NCBI RefSeq assembly: GCF_000372745.1
Contig: NZ_KB889712.1
Location: forward strand, 1 to 44,725
Length of the DNA: 44,725 nucleotides
Direction: 5' to 3'
Source: Embleya scabrispora DSM 41855
GTDB taxonomy: Bacteria > Actinomycetota > Actinomycetes > Streptomycetales > Streptomycetaceae
Part shown: positions 1 to 44,725 of the stretch, piece by piece
How positions within the stretch are numbered: the first letter of the stretch is position 1
Layout: every line of letters begins with the position of its first letter
The notes under the pieces: generated by a model
The model's input: the letters and a program-made list of their open reading frames with translations, nothing else
Databases searched by the model: none
What the model was told of the DNA's origin: nothing
Position numbers and translations under genes: made by a program

Positions 1-401
1 GCCTGGCCGACCTCAATGAGGTATCCGTCGGGATCGCGGAGATAGCAGCGCAACTCGGCTTTCCGGTCGATGGGCGGGGTGAGGAATTCCGCCCCCTTGG
101 CGCTCCAGTCCCTGTAGCAGGCCTCGATGTCGGCCACACGGATGTTGAGGAAGCTCGATGTGGTGTTGGGGTCATCGGGCGGCTGCAGCATCACATCGGG
201 TTTGTCGGGGGTCGGGCCGCCGCCGGGATTCATGATGATCCAGCCGTTGGCGAGCTTGACGATGCACGGGTTCTCTTCCAGCACCACACTGCCGCCCAGG
301 ACGTCCGTGTGGAAGGCGCGCGACCGGGGCACGTCCCGCACGGTCAGGAAGTGCGTGAGGAGCACCCCGGTGACCGGGGCAGGCAGGTCCTCTCGCTGCA
401 T
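1..401 (-). CDS. VOC (glyoxalase/bleomycin resistance) family protein, 3' end outside window
   Basis: Reading in from position 401 (ATG preceded by a GGGGA ribosome site) the protein starts MQREDLPAPVTGVLLTHFLT and continues open to the window edge. It has the VOC pattern: a first beta strand (LLTHFLTVRD), a SRAFHTDVLG helix, a GGSVV strand, and near the visible end RCYLRDPDGYLIEV, the usual metal-ligand strand ending in Glu. About 133 residues are visible, nearly a whole domain. VOC proteins use a paired beta-alpha-beta-beta-beta fold for metal-dependent lyase, dioxygenase or drug-binding roles. The sequence gives no hint of the substrate. The family is clear; the function is unknown. Confidence 0.8.
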   Translation of the reverse strand, partial: MQREDLPAPVTGVLLTHFLTVRDVPRSRAFHTDVLGGSVVLEENPCIVKLANGWIIMNPGGGPTPDKPDVMLQPPDDPNTTSSFLNIRVADIEACYRDWSAKGAEFLTPPIDRKAELRCYLRDPDGYLIEVGQ

Positions 402-699
402 TGGCGGGTCCCCTTCACTTGCTGCCCACCGCGGACACCACGCGTGCCGTGGGCACGGCCGACGGTGCAGCCATGGGCGCGGGGCCGGTCGCACCGGCAC
501 CGCCGGCTGCGGGGGCACGGCCAGCGGTTCGGGCTCGGCTGTGGCCCAAGGGTCGGTGGATGCGGTGGTGCGGGTGACTGGGTCGGTGGACATCGGGGGG
601 CCTCCCGACCAGGAGCGGATACGTGCCGGAAGGATGGCGAGCACCACCTTGTCCTTCGTCTGTACGAGCCTGCGACCAGCACAAACGCGCGGTCGACGC

Positions 700-835
700 A
701 ACACCGGCCGACTCCGGAGGTGAACGTGCGGACCTCCTTGCGACGTCGCTTGCCCGGGCCGGGAACACGGACGCAGACCTTCACGTCGGCCTTGCCGAAG
801 TCAATCCCGGCGCATCGTTCGTGGACGACGTCCAT
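700..835 (-). pseudogene. IS110-family transposase N-terminal remnant
   Basis: An ATG at 835 opens with MDVVHERCAGIDFGKADVKV and continues CVRVPGPGKRRRKEVRTF. This is the start of IS110-type DEDD transposases, with the first catalytic Asp in the AGID motif. Similarity is lost after about 40 residues, and the downstream frames do not restore the remaining DEDD residues or the C-terminal serine domain. It is a truncated, dead copy. Confidence 0.75.
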
Positions 836-1055
836 GCCCCGGCACCCCCCTTGGTGCTTCGCGTGATCGAACGGCGACCGTCCGGCGGGGACCAGGCAGG
901 CAAGAGAGTCTGATTCACGTACTCGAGGCAACAATTCCGGGTGCCTGACGAAGAATCCCCGGCGTCCTACTCAGGATCGGGCTCCGGCAGCGCCAAGATT
1001 CCACGGCATCAGCCGGACGGCCGTAGCCCGATTTTCTCCCCTTGGGGTGTCACCG

Positions 1056-2492
1056 TCAGGCAATCGGATTACTCAGTAGGCCGGGACGTTCGAGATAGTG
1101 CGTACGGGCGGTTGCGAACCGGCTGCGGACCGCGGCGTCGAAGCGTTCCCCGGGGAGAACGGTGTGCCTGGTTTGCCAGGTTGGTGGAAAGTCGCCGTTC
1201 GGGTTCATGGCCCAGGCTGCTTGCCGGGCGGCACCGATTGCGACGTACTCGGCAGGTTCGGGCAGGGTGACGGGGCGTTCGAACAAGGCCGGGGCGATGG
1301 CGGTCACGGCGGGGGAGCGCGCCGCGCCTCCGGTGAGAAGCACGTGTCCGGTGGCGACGCCCGATGCGATGAGTGTGTCGAGGGCTTCTGCAAGGCCGCA
1401 CAACATGCCTTCCACCGCAGCGCGGGCCAGGTGTGCGGGAGTCGCGTTGCCCCCGGTCAGGCCGTGGATCGCTCCGGTGGCGTCCGGGAGGTTGGGGGTT
1501 CGCTCGCCGGCCAGGTAGGGCACCAGCACCAAGCCGCCCGCTCCCGCCGGCGCGCACAGTGCGAGTTCGGCCAGCCGATCGTGGTTCACGTCGAGCATGT
1601 GTGCGATGGCGTCCAGCACGCCGGCGGCGTTGAGTGTGCACGCCAACGGGAGAAAGTTGCCCGTGGCGTCGGCGAATCCGGCGATTGTCCCGGTCGCGTC
1701 CGCGGTCGGGGAGTCGGTTGTGCCATACACCGTGCCCGACGTGCCCAGCGACACGATCACATCCCCAACCGCCGCACCCAGGCCGAGCGCGGCGGCCATG
1801 TTGTCACCCGTGCCCGCTGCCACCAGGATCCCTTCCGGGCTGATGCCGGCGGCCTGGTGCGGATCCAGCACCCGGGGCAGGATCGGGACGCGGCCGAACG
1901 CCAGTTGCAGGATCTCGTCGCGGTACGCGCCCTGCTGCGGCGACCAGTACCCGGTGCCCGAGGCATCCCCGCGGTCGGTCGTGAGGTCGGCGAGGTCGCC
2001 GGTGCCGCGGAGCCGCCAGGTGAGGTAGTCGTGTGGCAGGCAGACGGCCGCAACCCGCGCCGCGGCGTCGGGCTCGTGTTCGGCGAGCCAGCGCAGCTTG
2101 GTGACCGTGAACGACGCGACGGGGACGCTGCCGACAGCGTCTGCCCAGGCCTTCGGTCCGCCCAGTTCGGCGACCAGTTCGGTTGCCGCTCCGGCCGAGC
2201 GGGTGTCGTTCCAGAGCAGCGCGTCCCGGACCACTGCGCCGTCCTCATCGAGGCAGACGAGGCCGTGCTGCTGGCCCGCAACGGCCACCCCCTCGACGTC
2301 GGCGAGGCCGCCTGCCTCGTGGACCGCGCGTCCGAGCGCCTGCCACCACGCCTCGGGGCCGACCTCGGTCCCCTGCGGGTGCGACGCGCGCCCGGAACGC
2401 ACGACGATTCCGCTTTCGGCGTCGCAGACCACGACCTTGCACGATTGCGTGGACGAGTCGATCCCCGCGACCAGCGGTGGGTTGCCCGCCAT
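1056..2492 (-). CDS. xylB: Xylulokinase
   Basis: A 478-residue FGGY carbohydrate kinase that phosphorylates D-xylulose to xylulose 5-phosphate in the cytoplasm, the second step of xylose catabolism. Visible motifs: N-terminal phosphate loop [13 protein letters not shown] (residues 10-22), GQQHG in the first domain, LWNDTRS, catalytic-base region [20 protein letters not shown], and the adenosine motif GGAARSP near the C-terminus. Length is normal for XylB. The ATG at 2492 lies one base after the xylA stop, so the two are translationally coupled. This start is far better than longer upstream starts in the same frame, which overlap xylA. Confidence 0.95.
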
Positions 2493-2493
2493 G

Positions 2494-3651
2494 TCAGCGC
2501 GCGCCGAGGATGTGCTCGACGGCCAACTGGTCGAGTCGCTCGTAGCCGAGGCCGCGTGCGGCGACACCGTCGAGGTCGAAGTCGCCGTCGCTGAGATCGG
2601 CGTACGTCTCGTCGGAGGCGAGTGTGGGGACGGCCAGTTCGCCGAGACCCGCGGCGGCGGCTGCCTCGCGGACTTCGGGGTCGGCACGGAATGCCTTCGC
2701 GCGCTCGCGCAGCAACAGGTACGTGCGCATGTTCGCGGCCGCCGACGCCCATACCCCGGAGGCGTCCTCGGTGCGCAGCGGCTTGTAGTCGAAGTGCCGC
2801 GGCCCGTCGTAGCCTGCGTGTTCCAGCAGGTCGACCAGGAAGAAGGCGCTCTTGAGGTCGCCGTGACCGAAGACCAGGTCCTGGTCGTACTTGGGCCCAT
2901 GCTGGCCGTTGAGGTCGATGTGGAACAGCTTGCCCGCCCACAGTGCCTGGGCGACGCCGTGGACCACGTTCAGGCCGGCCATCTGCTCGTGGCCGACCTC
3001 GGGATTGAGCCCGACCATGTCGGGCTGTTCGAGGCTTTCGATGAACGCCAGCGCGTGACCGATCGTGGGCAGGAAGATGTCGCCACGTGGCTCGTTGGGC
3101 TTGGGCTCCAATGCGAAGCGCAGGCCGTAGCCCTGGTCGCGGACGTATCCGCACAGGATGTCGAGGGCTTCCTTGTACCGGTCCAGCGCGGCGTGCACGT
3201 CGGTCGCCGCATCGGACTCGCTGCCTTCCCGTCCGCCCCAGAACACGTAGGTACGCGCGCCGAGTTCGGCGGCCAAGTCGATGTTGCGGATGACTTTGTG
3301 CAGGGCGAATCGGCGTACGGACCGGTCGTTCGCGGTGAATGCGCCGTCCTTGAAAACGGGGTGGCTGAACAGATTCGTCGTCGCCATCGGCACAGCGAGG
3401 CCGGTCGCATCGAGCGCGGACCGGAATGCCGCGATCTTCTTGGCGCGTGTCGCTTCGTCCGCGCCGAAAGGGATCAGGTCGTCGTCGTGGAAGGTCACGC
3501 CGTGCGCGCCCAACTCCGCAAGCTTGTGCACTGCGGTCACGGGGTCGAGGGGCCCCCGGGTCGCGTCGCCGAACGGGTCGCGGGCCTGCCAGCCAACGGT
3601 CCACAGGCCGAAGGTGAACTTGTCGTCGGGCTGCGGAATCAGGTTCGGCAC
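2494..3651 (-). CDS. xylA: Xylose isomerase
   Basis: A 385-residue class I (short, actinobacterial) xylose isomerase converting D-xylose to D-xylulose with two divalent metals. The N-terminus [20 protein letters not shown] is typical of Streptomyces enzymes. Catalytic and metal residues are in place: His55 and Asp58 (VTFHDDD), Glu182 and Lys184 ([10 protein letters not shown]), Glu218 and His221, Asp246, Asp256, Asp258 and Asp288 (HFDYK). The start is GTG at 3651 with GGGAG five bases upstream; a nearby ATG is out of frame. It is the first gene of a xylA-xylB operon divergent from a ROK regulator, with a palindrome in its leader. Confidence 0.96.
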
Positions 3652-3668
3652 GTCATCTCCCAGAAATA

Positions 3669-3685
3669 AGTCTAATGTCTAGACT
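3669..3685. promoter_or_regulatory. Candidate operator of the xylA/ROK divergent promoter
   Basis: A perfect inverted repeat AGTCTA-ATGTC-TAGACT lies 18 bp upstream of the xylA start codon and about 90 bp before the ROK gene. Its position is right for repression of xylAB by the divergent ROK protein. The binding partner is inferred from position only. Confidence 0.6.
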
Positions 3686-3775
3686 AAACAGTGACAGCTA
3701 AGCCGCACGTGCCCGCGATGTCAAGATCCGCTGCCGCAGGCAATCCGGGCTCGGCGCGATGAAAGGATCACTGCC

Positions 3776-4972
3776 ATGACCGCGCCGCCCCGCCCCACCC
3801 ACATCGACACCATGCGAGAGCGGAACCTTGCGCTCGTCCTCCAAGAGATCGCCCGTCGGCAACCGGTCACTCGCGCTCGGCTCGCAGAACTGACCGGGCT
3901 GACGAAGACCACCGTGACCGGTCAGGTGGCCGCCTTGGAAGGGCTGCGCCTGGTCACCAGCGGGGGGCCGGTGCGTGAGGGCGCACGTGGTCGCCCGGGC
4001 GCGCCGGTCTCGCTTGCGCCCGGCCCCGTGGCAGGGCTCGGCCTGGAGGTAAACGGGCACTACCTCGCAGCGTGCGTCCTGGACCTGACCGGCGGTGTGC
4101 GCCTGAGCGAGACCTACGCGTGCGACAACCGCGGCCGTGACGCTCGCGACACTCTGGCGGCGCTGGCCGCACTGGCGCGGCAGATGATCACGCGGTCCAC
4201 CGAGGCCGGACTGGCCGTGGTCGGGACCGCGGTTGCGCTGCCCGGCGTCATCGCCGAGGACCGGGTCAACGCCCCGAACCTCGGCTGGGACTCGGTTCCG
4301 GCCGCGGCGCTGCTCGATGACGCCCTCCCCGTTCAGACGATCGGTCTCACGGTGGACAACGAGGCGAACCTCGGAGCATTGGGCGAACGTTGGTACGGGG
4401 TCGGCCGAGGCGCGGGCAGCTACATCTACCTGTCCGGCGAGATCGGTATCGGCGCCGGCATCGTGGTCGACGGCGAACTCTTCCGCAGTGCCCACGGCTC
4501 GGCCGGCGAACTGGGCCACGTCGTTGTCGACCCGGACGGACCCGCGTGCCGCTGCGGCGGCGCCGGTTGCCTGGAACAGGTCGCCGGCCTCGACGCTGTC
4601 CTGCGCGCGGCGGGTGTCTCCGACACTTCCGGAACGTCCGAGTCGAGGCTGTCCGAATTGCTGCGCCGTCTCGCCGACGGCGACCACGACGCGCTCCGGG
4701 CGGTCGACGCTGCCGGCCGGGGACTGGCGGTGGCGCTCGTCGGGGCGGTGAACCTTCTGGACCCGGACACGATCATCCTCGGCGGGCTGCTCGCGCGCCT
4801 CGCGTTTTGGCTCATCCCCCCGATTGAGGGTGCCGTCATCCGAGGCGGCGGCAAGCTGCGCGGCCGCACGCCCGTTCTCCGTGCGTCGACGCTGGAGGCG
4901 GGCAGCGCCGTACGAGGTGCGGCGGGGACCGTCCTCGCCGCTGTTCTCGCGGACCCGCTCAGCGTCGCCTGA
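3776..4972 (+). CDS. ROK-family transcriptional regulator (XylR/NagC type)
   Basis: A 398-residue protein with an N-terminal winged helix (about residues 15-75; TRARLAELTGLTKTTVTGQV is the recognition region) followed by a ROK sugar-kinase-like domain. The ROK zinc site is present: His248, Cys258, Cys260 and Cys265 in GHVVVDPDGPACRCGGAGC. Such proteins repress sugar operons and are released by the sugar. Divergence from xylAB makes xylose the likely effector (inference). ATG at 3776 follows a GAAAGGA ribosome site. Confidence 0.9.
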   Translation: MTAPPRPTHIDTMRERNLALVLQEIARRQPVTRARLAELTGLTKTTVTGQVAALEGLRLVTSGGPVREGARGRPGAPVSLAPGPVAGLGLEVNGHYLAACVLDLTGGVRLSETYACDNRGRDARDTLAALAALARQMITRSTEAGLAVVGTAVALPGVIAEDRVNAPNLGWDSVPAAALLDDALPVQTIGLTVDNEANLGALGERWYGVGRGAGSYIYLSGEIGIGAGIVVDGELFRSAHGSAGELGHVVVDPDGPACRCGGAGCLEQVAGLDAVLRAAGVSDTSGTSESRLSELLRRLADGDHDALRAVDAAGRGLAVALVGAVNLLDPDTIILGGLLARLAFWLIPPIEGAVIRGGGKLRGRTPVLRASTLEAGSAVRGAAGTVLAAVLADPLSVA

Positions 4973-5214
4973 CCGCAACGCCGGGTCGCAACGCGCCGGA
5001 TGCCGACCTGCCCGACTGATCGGCAAGGCCCTCGCTCCGCCGGATCTGCGCCGCTACGGGATTCCGCTCGGCGGTCGCGGTCCATGCGGCTTCCCCGACG
5101 CGCGCCTGAGCGGGTGCGGGCGAACCGACCCGCCGCTGCCGTGATCATGCGGGAGACGGTCGTCAGGGCGGGCGGCAGGGCCCGATGGCGAGGCAACGGA
5201 GTTTCCTGGGGACA

Positions 5215-5529
5215 AGCTGTCCTGGTCGCGCCGGGCCACTGCGAGGTGGGTCATCACCTCGGAAGGGTGCAGGTGGGTTTCGTTGTCGTGGGCGAGATGG
5301 CGGCGGTGCATGAGCCGGCCGACGGTCCGCTCGACGTCCCACCGGCTGGGGAGGAGCTTGAATCCCATGACGGTGGGGTCGCGTTGCACGACGTGGACGT
5401 CGATCCCGAGGGTCGCGCCGTGATCGACGGGCTTGGTGCGGTAGCCGCTGGGTGGATGCCGACGATGTGGCCGGAGACGCTCGCGGCTGTTACCCGGTCC
5501 GCGAACTGCCGGCCCAGCGGGCCCGCCAT
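5215..5529 (-). pseudogene. IS5-family transposase remnant (middle and C-terminal part)
   Basis: In the minus frames one reads DRVTAASVSGHIVGIHP, then after a frameshift TKPVDHGATLGIDVHVV, then MGFKLLPSRWDVERTVGRLM and THLHPSEVMTHLAVARRDQ. These are the middle and the Glu-containing C-terminal (RWxVERTxGxLM) blocks of IS5-type DDE transposases. There is no N-terminal half here, and frames are broken. It is homologous at DNA level to the plus-strand scrap at about 18.1-18.4 kb. Confidence 0.75.
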
Positions 5530-5956
5530 AGCCGGGCCGGCGCGGTACCGCGCTGCCGGTTGGACGACTTCCCTGCGGGCGACGGCGACCGCATGGGCCG
5601 GCCCGCGCGCCTCCCGCGCAAGCTGGAACGGGGTGCGTTGTCAGTATTCGGAATCGCCCACCACCACCGACGGGTCCGGCCGCCAGGTCGCCGGTTCATC
5701 GAGGATCCCCAGGGCCGGCCGCCACCTCCCCGGTCCCGGTTGCCGACTACCGGATCCCGACGGCCCGGCACCGGGCAGGGTCGTCGACCCATTCGCCCGG
5801 CAGGTACGGCCGCCACTGCAACTGCAACTGCAACTGCAACGGGCACGAGGCCGTGCCGGTGGCCGCATCCACACCGAAGGCGACCCGACGGTTCGCCCGT
5901 CTTCCCAGCGCGCCGCAGAAGACCCAACGAAGTGCTACTGGCTGGTGGCTGACCAT
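5530..5956 (-). pseudogene. IS701-family transposase remnant
   Basis: Minus-strand blocks in different frames read WRPYLPGEWVDDPARCRAVGI, LDEPATWRPDPSVVVGDSEYG and TPFQLAREARGPAHAVAVAR. They match the middle of IS701-type transposases (LYLP-W, then DE-x-W-x-PPVVVxDxGYGD, then the VVAV strand). At least two frameshifts separate them. It runs directly into the IS5 scrap downstream. Confidence 0.6.
5816..5839. repeat. Four tandem copies of CTGCAA
   Basis: Perfect 6-bp tandem repeat inside the IS701 remnant. On the minus strand it encodes a Leu-Gln run, so it looks like slippage expansion within dead coding sequence. Confidence 0.9.
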
Positions 5957-6080
5957 TGGATCGAGCGCTACGGCGCGCGGGTCGACTCCTGTCGCTTACC
6001 CAAAGGCGAGGATGTGCGGCACGAGCGGGCCGAGCAGGCGGGTTGGGGCGGTGATGGAGCGCTCGACCGACCGTTGCCGT
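5925..6080 (+). pseudogene. Possible transposase fragment
   Basis: A plus-strand frame reads YWLVADHWIERYGARVDSC followed by RLPKGEDVRHERAEQAGW. The ERYGARVDSxRLP block resembles a segment I associate with actinomycete transposases, but I cannot name the IS family. No start, stop or flanking domain is recognisable, and it is followed only by the promoter of the next gene. Confidence 0.3.
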
Positions 6081-6220
6081 GGGCGACGGGTGGTTCGACG
6101 ACGCGACCGTCTCCGGGAAGTGACAGTCGTCCGCCGTTGACCGGCAAGAGTGCGCTCCGAGGGCCGCGAGGGCCATCGCGCCGGCCCCCGGGGTCGCGTG
6201 CCCGGAGGCAGGCGGTCTCG

Positions 6221-6276
6221 TTGACATGCCGCGCGACGGGTGGGTAGCTTTCAGGCAATCTAATCGATAACCGATA
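6221..6276 (+). promoter_or_regulatory. Promoter with AATCG-N5-CGATT operator upstream of the 644-residue protein gene
   Basis: TTGACA (6221-6226), 18-bp spacer, TAGCTT (6245-6250), then the operator AATCGATAACCGATA at 6262-6276, which overlaps the expected transcription start region. The same 15-bp element recurs at 10849, 20357 and 20585. A repressor bound here would block initiation. The regulator is inferred to be the GntR/FCD protein at 10.1-10.8 kb. Confidence 0.75.
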
Positions 6277-6308
6277 GAGAATGCCTCCGCGAGACAAGGT
6301 TGCAGAAC

Positions 6309-8243
6309 ATGGGTGCCGCCATCACCAGGATCACTGCCACGACACCCCTCGCGCGGCCGCCGGTCTGGGCGATCCTGGAGCGCGAACTGTTCCGCCGGTT
6401 GGATGACGCGTGGCGGCGCTTCCAAGCGCTCTACTGCGCTGATGACGGGTCGCTGCGCTACAGCGGCGGAACTGTCGGTCGCGACGGGGCCGACGACTTC
6501 TATGAGCCCTTCTTCAACTGGCCGGTCCTGTACATGCTCGGCGGCGCGGACGACCTGCTCGAAGCCTGCAAGCACCACTGGCGCGGCGTGACCGCCCAGC
6601 TCACCGCCCGCGGCATGCTCACGGACGAGTACGAGAACGGCTACGACTGGTTCCACCAGGGCGAGTCTGCGCTCTTCTTCTATGGCATCTGCGCAGCGGA
6701 CCCTTCGGACGAACATTTCCGCGCACGCGCCTTGCGGTTCGCGAATCTCTTCCTCGGGGACTCCGAGACCGGCAACTACGACCCCGATCTCCGTATGATG
6801 CGCGCACCGCACATCGGAGCGGGAGGCCCCCTGCCGGGGCTTGGTGAGAACCAGCCGTACAGCGCCGACCTCGTCGGCATGGAGCCGTACGGTCTGCCGC
6901 TTCGCGACCTGCCCGGCATCACCGGCTGGTCGGATCTCGCGGATCCGGCGAACGCGAATCTGATGCGCACAGAGATGGACGCGCGGCTGGGCGCCGGCGA
7001 CGTCCCGATCAACCTCGCGGCCACCTCGCTCGCGGTCAACGCCTGGCTCTACGACCACGATTGGCGCTTCGCTGCCTTCGTGACCGACTACGTCGGCGCG
7101 TGGGCCGAGCGCACCCGCGACAACGGCGGCCTGATCCCCGACAACGTAGGCCCGACCGGACGCGTCGGCGAACTACACGGTGGGCGTTGGTACGGCGGCC
7201 ACTACGGCTGGACCTGGCCGCACGGCCTGCACAGTGTCGCGGCCGCCGCGCTGATCGGGGCGATCAACGCCACCCTGGTCGGCGGCGGGCCCGCCGGCCT
7301 GGATCTGCCCCGCAAGCCGCTCGAGAAGGCGCTGGCCCTGGCTCGACGCGCGGTCATGGATCCCTCCGAAGCCACCTTGTACGACCAGTGGGCCGACCGC
7401 CTCGGCGCGGATGCCGCCGGCCCGCTGCTGCTGGTGCCCTATCGCCGTGACGACGACGGCTGGTTCGACCACGAACCCATGCAGCCGGCCTTTCCGGCTT
7501 GGCTGTGGTGGACCAGCCGCGACCCGCAAGACGCGGCGACGTTGTCCGACCTGGCTGCGGAGTCGGGATACGACTGGCGAGAGGTCCGTGCCTTCCGCGA
7601 CAAGGAGGAGGCCGGGCACGAGGCCCCGTGGTGGACCTATCTGCACGGCGACAACCCCGACTATCCGGAATTGGCCCTGACCATGGCGCTGGGCCAGCTC
7701 AACCGGCAGCTCGCGCTCATGGAACGGTTCCCCACACCGCCGGTCGGCGACGACATCCACTGGTGGCAACGCCTGAATCCGGTGGTGACCGAGGTCCTGA
7801 CCCAGTTGGTCGGCGGTGCTCCGCAGATGCTCTACAACGGCGGACTTCCCCTGGCGCAGCTGCGCTGGGCAGACGTGCTGCGCGGCCGTCCGGGGCTGCC
7901 GGACCAGGTGTCCGCGCTCGTCGAGGAGATCGGCGAGGCACACACGACTGTCCTGGTGGTCAACCTGGACCCGGTCGCGGACAAGATCATCGAAGTCGTG
8001 GGCGGCGCGTACGACGAACATCCGATCGTCGCGGTGTCCTACGACGCCTTCGAAAGTGACTACCCCGACGACTCGCGGCGGTACCTGCCGCCGCCCGGTG
8101 AGCCCTCCGAACGCCGCGAGGAGGTTTCGGACCGCCTGCACATCCGCATCCCGGCACAGACGAGCATCCGGCTGCGCCTTGAGCACGACCGCTTCGGCCG
8201 CCGGCCACGGCATCAGGACCTGCACCGCAGGCCGTCGGTCTGA
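6309..8243 (+). CDS. Uncharacterised 644-residue protein, possible all-alpha-barrel sugar enzyme
   Basis: A large soluble protein without signal peptide or membrane segments. It is rich in Trp and acidic residues, with motifs such as DDFYEPFFNWPVLYMLGG (near residue 60-80), ENGYDWFHQGESALFFYG, GGRWYGGHYGWTWPHGLHS (about 290-310) and GDDIHWWQRLNPVVTEVLTQL. The spacing of Trp-rich helical blocks recalls (alpha/alpha)6 barrel glycosidases or isomerases, but I do not recognise the exact family and no activity is assigned. Its promoter carries the same operator as the importer and fucosidase genes, so it should act on the same sugar. ATG at 6309 has AAGG nine bases upstream; an in-frame TTG at 6300 is the alternative. 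Confidence 0.8.
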   Translation: MGAAITRITATTPLARPPVWAILERELFRRLDDAWRRFQALYCADDGSLRYSGGTVGRDGADDFYEPFFNWPVLYMLGGADDLLEACKHHWRGVTAQLTARGMLTDEYENGYDWFHQGESALFFYGICAADPSDEHFRARALRFANLFLGDSETGNYDPDLRMMRAPHIGAGGPLPGLGENQPYSADLVGMEPYGLPLRDLPGITGWSDLADPANANLMRTEMDARLGAGDVPINLAATSLAVNAWLYDHDWRFAAFVTDYVGAWAERTRDNGGLIPDNVGPTGRVGELHGGRWYGGHYGWTWPHGLHSVAAAALIGAINATLVGGGPAGLDLPRKPLEKALALARRAVMDPSEATLYDQWADRLGADAAGPLLLVPYRRDDDGWFDHEPMQPAFPAWLWWTSRDPQDAATLSDLAAESGYDWREVRAFRDKEEAGHEAPWWTYLHGDNPDYPELALTMALGQLNRQLALMERFPTPPVGDDIHWWQRLNPVVTEVLTQLVGGAPQMLYNGGLPLAQLRWADVLRGRPGLPDQVSALVEEIGEAHTTVLVVNLDPVADKIIEVVGGAYDEHPIVAVSYDAFESDYPDDSRRYLPPPGEPSERREEVSDRLHIRIPAQTSIRLRLEHDRFGRRPRHQDLHRRPSV

Positions 8244-8628
8244 CCGTTCACGAGCGCCCATGGACGTCGTCAACCTGACGAGACCGTCCGAAGGCCGTGA
8301 ACTTGACTACGAGGCGCCCACGGCGTCCTGGCGGCTCGACGTCGCACCGGCACGGACAAGCGATGCACACGGCTGACGTGACGTTGCGGCGATGGCGTGT
8401 TCCTCGTACCCGCTGTTGCGACGACGGCCGAAGTTCTCCGGCTCGGCATCACCAAACATCGACAGCATCCATTTCGGGGAGCGCCTACGGTCGGTGACGA
8501 AGGAGCCTGGGCGCGCGTCGTTGGGAGGGGCGCGGTTGCACACGTGGGAACCCGCGCGGGGAACCGATGCTCCGTCGGCATGTTGTCGAAGGCTCGATCG
8601 AGCGGCACGCGGTCCGCACGGTCGATGC
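8244..8628. other. Intergenic, no gene recognised
   Basis: Open frames exist on both strands, as expected in GC-rich DNA, but none resembles a known protein or has a good start and ribosome site. It separates the 644-residue protein gene from an ISL3 relic and is probably decayed insertion-sequence flank. Confidence 0.4.
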
Positions 8629-9749
8629 ATGGAGATGTCGTTGTCGTGGTGGGCCGGGTTGCTGTTCCCGACGGCCGGGGTGCGTGTCGAGAGCGTCGAC
8701 GTCGATGCCGACGAAGTCCACGTCCGCGCGGCGGGCAACGCTGAAGGCACCGCGGTCCGGACTGTGGTGCTTCGTCGGTGCGGGTGCACGACCGCTGTAC
8801 TCGGCGCCGGCCCACGGCATGGTCGCGCGGTCACGGTTCACCCGGCCGTGTCCCGCTTCGTCTGCGCCGACCGAGGGTGCCCACGACGGACGTTCGTCGA
8901 GCGGGTCGGCTGCGTCATTGCAGACGGAGCCGCGCTCTGCGGACGGTGCCGGAGCGGATCGCGCTCGCCCTGGCGGGCTGCGGTCCGTACCGCCGCCCCC
9001 GATACCCCATACCGTGGCCGACCGACGGCACGCGTGGAGGAACCTGCGCGAGGTCGTGGAGAAGTGCCTCCTCGCGCACCGCGACCGCCTCCCCGAACCA
9101 CGGGACGCCGAAACAGGCGGAGCCCGAGCCCGACGGGACCTCGTGCCGGATGCGCTCGAGGGCGCGCTGTGGGTCCGCAGTCGGGAGCGGTGCGCCGCCG
9201 TCCAGGACATGGTCGCCAAGGGCGTGGGTCTCCGCGATCGCCGAGGTGCTCGGCCTGGATCCCATGGACGGTACGGCGGTTCGCGCACGCGCTGACCGTC
9301 GAGGAGCCCCTCACCGTGCACGCCGCCCACAGCCGCGGGCCGCTCCGGCCCTACCTCGGCTGCCTCCACCGGTGGTGGAACGAACGCTGCACCGACGGGG
9401 CCGTCCTTCATGCGAGGATCCGGCAGCTCGGCCACGGGGGCGCCAAGCGGCGGTGCGGCGCCGACTGCAACCCATGCGGGCATCCGGACAGTCGGCGCCG
9501 AAGGCGCTCCACACGCCCACCGTCCGCCTGATCGCTCAGTGGCTCACCCGCCACCCCGACTCCCTCACGGCGGAGGGATACGGTGCGGCTCGAGACCGTC
9601 CTGGCGCCCAGCCCGGGGCTTCACCAGGTGTGCGACGCGGTGGGCGCGATCGCCGAGACGATGCGCGACCGTGTGGACGCGAACTCCCCGACTGGATCGA
9701 CCGCGTCGCAGCCGAGGGCGCTGTCCCCCGCTGCGCGCCGTCGCCGTGA
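8629..9749 (+). pseudogene. ISL3-family transposase relic with several frameshifts
   Basis: Blocks in changing frames follow the order of an ISL3 transposase: LLFPTAGVRVESVDVDADEV with a degenerate zinc region, VSRFVCADRGCPRRTFVERV, RERCAAVQDMVAKGVGLRDR (HTH region), YLGCLHRWWNERCTDGAVLH, LHTPTVRLIAQWLTRHPDSL, and RGRELPDWIDRVAAEG. The element spans most of a normal 500-residue transposase but cannot make a single protein. Confidence 0.8.
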
Positions 9750-10073
9750 TTCTTCGCCGCGACCTCGACGCTGTCACTGCCGGACCTGTCGCCGCTCCGG
9801 AACAGTGGCCCGGTCGAAGGTGCTGTTGCACGCGTCGTCTCGCACGGCCCGTGTTCGGGCGGGCCGGCTTCGACCTTCTCCGCCTTCGGATCATCAACGC
9901 CAACACCCGATGTCACGGGTGCGTTACCGCGCCCATCAACCCGGAGCCGCCGGCCGTGCGGTGTTCCGGGCCGCTGCCGCTGTCGGGGGCGCGCCATCCG
10001 TTCGGCTGATGACGTCGTGCGGATGGGGCGCTGTGCAAACGTCGCCGGTGTGGCGGCGCACAGTCCGCAAGTC
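9750..10073. other. Intergenic, no gene recognised
   Basis: This holds the tail of the ISL3 relic and the downstream region of the GntR gene. I see no coding frame with a recognisable product and no clear terminator. Confidence 0.4.
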
Positions 10074-10751
10074 TCACTGTTCCGGCGATGCCCTGGCATC
10101 GTCGGCTGTACACAGCTCGCCGAGCGCGTGCGCGTGGAACGCCTGAGCGGCCCGATCCGCGTCTCCCGACGCCAGCGTGCCGATGAGTTCGTCGTGCGCC
10201 TTGGACATCGCCGTCCAGCTGCCGTCCCACAGGGGATTGGAGACCACGAGTAGTGTGCGCAGGCTCGCCTCCATCATGGTCCACATCCGGCCGACGAACG
10301 GGTTCGGCGAGGCATGGCACACGGCGCGGTGGAATGCCAGGTCCGCCTCACGGAAGGCGGCTATGTCCTGCGCCGCCGCAGCTTCTCGCATGCCGTCGAC
10401 CAGGCCGCGCAGCTCGCTGATCAGGCCGTCCGGGCGTTGCGTCGCCACCCCCCGCGCAGCGAACTCCTCGATCATCGCCCGCACCTCACGCGCGGCGGAT
10501 GCTTCGGCTTCGGGTACTTCGGCCACATAGTTGCCGCGTCGCGGCACGTGGTTGACCAGGCCCTCGTGGGCGAGGCGTTTGAGTGCCTCGCGTACCGGGG
10601 CCTGGCTCACTTGCAGTTGGCGGGCAAGTACCGACTCCACGACCCGCGTGCCGGGGGCGAGTTCACCTTTCACGATGCGGGCCCGGACTCGATCGTAGAC
10701 GTCGTCCGACAGAAGCCTTCGTGCCACGGGTAGACCGGCGATGTTGTCCAA
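10074..10751 (-). CDS. GntR-family regulator with FCD domain, likely repressor of the fucose regulon
   Basis: The N-terminal winged helix spans about residues 10-75 (LSDDVYDRVRARIVKGELAP, then VSQAPVREALKRLAHEGLV), followed by an all-helical FCD effector domain with His ligands in ADLAFHRAVCH and AFHAHALGEL. The start is uncertain. I chose TTG at 10751, which has AGGAG ten bases upstream and gives 225 residues, normal for FadR/GntR regulators; an upstream TTG at 10820 gives 248 but overlaps the -35 of the divergent importer promoter. Divergence from the ABC operon and the repeated inverted repeat in four nearby promoters make it the probable local repressor, with a sugar acid as probable effector (inference). 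Confidence 0.88.
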   Translation of the reverse strand: MDNIAGLPVARRLLSDDVYDRVRARIVKGELAPGTRVVESVLARQLQVSQAPVREALKRLAHEGLVNHVPRRGNYVAEVPEAEASAAREVRAMIEEFAARGVATQRPDGLISELRGLVDGMREAAAAQDIAAFREADLAFHRAVCHASPNPFVGRMWTMMEASLRTLLVVSNPLWDGSWTAMSKAHDELIGTLASGDADRAAQAFHAHALGELCTADDARASPEQ

Positions 10752-10813
10752 GACTGCTTTGCTCCTCGGCTGGTCGGTGCACACACGCGTTTCGTCGAAG
10801 TTACGAACTACCG

Positions 10814-10863
10814 TTGACAAGGATACGGGACGTGCCTACCGTATCGCCAATCGATTACCGATT
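10814..10863 (+). promoter_or_regulatory. Promoter and operator of the ABC/catabolic operon
   Basis: TTGACA (10814-10819), 17-bp spacer, TACCGT (10837-10842), and the perfect inverted repeat AATCG-ATTAC-CGATT at 10849-10863 over the expected start point. The layout matches the promoter at 6221 and suggests direct repression. It drives a long co-directional gene set ending at 17340. Confidence 0.78.
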
Positions 10864-10882
10864 ATTCACCGGAGAAGTGATC

Positions 10883-12142
10883 ATGGGCAGAAGAAGAGCT
10901 TCAACGGCACTGGCCGGCATCGCCGCCGCGACGATGTTCATGACGGCGTGTGGCAGCGGATCCGGGAAGTCGGATGCCGGGGCATCGGGCGGCGAGGGCA
11001 CCGTGCGGATGCTGGTGAACATCACTCCGAACCTGACGCAGTCCTTCTGGAAGGACCTGGTGCGTCCCTTCGAGGCGGCGAACCCGGGGATCAAGGTCAA
11101 GATCGAGAGCCCGTCCTCGGCGTCGGTGGACACCACACTGACCACCGAGTTGGCCGCCGGTACCGAGCCGGACGTCGTGGAGGGCGCCAACATCCATCCC
11201 TTCGCCGAACGTCTGCTCGACCTGAGCGGGCAGCCCTGGGCCACCTCGGCGCCGCTTGCCGACAAGCTGGCCGTCGACGGCAAGACCTACGCCGTCCCGG
11301 TGGGTGTCCAGCTCCAGTCGCTGATGTTCTACAACAAGGATCTGTTCGCCAAGGCCGGCATCACCGCGCCGCCCACCACGATGGACGAGCTGACCGCCGA
11401 CATGGCCAAGCTCAAGGCCACCGGCATCAAGCCGGTGCAGACCGCCGGCGACTGGGTCACCGGCGCGCAGATCTCGATGATCGCCGCGCCGACCCTCCTG
11501 GGCAGGCAGCCCACCTGGTACACGGACGTCAATTCCGGCAAGACCAGCCTGACGGCCACCATGAAGCCGGTGCTGGACCTCTACAACAGTTGGCTGGGCG
11601 CCGGCTACCTCAACAAGGACGCTCTCGGTGTGAAGTACGCCGATGGTGAGGCCGCGTTCCTCGACGGCAAGGCCGCCATGTACCCGATGGGGAGTTGGTT
11701 CGCCGCGGCCGCCACGAACCCCTCGTTCCCGATCGGTGTCTTCCCCATCCCGGCAATCGACGGGACCGGGCAGGCGCCCATGGGCGTCTCGCCCACCGCG
11801 AACTACGCGATCTTCAAGTCGAGCAAGCACCAGGACGCCGCGCGGAAGCTGGTCGAGTACCTGACCAACAATAAGGACGCGGTGACCACCCAACTCAAGC
11901 AGGACGGCACGTTCCGCACCGGCTTCTCCTACCACGGCAGCGAACTCGGCGACGCGGTGCAAGGCATCCTGCAGCAGGTCGGCACCAACGTCGGCCCGAC
12001 CGGCGGCGGCTACGGCCCCGACCAACTGCCGGCCGGGTACGACACGCAGTTCAACAAGAACGTGCAGGGGTTGTACATCGGCCAATCGGTGCCGACCGTG
12101 CTGTCGTCGCTCGACAAGTGGCTGGCGGCGCAGCCGAAATGA
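10883..12142 (+). CDS. Sugar ABC transporter substrate-binding lipoprotein
   Basis: A 419-residue family 1 (MalE-like) extracellular binding protein. A basic N-terminus (MGRRRAS) and hydrophobic stretch lead to the lipobox FMTAC with Cys23, so it is lipid-anchored outside the membrane. The mature part has the usual features: FEAANPGIKVKIE, AAGTEPDVVEG, GKTYAVPVGVQLQSLMFYNK and the FLDGKAAMYPMGSW hinge block. It captures the sugar and delivers it to the two permeases downstream; context suggests L-fucose or a fucoside. ATG at 10883 has GGAGAAG upstream. Its stop overlaps the next start (ATGA). Confidence 0.92.
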   Translation: MGRRRASTALAGIAAATMFMTACGSGSGKSDAGASGGEGTVRMLVNITPNLTQSFWKDLVRPFEAANPGIKVKIESPSSASVDTTLTTELAAGTEPDVVEGANIHPFAERLLDLSGQPWATSAPLADKLAVDGKTYAVPVGVQLQSLMFYNKDLFAKAGITAPPTTMDELTADMAKLKATGIKPVQTAGDWVTGAQISMIAAPTLLGRQPTWYTDVNSGKTSLTATMKPVLDLYNSWLGAGYLNKDALGVKYADGEAAFLDGKAAMYPMGSWFAAAATNPSFPIGVFPIPAIDGTGQAPMGVSPTANYAIFKSSKHQDAARKLVEYLTNNKDAVTTQLKQDGTFRTGFSYHGSELGDAVQGILQQVGTNVGPTGGGYGPDQLPAGYDTQFNKNVQGLYIGQSVPTVLSSLDKWLAAQPK

Positions 12143-13026
12143 CCATGCTACGCCGGACCAGGAGCGCGCTACCGGGCGTGGTGATGAGTGCGCCCGCGAT
12201 CATCATGTTCGGGCTGCTGATGATCGTCCCGCTTGCTCTGTCCGTCTATCTCAGCTTTACGAACTGGAACGGCTACAGCGCGCATCCGATGGGTGTCGGG
12301 CTGGCGAACTACCGACGCCTCTGGCATGACCCTGAGGTCTTGCACGCGGCGTGGGTCACCGGGGTCCTGGCGGTGGTCGGGACCATCGGGTGCAACGCGC
12401 TGGGGCTGGGCGCCGCCGTGGCGATCAGCCGACCGGGGAAGGCGAACAGGATCTTCCGGGCCGTCTTCTTCTATCCCTACGTGATCAGTGCGCTGATAAT
12501 CGGGTTCCTCTGGTCGGCGATTCTGTCCAACGGTGGGGTGATCAACAACTACCTCACCTCGCACGGACACGAAGCACTGCCCTTCCTGTCCGATCCGGAC
12601 TGGGCCCTGGGCAGCTTGATCTTCGTGGTCCTGTGGTCCGGCTTCGGGCTCACCATGGTGCTGTACATCGCCGCCTTGCAGACGGTACCGGCTTCGCTGA
12701 TCGAGGCGGCGCGCATCGATGGCGCGAGCCCGTGGGCGATCTTCCGGCAGGTGACGATGCCGTCGATCGCGCCGTTCGTCACCGTCAACCTCGTCCTGGT
12801 CCTCGTGTCGATGATGCGCGTCTACGAGCTCGTGCTCGCGCTCACCGGGGGCGGGCCGGCGGGACAGACCCAGACCGCCGCCTATCTGATCCTCGGCCAG
12901 TCGTTCCAGAACAACGCGCTCGGTTACGGCTCGGCCCAAGCCGTGATCCTCACCGTGGTGACCGGCGCACTCGCGTTGGGGCTGACCACACTGCTGCGGC
13001 GGCGTGAAACCGCCGTCGCGGCATGA
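12139..13026 (+). CDS. Sugar ABC transporter permease (MalF type)
   Basis: A 295-residue integral membrane protein with about six transmembrane segments, the first at residues 15-38 (IIMFGLLMIVPLALSVYLSF). The coupling-helix EAA motif EAARIDGASPWAIFRQVTMP is present at about residues 190-209. It forms the channel with the next gene. The start ATG at 12139 overlaps the binding-protein stop by the ATGA arrangement. Confidence 0.93.
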   Translation: MTMLRRTRSALPGVVMSAPAIIMFGLLMIVPLALSVYLSFTNWNGYSAHPMGVGLANYRRLWHDPEVLHAAWVTGVLAVVGTIGCNALGLGAAVAISRPGKANRIFRAVFFYPYVISALIIGFLWSAILSNGGVINNYLTSHGHEALPFLSDPDWALGSLIFVVLWSGFGLTMVLYIAALQTVPASLIEAARIDGASPWAIFRQVTMPSIAPFVTVNLVLVLVSMMRVYELVLALTGGGPAGQTQTAAYLILGQSFQNNALGYGSAQAVILTVVTGALALGLTTLLRRRETAVAA

Positions 13027-13045
13027 CCTCACGGGAAGACCCACT

Positions 13046-13951
13046 ATGAGCAATCCGACCTCGCGGCGCTCCGACCGCCGTTCCCCCGCCCCGTCGCGCT
13101 CCGGCGCCGCCGGTCTGCTCCACACCTCGCGTGCCGCGACGCGCTGGGCGGGGTTGGTCCTCGGTTCGCTGCTGATGCTGGTGCCGATGTACGTGCTGGT
13201 CGTCAACGCTTTCAAGGACCAGGACGACATCCAGAACTCGCCGTTCGGCCTGCCCCTGAGTCGGTTGACACTCGCCCATGTCCAGGACGTTCTGGACAAC
13301 CCGGACTTCGACCTCGTCAAGGCATACGGCGTAACCCTGCTGTTCGTCGTCGTGGTGAACGTGCTCTCTCTGGCGGTCTGCGGGCCGGTCTCCTACGTGA
13401 TCGCGCGAGGGAGAGGGCGCCGCCATGTCGCTCTTCTGCTGATGTTCGTCGCCGGCACGTTCATCCCGAACCAGGTGCTGCTGATCCCCGTCGTATTCGT
13501 GTTGAAGACCCTCGGCCTGATGGGGACGGTCCCGGGCTTCGTCCTGTTCGAGACGTGCTTGACCATCCCGTTCTCGGTGTTCCTCTATGCCGCGTACATC
13601 CGCACGATTCCGCGGGAACTCGACGAGGCGGCGGCGATCGACGGAGCAGGCCGCATCGGCACCTTCTGGAGGATCGTCTTCCCTCTGATGCGACCCGTCG
13701 TCGCGACTGCGGTCATCCTGCACAGCCTGAGTATCTGGAACGACTTCGTCACCCCCCAGATCATCCTCGGACCGGGCAGTGGCCTGTACACGGTGACGAC
13801 CGGCGTCTACGCGGCGATCGGCCAGTACTCCACCAATTACACGGTCGTCTTCCCGAACCTTCTGTTGGCGATCGCCCCGGCACTGGCGTTCTTCATCGTC
13901 ATGCAGCGGTACATCGTGAACGGCCTGACCAGTGGCGCGACGAAGGGCTGA
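13046..13951 (+). CDS. Sugar ABC transporter permease (MalG type)
   Basis: A 301-residue membrane protein. A Ser/Arg-rich N-terminal tail is followed by transmembrane segments starting at WAGLVLGSLLMLVPMYVLVV, and an EAA loop DEAAAIDGAGRIGTFWRIVF. No ATPase gene is present in this operon or elsewhere in the window. In actinomycetes such importers usually share the general ATPase MsiK, so energy coupling probably comes from elsewhere in the genome. Confidence 0.93.
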   Translation: MSNPTSRRSDRRSPAPSRSGAAGLLHTSRAATRWAGLVLGSLLMLVPMYVLVVNAFKDQDDIQNSPFGLPLSRLTLAHVQDVLDNPDFDLVKAYGVTLLFVVVVNVLSLAVCGPVSYVIARGRGRRHVALLLMFVAGTFIPNQVLLIPVVFVLKTLGLMGTVPGFVLFETCLTIPFSVFLYAAYIRTIPRELDEAAAIDGAGRIGTFWRIVFPLMRPVVATAVILHSLSIWNDFVTPQIILGPGSGLYTVTTGVYAAIGQYSTNYTVVFPNLLLAIAPALAFFIVMQRYIVNGLTSGATKG

Positions 13952-14025
13952 ACAGTGATGGCCGGACATCCCCCATGCCACAAGACATTCCGCCAGTACG
14001 GCTTGACAACATCGGAGCAGGACGC

Positions 14026-14811
14026 ATGACGTCGCAACTCACCCACACCGAGAGCGCCGAAGTCCCGTGGGACATTCCGGTACGAGGGACCCGCCGTACC
14101 GAAACCGCCCCCGGACTCGTCGCCGAACTCGGCCGCGTCAGCTCCGCGACCGCGTGCGCCAAACTGCACGCCGACGGCATCAGGCGCACCTTCGTGCACG
14201 GGCCGACGCCGCTCGTACCCGGGCAGCAGGCCACCGGGGTCGCGCGAACATTGCAGTTCATGCCCCAGCGCGAGGACGTGGCCAGTGGCCTCGGCCAGGA
14301 GGACGTGGAGAAGCACACCGCGCTCTGGGAGGTGCTCGAGATCATCGAGCCCGGAGACATCCTGGTCGTACAGGCCTTCGGAAGCCCGTTCGCCGGATGC
14401 TTCGGCGACATGCTGGTCCGCTATTTCAAGAAGAAGGGCGGCGCCGGAATCGTGGTCGACGGCTACATCCGCGACGCGCCGCGCGTGAAGCAACTCGGGG
14501 TGCCGATCTGGTGCCGCGGTACGACCCCGCACTACGCCTCGCAATCCGACCTGTTCCCCTGGGGATACGACGTGCCGGTCGCCGTCGGCGGCGTGCTGTG
14601 CCTACCCGGTGACCTGGTGATCGCCGACGACGACGGTGCGGTGGTGGTACCCGCGGCCAAGGCGCCGGCGGTGGTGGAGACGGCGCGCGACCACGAGCAG
14701 TGGGAGGTGTTCAGCCGCCTCAAGATCGACGACGGTGCCCGCCTGGGCGACTACTACCCCCTCACCCAGGCCACCCGCGACGAGTACGAACAGTGGCGGC
14801 GAGACGCGTAG
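14026..14811 (+). CDS. RraA-like protein, putative pyruvate aldolase or related enzyme
   Basis: A 261-residue RraA/HMG-aldolase superfamily protein. The core GDMLVRYFKKKGGAGIVVDG and YIRD (residues 127-150) keeps Asp128, then 20 residues, then Arg149-Asp150, the arrangement linked to pyruvate enolate chemistry in class II pyruvate aldolases of this family. The acidic residue usual three positions after that Asp in aldolases is Arg here (RDAPR). It is longer than RraA (about 160) with extra C-terminal sequence. In a fucose operon it could cleave or dehydrate a deoxy-keto sugar acid (inference). ATG at 14026 has GGAG/AGGAC upstream; ATG at 13975 is a weaker alternative. Confidence 0.82.
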   Translation: MTSQLTHTESAEVPWDIPVRGTRRTETAPGLVAELGRVSSATACAKLHADGIRRTFVHGPTPLVPGQQATGVARTLQFMPQREDVASGLGQEDVEKHTALWEVLEIIEPGDILVVQAFGSPFAGCFGDMLVRYFKKKGGAGIVVDGYIRDAPRVKQLGVPIWCRGTTPHYASQSDLFPWGYDVPVAVGGVLCLPGDLVIADDDGAVVVPAAKAPAVVETARDHEQWEVFSRLKIDDGARLGDYYPLTQATRDEYEQWRRDA

Positions 14812-14851
14812 CCGAGACGAATCACGCGCCCATCACCGGAAGGTCCCGCCC

Positions 14852-15178
14852 ATGGAACGACGCGTGCGCCGGACTCGGCTGCGCCCCGGCCGGCAGACCC
14901 GCTACCGCCTGATCCACGCCCGAGTGCCGGACCGGCTCGCCGACGCACTGCGAGACGCCGGGGTCCAGAGCTGGGAGATCTGGTGCGACGGGTTGTCGCT
15001 GATCCACATCATCGACTGCGTCGTCAGCTATGACGCGACGATGGCGCACCTGTCCGCCTACGAGCCGGATCCGACGTGGGACGAACTGATCGCCGAGTGC
15101 CTGGACCCGGCTCCGGAGGCCAACACGAGCCTGCAGCAGGTCTGGTACCTCAACTCGGCGACGCAGGGCCCGGGCTGA
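14852..15178 (+). CDS. L-rhamnose/L-fucose mutarotase (DUF718/RhaM-like)
   Basis: A 108-residue protein of the RhaM ferredoxin-like mutarotase family (typical length about 104). The N-terminal strand RYRLIHARVPDRL carries the conserved His22, and SWEIWCDGLSLIHI carries the Trp/Tyr-type sugar-binding strand. The C-terminal WYLNSATQG tail is shortened relative to the family. It interconverts alpha and beta anomers of 6-deoxy sugars, feeding the dehydrogenase. In known non-phosphorylating fucose clusters a mutarotase of this kind sits with the other pathway genes. ATG at 14852 has GGAAGG upstream. Confidence 0.85.
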   Translation: MERRVRRTRLRPGRQTRYRLIHARVPDRLADALRDAGVQSWEIWCDGLSLIHIIDCVVSYDATMAHLSAYEPDPTWDELIAECLDPAPEANTSLQQVWYLNSATQGPG

Positions 15179-15358
15179 CACCGGATCGCGCGGCGAGCCT
15201 CCGTGGAACCGCACAGCAGCCCCGTCGCCGCTGTGCAGAGCGGGAAGGTCGCCGAGCACATTCCACACCTGGGGCGGTGACCCGCACCGAAATCGACAGC
15301 CGGAGACGGCGAGGTCACCGCACCTCTTCTTCCGCACCCCGCATGGACAGGAACCCCG

Positions 15359-15553
15359 TTGCTTTCCGACACCACCGCGCGGGTCGTCGCTGTGGATACC
15401 CACGACATCCGCTTCCCGACGTCCCGGGAAATCGATGACCCGAACCCGATGCACCCCGACCCCGACTCCTCGGCCGCACACCTGATTCCGCGTACCGAGA
15501 CTCCCGACGATCCGGCCGCTGCCGACATACCCACGACGAAGGTGTCCGCATGA
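15359..15553 (+). pseudogene. L-fuconate dehydratase remnant, internally deleted
   Basis: The 64-codon frame, TTG start with AGGA seven bases upstream, reads ARVVAVDTHDIRFPTSREID then PNPMHPDPDSSAAHLIPRTE before running into DDPAAADIPTTKVSA and a stop. The first part aligns closely with the N-terminus of enolase-superfamily L-fuconate dehydratases ([32 protein letters not shown]). A functional enzyme is about 430-440 residues; the capping-domain remainder, the KxK base, the Asp/Glu/Glu metal ligands and the His-Asp pair are all missing. The end overlaps the SDR start as ATGA, so the deletion left the translational coupling intact. This is the missing enzyme of the pathway. Confidence 0.85.
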
Positions 15554-16308
15554 CCGTCGAACTCACCGGACTCCGTGCTCTCGTCACCGGCGGCGCTTCA
15601 GGAATCGGGCTGGCCGTCTCCCGGCTGCTCATCGAGCGGGGGGCCCGAGTGGCCGTCCTAGATCTTGCCCCATCCGACTGTGAGCCGCCCCTGACAGCGC
15701 TTCAGGCCGATGTCGGGAACGACGCCTCCGTCAGGAACGCCGTGAGAAGCGCCGCGGCAGCCCTCGGCGGGATCGACATCCTCGTCAACAACGCCGGTAT
15801 GGGCGCCGTCGGCACCGTGGAGGACAACCCCGACGAGCAGTGGCACCGCGTCCTCGACATCAATGTCCTCGGCATCGTTCGCGTGACCCGTGCCGCGCTG
15901 CCCCACCTGCGCCGCTCCCCACACGCCACGATCGTCAACACCTGCTCGATCGCCGCGACGACCGGGCTCCCCCAACGCGCCCTGTACTCCGCGAGCAAGG
16001 GAGCCGTCCTCTCACTCACCCTGGCCATGGCTGCCGACCACGTACGAGAAGGCATCCGGGTCAACTGCGTCAACCCCGGAACGGTGGACACACCCTGGGT
16101 AGGCAGGCTGCTGGACGCCGCTGCGGACCCTGCGGCGGAACGCGCGGCGCTCGACGCCCGCCAGCCCCACGGGCGTCTGGTCACCGCCAACGAGGTGGCC
16201 GCCGCCATCGTGTATCTGGCCGGTCCGGCGGCCGGCTCCGTCACCGGTTGTGCCCTGGCAGTCGACGGTGGAATGGCCACACTGCGACTGAGACCGGTGA
16301 GCCCATGA
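15550..16308 (+). CDS. SDR oxidoreductase, probable 2-keto-3-deoxy-L-fuconate dehydrogenase
   Basis: A 252-residue classical short-chain dehydrogenase: cofactor motif TGGASGIG at 13-20, NNAG at 80-83, catalytic Asn104, Ser133, Tyr146 and Lys150 (YSASK), and an Asp at the end of the second strand (LDL), which favours NAD+. In the non-phosphorylating fucose pathway this enzyme oxidises 2-keto-3-deoxy-L-fuconate to the 2,4-diketo acid, the substrate of the FAH hydrolase encoded next. The assignment rests on that pairing; L-fucose dehydrogenase is an alternative. Confidence 0.88.
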   Translation: MTVELTGLRALVTGGASGIGLAVSRLLIERGARVAVLDLAPSDCEPPLTALQADVGNDASVRNAVRSAAAALGGIDILVNNAGMGAVGTVEDNPDEQWHRVLDINVLGIVRVTRAALPHLRRSPHATIVNTCSIAATTGLPQRALYSASKGAVLSLTLAMAADHVREGIRVNCVNPGTVDTPWVGRLLDAAADPAAERAALDARQPHGRLVTANEVAAAIVYLAGPAAGSVTGCALAVDGGMATLRLRPVSP

Positions 16309-16488
16309 GCCAATACCTGAGGAGAGAGCCGCTGGGCGGCAACTCCCCTCGGCCGCACCGCCCGTGAGCCGACTGCACCTGCCGTAGACGTGCCACACCG
16401 TACTCGCCGGACGTGGCCCCCTTCCGCAGGACTCACGGAGCAGTTGAACCACCAGCGCAGATCAGCCTCGGAAAGGTAGGACATTCCC

Positions 16489-17340
16489 ATGAAGTTCGTG
16501 CGGCTCGGCCCGGTTGGCGGTGAGCGCCCGGCGGTCCGTTCCGATGACGGCCGGCTGTGGGATCTCGCGCCGCTCACCAAGGACATCGACGGTGCCTTCC
16601 TGGCCTCGGGTGGGATCGCGCGCGTCGAGCGGGCCATGGCGGCCGGCGAGTTGTCGCCGCTCGATGGCGACGGACTGCGTGTGGGCGCGCCGATCGCCCG
16701 GCCCGGCAAAGTCGTCTGCATCGGACTGAACTACCAAGATCATGCCGAGGAGACGGCGGCCGAGGTGCCGGAGCGCCCGATCGTCTTTATGAAGGCATCC
16801 GACACAGTGGTGGGGCCGTACGACCGCGTCCTCGTCCCTCGCGGGTCGAAGAAGACCGACTGGGAGGTGGAGCTGGCACTCGTCATCGGCGCCCGGGCGC
16901 GCTACCTTGACAGCCCGGACGCCGCCCGCGACGCGATCGCCGGTTATGCGATCAGCCACGATGTCTCGGAACGAGCATTCCAGCTCGAACTCTCCCCGCA
17001 ATGGGACCTGGGCAAGTCCTGCGAGACGTTCAATCCACTGGGGCCCTGGCTGGTGACCTCCGACGAGATCAACGATCCGCAGGACCTGGGGCTGCGGCTG
17101 CGCGTCAACGGCGTGGAGCGGCAGAACGGCACCACAAGGAACATGATCTTCAGCGTGGACCACATCGTCTGGTACCTCAGCCAGTACATGGTCCTGGAGC
17201 CCGGTGACGTGGTGAACACCGGAACTCCCGCAGGCGTAGCGCTGGGTCTGCCCGGCGAGCCGTACCTTCGCGCCGGGGACACGGTGGAACTCCACATCGA
17301 TGGCCTCGGGTCGCAGCGGCAGACGTTCGGCCAGGCCTGA
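16489..17340 (+). CDS. Fumarylacetoacetate hydrolase family protein, probable 2,4-diketo-3-deoxy-L-fuconate hydrolase
   Basis: A 283-residue FAH-fold protein: the binding loop CIGLNYQDHAEE (residues 77-88), then RPIVFMKASDTVVGPYD, the metal ligands Glu126 and Glu128 (DWEVELA) and Asp158 (SHDVSER), and the C-terminal GDVVNTGTPAGV. Members of this group hydrolyse 2,4-diketo acids; in fucose degradation the products are pyruvate and L-lactate. It lies 180 bp after the SDR, in the same direction, and is the last intact gene of the operon. ATG at 16489 has AGGA upstream. Confidence 0.9.
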   Translation: MKFVRLGPVGGERPAVRSDDGRLWDLAPLTKDIDGAFLASGGIARVERAMAAGELSPLDGDGLRVGAPIARPGKVVCIGLNYQDHAEETAAEVPERPIVFMKASDTVVGPYDRVLVPRGSKKTDWEVELALVIGARARYLDSPDAARDAIAGYAISHDVSERAFQLELSPQWDLGKSCETFNPLGPWLVTSDEINDPQDLGLRLRVNGVERQNGTTRNMIFSVDHIVWYLSQYMVLEPGDVVNTGTPAGVALGLPGEPYLRAGDTVELHIDGLGSQRQTFGQA

Positions 17341-17519
17341 TCAGCGATATCGAGCGTACGACGAGACCGTCTCCATCAGGGGGCGTTCGGGACCGCCGGA
17401 CGCCTGGAGCGGCCCCGGGTACAGCCGACACCCGGCCAAGCGGCGAAGGTCCCGACAAGCAGCCGATCGTTCGGGACTTCGGGGCGAGGAACTCTCCTGC
17501 GGACGCCGGGTGTCGGCCC

Positions 17520-17720
17520 GCCGCGGTCCGGGCGACTCCACGGTGATCGCGTACTTTCTCGCCGCCGGCCCGACGAGACCCCGCTCGCGGAAATCGTCCG
17601 CGTCACGGGCGCGGGGTGGGCGATCGAGGAATCCCCAGGCCGCGAAGCAGGGTACCGGCACATCACCTTGTCGACGCTCGCCCACGCGTTCCTCGCCGCC
17701 GTCGCGGCATGCGCGACCGG
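17520..17720 (+). pseudogene. IS701-family transposase C-terminal remnant
   Basis: After VIAYFLAAGP a +1 shift gives DETPLAEIVRVTGAGWAIEE, then after a gap YRHITLSTLAHAFLAAVAA. This is the C-terminal catalytic block of IS701 transposases (RVAGARWAIEECFQ ... RHITLAMLAHAFLAV) with the middle part (FQTAKNEVGLDHYQVR) deleted. Confidence 0.75.
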
Positions 17721-17826
17721 GTGCCCTCACCCTTGTTCGTCAAGCCGCCGAGGGCACCGAGCCCGGCGGAAGATGTCCTCTCGAAGCACGGCGAAGAGCC
17801 CGTCGATGCGTCGTCGGGTGAGAGCG

Positions 17827-17861
17827 ACGCCGCCGGGGACGTGAGGCTTCCCCGGCGGCGT
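17827..17861. terminator. Strong 13-bp hairpin, orphan terminator-like
   Basis: Arms 17827-17839 and 17849-17861 are perfectly complementary (ACGCCGCCGGGGA with TCCCCGGCGGCGT) around a 9-nt loop, followed by TT. It is not directly behind an intact gene; it may have terminated a lost gene or bounded an insertion. Confidence 0.6.
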
Positions 17862-17982
17862 TTCCTGTCGTGGTGGGCATGGGTTTGCGGTTGGGAAAGC
17901 GAAACCAACTCTGCGAGGCAAAGCGCCCGTTCGAACTGCGCATTGCCGCGGGGTGAGGAGTGCTCGCTCGTGTAGAGGGGTC

Positions 17983-18404
17983 GGTGCCGGCGAGTTGTGG
18001 GAGTTGTTCGAGCGTGTCGTGCCTCGCTCAGGCCCCGCCGTAACGCAGTGAAACGGACAGGCTCGAATCGTCTGCGGAGCCGAGCGCGTGCGTGTTGGAC
18101 GCGCAGAGCGTCAACACCTCCGCCAACGTCCCACCGCAGGTCTCGGCGTCGCCACCGTCGGCCTCCTTCTCGCCGCGTGGGTCACCGCGGCGAGCGTCTG
18201 CGACAACGTCGGCGGCATCCACCCGCTCCCCACGATGGCCGCCGCCCACCCCCGCATCAGCGAGGTTGTGCGGCAACGGGTCGGGTCGACAACGGCCACC
18301 GGACCAAGGCCGTCGAACACGGAGCGACCGTCGACGTCCACGTCGTGCACGCGACCTCACCGTCAAGGGATTCAAGTCCCCCAAACGGCAGGACAAAACG
18401 CTCT
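17983..18404 (+). pseudogene. IS5-family transposase remnants, mosaic
   Basis: The plus strand shows GELWELFERVVPRSGPAV, a start block of one IS5 subgroup, then VLDAQSVNTSANV, VGLLLAAWVTAASVCDNVGG and TKAVEHGATVDVHVV followed by VKGFKSPKRQ. These are the first-Asp, second-Asp and late blocks of IS5 transposases, in shifted frames and with large gaps. The later part is similar in DNA to the minus-strand scrap at 5.2-5.5 kb. It abuts the 3' end of the lactonase gene. Confidence 0.7.
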
Positions 18405-19319
18405 TCAAATGGCATCGGGACGCGTGATATCCAGGCGATACAGTCTGCTTGCCGTTCCAGTGCCTACGGCGCACCGCTCAGTTTCGGTGAGCTCACTGAC
18501 CAGTTGTCGGTACGCTCCCATCACGCCGGGGTAGGTGCCTGCAAGCAGGCTGACGGGCCAGTCCGATCCGATCGCGACGCGGCACGGGGAGAACGCCGTG
18601 AGGACGACGTCGGCGTACGGGCGCAGGTCGGCGACGGTCCAAAATTCGTGGTCTGCTTGTGTGACCAAGCCAGACAGTTTGCAGTGGACGTTGGCACGGC
18701 GAGCCAGCGTGGCGATCCCAGCCGCCCATGGATTGATGGCACCTTCGGCGATCGGCGGGTTGCCGGCGTGGTCGAGCACAAGCCGCGTGTCCGGTGCGGC
18801 GTCGGCCAGACGAGCAGCCCAGGCGAGCTTCGGTGCGGTAGTGATGAGGTCGAAGGTGAGGTCGTACCGCGCGAGCGTGCGCAGCCCCCGAGCCAGCTTC
18901 GTGTCCGTGAAGTCGTCCTCGTGGGCGTGGATCAGGTTGTAGCGGACACCTCGAAGCCACTGCCCTCCCGGCGCGGTCAGCAGCGACTCGAGATCTCCGG
19001 GGAGGTGATCGGACCGCAGGTCCGCGTAGCCGACGACACCGGCGATCAGCGGCCGGGCGGCGGCCTGCTCCAGCAGATAGCGTGTCTCGGCCGGCTCCGA
19101 CAAAGCCTGTACGGCGACGGCCGCGGTGATGCCTGCTTCGGTGGCCAGCGGAGCGAGATCCGCCGCCGTCCACGCGCGATTCAGCAACTGCGAATGCCGA
19201 TCGAGCCAATCGTGCCGGTGCTGGGCCGGGTCCCACAGGTGGTGGTGCGCGTCAACCATCGGCAGCCGCGGCCCCGTTTCGGGATCGGTGGTCGCAGGGT
19301 GTGGCGTTGCGGCGGTCAT
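18405..19319 (-). CDS. Amidohydrolase (COG3618), probable L-fuconolactonase
   Basis: A 304-residue amidohydrolase-superfamily TIM barrel. The metal site shows the VDAHHHLWD motif (His25 and His27), LVLDHAGNPP (His184) and IGSDWPV (Asp253), the COG3618 pattern found in L-fucono- and L-rhamnono-lactonases. It opens the aldonolactone made by the sugar dehydrogenase. Its ATG at 19319 overlaps the stop of the aldo-keto reductase gene (ATGA), so the pair forms an operon. The last residues (TRPDAI) are read from sequence that belongs to the adjacent IS5 scrap, so the C-terminus has probably been replaced after LYRL; catalytic residues are unaffected. Confidence 0.88.
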   Translation of the reverse strand: MTAATPHPATTDPETGPRLPMVDAHHHLWDPAQHRHDWLDRHSQLLNRAWTAADLAPLATEAGITAAVAVQALSEPAETRYLLEQAAARPLIAGVVGYADLRSDHLPGDLESLLTAPGGQWLRGVRYNLIHAHEDDFTDTKLARGLRTLARYDLTFDLITTAPKLAWAARLADAAPDTRLVLDHAGNPPIAEGAINPWAAGIATLARRANVHCKLSGLVTQADHEFWTVADLRPYADVVLTAFSPCRVAIGSDWPVSLLAGTYPGVMGAYRQLVSELTETERCAVGTGTASRLYRLDITRPDAI

Positions 19320-20293
19320 CGCCAGCGTCCGGACGCCAGAGCCGGCTGCATCTCCTGTGCCGCCGCGTCCAGTTCGGCCCAGAGTAGGTCCGGGAGCCGC
19401 CGCTCGACCAATGTCGTCAGTTCCTTGACTTCCTGTGCGCTGCCCGCTCCGAGAAGCGTGTTCTCGACCAGCGGGTTCCGGCTCGGGAACTGCAGCGCCG
19501 CGGTAAGCAGCCGTTCGCCGTGCCGATCGCAGATGTCCGCCAGACGCCGGGCCGCGATGAGCACCTCGGGACGTACCGGCTGGTAATCGAAGACTTCATT
19601 GCGGTCGGGATCGGCGAGCAGCCCGCTGTTGAGGACGGCGCCGGCTATCACCTTCACGCCCCGGCTCCGGCACAGCGGCAGCAGCGATTCGGCCGCGACC
19701 TGGTCGAGCAACGTGTACCGACCGGCCACGAGGACGTAGTCGATCTCGGTCTCGGCGACCAGCCGTCGCAGGCCGGGCGTCTGGTTCATCCCCACGCCGA
19801 TCGCCGAGACCAGCCCCTGCGCCCTGAGCTCGGTCAGGGCCGGGATCGCCGTCTCGACGGCTTCGTCGAGGTAGTCGTCGGGATCGTGCAACAAGGCGAG
19901 GTCGACGCGGTCGAGCCCCAGCCGTTCCAGACTGTGGGTCAGCGACTGCTCGATGCCGGCCCGGCTATGGTCCCGCACGCGGACCAACCCGGACCCGTCG
20001 GGGGCCCGGCCCGGCTCGATCGGGCGTCCACCGGCCTGGTGGGGCGGCAGCAGCAGCCGCCCCACCTTGGTCGAGACCAGGAAATCCTGGCGTGGCTGCG
20101 AAGCAAGGAAGGCTCCCAGCCGGCGCTCGGCCGAGCCGACGCCATAGTGCGGTGCCGTGTCGAAGTATCGGATGCCGGCTTCCCACGCGGCGGTCAAGAC
20201 GTCGCGCGAGCGGTCGGTCTGCGTACCGAGCGATGCGGTACCGAGCCCGCGCGGCGGCAGAGCCAAGCGGTGGGACACCCCTGTATCGGTCAT
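19316..20293 (-). CDS. Aldo-keto reductase, probable L-fucose (aldose 1-) dehydrogenase
   Basis: A 325-residue AKR barrel. The catalytic tetrad is Asp45, Tyr50, Lys76 and His136 (RYFDTAPHYGVG, STKVGRLL, LALLHDPDD). The sequence type (RGLGTASLG at the start, RLLLPPHQAGGRP, FPSRNPLVENTLLGAG) resembles D-threo-aldose 1-dehydrogenases that oxidise L-fucose to the lactone. It is followed by a lactonase gene, which is the matching next step. ATG at 20293 has GGAGGT upstream; longer starts would run through the operator. Confidence 0.88.
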   Translation of the reverse strand: MTDTGVSHRLALPPRGLGTASLGTQTDRSRDVLTAAWEAGIRYFDTAPHYGVGSAERRLGAFLASQPRQDFLVSTKVGRLLLPPHQAGGRPIEPGRAPDGSGLVRVRDHSRAGIEQSLTHSLERLGLDRVDLALLHDPDDYLDEAVETAIPALTELRAQGLVSAIGVGMNQTPGLRRLVAETEIDYVLVAGRYTLLDQVAAESLLPLCRSRGVKVIAGAVLNSGLLADPDRNEVFDYQPVRPEVLIAARRLADICDRHGERLLTAALQFPSRNPLVENTLLGAGSAQEVKELTTLVERRLPDLLWAELDAAAQEMQPALASGRWR

Positions 20294-20345
20294 CGACACC
20301 TCCGACGAAGTCGCGGCCTGTTGGCACGCAGCCAATACTCCAACT

Positions 20346-20375
20346 AGCCTATCGCTAATCGATAGCCGATTGCAA
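20346..20375 (-). promoter_or_regulatory. Promoter with operator for the dehydrogenase-lactonase operon
   Basis: On the minus strand TTGCAA (20375-20370), 18-bp spacer, TAGGCT (20351-20346). The spacer and -35 overlap the perfect inverted repeat AATCG-ATAGC-CGATT at 20357-20371, so a bound repressor would exclude polymerase. Confidence 0.7.
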
Positions 20376-20568
20376 AGAGATTCGGTGAGCGCACACCGGT
20401 GGCCCCGATCCTGCACTGGTCCACTCGTCCTCGCAGACCTTTGGTGGTCGGGCAAACACCGGCATCACGGCGGGAACGTACAGGTCATCGCCGCCCCAGA
20501 CGCTGGCCGCTATGGCTCCGCGAGGGATTTCTCCGAGGTGGCAAGGGCGCTGGTTCGTGCCAGATGTC

Positions 20569-20599
20569 TTGACTTCCACGCGAGAACCGATTATCGATT
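20569..20599 (+). promoter_or_regulatory. Operator and -35-like element upstream of the beta-helix glycosidase gene
   Basis: TTGACT at 20569-20574 and the fourth operator copy, AACCG-ATTAT-CGATT, at 20585-20599 (one arm base differs from consensus). The -10 is less clear; TATCGA at 20592 lies inside the operator. Located 38 bp upstream of the start codon. Confidence 0.65.
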
Positions 20600-20636
20600 A
20601 CCTACCATTCGAGAAGCGCACTGTCAGGAGAGCTTC

Positions 20637-23498
20637 ATGCGCGACTTTCTCAGACCAGGCTGGTTGGTAGGACTGACATCAAGACTCGCCGTGGGAGCAC
20701 TGCTTGCCGGCGCCGTGGCCGTTGGACCGGGCATCGGTACAGCGGCGGCGGCGCCGATGGCGACGTTCTACGTGTCGCCGTCCGGCAGCGACGCCAACAG
20801 CGGTTCCTCGGCGGCAGAGCCGTTCGCGACGATCGCCAAGGCCCGGGACGCGGTCCGCGCGCTGCTCGCGCAGGAGGAACGCCTGACCCGTGACATCGTG
20901 GTCAAGGTCCGCGCCGGCGACTACTTCCTGAGCTCACCGATCCAGCTCGACGAACGGGACAGTGGTCGGAACGGCCACCAGGTCATCTACGAGAACTACG
21001 ACGAGAGAGCGGAGTCGGAGGCGCCGACGATCTACGGAGGCACCCGGATCACGGGCTGGTCGCCGACGTCGTCCAACGCCAACATCTACCAGGCGAAGGT
21101 TCCCGGGGGCAGCGCCTTCCACAACCTGACCGAGGGCGACACCATGGCGGCGCCCGCCGCGACGAGCCTGTCCGGCGTCACCGCCCCCGGCCAGTGGTAT
21201 CTCGACACCTCGGCGAACACCGTCTACTACTGGCCCCACAGCCAGTCGATCGCCACCAGCGTGATCGTTGCGCCGAAGGTCCAGGACATCTTCCGCATCG
21301 TCGGCTCGGCCCAGACCACGCCTGCCCACGACATCACCATCACCGGGCTCACCCTGAACACGACCGACTTCGTCGCGTCCTTCAGCACACCGCCGGGCGA
21401 CAACCTGCAGTACGAGGCGAACAAGCACGGCCTGGTCTACGGCGAGAACGTCAAAAACATAACCGTCTCTCACAGCCGGCTCCTGAACGCCGGGCTCAGC
21501 GCGGTGTGGTTCAACAAGTTCGCCCAGAACAACACGGTCTCCGGCAACTGGATCGACCGCACCGGCCTCAACGGCGTCTACCTGACCGGCTGGAACATCG
21601 GCACCGGACCGTTCACCGACCCGGCCGCGGCCTACGTCAACAAGTCCAACCTCGTGACCAACAACTTCATCCACGACGTCGGCAGGTTCGAGGGCCTTAC
21701 CGCGGGCATCCAGATGTACCAGAGCGGTGACAACACCATCTCCCACAACAGGATCATCGGCAGCCCGCGGTACGGGATCTCGCAGAAGGGATCGCGCTAC
21801 GGCGTGATGGCTTCCAGCTACTACGGCCACGCTGTGACCCGCGCCAACCACAACGACTTCCTGTACACCCGCAACAACCTCCTTGAGGCCAACGACATCT
21901 CCGACGTCGTGAAGTCCACCTCCGACGCCGGCGCGATCGAGTCCTGGGGCATCGGCCAAGGCACGGTCATCAAGAACAACCGGATCCACGACATGCGGGC
22001 TGACTCCGATTGGAACACCTGGTTCGGCGGGATCTACCTCGACGACGGCAGCGACGACGTCACCGTCACCGGCAACATCATCCACAACGTGGTCGGCGGG
22101 ATCCGCACGTTTCCGATCTACGAAAAGGGCATCAACAACACGATCTCGAACAACATTCTCGCCGACAACCAGGCGCACTGGGACATGCGCCTGGAGGCGT
22201 TCGCCGAGCCCTCCTACGGGCTCACCCTGACGAATAACATCTTTTACCGGAACAAGGCAGCCTTCGCCTACGATCCCATGGACCTGCCCGGCGGGTGGCG
22301 CGGGCTCCCGGAATACGGGCCGGTGCTGACCGGAGAGATTCCCAACCGGCTGGCCTCGGTCGACAACAACCTCTTCTACGACCCGACCGGCTCGTTCAAC
22401 GTCAACGTCGGCTCGGCCTCCCTCTCGTTCGCGGACTATCAGTCCCGTTACGCGAGGGCCTACGACCAGCACAGCGTCACCGGGGTCGATCCGCAGTTCG
22501 TGAACCCGGACGGCCACGACTACACGCTTCAGCCCGATTCGCCCGCTCTCGCACTTGGCTTCACCAACATCGACCAGAAGAGCATCGGACTGCGCCCGAC
22601 CTTCCCCTTCGACGTGAGTGAGCTGACGCTGAGCAGCCCCGCCTCTGCCACTGCCGGACACCCGACGACCGTCACCGAGGTGTTCACCAACCACGGCGGC
22701 AGGCCCGTACAGAAGGTGCATCTGAGCCTCACCGCCCCGGATGGCTTCACTGTCCGCGCCACCTCGCCGGCCGTCACCGCGAGCGTCCCGGCAGGCGGCA
22801 CCGCCCGGACGACCTTCGAGGTGACGCCGCCCGCGTCGACTCACCTGTTCAAGACGGACACCCTCAACGCCACTGCCACATACCAGCGGCGCGGCGCGGC
22901 CTCCGAAAAGGTGAGCACCGCAACGTTCACCTTCGGCCAGCCGGTGAAGGACCCTTACCAGACCTTCGCCTCGACCACTGCGAGCATGAGCCAGGCCGGC
23001 AGCCGGCTCGGCATCCGCACTCAGGGCAGGGACGTATGGGAGGACACCAACGAGTACGGCGCGATCTACCAACACGGCGCTGAGCACGACGGCTCCACCA
23101 CCATCGTGAAGGTCGACTCCCAGACGAACACCAGTACTTGGGCCAAGTCCGGGATCATGGTCCGAAACGACATAACGAACGCCAACGCCTCCCCCGGCTA
23201 CGTGATCCTGGCCGCGACCCCGGGCCAGGGATACGCCCTCCAGTACGACGCCAACGGCGACGGCAAGCTGGAGAGCAACCGCAACCTCGGTACCACGGTC
23301 TACCCCGGCTGGCTGAAACTCGTGCGCTCCGGCACCACCTTCACCGGCTACTACTCCACCGACGGCACGCAGTGGACCCAGATCGCCTCGGCGAACGTCC
23401 CCTCGGCGGCCGCGACGCAGGACGTCGGTGTCTTCTCCACCAACGGCACCCCGGGCACCACTGGTGAGGCGGACTTCGACTCCTTCACCACCAGCTGA
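20637..23498 (+). CDS. Secreted right-handed beta-helix glycosidase, GH141-like (candidate alpha-L-fucosidase)
   Basis: A 953-residue exported protein. A signal peptide spans residues 1-39 (RLAVGALLAGAVAVGPGIG, then AAAAP). The catalytic part (about 42-650) begins FYVSPSGSDANSGSSAAEPF and continues with KVRAGDYFLSSPIQLDERDS and IYGGTRITGW, then NNTVSGNWID-type parallel beta-helix repeats. This opening is typical of GH141 proteins, known to include alpha-L-fucosidase and xylanase. An NPCBM-associated/NEW3-like domain follows (about 660-765), then a DUF1349-like jelly-roll module (about 775-950). Context with a fucose importer and fucose-type enzymes favours fucosidase; the exact GH family needs a profile search. 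ATG at 20637 has AGGAG upstream. Confidence 0.85.
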   Translation: MRDFLRPGWLVGLTSRLAVGALLAGAVAVGPGIGTAAAAPMATFYVSPSGSDANSGSSAAEPFATIAKARDAVRALLAQEERLTRDIVVKVRAGDYFLSSPIQLDERDSGRNGHQVIYENYDERAESEAPTIYGGTRITGWSPTSSNANIYQAKVPGGSAFHNLTEGDTMAAPAATSLSGVTAPGQWYLDTSANTVYYWPHSQSIATSVIVAPKVQDIFRIVGSAQTTPAHDITITGLTLNTTDFVASFSTPPGDNLQYEANKHGLVYGENVKNITVSHSRLLNAGLSAVWFNKFAQNNTVSGNWIDRTGLNGVYLTGWNIGTGPFTDPAAAYVNKSNLVTNNFIHDVGRFEGLTAGIQMYQSGDNTISHNRIIGSPRYGISQKGSRYGVMASSYYGHAVTRANHNDFLYTRNNLLEANDISDVVKSTSDAGAIESWGIGQGTVIKNNRIHDMRADSDWNTWFGGIYLDDGSDDVTVTGNIIHNVVGGIRTFPIYEKGINNTISNNILADNQAHWDMRLEAFAEPSYGLTLTNNIFYRNKAAFAYDPMDLPGGWRGLPEYGPVLTGEIPNRLASVDNNLFYDPTGSFNVNVGSASLSFADYQSRYARAYDQHSVTGVDPQFVNPDGHDYTLQPDSPALALGFTNIDQKSIGLRPTFPFDVSELTLSSPASATAGHPTTVTEVFTNHGGRPVQKVHLSLTAPDGFTVRATSPAVTASVPAGGTARTTFEVTPPASTHLFKTDTLNATATYQRRGAASEKVSTATFTFGQPVKDPYQTFASTTASMSQAGSRLGIRTQGRDVWEDTNEYGAIYQHGAEHDGSTTIVKVDSQTNTSTWAKSGIMVRNDITNANASPGYVILAATPGQGYALQYDANGDGKLESNRNLGTTVYPGWLKLVRSGTTFTGYYSTDGTQWTQIASANVPSAAATQDVGVFSTNGTPGTTGEADFDSFTTS

Positions 23499-23516
23499 CC
23501 CACTCCCGACCGCATG

Positions 23517-23555
23517 ACGTGTGCCCCGCCGGATCCCTTCCGGCGGGGCACACGT
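23517..23555 (+). terminator. Terminator hairpin behind the glycosidase gene
   Basis: Perfect 17-bp stem, arms 23517-23533 and 23539-23555 (ACGTGTGCCCCGCCGGA and its complement), loop TCCCT, starting 18 bp after the stop. There is no U tract, which is common in actinomycetes. Confidence 0.85.
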
Positions 23556-23698
23556 CGCGTCATCGGTCCGGGCTGTCGTTCCCTCTGACGTTGCCCTCGA
23601 CCGGCAATGGGAAGACCCTCGCGACGTTCACCATCCCAGTGGCGTTCAGCCGGCCCGCGAACACCGTTACGTGCTCGCGGACATACCGCCGCCTCGTG

Positions 23699-23765
23699 TT
23701 ACGAGCTCGTCAGGCGATACAGCCTGCCTGCCGTTCTCGTGCTTACCGCGCACTGGGTGGGCTCC
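23699..23765 (-). pseudogene. Tail remnant of a COG3618 lactonase-like gene
   Basis: The minus frame ends CAVSTRTAGRLYRLTSS, very close to the lactonase end at 18.4 kb (CAVGTGTASRLYRLDIT). The DNA is also similar over about 45 bp. Nothing else of the gene is present; it marks a past duplication or a second lactonase. Confidence 0.55.
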
Positions 23766-23925
23766 ATCCGGTGGCACCGCGTACGCGGTGGAGCCCACCC
23801 GGTGGCGTGCCCGACCGCGCCATCGGGTGTCGCCCACCAGCCCGCACCACCCGATGGACGAGGCGTGGTCCATCCACGCGGTGGGCTCCATCCCATCCGG
23901 GTGCACCGGTGGTGCCCATCGATAG
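23755..23925. repeat. Cluster of nested inverted and direct repeats
   Basis: Arms 23755-23766 and 23789-23800 pair over 12 bp (GGGTGGGCTCCA); within them lies the 16-bp palindrome CACCGCGTACGCGGTG (23775-23790). A second pair, CCATCGGGTG at 23820-23829 with its complement at 23848-23857, follows. GTGGGCTCCATCC occurs at 23757 and again at 23881. No coding role is evident. Confidence 0.7.
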
Positions 23926-24009
23926 CGGACGGTGGACGAGGCGGTGGGGTGGTCGCCGGCGGCTGTCCGAGCCGCAGGCGGGATCGCAGTGAAGCGGCGC
24001 GTGCCACCC

Positions 24010-24325
24010 ACCCGAGGCAATCGCTGGCACCATCCAGCGATGCCCTCGCCGCCCTCTCCCCTCCCCCTTCTTTGCGGCGTCTGTTCCTTGGCTGGTCACA
24101 GGCACGTTTTGGTGGAGGTCTTCACGCTCTGGGTGTCGATGACGGAGCCTGTGGGTTCGGGCTTGCGGCCCTCCTTCACGCGGGCCGGTGCGGTCAGGTC
24201 GTGGTTGAGCCGGGCGAAGATTCCTTCGTCACGCCAGGCGGCGTAGTAGGCGTGGACCGTGGCGTGGGTCGGAAAGTCGTGCGGGAGGTATTTCCAGGGA
24301 ATTCCGGTGCGGTTCACGTAGAGAA
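24010..24325 (-). pseudogene. IS5-family transposase N-terminal half
   Basis: The minus strand reads YVNRTGIPWKYLPHDFPTHA, then AWRDEGIFARLNHDLT, then SVIDTQSVKTSTKT. After a frameshift near 24100 it reads PVTSQGTDAAKKGEGRGRRG. This is the N-terminal part of an IS5 transposase including the first catalytic Asp (VIDTQSVKTS). The start and everything after the KR-rich block are missing. It is cut on its upstream side exactly where the decayed FAD oxidoreductase copy ends. Confidence 0.85.
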
Positions 24326-24326
24326 A

Positions 24327-24600
24327 GCATTACGTAGCTACATACTCCGCGCCGGGGGTGGTCTGGACTGCACCGAGCGTGCCGTCGGCCGCCGACCGGA
24401 AGGCGTCGTCCCGTCGTCCGAGTGGCCGGCATCGCCCGGTGTCCAGCCCCGGGATCCATACCGCCGGGGTGGGCGCGGCGCGGCGTCCACGTCCAGCGCG
24501 GTCATCCCGCAGCACGCGAAACGCATCGGGTCGGGGACCTCGCAGCACAGATACTCCTCCCAGGCCCGCCGGGGTGCACCGTTCGCACCGGTCGGCATCC
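24327..24600 (-). pseudogene. Decayed internal fragment of an FAD-dependent oxidoreductase
   Basis: Blocks in two frames, RRAWEEYLCCEVPDPMRFAC, GMTALDVDAAP, then VWIPGLDTGRC and AADGTLGAVQ, correspond in order to RAWEEHLGCVVPNPVRFERC, GMAVLDVDAAP, ARIPGLDAGRY and AADGTLGAVH of the intact gene at 41147-42445. About 25 codons between the blocks are deleted. It stops where the IS5 fragment begins. Confidence 0.85.
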
Positions 24601-24669
24601 CGACATCTGCCGCGCGGTCCCGTCATCCGCAGCCCTCGAGCCTGGTGTCTCCGACGGCGGCCGGCGGTG

Positions 24670-25053
24670 TCAGAACCGGGCTACGGCGACGGATCCGACG
24701 AGCTTCCCCGCGCTGTGCCGAGGCAGTTCGTCGGTGGCGTGGAAGAGCGCCATCGTCTCCAGGGTCCCGGTCCAGGGCTGGCACGTCGCCCCGGGCCAGT
24801 CGGGTTCCCAGCCCGGGCGCAGGCCGCGGATGCCCCAGCCGTCGGGGTGCCGGGAGGGGAGGGAGCCGGTGCCGTGGTGGTGGATTGCCTGGGTGTAGGC
24901 GTGGCGGGCCGCGGCCAGAGCGTCTTCGGCCGTGGCGGCGTTTCCGGTGAGTACGTGGATGCCGCGCGCGTCGGTCCTGGGATCGCGGATGGGGACGTCG
25001 ACCTCGTAGACGAGGTGTGTTTCGTAACCAGGGCGGTTCATGACGATGTCCAT
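24670..25053 (-). CDS. Small hypothetical protein under a TetR-type operator
   Basis: A 127-residue soluble protein starting MDIVMNRPGYETHLVYEVDV, with GIHVLTGNAATAEDALAAAR in the middle and a Trp/Pro-rich second half (DGWGIRGLRPGWEPDWPGAT). I do not recognise the family. The first half looks like a beta-alpha unit; there is no signal or membrane segment. ATG at 25053 is preceded by AGGAG. Its upstream region carries the same palindrome as the promoter of the TetR gene 7 kb away, so it is probably a target of that regulator. A decayed copy of the Trp/Pro-rich segment lies at about 27.7 kb. Confidence 0.7.
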   Translation of the reverse strand: MDIVMNRPGYETHLVYEVDVPIRDPRTDARGIHVLTGNAATAEDALAAARHAYTQAIHHHGTGSLPSRHPDGWGIRGLRPGWEPDWPGATCQPWTGTLETMALFHATDELPRHSAGKLVGSVAVARF

Positions 25054-25101
25054 GGCGTCGCTCCTGAAATTTGGCCCGGGCGACCGCTTGGCACCGCAGG
25101 C

Positions 25102-25148
25102 GTACTTGTACCGTATGGATACCGTATAAGTACCGTACAAGTACGGTA
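25102..25148 (-). promoter_or_regulatory. Operator array upstream of the small-protein gene
   Basis: The palindrome TACCGTACAAGTACGGTA is at 25131-25148, with further TACCGTA half sites at 25109 and 25120, exactly 11 bp apart and in phase with the palindrome. GTACTTGTAC at 25102-25111 repeats its core in reverse. The promoter of the TetR gene has the near-identical TACCGTACATGTACGGTA. Confidence 0.8.
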
Positions 25149-26026
25149 GCAGTATCGACGCGAAGCGCACAAGGGGCTGACACGGCGATCCGGAACCGCG
25201 TCCGACCGCGGCGGGAGGCACCGCCGTCTCGCGGGCATCGTTGCGTTCGGGGCTCACCGAGGCGCGTGTCGGATCGGGACTCGCGTGGCGCACCGCGTCG
25301 GCGATCCCCGGGATCCGCCGTGTCCGGCGCCTCCGGTCGCATCGGCGCGGCACACCCTCGGGGATGATGTCGGCCGGCGCGGCACGTCGACGTCGGGATG
25401 CGCCGCTCGGACCAGGAGCGCCTCGTCGCAGCGGGGGCGCAGTCGCCCGGCGGATTTCATGTCCTCTCCCCATCTCGTCGCCCGGTGCTCGCCCAGCCCG
25501 GGCGGTGAGGGATGGTCAGGCGATCTCGTCGCCGCAGAAACGCGTGACGCGTCGGCAGCCTGTGGGATGTCGACCTCCCGAATGTCGAGGTCGTCCCGGT
25601 TCGGTTCCAGCGGCGGGGTTTCCGGGCGCGAACAGGTCCTCGGTGGTCGCCGAATGGCGGTGTCGAGGGCCCTGCCTCGGCAGGGACCTGTCGCGTTGCG
25701 GGGATCGGTTTGTCGGGCTCCTTTGCCGCCAGTGGATGTCCTCGCCTTCGTGGGCGCGCAGGCCCAACGCGTGCAGTTCCCGGTTCGGATACGCCGACGG
25801 GGGCCGGCGACCACCCCGGTCCGGTTCAGGGGTGACGCCTCGTTCCGCAGCGGCCCGCGTTTCGGCGCACCACCAGGGCACCTGCTCGTGCACGAGTTCC
25901 TTCGCCTCAGACCACCGGCCCCGGGCCGCAACCTTGCCTCGACGAACGTGGTCGGCTGGAAGATCGAGGTCGGGTGTCGGCGTTCGTTGTTGTCGGCGTG
26001 ACGGCGGCGGTGGTCTGGGCGGCCGG
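25149..26026. other. Long gap without a confident gene
   Basis: The clearest frame is on the minus strand from GTG near 25893 (AGGA upstream), starting MHEQVPWWCAETRAAAERG. The VPWW block recalls TnpB N-termini, but the rest gives no match I can recognise and is rich in Arg and Pro. I treat the stretch as decayed DNA. Confidence 0.35.
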
Positions 26027-27211
26027 TCAGGCGGTGCGGCGACCGTCGGGGGTCACGTCGAGGGGCAGTCGTTCCCAGCCGCGCAGAACGTTGTTGACCG
26101 CTCGCTCAGCGGTGCCGGTCGGGCGTATTCGGGTGCAGCGTCGTGCCAGGGCGGTCAGGACCGCGCGGGCCTGGAGGACGGCCAGGGTGTTGCCGGCGCA
26201 CAGGTCGGGTCCCGCCCCGAGCGCCAAGTGGCGATCGGAGTCGGGGCGGTGGGCGTCGAACCGGTCGGCGGACTCCCCCCATCGTCGTTCGTCGCGGCCG
26301 GCGGAGCCGTAGAGCAGCAACACCCGTTCCCCTGACGGGATCCGCGTGTCGTCGACGGTGACGTCCCGGGTGACACGGCCTTCGAATGCCTGGATGGGCG
26401 CGTCGAACCGCAACGCCTCGTGGAAGACCCGGTCCGCGGTCACGCGTCTGTTGCGCAGGCTGGCGAACTGGCCGGGGTGGGCGGCCAGGAGGTGGATGGC
26501 GGTGGAGATGCCGTGGATCGTCGTATCCATGCCTGCGGTGATGTACGTGGACATCAGGGGAACGACCTCCTCCCGTGTGATCCCGCTCGCGTCGGCCGCG
26601 GTGTAGGTGGTGGCCAACCACGACCCCGGGCGCACCACGTCCGGGGTGACGACGTCGTTGAGGAAGGCGAACATCGCGGCGGCGGCGGGCCTTGCGGCCG
26701 CGTACCGGCCGTTGGCCGGACCGAACGTGGCCGCCGCGTTGCCGATCAGCGAGTCGCGGGTCGTGGCCGGTAGTCCCATCAGGTCCAGGACGACATCGGC
26801 GACCAGGGTCTGCGCCAAGTCCCGGGCAGCGTCGAACGTTTCGCGTTCGACGAGTTCCCGCACCAACATGTCGGCGCGCCTGTGCACGTCGGCGGTGAGT
26901 GCGTCGGTGGCGGGCCGGGCGCGTTGCCGGGACAGGACCCGGCGCAGCCGGGCGTGGTCGGGTCCGTCGCAGGCAAGGACGGTCCCGGCCGGGGTGTCGC
27001 GGTCGGCCTCGGGGGCGAGGGCGATGTCGTCGAGCGAGGAGACGACCCTCGGGTCGGTGAGGGCGGCGCGGACGTCGGCGTATCGGGGAAGCGCCCAGGC
27101 GTCGTGCTCGGTCAGGTGGATCGCGGAACCTTGGGCCCTGAGTTCCGCGTATCGGGGGTAGGGGTCGGCGAGTGTGGCGTCGCAGAAGAGGTCGATGGAG
27201 GAGGTGGTCAT
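26027..27211 (-). CDS. Cytochrome P450
   Basis: A 394-residue soluble bacterial P450. The I-helix oxygen motif is AGMDTT (226-231), the K-helix ExxR is EALR (265-268), and the heme-ligand loop is LALGAGPDLCAG with Cys338. The loop departs from the usual FGxGxHxCxG: the Phe is Leu and the His two before Cys is Asp. No ferredoxin or reductase gene is adjacent, so redox partners come from elsewhere. The N-terminus IDLFCDATLADPYPRYAEL is typical. ATG at 27211 (AGGAAG upstream) was chosen over upstream starts that add a low-complexity Pro-rich tail. The substrate cannot be told from the sequence. Confidence 0.92.
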   Translation of the reverse strand: MTTSSIDLFCDATLADPYPRYAELRAQGSAIHLTEHDAWALPRYADVRAALTDPRVVSSLDDIALAPEADRDTPAGTVLACDGPDHARLRRVLSRQRARPATDALTADVHRRADMLVRELVERETFDAARDLAQTLVADVVLDLMGLPATTRDSLIGNAAATFGPANGRYAAARPAAAAMFAFLNDVVTPDVVRPGSWLATTYTAADASGITREEVVPLMSTYITAGMDTTIHGISTAIHLLAAHPGQFASLRNRRVTADRVFHEALRFDAPIQAFEGRVTRDVTVDDTRIPSGERVLLLYGSAGRDERRWGESADRFDAHRPDSDRHLALGAGPDLCAGNTLAVLQARAVLTALARRCTRIRPTGTAERAVNNVLRGWERLPLDVTPDGRRTA

Positions 27212-27818
27212 CCGCGGGCGCTTCCTGGGGGACGGTGATGGGCGGGGCACGATGAGGTTGTCCGGGAGGGCGAAGAGGAGGTCCGGGAGCGGGGCCTGGG
27301 TGGGGCATCGCCCGGCCCGCGCCCCGTCGTGGTGTCCGGCGAGTACGTCGAGATCGGGGCGCACTGGCCACTCGGCGGCATGTGTGCAAGCACAGGCCGC
27401 TCAGGACAGGCTGGACGTCTCCGTTGTGTATGCGCGGATGTCGTGCTCACTGTCGCGGCCGTAGGGGGTGACGGTCGGGCTCTGCCGGCCGTTCGCCGAT
27501 GCCGGGTTCCCGAAGTGCCGGAAGCCCGGCGGGTCGGCGTCGTGGATCTCCTCGCCGGCGGCGATGGTCACGGCCTTGGACGATCCGACCGACGCCGTGC
27601 CGCAGGCGAAGCCGACTGCGACCCAGCGGAAGGGGCCGCCCTGGTCAGGGGAAGGCCCGCGTCCTGCGGTAGTGCGGTTGGTCCGGGCCGGGAGTGGCAC
27701 GTCGCCTCGGGCCGGTCGGGTTCCCAAACCCGGCCGCAGGCTTGCGGTTACCTGAGCCGTCGGGGCGCCGGGAAGGGTGGGAGCGGGTGTCGCCGGGCGT
27801 GGGCAACGGATCCCGAGG
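27212..27818. other. Gap with a decayed copy of part of the small-protein gene
   Basis: At about 27685-27790 (minus) the DNA resembles the small-protein gene at about 24755-24850 over roughly 100 bp: the same run of Pro-Ser-Arg, Asp-Gly and Pro-Gly-Trp-Glu codons, but frameshifted and cut by stops. The rest of the gap shows no recognisable gene. Confidence 0.55.
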
Positions 27819-29228
27819 TCATGCCGGCGCCAGGATGGAGAGTCGTCTGGGCAGTGCGACGCTGAGGGCGAGGGCGATCATGCCGACCGCCGCACTGATC
27901 ACGAAGGTGGTCGTGTAGGCGTCCCAGGTCGGTATCGGTGTGCCGGGAACGGGGTCGGAGGCGAGCACGCTGGCGCCGATCTGGCCGCCGAGGGTGGCAC
28001 CGACGCTGCGCAGGACGAACGCGGTGCCGGCCACGCTCGCGGTGCGGTCGGCGGGGACGACGCTGACCACGATGTTCATCGACTGGGTCGTGCTGAAGCC
28101 GATGCCGATGCCGCAGACGGCACTGGCGAGGTAGAGGGCCAGGGCATTGCCGTGGGCGAGGAGCAGCAGCAGGCTGGAGCCGACGATGAGCGCGGTGCTC
28201 AGCGTCATCACGCCGCGGGTGCCGAGGAAGCGCTCCATGCGAGGGGTGAGCGGAGAGCTCACCAGGGCGAACACCCCCAAGGGCAGAAGCAGGAGACCGA
28301 CGGCGGCGGTGTCGGCGCCGAGGCCGTATCCGGTGCTCGTGGGCAGACTGGCCAGGCTGGGTACCACGACGTACAGCGCGAACGTGCCGAACCCGACGAC
28401 GAATGCCACCACGCAGGTCAGGACGACCGGCCGATTTCGGAGTCCGCGCAGGTCGATCAACGGGTGCGTGGTGCGCAGTTCGACGGGCACGAACAGGGCG
28501 AGCAGTACGGCCGCAATCGCGACGCGGATGAGGAACGGCGCGGAGGTCCATCCGTGTTCGGGTGCGACCGTCAGGCCCAGCAGCAGGGCGACCAGCCCGG
28601 TGCCCAGGAGGACGGCGCCGAGCCAGTCGATCGATCCGCTGCCCACGGGTGGGCATTCGGGCACGATCTGACAGACGGCGACGAGTGCGATGAACATGAT
28701 GGTCAGCGGAATCCAGAACAGCCAGGTGAACGACAGTTCGCTGATGATCCAGCCGGATGCCAGGAGGCCGAACGCGGCGGCCAGTGCCGTAGCGCCGACT
28801 ATCAGACCGATGGCGGGCTTGAGCCGGTGCGCGGGTTGGGTGTCGTTGAGCAGGCCGATGGCGAGTGGTTGAAGTCCGGCTCCGACGCCCTGGATCATCT
28901 GGCCCGCGATCAATTGCCCCACCGAGTCCGCGGTCGCGGACACGACGACGCCGACGATCACGATGGCGACGACGCCGATGAGGACCCGGCGCTTGTCGGC
29001 GATGTCGCAGAGGCGGCCGATGATCGGGGTTGCGACGGCGCCGACGAGCAGCAGGCCGGTGAAGGCCCAGGTGATCGCCTGGGGCGAGGCGTCGAGATCT
29101 GCCCGGATTTGCGGCAGTGCCGGGACCAGCATTGCCTCCAGGGCGGTGTAGACGGAGAGCACCACGGTGAGCACGAAGGGCGTCGCGCTCGGTCTTTTCG
29201 TGCGGATGGATTGCACTTCAGCGTTCAT
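27819..29228 (-). CDS. MFS drug-exporter type transporter (DHA2-like, 14 TM)
   Basis: A 469-residue membrane protein with about 14 hydrophobic segments, consistent with the DHA2 family of proton-driven exporters. Motif A is seen as GRLCDIADKRRVLI in the 2-3 loop, and the motif C region as GLIVGATALAAAFGLLASG. N-terminal residues are cytoplasmic and basic (SIRTKRPSA). ATG at 29228 has AGGAG upstream. It is co-directional with, and 230 bp downstream of, an S9 peptidase and a TetR gene, which suggests export linked to that regulator. Confidence 0.9.
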   Translation of the reverse strand: MNAEVQSIRTKRPSATPFVLTVVLSVYTALEAMLVPALPQIRADLDASPQAITWAFTGLLLVGAVATPIIGRLCDIADKRRVLIGVVAIVIVGVVVSATADSVGQLIAGQMIQGVGAGLQPLAIGLLNDTQPAHRLKPAIGLIVGATALAAAFGLLASGWIISELSFTWLFWIPLTIMFIALVAVCQIVPECPPVGSGSIDWLGAVLLGTGLVALLLGLTVAPEHGWTSAPFLIRVAIAAVLLALFVPVELRTTHPLIDLRGLRNRPVVLTCVVAFVVGFGTFALYVVVPSLASLPTSTGYGLGADTAAVGLLLLPLGVFALVSSPLTPRMERFLGTRGVMTLSTALIVGSSLLLLLAHGNALALYLASAVCGIGIGFSTTQSMNIVVSVVPADRTASVAGTAFVLRSVGATLGGQIGASVLASDPVPGTPIPTWDAYTTTFVISAAVGMIALALSVALPRRLSILAPA

Positions 29229-29457
29229 GACGATTCTCCTGGTCGGGGACCAAGGCAACTGGTCGGTGGTGACGGGGTGTGGGGAATGCCGCTCGTTGGG
29301 AGGCGTTCGGCCCTGCCATCGCTCGGGCACGTCCCGGTCTCTCATGGCGTGCCGGGGACCGGCTCGATGATCGGGCCGGGGATGGGGGTCGAGGCGATGG
29401 TCTGGGCGAACTCCCGCGCCGGGAGGGCGGCTCTCGGCTTTGCCGATTCGCGGGGGT

Positions 29458-31761
29458 TTATCCGAGCAGTTCGGCGAGGTGTTCGGCACCGGCAGGGAAG
29501 GGCTGCATCGTGTATCCCACCGGTGGTTGCGTCCCGAGCAGGTGTCGGACGAGGTGGTCCCACGTCCGGCGCGTGACGTAGTGGTCGCGGCCCATGAAGT
29601 TGTGTTCGACGCCGGGGACGATGAGCAGGTCGAAGTCCTTGTCGGCGTCGATGAGGGCGTCGACGAGGTTGAGGGTCTGGTAGGGCAGGACGTTGTCGTC
29701 GAGCTCGCCGTGGACGAGCAGCAGCTTCCCGGTCAGGCCGGCGGCGAGGTTCGGATTGGCGACGTCGGCCCATTGCTCAGCGGTGCCTTCGCCGAGGTAG
29801 GTGTCGGCCCACAGCGCCAGGTAGTGACGGATGTCGTGGTTGCCGCACAGGGCGACGCCGACCTTGTAGAGGTCGGGGTGGGTGAGCATCGCCCTGACGG
29901 TGGCGAAGCCACCGCCGGACGCTCCGGCGATGCCGACCCGGTCGAGGTCGATCCAGGCGTGGCGGTGGGCCAGTTGGTGGATCGCGGCGACGTGGTCCTC
30001 GATGAAGCCGGCGTTGCCGAGATTGCCGTAGGAGGCATCGTGGAAGGCCTTGCTGCGGCCGGGGGTGCCACGTCCGTCCACGGTGACGACGGCGAATCCC
30101 AGAGCGGCGAGCGTTTCCGGCGAGACGAGGTGGGGGTTGGAGAAGCCCGCGGTGGCGCGCATGATCTGAGGGCCGGGGTAGGCCGAATCGACCAGCGGAT
30201 AGCGCCGCGACGGATCGAAACCGTGTGGGCGCCAGAGCGTGCCGTGGATGTCGGTGACCCCGTCGGCGGCCTTGACGCTGAACCGCTCCGGGGGCGTCCA
30301 GCCCGCGGCGACGAGCAACGCGGTGTCGGGCCGCTCGAGTTCGACCACGGCCGCGCCGGCGGCATCGCGCACGACGGTCCTCGGCGGTGTATCCACGGCG
30401 GAGGCCGTGTCGAGGAGGTAGGCGCCGGATGGGGCGACGACGACCTCGTGATCGAACGCGTCGTCGCTGTGATTGGTGAATCCGCTGCCGTCGAGTCCGA
30501 CGGTGCACAACTGCCGGGCGTAGGGCTCGCCGGGTACCAGCCCGGACGCGAGGAGCAGGACGGTGCGGTTCTCCTCGTCGACGTGGAGGATGCTGCGGAC
30601 CGCCCACGCTCCCGTGGTGACCCGAGTCGACGCTCGCTCGTCGGTCGACGCGGGGCCCGGCGGCCGCTGGGGTGCGGGGTAGAGGTACAGATGTCCCCAG
30701 CCGTCACGCTGGGAGTACCACAGGACCTCACCGGTGCTCAGCACTCGGACCATCGGTCGGTCGAAGATGAGTTGTGCCGGTTCCACTCGGGTGGTGCCGT
30801 GCTCGTCCACGAGGAGGTCGACGGCGCCGGTGTCCGGATCGAGGCGGTACAGCCCGAGCGACCGGGCATAGCGGGGCTGTCGCAGGAAATACAGGGATGT
30901 GCCGTCGTGGGACCACCAGGCCCAGCCGCGCGCGAACGGGGACAGGTGGCCGATGTGCGACGGGCCGGTCGCCTCCCACACCGCCGAACGGCGCGTCACG
31001 TCCAGCACGACGAATCGGGCGCCGGCGTGCTGCTCGTCCTGGGGCATGGCGTAGCGGAACGAGTGCGCCACCGGCGGCCCGCCGTCGCGGGGGGTCGACT
31101 CGACCAACACCTGTTCGCGCAGGTGCCGTTGGTCGATCCGGTGGGTGACCAATCGGCGCGAGTCGGGTGACCAGGCCAGCATCGGGGGCGCGGTGACGCC
31201 CGCGTTGCGGAGCATGATCCGCGACAGCGCCACGTCGAGGTTCGTTCCGTAGTCGAAGTACTTCTCGCCGTCGTCGGTGAGGGCGAACTCCTCGGTGTGG
31301 TCGGAGGAGCGCACCCGGATGTCATGGTCGCGCACGAACGCGACCCATTTGCCGTCGGGTGAGGGCCGCTCGTGGATGGCGGCCGGGCCGGGCGCGTCGA
31401 TCCGGGTGCACCGGTCGTCGTCGGGTACGTACCGCCATCGGGCGTCGAACGCGGTGAACTCGAGGGTGTCGCCGGTGCGGCTGATCGAGGTGAACGGAAG
31501 ATGTGCGCCTTCCACCGCGGTGCCGGACGCCGACGACAGGGCGGCGGCCAGCCGGTCGTGATCGAATGCTGCCCTGCGATCGCCGGCGGCGGGGTCGACC
31601 AGTACGAATCGTCGGCCCTGTGCGGTGTCGACGCGGTACCAGAACCTGTCGGTGCCGTCCTCCCAGTTCGGTCGGATCTTCGCGCCCGGAACGAGGCGCG
31701 CCGCGTTGTGCGGCAGCAGTTGTTCGGCGCGGCGGTAGTCGGCGGTCGTGAGTGCGGTCAC
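29458..31761 (-). CDS. S9 family peptidase, dipeptidyl-peptidase IV-like
   Basis: A 767-residue serine peptidase: an N-terminal DPPIV-type beta-propeller (about 60-500; SPDGKWVAFVRDHDIRVR, FDYGTNLDVALSRIML, LAWSPDSRRLVTHRID) and a C-terminal alpha/beta hydrolase. The triad is Ser615 in GASGGG, Asp688 in HGELDDN and His720 in GVEHNF. The nucleophile elbow is GASGGG rather than the usual GWSYGG. S9 enzymes typically release X-Pro or cut after Pro. No signal peptide, so it is cytoplasmic. GTG at 31761 has AAGGGG upstream; it follows the TetR gene by 61 bp in the same direction. Confidence 0.92.
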   Translation of the reverse strand: MTALTTADYRRAEQLLPHNAARLVPGAKIRPNWEDGTDRFWYRVDTAQGRRFVLVDPAAGDRRAAFDHDRLAAALSSASGTAVEGAHLPFTSISRTGDTLEFTAFDARWRYVPDDDRCTRIDAPGPAAIHERPSPDGKWVAFVRDHDIRVRSSDHTEEFALTDDGEKYFDYGTNLDVALSRIMLRNAGVTAPPMLAWSPDSRRLVTHRIDQRHLREQVLVESTPRDGGPPVAHSFRYAMPQDEQHAGARFVVLDVTRRSAVWEATGPSHIGHLSPFARGWAWWSHDGTSLYFLRQPRYARSLGLYRLDPDTGAVDLLVDEHGTTRVEPAQLIFDRPMVRVLSTGEVLWYSQRDGWGHLYLYPAPQRPPGPASTDERASTRVTTGAWAVRSILHVDEENRTVLLLASGLVPGEPYARQLCTVGLDGSGFTNHSDDAFDHEVVVAPSGAYLLDTASAVDTPPRTVVRDAAGAAVVELERPDTALLVAAGWTPPERFSVKAADGVTDIHGTLWRPHGFDPSRRYPLVDSAYPGPQIMRATAGFSNPHLVSPETLAALGFAVVTVDGRGTPGRSKAFHDASYGNLGNAGFIEDHVAAIHQLAHRHAWIDLDRVGIAGASGGGFATVRAMLTHPDLYKVGVALCGNHDIRHYLALWADTYLGEGTAEQWADVANPNLAAGLTGKLLLVHGELDDNVLPYQTLNLVDALIDADKDFDLLIVPGVEHNFMGRDHYVTRRTWDHLVRHLLGTQPPVGYTMQPFPAGAEHLAELLG

Positions 31762-31822
31762 GATGCACCCCTTTCAGGCAGTTCGTTGTGATGAAAGCCC
31801 AGGGAGACTTCGCCGGATCCGC

Positions 31823-32491
31823 CTACCGGGGCGGAATCTGCCGAAGGATGAGATCGAGCCCGTGCTCGAAGAGTTCCTCCTGGGTGAAGGCGGGAAGTCC
31901 CAGCCCCAAGGCGTGCAGCGTCGGATACTCCTCGGCGGGGAGGGCTTGCATGCTCCGCTGTGCCTTCGACCACGCGTCCGGGTCCTCGTCCGACGGCTTG
32001 CGCGTCGGATACAAGGTGGCGGCGCCGATCGTGAAACGGATCAGGGTCGCGACCATTCCCACCGCGTCGCGTACGCCCATGCCGTGGGCCAGCAGGACGG
32101 CGTAGAGCGTCTCGCTGATCCGTAGATCGCTGGGGCCGGAGGCGTCGACGGCGAGATGGATACGGGCGACTTCGGCGTGCTTGACCATCAGTCGGAAGTA
32201 CGACCGCAGCAGCGTATGGATGCCCTCGAGACCCTCCTCCACCGCCGGGACCTGCACTGCGGCGATCGCGTTGTCGTACACCGCGGCGAGGACCTCGTCC
32301 TTGCTGCGGAAGTGGGTGTACAGCGACATCGGGCGCACATGGAGTTCGTCGGCGATGCGCCGCATCGTGATCGCCTCGATGCCATCCGAGTCCATGATCG
32401 CCGTCGCGGCGGCGACCACCCGCGCCCGATCGAGGCTTCCGCGTGGTGCGCGTTTGCGCGGGGCGGTGGGTTTCGAAGGGCTGTCGTCCAT
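31823..32491 (-). CDS. TetR-family transcriptional regulator
   Basis: A 222-residue TetR protein: an Arg-rich N-terminus (APRKRAPRGSLDRARV), the HTH at about residues 30-66 (ITMRRIADELHVRPMSLYTH, then FRSKDEVLAAVYD), and a TetR_C-type helical ligand domain. ATG at 32491 has AGGAG upstream. A perfect 18-bp palindrome lies 56 bp upstream, so autorepression is likely, and an almost identical palindrome controls the small gene at 24.7 kb. The genes downstream in the same direction are an S9 peptidase and an exporter. Confidence 0.92.
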   Translation of the reverse strand: MDDSPSKPTAPRKRAPRGSLDRARVVAAATAIMDSDGIEAITMRRIADELHVRPMSLYTHFRSKDEVLAAVYDNAIAAVQVPAVEEGLEGIHTLLRSYFRLMVKHAEVARIHLAVDASGPSDLRISETLYAVLLAHGMGVRDAVGMVATLIRFTIGAATLYPTRKPSDEDPDAWSKAQRSMQALPAEEYPTLHALGLGLPAFTQEELFEHGLDLILRQIPPR

Positions 32492-32546
32492 GGTGTTGCT
32501 CCTGAGGTTTGCCCCGCCGACCCCTTGAGGCCGCTAGCCGTACGAG

Positions 32547-32564
32547 TACCGTACATGTACGGTA
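32547..32564. promoter_or_regulatory. TetR operator in the divergent TetR/S9 peptidase region
   Basis: Perfect palindrome TACCGTACATGTACGGTA. It lies between the TetR gene (minus) and a second S9 peptidase gene (plus), so it may control both directions. It matches the operator at 25131-25148 in all but the central base pair. Confidence 0.85.
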
Positions 32565-32760
32565 GCAAATGTCAACGCGAAACGCCGAGAGGCCGAGACG
32601 ACGATCGTCGGACCTCTGTTCGGGCCGCGGGCGACAACGAACGCCCCGTGTCGCGCGCCGCCGCGGCTACCCGCCCCTTTCTCGACGAGGTGGCAGGGAG
32701 ACGGGCTGCGTGGACATCACGTGAAGGGAAAAGTCATTGTTGGAAGAGCGGAGCGCCTCC

Positions 32761-34755
32761 ATGCAGTACGAGAGGGTTCTGGAGCACCTGCGTGCCCTGC
32801 ACAGGCCCGGATTCGGCCGGCCCTCGAGCCTTCGGGAGCCGCACGTGACGCGCGACGGCACCCGCACCGTGGTGACCGCGGACGTCCTGCACAAACTCGC
32901 GGGAGCGCCGCGAACCGCCCTCTTCACCGCGGAGGACGGCCGATTCAGGCAGGTGTCGGCGCCCGGTGCCTCGGCGCGGTCGGGGCGGTTCTCCCCCGAC
33001 GGGTGCACGCTGGCGTTCCTGTCGGACCGCGCGGACAAGGGCGTGTACCAGTTGCACCTGTGGGCGGACGATCGGCTGGGCGAGGCTCAGGCGACGCCCG
33101 CGGTACCGGGAACGGTGGAATACCTCCACTGGTCGCCGGACGGTCGACGCATCCTGCTGGGCGTCGCCGGTCTCGGCGCCGAACTCTCCGGCGGACAGGG
33201 ATCGGGCACCAACCGCAGGGGCATCGACGACGCGCCGCCGTGGTTCCCGCACGTCGACGCCGACGTCGCCGACGAGGCCTGGCGCAGCCTGTGGCTGTAC
33301 ACGCCCGCCACCGGCGTGCTCGAACGTCTCTCTCCCGAGGGCCTGAACTGCTGGGAAGCCGGGTGGTGCGGGCCCGGTCGCGTCGCGGCCATCACGTCCG
33401 AAGCTCCGTGGGAGGACGCCTGGTACGGCGCGGTCCTGAGCCTGATCGACCTGGACGGCGCGGTGCGCGAGGTGTTGGGCAGCGAGGTTCAGCTCGGGCT
33501 GCCGACCGGCTCGCCGGACGGCAGCCGGCTGGCCGTGGCGCGGGCGGTGTGCAGCGACCGCTGGCTGGTCGCCGGCGATCTGCTCCTGATCGACCCCGCC
33601 TCCGGTGTGGTGCGGCGGATCGACACCCTCGGCACCGACGTGACCCGGCTCGAGTGGATCGACAACGAGCGGCTCGGCTACCTCGGGCAGCGCCGACTGG
33701 ATTCCGTCGCCGGCATCGTCGCGGTCGGCGACGGGAGCGTGTCCGAGGTTCTCGCCACCGCGAACGCCTGCGGTGGCAGCACGTTCCACACCGACGGTGC
33801 GTTCACCGACGACGGCCGCGTGTGCACGATCCAGGAGTCCTATCGGCTTCCGCAGCAACTGGTGCTGTCCGGAAGGGACGGTGACCGGGTGCTCGCGTCC
33901 ACCGCCCACCCGGGCACCGACTACCTGCGGTCGGTGGCCGGCACCGCGGAAGCGGTGACCTGGAGCGCCCCCGACGGCACGGAGATCGACGGCATCCTGT
34001 GCAAGCCCGCGGGCGATGGGCCCTTCCCCCTGGTCGTGAACATCCACGGCGGCCCGATCTGGCAGTTCCGCGACATGTGGTCGATGAAGTACCAGTGGGT
34101 ACCTCTGTTGGTGTCCCGGGGGTACGCGGTACTCAACCCCAACCCCCGCGGCAGCAGCGGTCGCGGACAGGCCTTCGCGGGCCTGGTGGTGGGCGACATG
34201 GGCGGCGCCGACACCCGGGACTACCTGTCCGGTATCGACGCGCTCGTCGAACGCGGCGTCGTCGACGGGGCCAGGGTCGGCCTGATCGGCGCGAGTTACG
34301 GGGGCTACATGTCGTCGTGGCTCGTCACCCAGGACACGCGGTTCGCGGCGGCCGTGCCGATCTCCCCGGTGACCAATTGGTACAGCCAGGGCTTCACGAG
34401 CAACATCGCCGCGTGGGGCAATCGGTTCCTCGACGCCGATCCGGCGCAGCCCGGGTCCCGCGTGCACACGCGCAGCCCGGTGATGCACGCAGGCAAGGCC
34501 CGCACGCCGTGTCTGAACGTCGCCGGCGCCCTGGACAACTGCACGCCACCGACACAGGCGCAGGAGTTCCACCACGCTCTTCGTGCGCACGGCGTGCCGT
34601 CGACGCTGGTGATCTATCCGCAAGAGGGGCACGGGGTTCGGGCCTACCCCGCGCAGATCGACTTCATGACCCGCATGCTGGACTGGTTCGAGCGCTACAT
34701 GCCCGGCGAAGACGCTCTCGCGACGCACCGGGAAGAGGAGCGGTCGAGTGTCTGA
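32761..34755 (+). CDS. S9 family peptidase (prolyl oligopeptidase/acylaminoacyl-peptidase-like)
   Basis: A 664-residue protein: an N-terminal WD/propeller region (FSPDGCTLAFLSDRADKGVY, HWSPDGRRILLGV) and a C-terminal hydrolase with Ser512 (GASYGGYM), Asp592 (GALDNCTP) and His624 (EGHGVR); HGGP precedes as the oxyanion loop. Cytoplasmic. ATG at 32761 (GGAG upstream) was chosen; TTG at 32737 would add eight residues. Its end overlaps the amidohydrolase gene by eight bases, the first link of a three-gene coupled operon. Confidence 0.92.
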   Translation: MQYERVLEHLRALHRPGFGRPSSLREPHVTRDGTRTVVTADVLHKLAGAPRTALFTAEDGRFRQVSAPGASARSGRFSPDGCTLAFLSDRADKGVYQLHLWADDRLGEAQATPAVPGTVEYLHWSPDGRRILLGVAGLGAELSGGQGSGTNRRGIDDAPPWFPHVDADVADEAWRSLWLYTPATGVLERLSPEGLNCWEAGWCGPGRVAAITSEAPWEDAWYGAVLSLIDLDGAVREVLGSEVQLGLPTGSPDGSRLAVARAVCSDRWLVAGDLLLIDPASGVVRRIDTLGTDVTRLEWIDNERLGYLGQRRLDSVAGIVAVGDGSVSEVLATANACGGSTFHTDGAFTDDGRVCTIQESYRLPQQLVLSGRDGDRVLASTAHPGTDYLRSVAGTAEAVTWSAPDGTEIDGILCKPAGDGPFPLVVNIHGGPIWQFRDMWSMKYQWVPLLVSRGYAVLNPNPRGSSGRGQAFAGLVVGDMGGADTRDYLSGIDALVERGVVDGARVGLIGASYGGYMSSWLVTQDTRFAAAVPISPVTNWYSQGFTSNIAAWGNRFLDADPAQPGSRVHTRSPVMHAGKARTPCLNVAGALDNCTPPTQAQEFHHALRAHGVPSTLVIYPQEGHGVRAYPAQIDFMTRMLDWFERYMPGEDALATHREEERSSV

Positions 34756-35977
34756 CTACTGGATCGTGGGGGCGCGGATCGTCGACGGCACGGGTAAGGA
34801 TCCGGTCCACGGGCCGGCGATTCACGTCGAAGGCGACCGCATAGCGGCGGTGGGCAGTCCGCCTTCCGGTGCGCAAACGCTCGACGCCCGGGGGCTGACG
34901 ATCACGCCGGGACTGATCGACGCGCACGTCCATTTGGGCCTGTCCAGTGACATCAATCCGAGCCTGCGGCGGGAGCTGTCGGTTGCCGAGCTGGCGGCGG
35001 ACATGTTCGACAACTGCGGCCGGACCCTGGACGCCGGCTTCACCACGGTGCGAGACACCGGGGGCATCGACGCCGGGTTGGCACGGGCGGTGTCGAGCGG
35101 AAAGGTACGCGGGCCGCGGATTCTGCAGTGCGGGCCGGTCCAGTGCCAGACCGGCGGTCACGGACACTTCGCCGCCGAATGGGAACCGACAGCGGACTGG
35201 TACGACCACGACATCCCCGGGTTGCGGTCGATATCGCTCCTGTCCGACGGGCCCGAGCAGATGCGCAAGAACGTCCGTGAGACGTTTCGCCGCGGCGCCG
35301 ACTTCCTCAAACTGTGCGTGACCGGCGGGGTCATGTCGACACACGACAAGATCGGCGACACCCAATTCACCACCGAGGAGATCGCGGTCGCGGTGACCGA
35401 GGCGAACGCTCGCGGCAGCTACGTCACCGTCCACGCGCACAACAACGCCGGCATCCGCAACGCGGTCCACGCCGGTGTCGCCTGCGTGGAACACGGTTCC
35501 GAGATCGACGAGGAGACCGCCGGCCTGATGGCGGCGAAGGGAGTGGCTCTGGTGCCGACACTGGCGACGATGCACGCACTTCTCGAGGACCCGACACAGG
35601 CCGGCCTGCCGGCAGGGATCACCGACCGGGTCGGCACCGTTTTGCAGGGTCAAGTCGACGGGCTGTTGGCCTCCCGGGCCGCCGGCGTCAAGGTCGGCCT
35701 GGGCTCCGACCTCATCGGCGCCAACCAGCGCGGCCGCGGCCGCGAGTTGTCCCTGCGGTCGGGCATCGAGAGCCCGATGCTCGCGCTGCAGGCGGCGACC
35801 CGCATCAACGCCGAGATCCTGCGCATCTCCGACAAGGTGGGAAGCATCGAGGTCGGCAAGCTCGCCGATCTCACCGCGTGGGCGAGCGACCCGCTGCACA
35901 ACCCCGAGGTGTTCGGCGAGCCCGACAAGGTGGCACTGGTGATCCAGGGCGGCCGCGTCGTCAAGGACGGTCGCTGA
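34748..35977 (+). CDS. Metal-dependent amidohydrolase (COG1228, Xaa-Pro dipeptidase/imidazolonepropionase-like)
   Basis: A 409-residue amidohydrolase-superfamily protein with the full binuclear site: His60 and His62 (DAHVHLG), Lys188 (FLKLCVTGG, likely carboxylated), His229 or His231 (VHAHNN), His249 (EHGSEI) and Asp321 (GLGSDLIG). This subgroup includes Xaa-Pro dipeptidases and Xaa-Arg/Lys carboxypeptidases, which fits the S9 peptidase gene it overlaps; other cyclic-amide hydrolases are possible. Start GTG at 34748. Its stop overlaps the next start (TGATG). Confidence 0.9.
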   Translation: MSDYWIVGARIVDGTGKDPVHGPAIHVEGDRIAAVGSPPSGAQTLDARGLTITPGLIDAHVHLGLSSDINPSLRRELSVAELAADMFDNCGRTLDAGFTTVRDTGGIDAGLARAVSSGKVRGPRILQCGPVQCQTGGHGHFAAEWEPTADWYDHDIPGLRSISLLSDGPEQMRKNVRETFRRGADFLKLCVTGGVMSTHDKIGDTQFTTEEIAVAVTEANARGSYVTVHAHNNAGIRNAVHAGVACVEHGSEIDEETAGLMAAKGVALVPTLATMHALLEDPTQAGLPAGITDRVGTVLQGQVDGLLASRAAGVKVGLGSDLIGANQRGRGRELSLRSGIESPMLALQAATRINAEILRISDKVGSIEVGKLADLTAWASDPLHNPEVFGEPDKVALVIQGGRVVKDGR

Positions 35978-37233
35978 TGGCCGCGATCACCTACGCCGCG
36001 CCGTCGGGCCCGTATCCCGTGGGAGTCCGGGACGGCGAGGTGCTGGACACGACATATCCCACGCTGCGACCCGAGGACGCGAACGGCCGCCGCCTCATGG
36101 TTCGCGTCTGGTACCCCGCACAGACCGACGGCAGGACCTGCCGCCCCTACCTCGTGGACGACGAGGCGCAGTCGCTGCGGTGGCTCACCGAGGCGACGGG
36201 CGCGCCCGAAGAATGGGTGGACCGGCTGGCCGACGTGAGGACCCACAGCGTCGCCGACGCGAAGGCGGCCGGCCGCGGGTTCCCGACACTCGTGTACTCG
36301 CACGGCGCCGTCGGTTGGGTGTCCCAGAACACGCCGCTGATGGAACACCTCGCGAGCCACGGGTACATCGTGTGGAGCGTCGCGCACCCGGGAGAGGCGT
36401 GCTGTGTGCGCTATCCCAACGGCGACACGGTCAGGTACGACAAAGTGTTCAACGAAACGTTCCTCGGCACGGTCGCGGACCCCCACTACCTGGACAAGAT
36501 CACCGGTGACGTCGCGACGCGCTTCGAGCTGACGCCGGCGTTCCTGGACGACCACACCATGGGGCCGTGGTCGCAGCGCTGGGTCGACGACATGCGCGCG
36601 GTGATCGACGCGATCGAGGCGGGTTCGGTCGGCGGTGTCCCCGCCGACCTTGCCGGTGCCGGCGACACCGCCCGAGTGGGCGTGTTCGGCATGTCCTTCG
36701 GCGCTGCGGCGGCCGCCTCGACCGCGCAGCAGGACCACCGGGTGAAGGCGGTGGTCAACCTCGACGGCGGGCAATTCCTGTCCGACCTGCTCGACACCGA
36801 CATCCGCGTCCCCTTGCTCCACCTCGCGACCGACATCCGCGTCCAACTGGAGGCCGTGGGATTCCCGCCCGTCACCGCGATCGACGCCAACGAGTTCTTC
36901 TTCGAACCCCTTCGCACCGCCGGCACGAGACAGGACGTACACCGACTGCGTATGACCGATGTGACCCACCTTGAACTGACAGACCTCGTGCTGATCCCGG
37001 CCCAAGACCGCGCGGCCGTACTGCCCGGCGGCGGTAAGGTCGAGCCGCAACACACGATCGACCTCGTGAACGCCTTCATCCGCGCCTACTTCGACGCGGT
37101 ACTGCTCGGCATCGACAACCGCTTCCCGCAACCGCAGCTCGCCGAGTTCCCCGAGGTCACGCCGATCGACCTCGCCCCCGTCCGGGCATGGGCACTCGCG
37201 CACACGAACCCCCCGACACGGCCGGGGACCTAG
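35977..37233 (+). CDS. Alpha/beta hydrolase (PAF-acetylhydrolase/dienelactone hydrolase-like)
   Basis: A 418-residue hydrolase. The oxyanion block YSHGAVG is at 107-113, the nucleophile elbow GMSFG has Ser240, the acid is probably Asp263 (NLDGGQF), and the base His331 (VTHLEL). The order and spacing resemble platelet-activating-factor acetylhydrolase-type serine esterases. There is no signal peptide. It is translationally coupled to the amidohydrolase gene. The substrate is unknown; an ester or amide of the same metabolite is plausible. Confidence 0.85.
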   Translation: MAAITYAAPSGPYPVGVRDGEVLDTTYPTLRPEDANGRRLMVRVWYPAQTDGRTCRPYLVDDEAQSLRWLTEATGAPEEWVDRLADVRTHSVADAKAAGRGFPTLVYSHGAVGWVSQNTPLMEHLASHGYIVWSVAHPGEACCVRYPNGDTVRYDKVFNETFLGTVADPHYLDKITGDVATRFELTPAFLDDHTMGPWSQRWVDDMRAVIDAIEAGSVGGVPADLAGAGDTARVGVFGMSFGAAAAASTAQQDHRVKAVVNLDGGQFLSDLLDTDIRVPLLHLATDIRVQLEAVGFPPVTAIDANEFFFEPLRTAGTRQDVHRLRMTDVTHLELTDLVLIPAQDRAAVLPGGGKVEPQHTIDLVNAFIRAYFDAVLLGIDNRFPQPQLAEFPEVTPIDLAPVRAWALAHTNPPTRPGT

Positions 37234-37266
37234 CCCACCGAGCCCTGTCCACTGCAGCCCTGCGAG

Positions 37267-37301
37267 CCGGGCCGGGTAACCCCGGCCGGGCGCCGGCCCG
37301 G
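37267..37301 (+). terminator. Possible terminator after the hydrolase operon
   Basis: Inverted repeat with 9-bp arms (CCGGGCCGG at 37267 and its complement ending at 37301) and a 17-nt GC-rich spacer, beginning 34 bp after the stop at 37233. Confidence 0.45.
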
Positions 37302-37592
37302 TCAAGGTTCAGGACGGTCGACCACTCGCCGCGCCCCGGGCGTCGCCGCACGGCCGAACCGTGCCGCCGCCCGCCGTCGATGACGGAGCACAGCAGAGTT
37401 CAGGCCGAGGTCGAACACGTCGGGGGCGGCGGACGGTCCGGTCTCACAGAGGGAAGTGCTCGACGTCGAGTTCCCGTCATCGACGCCGCGGACAGACACG
37501 ACCCACCAGCGGGCCGTCTTGTCCCCGAACCGGCCTACGCCTGTGCCTGCTTCACGAAGCACCGCGCATCGCATCCGCCGGCAGCAACCATC

Positions 37593-37608
37593 GGTAGCGG
37601 TGGCTACC
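37593..37608. promoter_or_regulatory. Small inverted repeat upstream of the PucR-type gene
   Basis: GGTAGC-GGTG-GCTACC, about 133 bp before the start at 37741, in an otherwise featureless 500-bp gap. Possible operator; no second copy was noticed. Confidence 0.35.
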
Positions 37609-37740
37609 AAAACGAAACCTCGGCGTCACTGGCTTCCGCGCTGTTGAAACTGTCGAACTCAGCTGAATGGAGGGTGACTTCGTGGGTGTCCGCGATTGGT
37701 TGGTGAGATCGCGCCGCGACGTTGTACCGGCGGTGTCGCG

Positions 37741-38973
37741 ATGATCCCTCCGTACACCGATGCGATCCAGCAACTGGTCGACTCGCTCGCCGCGCGGATC
37801 CACCATTCGGTCGCCGTGGACGACCAGCGCGGCGGCCTCATCGTGTCCAGCCGTCACTACGGTGACGAGGATAGGCTCCGTATCGACGTGGTGCTGTCCC
37901 GACACCTGCCGGCCCGCGTCGCCGAATACCTCAACAGCTTCGGCATCTCCACCTCCGACAAGCCCCTGTCGATTCCCGGCAGTCCGGCTCTCGGGCTCAA
38001 GGCCCGACGGTGCTATCCGATCCGTGGTCACGAACGGCTGCTCGGCTATCTGTGGCTGATCGACGAAGGCGCGGAGCGCTTCGACGAGGTGGTCGGCGCC
38101 TGCGTGGTCCGGCTGTCGGCGCGGATGCGGGAGCGGATGCTCCAAGTTGCCGAGGAGGAGCAGCGGCGCCGGGCCTTGGTGGTCGCCCTCCTGCGCGGGG
38201 GCAAGGACTCCGCTCGCGCCGCGAAAGACCTGATCAACCAGGGGCTCGTCGATGCCACAGACGAGATCGTGGTCATCGCCACCGATGCGACCACGGACCC
38301 CGAGACGGTTGCGGCCGTGATCATGGAGTCCACCGGTCGGGCCGGCCACGACGGGCCGGCCATCCGCCCGCTCATGGCCGCGCTGGGCAATCGCGGTGCG
38401 GTCCTGGTCACCGGCCGAAACGAGGTGGAACGCACAGCGGCACGGCTGGCCGAGGTGATCCGGAAGGGTGTGCGGCGGCTGGACGCCAGAGGTGATGGCC
38501 TCTTCGTCGGTCTGAGCAACACCGGCTCGCTCGATCAGGCTCCGGACCTCTTGCGTCAAGCCGTGCTGGCGGCGTTCGCCGCCGCCGAGTTGCCGGAGTT
38601 GGCACCGGTTTCGTCCTGGCGGGATACCGGTGTGTACGGTCCGCTCATGCTCGCCGCGGTGGCATCTCCCGAGCCGGTCGTGCCGCCCTGGATTGCCGAC
38701 CTCGGTGCCGGTGGACGCGCCGACTCGCTGGCCCACACCGCCGAGGTGTTCCTGGATGCCGCCGGGGACACCGCGACGGCGTCGGAGCGGCTGATGATCC
38801 ACCGGACGACGCTGTACTACCGGCTGGCCCAGATCGAGAACAAAACCGGGTGGAACTTGAAGAACGGCCGCGACCGGTTGACCTTGCACCTGGGACTGAA
38901 GATGCAGCGCCTCCTCGACAGCGGCATCCCGGCTTTGCTACGGGGAGAGGAACAACGCTGGGGAGGTTCCTGA
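37741..38973 (+). CDS. PucR-type (CdaR-like) transcriptional regulator
   Basis: A 410-residue protein with a C-terminal PucR/HTH_30 domain (about 345-395: TASERLMIHRTTLYYRLAQI, then ENKTGWNL) and an N-terminal sensory half without a clear named domain (DAIQQLVDSLAARIHHSVAV). PucR-family proteins activate catabolic genes for purines, amino acids and similar nitrogen sources. It lies just upstream of, and in the same direction as, the cyclodeaminase gene, which is the likely target. ATG at 37741 has only a weak ribosome site; GTG at 37696 is an alternative. Confidence 0.9.
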   Translation: MIPPYTDAIQQLVDSLAARIHHSVAVDDQRGGLIVSSRHYGDEDRLRIDVVLSRHLPARVAEYLNSFGISTSDKPLSIPGSPALGLKARRCYPIRGHERLLGYLWLIDEGAERFDEVVGACVVRLSARMRERMLQVAEEEQRRRALVVALLRGGKDSARAAKDLINQGLVDATDEIVVIATDATTDPETVAAVIMESTGRAGHDGPAIRPLMAALGNRGAVLVTGRNEVERTAARLAEVIRKGVRRLDARGDGLFVGLSNTGSLDQAPDLLRQAVLAAFAAAELPELAPVSSWRDTGVYGPLMLAAVASPEPVVPPWIADLGAGGRADSLAHTAEVFLDAAGDTATASERLMIHRTTLYYRLAQIENKTGWNLKNGRDRLTLHLGLKMQRLLDSGIPALLRGEEQRWGGS

Positions 38974-39067
38974 TCCGTGCCGATGCCGGTGAGGGCCCAG
39001 TGGCTGGAGGCTGTACGGACCCCGGCCGGTGGCCGCCGGGTGAGAATCGAAAGCGAGAAACCCACAC

Positions 39068-40090
39068 ATGACCCTCCCCACGGACCGAGAGCGTGTCGCA
39101 AGCCGGTTGCGGATCGGCTCGGAGCTGCTCTACCTGTCCCGGCAGGACGTCGAACACCTGCAACTGACGCGGGACGCCATCCTGGAGCTGACCCGCCAAG
39201 CCCTGGTCGAGCACGGTCACCGCCGCTACGAGATGCCGGCCAAGATCGGCGTCCACCCGTACGACAACGTCTTCTACCACGCCATGCCGGCCTACCTGCC
39301 GGAGCCGGGGATCGTGGGCATGAAGTGGATCGAGTGCTACCCGGACAACCCGCGCACGTTCGATCTCCCGCAGACCACCGGACTGCTCGTCCTCAATGAC
39401 GTGGACAGCGGTGTGCCACTGGCCGTCATGGACTCGGCGTGGCTGACCGCGATGCGCACCCCGGCGGTGACGGTTCTGGCCGCCGCGACGCTGCACCCCG
39501 ACGTCACCACGTTCGCAATGTTCGGCTGCGGCGTGCAGGGCATCGAGCACGTCCGCTACGCGGCCCTGGCGATGCCCCGGTTGGAGACCATCTACGTCTA
39601 CGACACCAACGAGGCGGCCGCGGACGCGCTGATCGCAAAGCTGCAGCCCGAACTGGGCCTGCGGATCGTCAAGGGTGAATCACCTGAAGCGGTCACCAAG
39701 AGCGCGCAGGTGCTGAGCTCGGCGACGGTCATCCTGCGTCAGCCGCTCGCGGTGGTGCAGGACGAGTGGGTAACCGCCGGCCAGACGATCCTGCCGTGTG
39801 ACCTGAACACCTTCTGGGACCCGCGCACCACCCACCGCGCCGACAAGTACATCGTCGACAGCATCGAAGAACACGAACTGTTCGCGTCGATGGGGTACTT
39901 CCCCGACGGCCTGCCCGAGGTCGTTGCCGAGACCGGCGAGGTGCTGGCCGGTGTGCAGCCCGGTCGGGAGAACGCCGACGAGATCATCGTCAACAGCAAC
40001 ATCGGCATGGCCGTCTGCGACATCGCGGTGGGTCACGCGATCATGCACCATGCGCTCGAACACGGCGTCGGCGTGCGGCTGTCCCTGTGA
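39068..40090 (+). CDS. Ornithine cyclodeaminase/mu-crystallin family protein
   Basis: A 340-residue OCD-fold protein. Substrate-binding residues: Lys59 (MPAKIGVHP), Lys86 (GMKWIECYP), Arg130-Thr131 (AMRTPAV). The NAD(P) Rossmann motif is FGCGVQG (152-158). Family members convert ornithine to proline or reduce pyrroline/piperideine carboxylates and other ketimines. Next to peptidase genes and an FAD oxidoreductase gene, cyclic imino-acid metabolism is likely (inference). ATG at 39068; the ribosome site is weak. Confidence 0.9.
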   Translation: MTLPTDRERVASRLRIGSELLYLSRQDVEHLQLTRDAILELTRQALVEHGHRRYEMPAKIGVHPYDNVFYHAMPAYLPEPGIVGMKWIECYPDNPRTFDLPQTTGLLVLNDVDSGVPLAVMDSAWLTAMRTPAVTVLAAATLHPDVTTFAMFGCGVQGIEHVRYAALAMPRLETIYVYDTNEAAADALIAKLQPELGLRIVKGESPEAVTKSAQVLSSATVILRQPLAVVQDEWVTAGQTILPCDLNTFWDPRTTHRADKYIVDSIEEHELFASMGYFPDGLPEVVAETGEVLAGVQPGRENADEIIVNSNIGMAVCDIAVGHAIMHHALEHGVGVRLSL

Positions 40091-40209
40091 TCCCCAGTCC
40101 CGGCAGACAGGCAAGGACGGCGCCTTCCGGTAGCCGGATCTCCCAGTCCGGACGCGACCGACAAAAGCCGCCGGAGACGCCACCGAACGAGCAGCCCCTG
40201 CACACCACT

Positions 40210-40565
40210 ACGCCCGATCCGGCAGTGGACGCCCTCGGTCGCGGGCCGGCGAAGGGAGTTGCCGCCATCGCCCGGGAACTCGATATTGCTCACCGTGCAA
40301 CGCCGACCACAAGATTGCGAAGCGGTTCAGCTTTCCATCATCCGAGCCCTGGTCCCGGGTGAGGATCCGGCGAGCACGATTCGGGAGTGCGCCGAGTGCG
40401 GCGACGAGGGCGTCGCGGAGATGGTCGGTGGAGTGTCTCTCGGGCCGTGTCACCAGGCGGAAGTGGCGGGTTCGGCGGTCGACGAGGGTGGCCACCGCGG
40501 ATTGGCTGCGGGGACCGACGATCAGGTCACCCTCCCGATCGCCCAGGCGTGACCGCAGCTCGACG
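40210..40565 (-). pseudogene. IS30-family transposase remnant
   Basis: The minus strand reads RLGDREGDLIVGPRSQSAVA, TLVDRRTRHFRLVTRPERHS, and DALVAALGALPNRARRILTR before DQGSDDGK. This is the DDE core of IS30 transposases (EGDLIxGxxNQSAVGTLVERTTR ... LTWDQG), with two of three catalytic residues and no ends. Confidence 0.85.
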
Positions 40566-40600
40566 ACCTGTGGGCCTGTTCGGCGGGTGGGCCGTGACCG

Positions 40601-40882
40601 CTACGCCACCGCAGCGGATGGGCACACACCGGTGGGACCGACCCCCGGACGTGGACGAGCACCCGGCCTGGGCCGGTCCAGGCGGCGGCCCTGGGCCGGC
40701 ACCCGTTCGGTGAGGTCGGCCGGCACGGCCCGGTGGAGCACCGAGGTCACCGGGACCGTGTCCTCATCGCAGAACTGCCAACTGGCCGCGAGCGGGCGGA
40801 TACCCACGTTGTCGATCGCCACCGAGCAGCCCGGTCGCTCGGACAACTCGTCGACCAGGGACTGCGGAACGTCGTCACCCAC
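40601..40882 (-). CDS. Small hypothetical protein
   Basis: A 93-codon frame with strongly GC-biased third positions in its first two thirds, starting at GTG 40882 with GGAGGG about nine bases upstream: MGDDVPQSLVDELSERPGCS followed by VAIDNVGIRPLAASWQFCDE and VLHRAVPADLTERVPAQGR. The last 25 residues are Arg/Pro-rich, so the 3' end may be altered. I do not recognise the family. Two palindromes lie just upstream and could regulate it or the divergent FAD gene. Confidence 0.45.
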   Translation of the reverse strand: MGDDVPQSLVDELSERPGCSVAIDNVGIRPLAASWQFCDEDTVPVTSVLHRAVPADLTERVPAQGRRLDRPRPGARPRPGVGPTGVCPSAAVA

Positions 40883-40931
40883 CGGGCCGGGTCCCTCCAC
40901 CTTCGGGCACGTGGACGGGCGCCGGCGAATG

Positions 40932-40975
40932 CGACGACTGTCGTACTGATGCTGAAGGACGTACGACGGTCGTCG
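40932..40975. promoter_or_regulatory. Paired palindromic operator sites
   Basis: ACGAC-T-GTCGT at 40934-40944 and ACGAC-G-GTCGT at 40963-40973, 29 bp centre to centre. With flanks they also form a 15-bp inverted repeat. Placed between a minus-strand small frame and the FAD oxidoreductase gene. Confidence 0.55.
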
Positions 40976-41146
40976 GATGTACCCGGGCGGGTGGCCGGTC
41001 AGACTGAGGGGTGTCGCGAGGTCGGAGTCGGTCGGCGCCAGTGTCCGGCCGTTGGGCGGACAAGGTGCTTCCAGACCGGGAGCCCACCACGACGGTTCGA
41101 TCGGTGTCCGTCGAGGCGCCGTCGTAAGGTCAGGGAGGAAACACGG

Positions 41147-42445
41147 ATGAGTACAGACGTCGTGGTGATCGGCGCGGGAGTGATGGGTTCCTCGATCGCC
41201 CTCGAACTCGCCCGAGCGGGGCGGCGGGTCACCGTGGTGGACAAGGCCGGCGGCGTCGGCCTGGGCTCCACCAGCGCTTCCAGTGCCATCGTGCGGTTCA
41301 ACTTCTCCACGCACGCCGGAGTGGCCGCGTCGTGGGAGGCGCACTTCTGCTGGCGGGCGTGGGAGGAGCATCTGGGCTGCGTGGTCCCCAACCCGGTACG
41401 TTTCGAGCGCTGCGGGATGGCCGTGCTGGACGTGGACGCCGCGCCGCGCGCCGCCTACCTGCCGCTGTTCGACGCGGTCGGGGTGCCCTACGAGGAGTGG
41501 GACGCGGCGACCCTGGCGGCCAGGATCCCGGGTCTGGACGCCGGGCGGTACTGGCCGCCCAAACGACTGGACGACGACGCTTTCTGGGCGGCGGCCGACG
41601 GCACGCTCGGCGCGGTCCACACCCCCGACGCGGGGTATGTCGGCGATCCGCAGTTGGCGGCGCTGAACCTGGCTTCCGCCGCAGAGCGGCACGGTACCGA
41701 ATTCCGGTTCCGGCGCACGGTGACCGCAGTGGAGTCGGCCGGCGGGCGGGTCACCGCCGTGGTGCTCGACGACGGGTCCCGGTTGGGCTGTGCGACGGTG
41801 GTCAACGCGGCCGGCCCCTGGTCCGGGCGGATCAACGAACTGGCCGGGGTGGGCTCGGACTTCACCATCGGAGTCCGACCCTTGCGACAGGAGGTCAGCC
41901 ACCTCCGGGAGCCCGGCGGCCTCGACCCGGAGGGATCGGCCGGGATTGCCGTGGCTGACATGGACCTGGGGGTGTACATCCGCGGCGAGGTCGGCGGCGG
42001 GCTCCTGATCGGTGGGACCGAGCCTGAGTGTGACCCGCTCGAGTGGGTCGACGACCCGGACTCGGTGAACCCCAACCCGACGTCGGCCGTGTTCGAGGCG
42101 CAGGTGACCCGGGCGGCGCGGCGGTTGAGCGGGCTGACCGTGCCGAATCGGGCACGCGGCGTGGTCGGGGTGTACGACGTCGCCGAGGACTGGACGCCCA
42201 TCTACGATCGGACCGACCTGGACGGCTTCTACGTGGTGATGGGCACCAGTGGCAACCAGTTCAAGAACGCCCCGCTGGTGGGGCAATTGATGGCCACCCT
42301 GATCGACCGGGTGGACAACGGCGCGGACCACGACGCGGATCCGGTGTGCTTCGTCGGCCCGCACACCGGCGAGACGATCGACCTGGGCGCGTTCTCCCGA
42401 CGACGCAGCATCAACACCGCGAACTCCGGGACCGTGTTCGGCTGA
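41147..42445 (+). CDS. FAD-dependent oxidoreductase (DAO family, sarcosine oxidase/amino acid dehydrogenase-like)
   Basis: A 432-residue DAO-fold flavoprotein: dinucleotide motif VIGAGVMGSSIALELARAG (7-25), a second FAD contact GLGSTSASSAIVRFNFS, VVNAAGPWSG in the middle, and the C-terminal GFYVVMGTSGNQFKNAPLVG. Relatives oxidise N-methyl or cyclic amino acids such as sarcosine, proline or hydroxyproline. ATG at 41147 has GGAGG upstream. A decayed partial copy lies at 24.3-24.6 kb. Downstream is a small acidic protein gene 82 bp away. Confidence 0.92.
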   Translation: MSTDVVVIGAGVMGSSIALELARAGRRVTVVDKAGGVGLGSTSASSAIVRFNFSTHAGVAASWEAHFCWRAWEEHLGCVVPNPVRFERCGMAVLDVDAAPRAAYLPLFDAVGVPYEEWDAATLAARIPGLDAGRYWPPKRLDDDAFWAAADGTLGAVHTPDAGYVGDPQLAALNLASAAERHGTEFRFRRTVTAVESAGGRVTAVVLDDGSRLGCATVVNAAGPWSGRINELAGVGSDFTIGVRPLRQEVSHLREPGGLDPEGSAGIAVADMDLGVYIRGEVGGGLLIGGTEPECDPLEWVDDPDSVNPNPTSAVFEAQVTRAARRLSGLTVPNRARGVVGVYDVAEDWTPIYDRTDLDGFYVVMGTSGNQFKNAPLVGQLMATLIDRVDNGADHDADPVCFVGPHTGETIDLGAFSRRRSINTANSGTVFG

Positions 42446-42527
42446 GCCGGGACGGGTCGCCGCACCCCGCCTCTTCGCCCCTCGCACCCGGCACCTCGCG
42501 TCGGCCGCGAGCGATAGGAAGATCCCT

Positions 42528-42701
42528 TTGACACCCGAGTACTTCGACGCTGTCGATCCCGAATCCCACGGCGACGTCTATGCCGCCCGCGAGGAGACGG
42601 TCTTCCACTTCGAAGCCGCTGCCGACGCGGACGAGAACGAGCAGTTGTTGCTGCGCGTTACCGGCCCCGATGATCCGCCGGACGACGGTGGTACTGCGTG
42701 A
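42528..42701 (+). CDS. 57-residue acidic hypothetical protein
   Basis: TTG start at 42528 with AGGAAG seven bases upstream. The protein begins MTPEYFDAVDPESHGDVYAA and ends VTGPDDPPDDGGTA; it is strongly acidic (many Asp and Glu). I do not recognise the family. Position and direction suggest co-expression with the FAD oxidoreductase. It could be the start of a longer gene cut by deletion. Confidence 0.55.
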   Translation: MTPEYFDAVDPESHGDVYAAREETVFHFEAAADADENEQLLLRVTGPDDPPDDGGTA

Positions 42702-43402
42702 AACACTGCCGGCCGAGCCAACCGCTGCCCGATTGCACCTGCCCGAACCTGCGGGCGAACCTGGTCCCGTCGTCCAGGGGCGTCGCCTGTTTGCCCTCCC
42801 CCGCTGCGACCCCGGGACCCGCCTCCGCGTCTACTTCGCGTACTGCGCCAGGCGCGACGCCCGATATCTTCGGACCTGCGGCGGCTCGGCCCGACCGAAT
42901 CCCGTAGCCCCTCGGATCCCACTTCCCGCAACTTCGTCTCGGTCCGCGATCCGACGAGTCATGCCAACGGCGACGTTCCGCTGCCGCGCATGCGCCTGCC
43001 GCACGCACGTCCTCCGGGAAGCCAGCGGATGGATGACTCCCGTTCCGTCCGCAGCCGCATCGCAGCACACTCGACCTCAGTTTTGCAGCGCCCGCCCGCT
43101 GATCAAGCCAACTCCCTACCGTGAAACGGAGTCGAGCACTCTGTGGCGTCCGACGCCGCCAGCGCTCTCCCGGGCTGCGAGGCTTCTTCCTCGCCGCTCA
43201 TCGGGACACCCCCGACCGCCGGCGGGCTCCGGTTTCGACCCGGGGCCTCGTGATCACGCCGTCGAGGCCGGGAAGAGCGATACGCGGCGCAGGGAAGGAC
43301 GGGTTCGATGTCATCACGCGGAGTGTAGGGATCCCTACCGACAGGCACGGTGTGATGTCGTCCAAGACGGCGGCATCGTGCGAACGGGCGACACGCGGCG
43401 GC
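42702..43402. other. Gap without recognised gene
   Basis: Both strands are open in several frames, but none has a recognisable product or a convincing start. No RNA gene or clear repeat was seen. Confidence 0.4.
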
Positions 43403-43600
43403 TCACAGTTGCCTGCGGAGCGCGATTTCGGCTCTGTTCACGGCTGCGGTCAGGGCTTGCGCGTGGGCTGCGGAGAGATGTCCGGCGTCGAGCCCCGATG
43501 CGGTCAGGACGGCACGGAGTTTCCGTGTCTGCCCACTGGTCAGGCGGGAGCGTACCGGGTGGTGGTTCAGGAAGTCGCGGACGTGACCCGGGTGTTCTCG
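43403..43600 (-). other. Coding-like C-terminal fragment, family unknown
   Basis: The minus frame reads HPGHVRDFLNHHPVRSRLTS, GQTRKLRAVLTASGLDAGHL and AAVNRAEIALRRQL then stop. Composition is protein-like rather than shadow-like, but no start or domain is visible and it overlaps the beginning of the recombinase relic. Confidence 0.3.
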
Positions 43601-43862
43601 GAGAAGATCTCCACCCGCGCCAAAGCGGCCCGAACTGGACAAGGCCGTCGGCCTTGCCCACGAACTGCGCGCCTCCGGGATTCGGGTGTCCCTCGTGGTC
43701 CACGAGCACAAACGACTCGGCCGCGGCATCGACCTGGCGACCCTGGCCGAGGAGTTGAAGGCGAGCGACGTCGGCCTTGAGTTCCTGACCGGCGAACTCC
43801 AGGGATCGCACGACCCGTCCGGTGTTGTGTTCACCGTGTTGGCGGCCCTCCGCGGCCGCGTG
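43585..43862 (+). pseudogene. Serine recombinase (resolvase/invertase) remnant
   Basis: FSEKISTRAK is followed, after a frameshift, by PELDKAVGLAHELRASGIRV, VVHEHKRLGRGIDLATLAEE and LGLEFLTGELQGSHDPSGVV-type sequence (here starting VGLEFL) to VFTVLAAL. This is the second half of a Tn3-resolvase catalytic domain. The catalytic Ser region and the HTH are absent, and the frame continues into unrelated sequence. Confidence 0.85.
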
Positions 43863-43917
43863 GAGGACACGTCCCTCCCGGAACGCCTTCTGACGCCGAA
43901 CAGGCTGCTGGACTTGG

Positions 43918-44421
43918 TCATGCGCCGGAGCCCGGACAATCCGCGAGGCGTGTACGCGGTGGGGCGGGATCACCGAGCCGATCGTGGAGGTCGGGGCCGA
44001 GAGCGGGCTCTCGAACGAGGTCCGGAACATCATCGAGGCGGCGGATGTCCCGGCTGCGGTCAACGTGGACGTCGAGGCCGGGCTGGCCGCGTCGGTCGCT
44101 CGGCTGGTGGGGCTTCCTCTGGTTCCGATCGCCGGTATCGACTAGGCCCAGCGACGCGGCAACCTCCGCTGCGTAGGCGGATGCCTCCTCGGCCCTGCTC
44201 CAGCTCATCGGCCCCGCCGACCAAGGCGAGTCCTCGTCGTCGTTCTCCGTGGGATCCGGCCACCGTTCCAACAGCGCGGCGACGAACGCCGTGATGCGAT
44301 CCACCGGGGGAACGGCGGGCTCCGTGTCCATGTACCGGTCGTACAGATCGGCAAAGCACTTGGCCGCAGCGGCGTTGTCCGCCGGCCGCTCGCCCTCCCA
44401 CACGGCAAGGTCGTAGCTCAT
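43918..44421 (-). CDS. Hypothetical protein with MSYDLAVWEGERP start, C-terminus probably replaced
   Basis: ATG at 44421 begins MSYDLAVWEGERPADNAAAA and continues DLYDRYMDTEPAVPPVDRIT and MSWSRAEEASAYAAEVAASL. I know this start from a widespread actinomycete hypothetical family of about 110-130 residues. After GLV, at about 44145, the sequence no longer looks like that family and continues 75 codons in Arg/Asp-rich text. The opposite strand there has a coding-like frame ending at 44145 (EVRNIIEAADVPAAVNVDVE). A deletion has probably fused two genes. Function unknown. Confidence 0.5.
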   Translation of the reverse strand: MSYDLAVWEGERPADNAAAAKCFADLYDRYMDTEPAVPPVDRITAFVAALLERWPDPTENDDEDSPWSAGPMSWSRAEEASAYAAEVAASLGLVDTGDRNQRKPHQPSDRRGQPGLDVHVDRSRDIRRLDDVPDLVREPALGPDLHDRLGDPAPPRTRLADCPGSGA

Positions 44422-44591
44422 TGACGCAACCTGCCACCCCCTACCGACAGCAGCGCGACCGACCGGATCTTCGGAAACAACGAGCGAATCGGACCGGGTC
44501 ACCCGAGACGGGACATCGCCGGAACAGCCAGGTACGTGAGAACCGGCCATCTTGGCGCCTTGCACGTGCTCGAAAGTGCGCTGACGGCCTC

Positions 44592-44725
44592 ATGGAACAG
44601 ATCCCCGAGAGCATTGACCGCGACATCCTGGAGCGCCGGATCATCCCCGCGCTCAAGGCGATCCGAGAAGCGTCGGGCTGCACGCTTCACGAGGCACTCG
44701 ACATCTTCGTTCGGAGGTACGAGGA
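44592..44725 (+). CDS. Hypothetical protein, 3' end outside window
   Basis: The first 44 codons read MEQIPESIDRDILERRIIPA then LKAIREASGCTLHEALDIFV before the window ends. It resembles short helical actinomycete proteins of unknown role. There is no strong ribosome site before the ATG at 44592, so the start is tentative. Confidence 0.55.
   Translation, partial: MEQIPESIDRDILERRIIPALKAIREASGCTLHEALDIFVRRYE

Follow-up and report, generated by a model that had tools for sequence, protein, structure and literature searches.

The locus described here raises the question of how a sugar catabolic operon is completed when one of its genes has been reduced to a short remnant, and why that remnant should still form an open reading frame that runs into the next gene. 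The window, by which we mean the whole 44,725-nucleotide stretch of Embleya scabrispora DSM 41855 that was analysed, carries genes that fit a non-phosphorylating pathway in which a mutarotase, a 1-dehydrogenase, a lactonase and a dehydratase act in turn, after which the route divides into two branches, one through an aldolase and the other through a 4-dehydrogenase and a diketo-acid hydrolase (as described in PMC11199699, where the L-fuconate dehydratase is named FucC). Judged by protein family, the window contains a plausible candidate for each of these steps but the dehydratase. On the forward strand lie a probable sugar ABC transporter made up of a binding protein and two permeases (10883..13951; open reading frames, with a Pfam match, SBP_bac_1, for the binding protein only), an RraA-like protein (14026..14811; aldolase/RraA, Pfam PF03737, E 3.3e-31), a sugar mutarotase of the rhaM family (14852..15178; Pfam PF05336, E 1.5e-13), an SDR that is probably the 2-keto-3-deoxy-L-fuconate 4-dehydrogenase (15550..16308; Pfam adh_short_C2), and a fumarylacetoacetate-hydrolase (FAA hydrolase) family protein that is probably the 2,4-diketo-3-deoxy-L-fuconate hydrolase (16489..17340; Pfam FAA_hydrolase, E 4.6e-70), whose best NCBIfam match, 2,4-didehydro-3-deoxy-L-rhamnonate hydrolase, falls under the cut-off. 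On the reverse strand are an amidohydrolase, probably the fuconolactonase (18405..19319; Pfam Amidohydro_2, with L-fucono-1,5-lactonase as its best NCBIfam match, again under the cut-off), and an aldo/keto reductase, probably the sugar 1-dehydrogenase (19316..20320; Pfam PF00248, E 1.7e-45). The first-pass annotation described the pathway neighbours as intact, and they are indeed open reading frames of the expected families; the SDR, which is open and conserved, departs at one of 125 conserved columns, and across 96 reference SDRs the count ranges from 0 to 8, being 0 or 1 in 83 of them. A tRNA scan of the window and a promoter and terminator scan of 14700-16600 found none of these elements.

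Between the mutarotase and the SDR lies the stub (15359..15553, forward strand), a 64-codon frame. Its residues 8-54 (15380..15520, forward strand) align to residues 6-52 of the L-fuconate dehydratase 1yey at E 9e-12 in a phmmer search of PDB sequences, which bears out the earlier recognition of about 45 N-terminal residues of this enzyme. The proposed alignment of the stub to known enzymes was carried out and yielded, at E<=10, six PDB matches, namely four fuconate dehydratase entries, 4ip4 (MR/MLE-like) and 4a35 (mitochondrial enolase superfamily member 1), all of which are also matched by a full-length relative. Searched against the genome from which it comes, the stub protein finds three full-length genes and one broken copy (E 8e-13 to 1e-8); neither Pfam (E<=1) nor NCBIfam (E<=0.01) offers a match for it. 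The barrel of fuconate dehydratase carries the metal and acid/base residues of the enzyme. The stub resembles the L-fuconate dehydratases of the enolase superfamily (PDB 1yey, 2hne, 2hxt) in its N-terminal ~47 residues, its C-terminal tail and its place in the operon ahead of the SDR, but differs from them in that conserved N-terminal residues are altered and the catalytic barrel (MR_MLE_C) is missing, so that nothing remains beyond the initial ~50 residues and the tail. The genome has 14 occurrences of the MR_MLE_C domain, none of them on the contig of the window (C151).

The stub begins with TTG, six bases downstream of a Shine-Dalgarno-like AGGA (15349..15352, forward strand), and the duplex energy over the 20 bases that precede the start is -6.5 kcal/mol, compared with a median of -3.5 for random 20-mers. 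A TTG, GTG or ATG stands eight codons ahead of the first motif column in 93 of 149 intact dehydratase genes (among the 12 commonest start patterns), and the TTG of the stub lies one codon further 5'. At the other end, the TGA stop of the stub and the ATG of the SDR at 15550 share a four-base ATGA overlap. The ribosome site and the overlap had both been described before and stand as described. Going by the start, the ribosome site and the overlap, the stub is predicted to be translated.

That the gene collapsed from within is indicated by what remains at its two ends. The final 16 bases of the stub (15538..15553, forward strand), which comprise the SDR ribosome site, the stop codon and the ATGA overlap, recur unchanged at the end of an intact paralogue elsewhere in the genome (C109:104402-105724); among 149 other intact genes, the closest agrees at 13 of the last 15 bases. 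Because this 3' end is kept alongside the N-terminus, we conclude that an internal, in-frame deletion removed ~370 codons, in agreement with the earlier estimate; intact homologues span ~420-465 codons, counted from the first aligned residue, against 64 in the stub. No intact orthologue of this stub copy was found, so that the deletion junction can be placed only approximately. The first-pass annotation had recognised only the N-terminus of the stub, and the preserved 3' end is an addition to it.

The retained codons have also drifted. Over 37 aligned N-terminal codons, we compared the stub with 149 intact genes at 27 columns conserved at >=97%, these columns having been defined on the same 149 genes, which favours the intact genes in the comparison. 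The conservation of the N-terminal motif has not been retained: the stub is changed at 9 of the 27 columns, 7 of which are invariant across all 149 intact genes, while those genes depart at none (138 genes), one (9), two (1) or three (1). The ratio of differences at codon positions 1 and 2 to those at position 3 is 0.90 in the stub, compared with a median of 0.29, although one intact gene reaches 0.95. With most of its coding sequence lost and relaxed constraint on the codons left over, the stub has the character of a gene remnant.

These observations bear on the possibility that a full-length gene is truly present at this site and that the stub is an assembly or sequencing error. The genome is a draft in 190 contigs with several paralogues that are 72-73% identical to the reference copy, conditions under which a misassembly might be suspected. 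However, the kept piece is altered at sites that never vary in intact genes, and a search of the genome with a full-length query (E<=1e-10) found no orphan middle or C-terminal piece of a dehydratase; for these two reasons an error is unlikely, and paralogues so divergent are themselves unlikely to have been collapsed by an assembler. We regard an artefact as extremely improbable.

If the deletion is real, the dehydration step must be sought elsewhere, and the first-pass annotation had offered three prospects: that the route is broken, that the enzyme is encoded elsewhere, or that another protein of the operon has taken over. A search of the genome supports the second of these, with full-length fuconate dehydratases at C109:104402-105724, C109:12028-13326 and C10:5042-6334. 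Given these three genes, a broken route is unlikely for the genome as a whole, and the dehydration step of the window operon is probably performed in trans by a paralogue. The genome also has another fuconate dehydratase that is broken, on C38 (L302 1982-2484), where residues 1-72 and 64-168 are in different frames and unrelated sequence follows residue 168. On C109 (G000:C109 ~103637-103899; L303 4638-4900), a broken FAA-hydrolase gene, with two matching pieces in different frames, adjoins an intact dehydratase-SDR pair, the reverse of the window operon with its intact FAA hydrolase and broken dehydratase; the two paralogous operons may complement each other. A further paralogous operon on C106 (G000:C106; L305 4907-12199) comprises an SDR, an aldo/keto reductase, an amidohydrolase and an FAA hydrolase; it has no close fuconate dehydratase, and an enolase-superfamily gene, 30% identical, lies nearby.

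The third prospect, that the dehydratase has given way to the RraA-like protein or to some other product of the operon, was addressed by searching 394 genomes of the class for RraA (E<=1e-60). It is present in 10 of them, including that of the window, and all nine of the others carry a full-length fuconate dehydratase, although in G516 and G554 the sole near full-length match is flagged for a stop, with none within residues 1-426 of the aligned dehydratase. The three transporter genes stand together beside RraA in six of eight other stretches. The window also encodes a 647-residue protein (6300-8243) for which Pfam gives no match at E<=0.01; its relatives adjoin RraA in five other stretches (L287-L291), and three of the eight stretches with RraA relatives (L287, L288, L289) combine this protein with RraA and the same transporter. 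One of these speaks for replacement, in that the G589 stretch (L288) continues with an aldo/keto reductase and an amidohydrolase and contains no dehydratase. Against this, the G493 stretch (L289) has a fuconate dehydratase ~8 kb from RraA, and Pfam groups RraA with the aldolases, which would act downstream of the dehydratase step. RraA was not found beside any of 80 SDR loci, each examined for ~8 kb in both directions or as far as the contig reached. Since the dehydratase is full-length in all nine other genomes that have RraA, a takeover is unnecessary, and we consider it very unlikely.

We then asked of related loci how often a dehydratase gene has decayed at this operon position. Among the matches listed, 210 SDR-orthologue loci with 187 distinct upstream stretches were compared; one listing of SDR places was covered through 30 loci and 100 further stretches, to the exclusion of 20 of its rows, namely the last 19 and G089:C2:1432627. 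An intact-like dehydratase precedes the SDR in 149 stretches (2 of them interrupted by a stop within the aligned part), 30 have no dehydratase match over the 1.6 kb upstream of the SDR, and 8 are odd. The odd loci include, besides the window, two further internal deletions: Streptomyces sp. CBMA123 has lost 251 codons in frame between imperfect repeats and Streptomyces sp. Ru73 has lost 386 codons in frame, with drift at 6 of 25 conserved positions, and both retain the ATGA overlap. The remaining five are dehydratase copies without the 5' part (L182, L236 and L256), a frameshift (L134) and a contig edge (L174). In L256, the C-terminal ~100 dehydratase residues are joined out of frame to an apparent piece of an ABC-transporter ATPase upstream of the SDR. 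A screen for short frames, which covered the listed matches, brought to light L295, L297 and L299 with frame changes, L298 with an N-terminal part alone, and L296 with a contig end. A separate search of the genomes gave a second partial copy in G338, again the N-terminal part alone (L300). Where a draft genome shows a single frame change, a sequencing error may be the cause. Despite out-of-frame decay of the dehydratase upstream, the SDR is open in L134 and L297; it looks frame-shifted or partial in L295, where it lies in two frames, and in L299, where the match extends over just 57 residues.

A full-length dehydratase is encoded elsewhere in five of the six remnant-carrying genomes checked (those of the window, Ru73, G314, G244 and G338). 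In the sixth, the draft genome of CBMA123, no other close fuconate dehydratase was found, and redundancy thus does not explain the CBMA123 case. For the window, we hold with high confidence that the stub arose through decay of a redundant gene.

The three genus mates searched place the event in a closer context. The first-pass annotation had proposed looking in related strains for a full-length gene at this spot. A full-length dehydratase adjoins an SDR in both G001 and G002 (G003 has no close dehydratase), but in a DNA search the whole RraA-mutarotase-stub-SDR block was absent among the matches listed, which consisted of separate pieces only (the SDR, the FAA hydrolase and the dehydratase start). 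Nor was a similar stub found in any of the three, two of which have the full-length gene. This has consequences for the notion that the stub encodes a novel small protein with a function, such as one that regulates a paralogous dehydratase through its N-terminal piece. An open frame with a ribosome site is what such a protein would need; set against that are its drift at conserved sites, its lack of Pfam and NCBIfam matches at the thresholds given above, and its absence from the genus mates, and we judge a new protein to be highly improbable.

There remains the question of why the frame persists. Coupling at overlapping genes has been demonstrated experimentally (PMC6728339), and the window shares with such pairs a four-base ATGA overlap and a ribosome site within the upstream frame, though its upstream partner is a dead gene fragment and its coupling is putative. 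Short open reading frames with ribosome delivery as their only role have been proposed (PMC12548453); the stub is likewise short and directly overlaps the next start codon, but would instead stem from the collapse of a long gene, its function being putative. Like those short frames, the stub has a start with a ribosome site and overlaps the start of the next gene. A four-base overlap (ATGA or GTGA) of dehydratase stop and SDR start is found in 133 of 149 intact operons, and the window retains it. The window SDR has an unusually weak ribosome site of its own, with a Shine-Dalgarno energy of -6.5 kcal/mol where the median is -10.7, and 136 of 139 relatives have a stronger site; its accessibility is 0.27 compared with a median of 0.39, and 16% of intact relatives are less accessible still. 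The corresponding sites are ordinary in Ru73 (-10.3) and CBMA123 (-12.0), and thus a general rule of coupling is not supported.

The simplest alternative is that the stub is a pseudogene remnant without a role, its frame open and in register by chance, with paralogues supplying the enzyme. In a neutral simulation at 0.17 substitutions per site (a value reckoned by hand from 9 changes over 54 first and second codon positions), 84% of stubs acquired no stop, and between 6 and 40% escaped frameshifts as well, according to the indel rate chosen, so that a stub stays open by chance often enough. The simulation does not support frame retention as proof of selection, and frame retention alone is not statistically compelling. 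Moreover, the C38 copy in the same genome is frame-changed and truncated, and the out-of-frame decay upstream of open SDRs in L134 and L297 indicates that coupling is not strictly required. Chance alone accounts less readily for the weak ribosome site of the window SDR, or for the finding that all three internal deletions (window, Ru73 and CBMA123) are in frame and keep the overlap, for which the chance probability is 1/27, although the frame in CBMA123 is set by the in-phase imperfect repeat. Decay without any role for the stub is in our estimation a serious candidate that falls somewhat short of an even prospect.

The reading that we favour combines decay with coupling. A redundant fuconate dehydratase gene has lost ~370 codons by an in-frame internal deletion, the leftover codons have drifted from the enzyme consensus, and the downstream SDR is conserved; dehydration for the window operon would be supplied in trans by a paralogue. 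The stub would still be translated, and ribosomes finishing at the ATGA would begin again on the SDR, a gene with a weak ribosome site of its own, so that the stub frame might persist at least partly through ribosome delivery to the SDR. We give such delivery an even chance, and the combination of redundancy-driven decay with a frame kept at least in part for this purpose is likewise evenly poised. In the literature searched, which was largely without subscription journals, there was no obvious report of remnants kept for coupling.

The event in the window is a real and ordinary decay of a spare gene, with an in-frame collapse that may preserve translational coupling. It is a more tentative, and on balance doubtful, proposition that where a redundant enzyme is coupled, selection filters decay for in-frame collapse and dead genes repeatedly become ribosome-delivering frames; the three instances at one operon position (window, Ru73 and CBMA123) would then represent such repeated conversion. 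If coupling is the wrong explanation, the locus would be a case of ordinary spare-gene loss, and a warning that an operon lacking a step may be completed from elsewhere. If it is the right one, the shape of pseudogenes in operons would be non-random, as overlaps would select for in-frame collapse, and this would help to distinguish remnants that serve translation from those that are inert.
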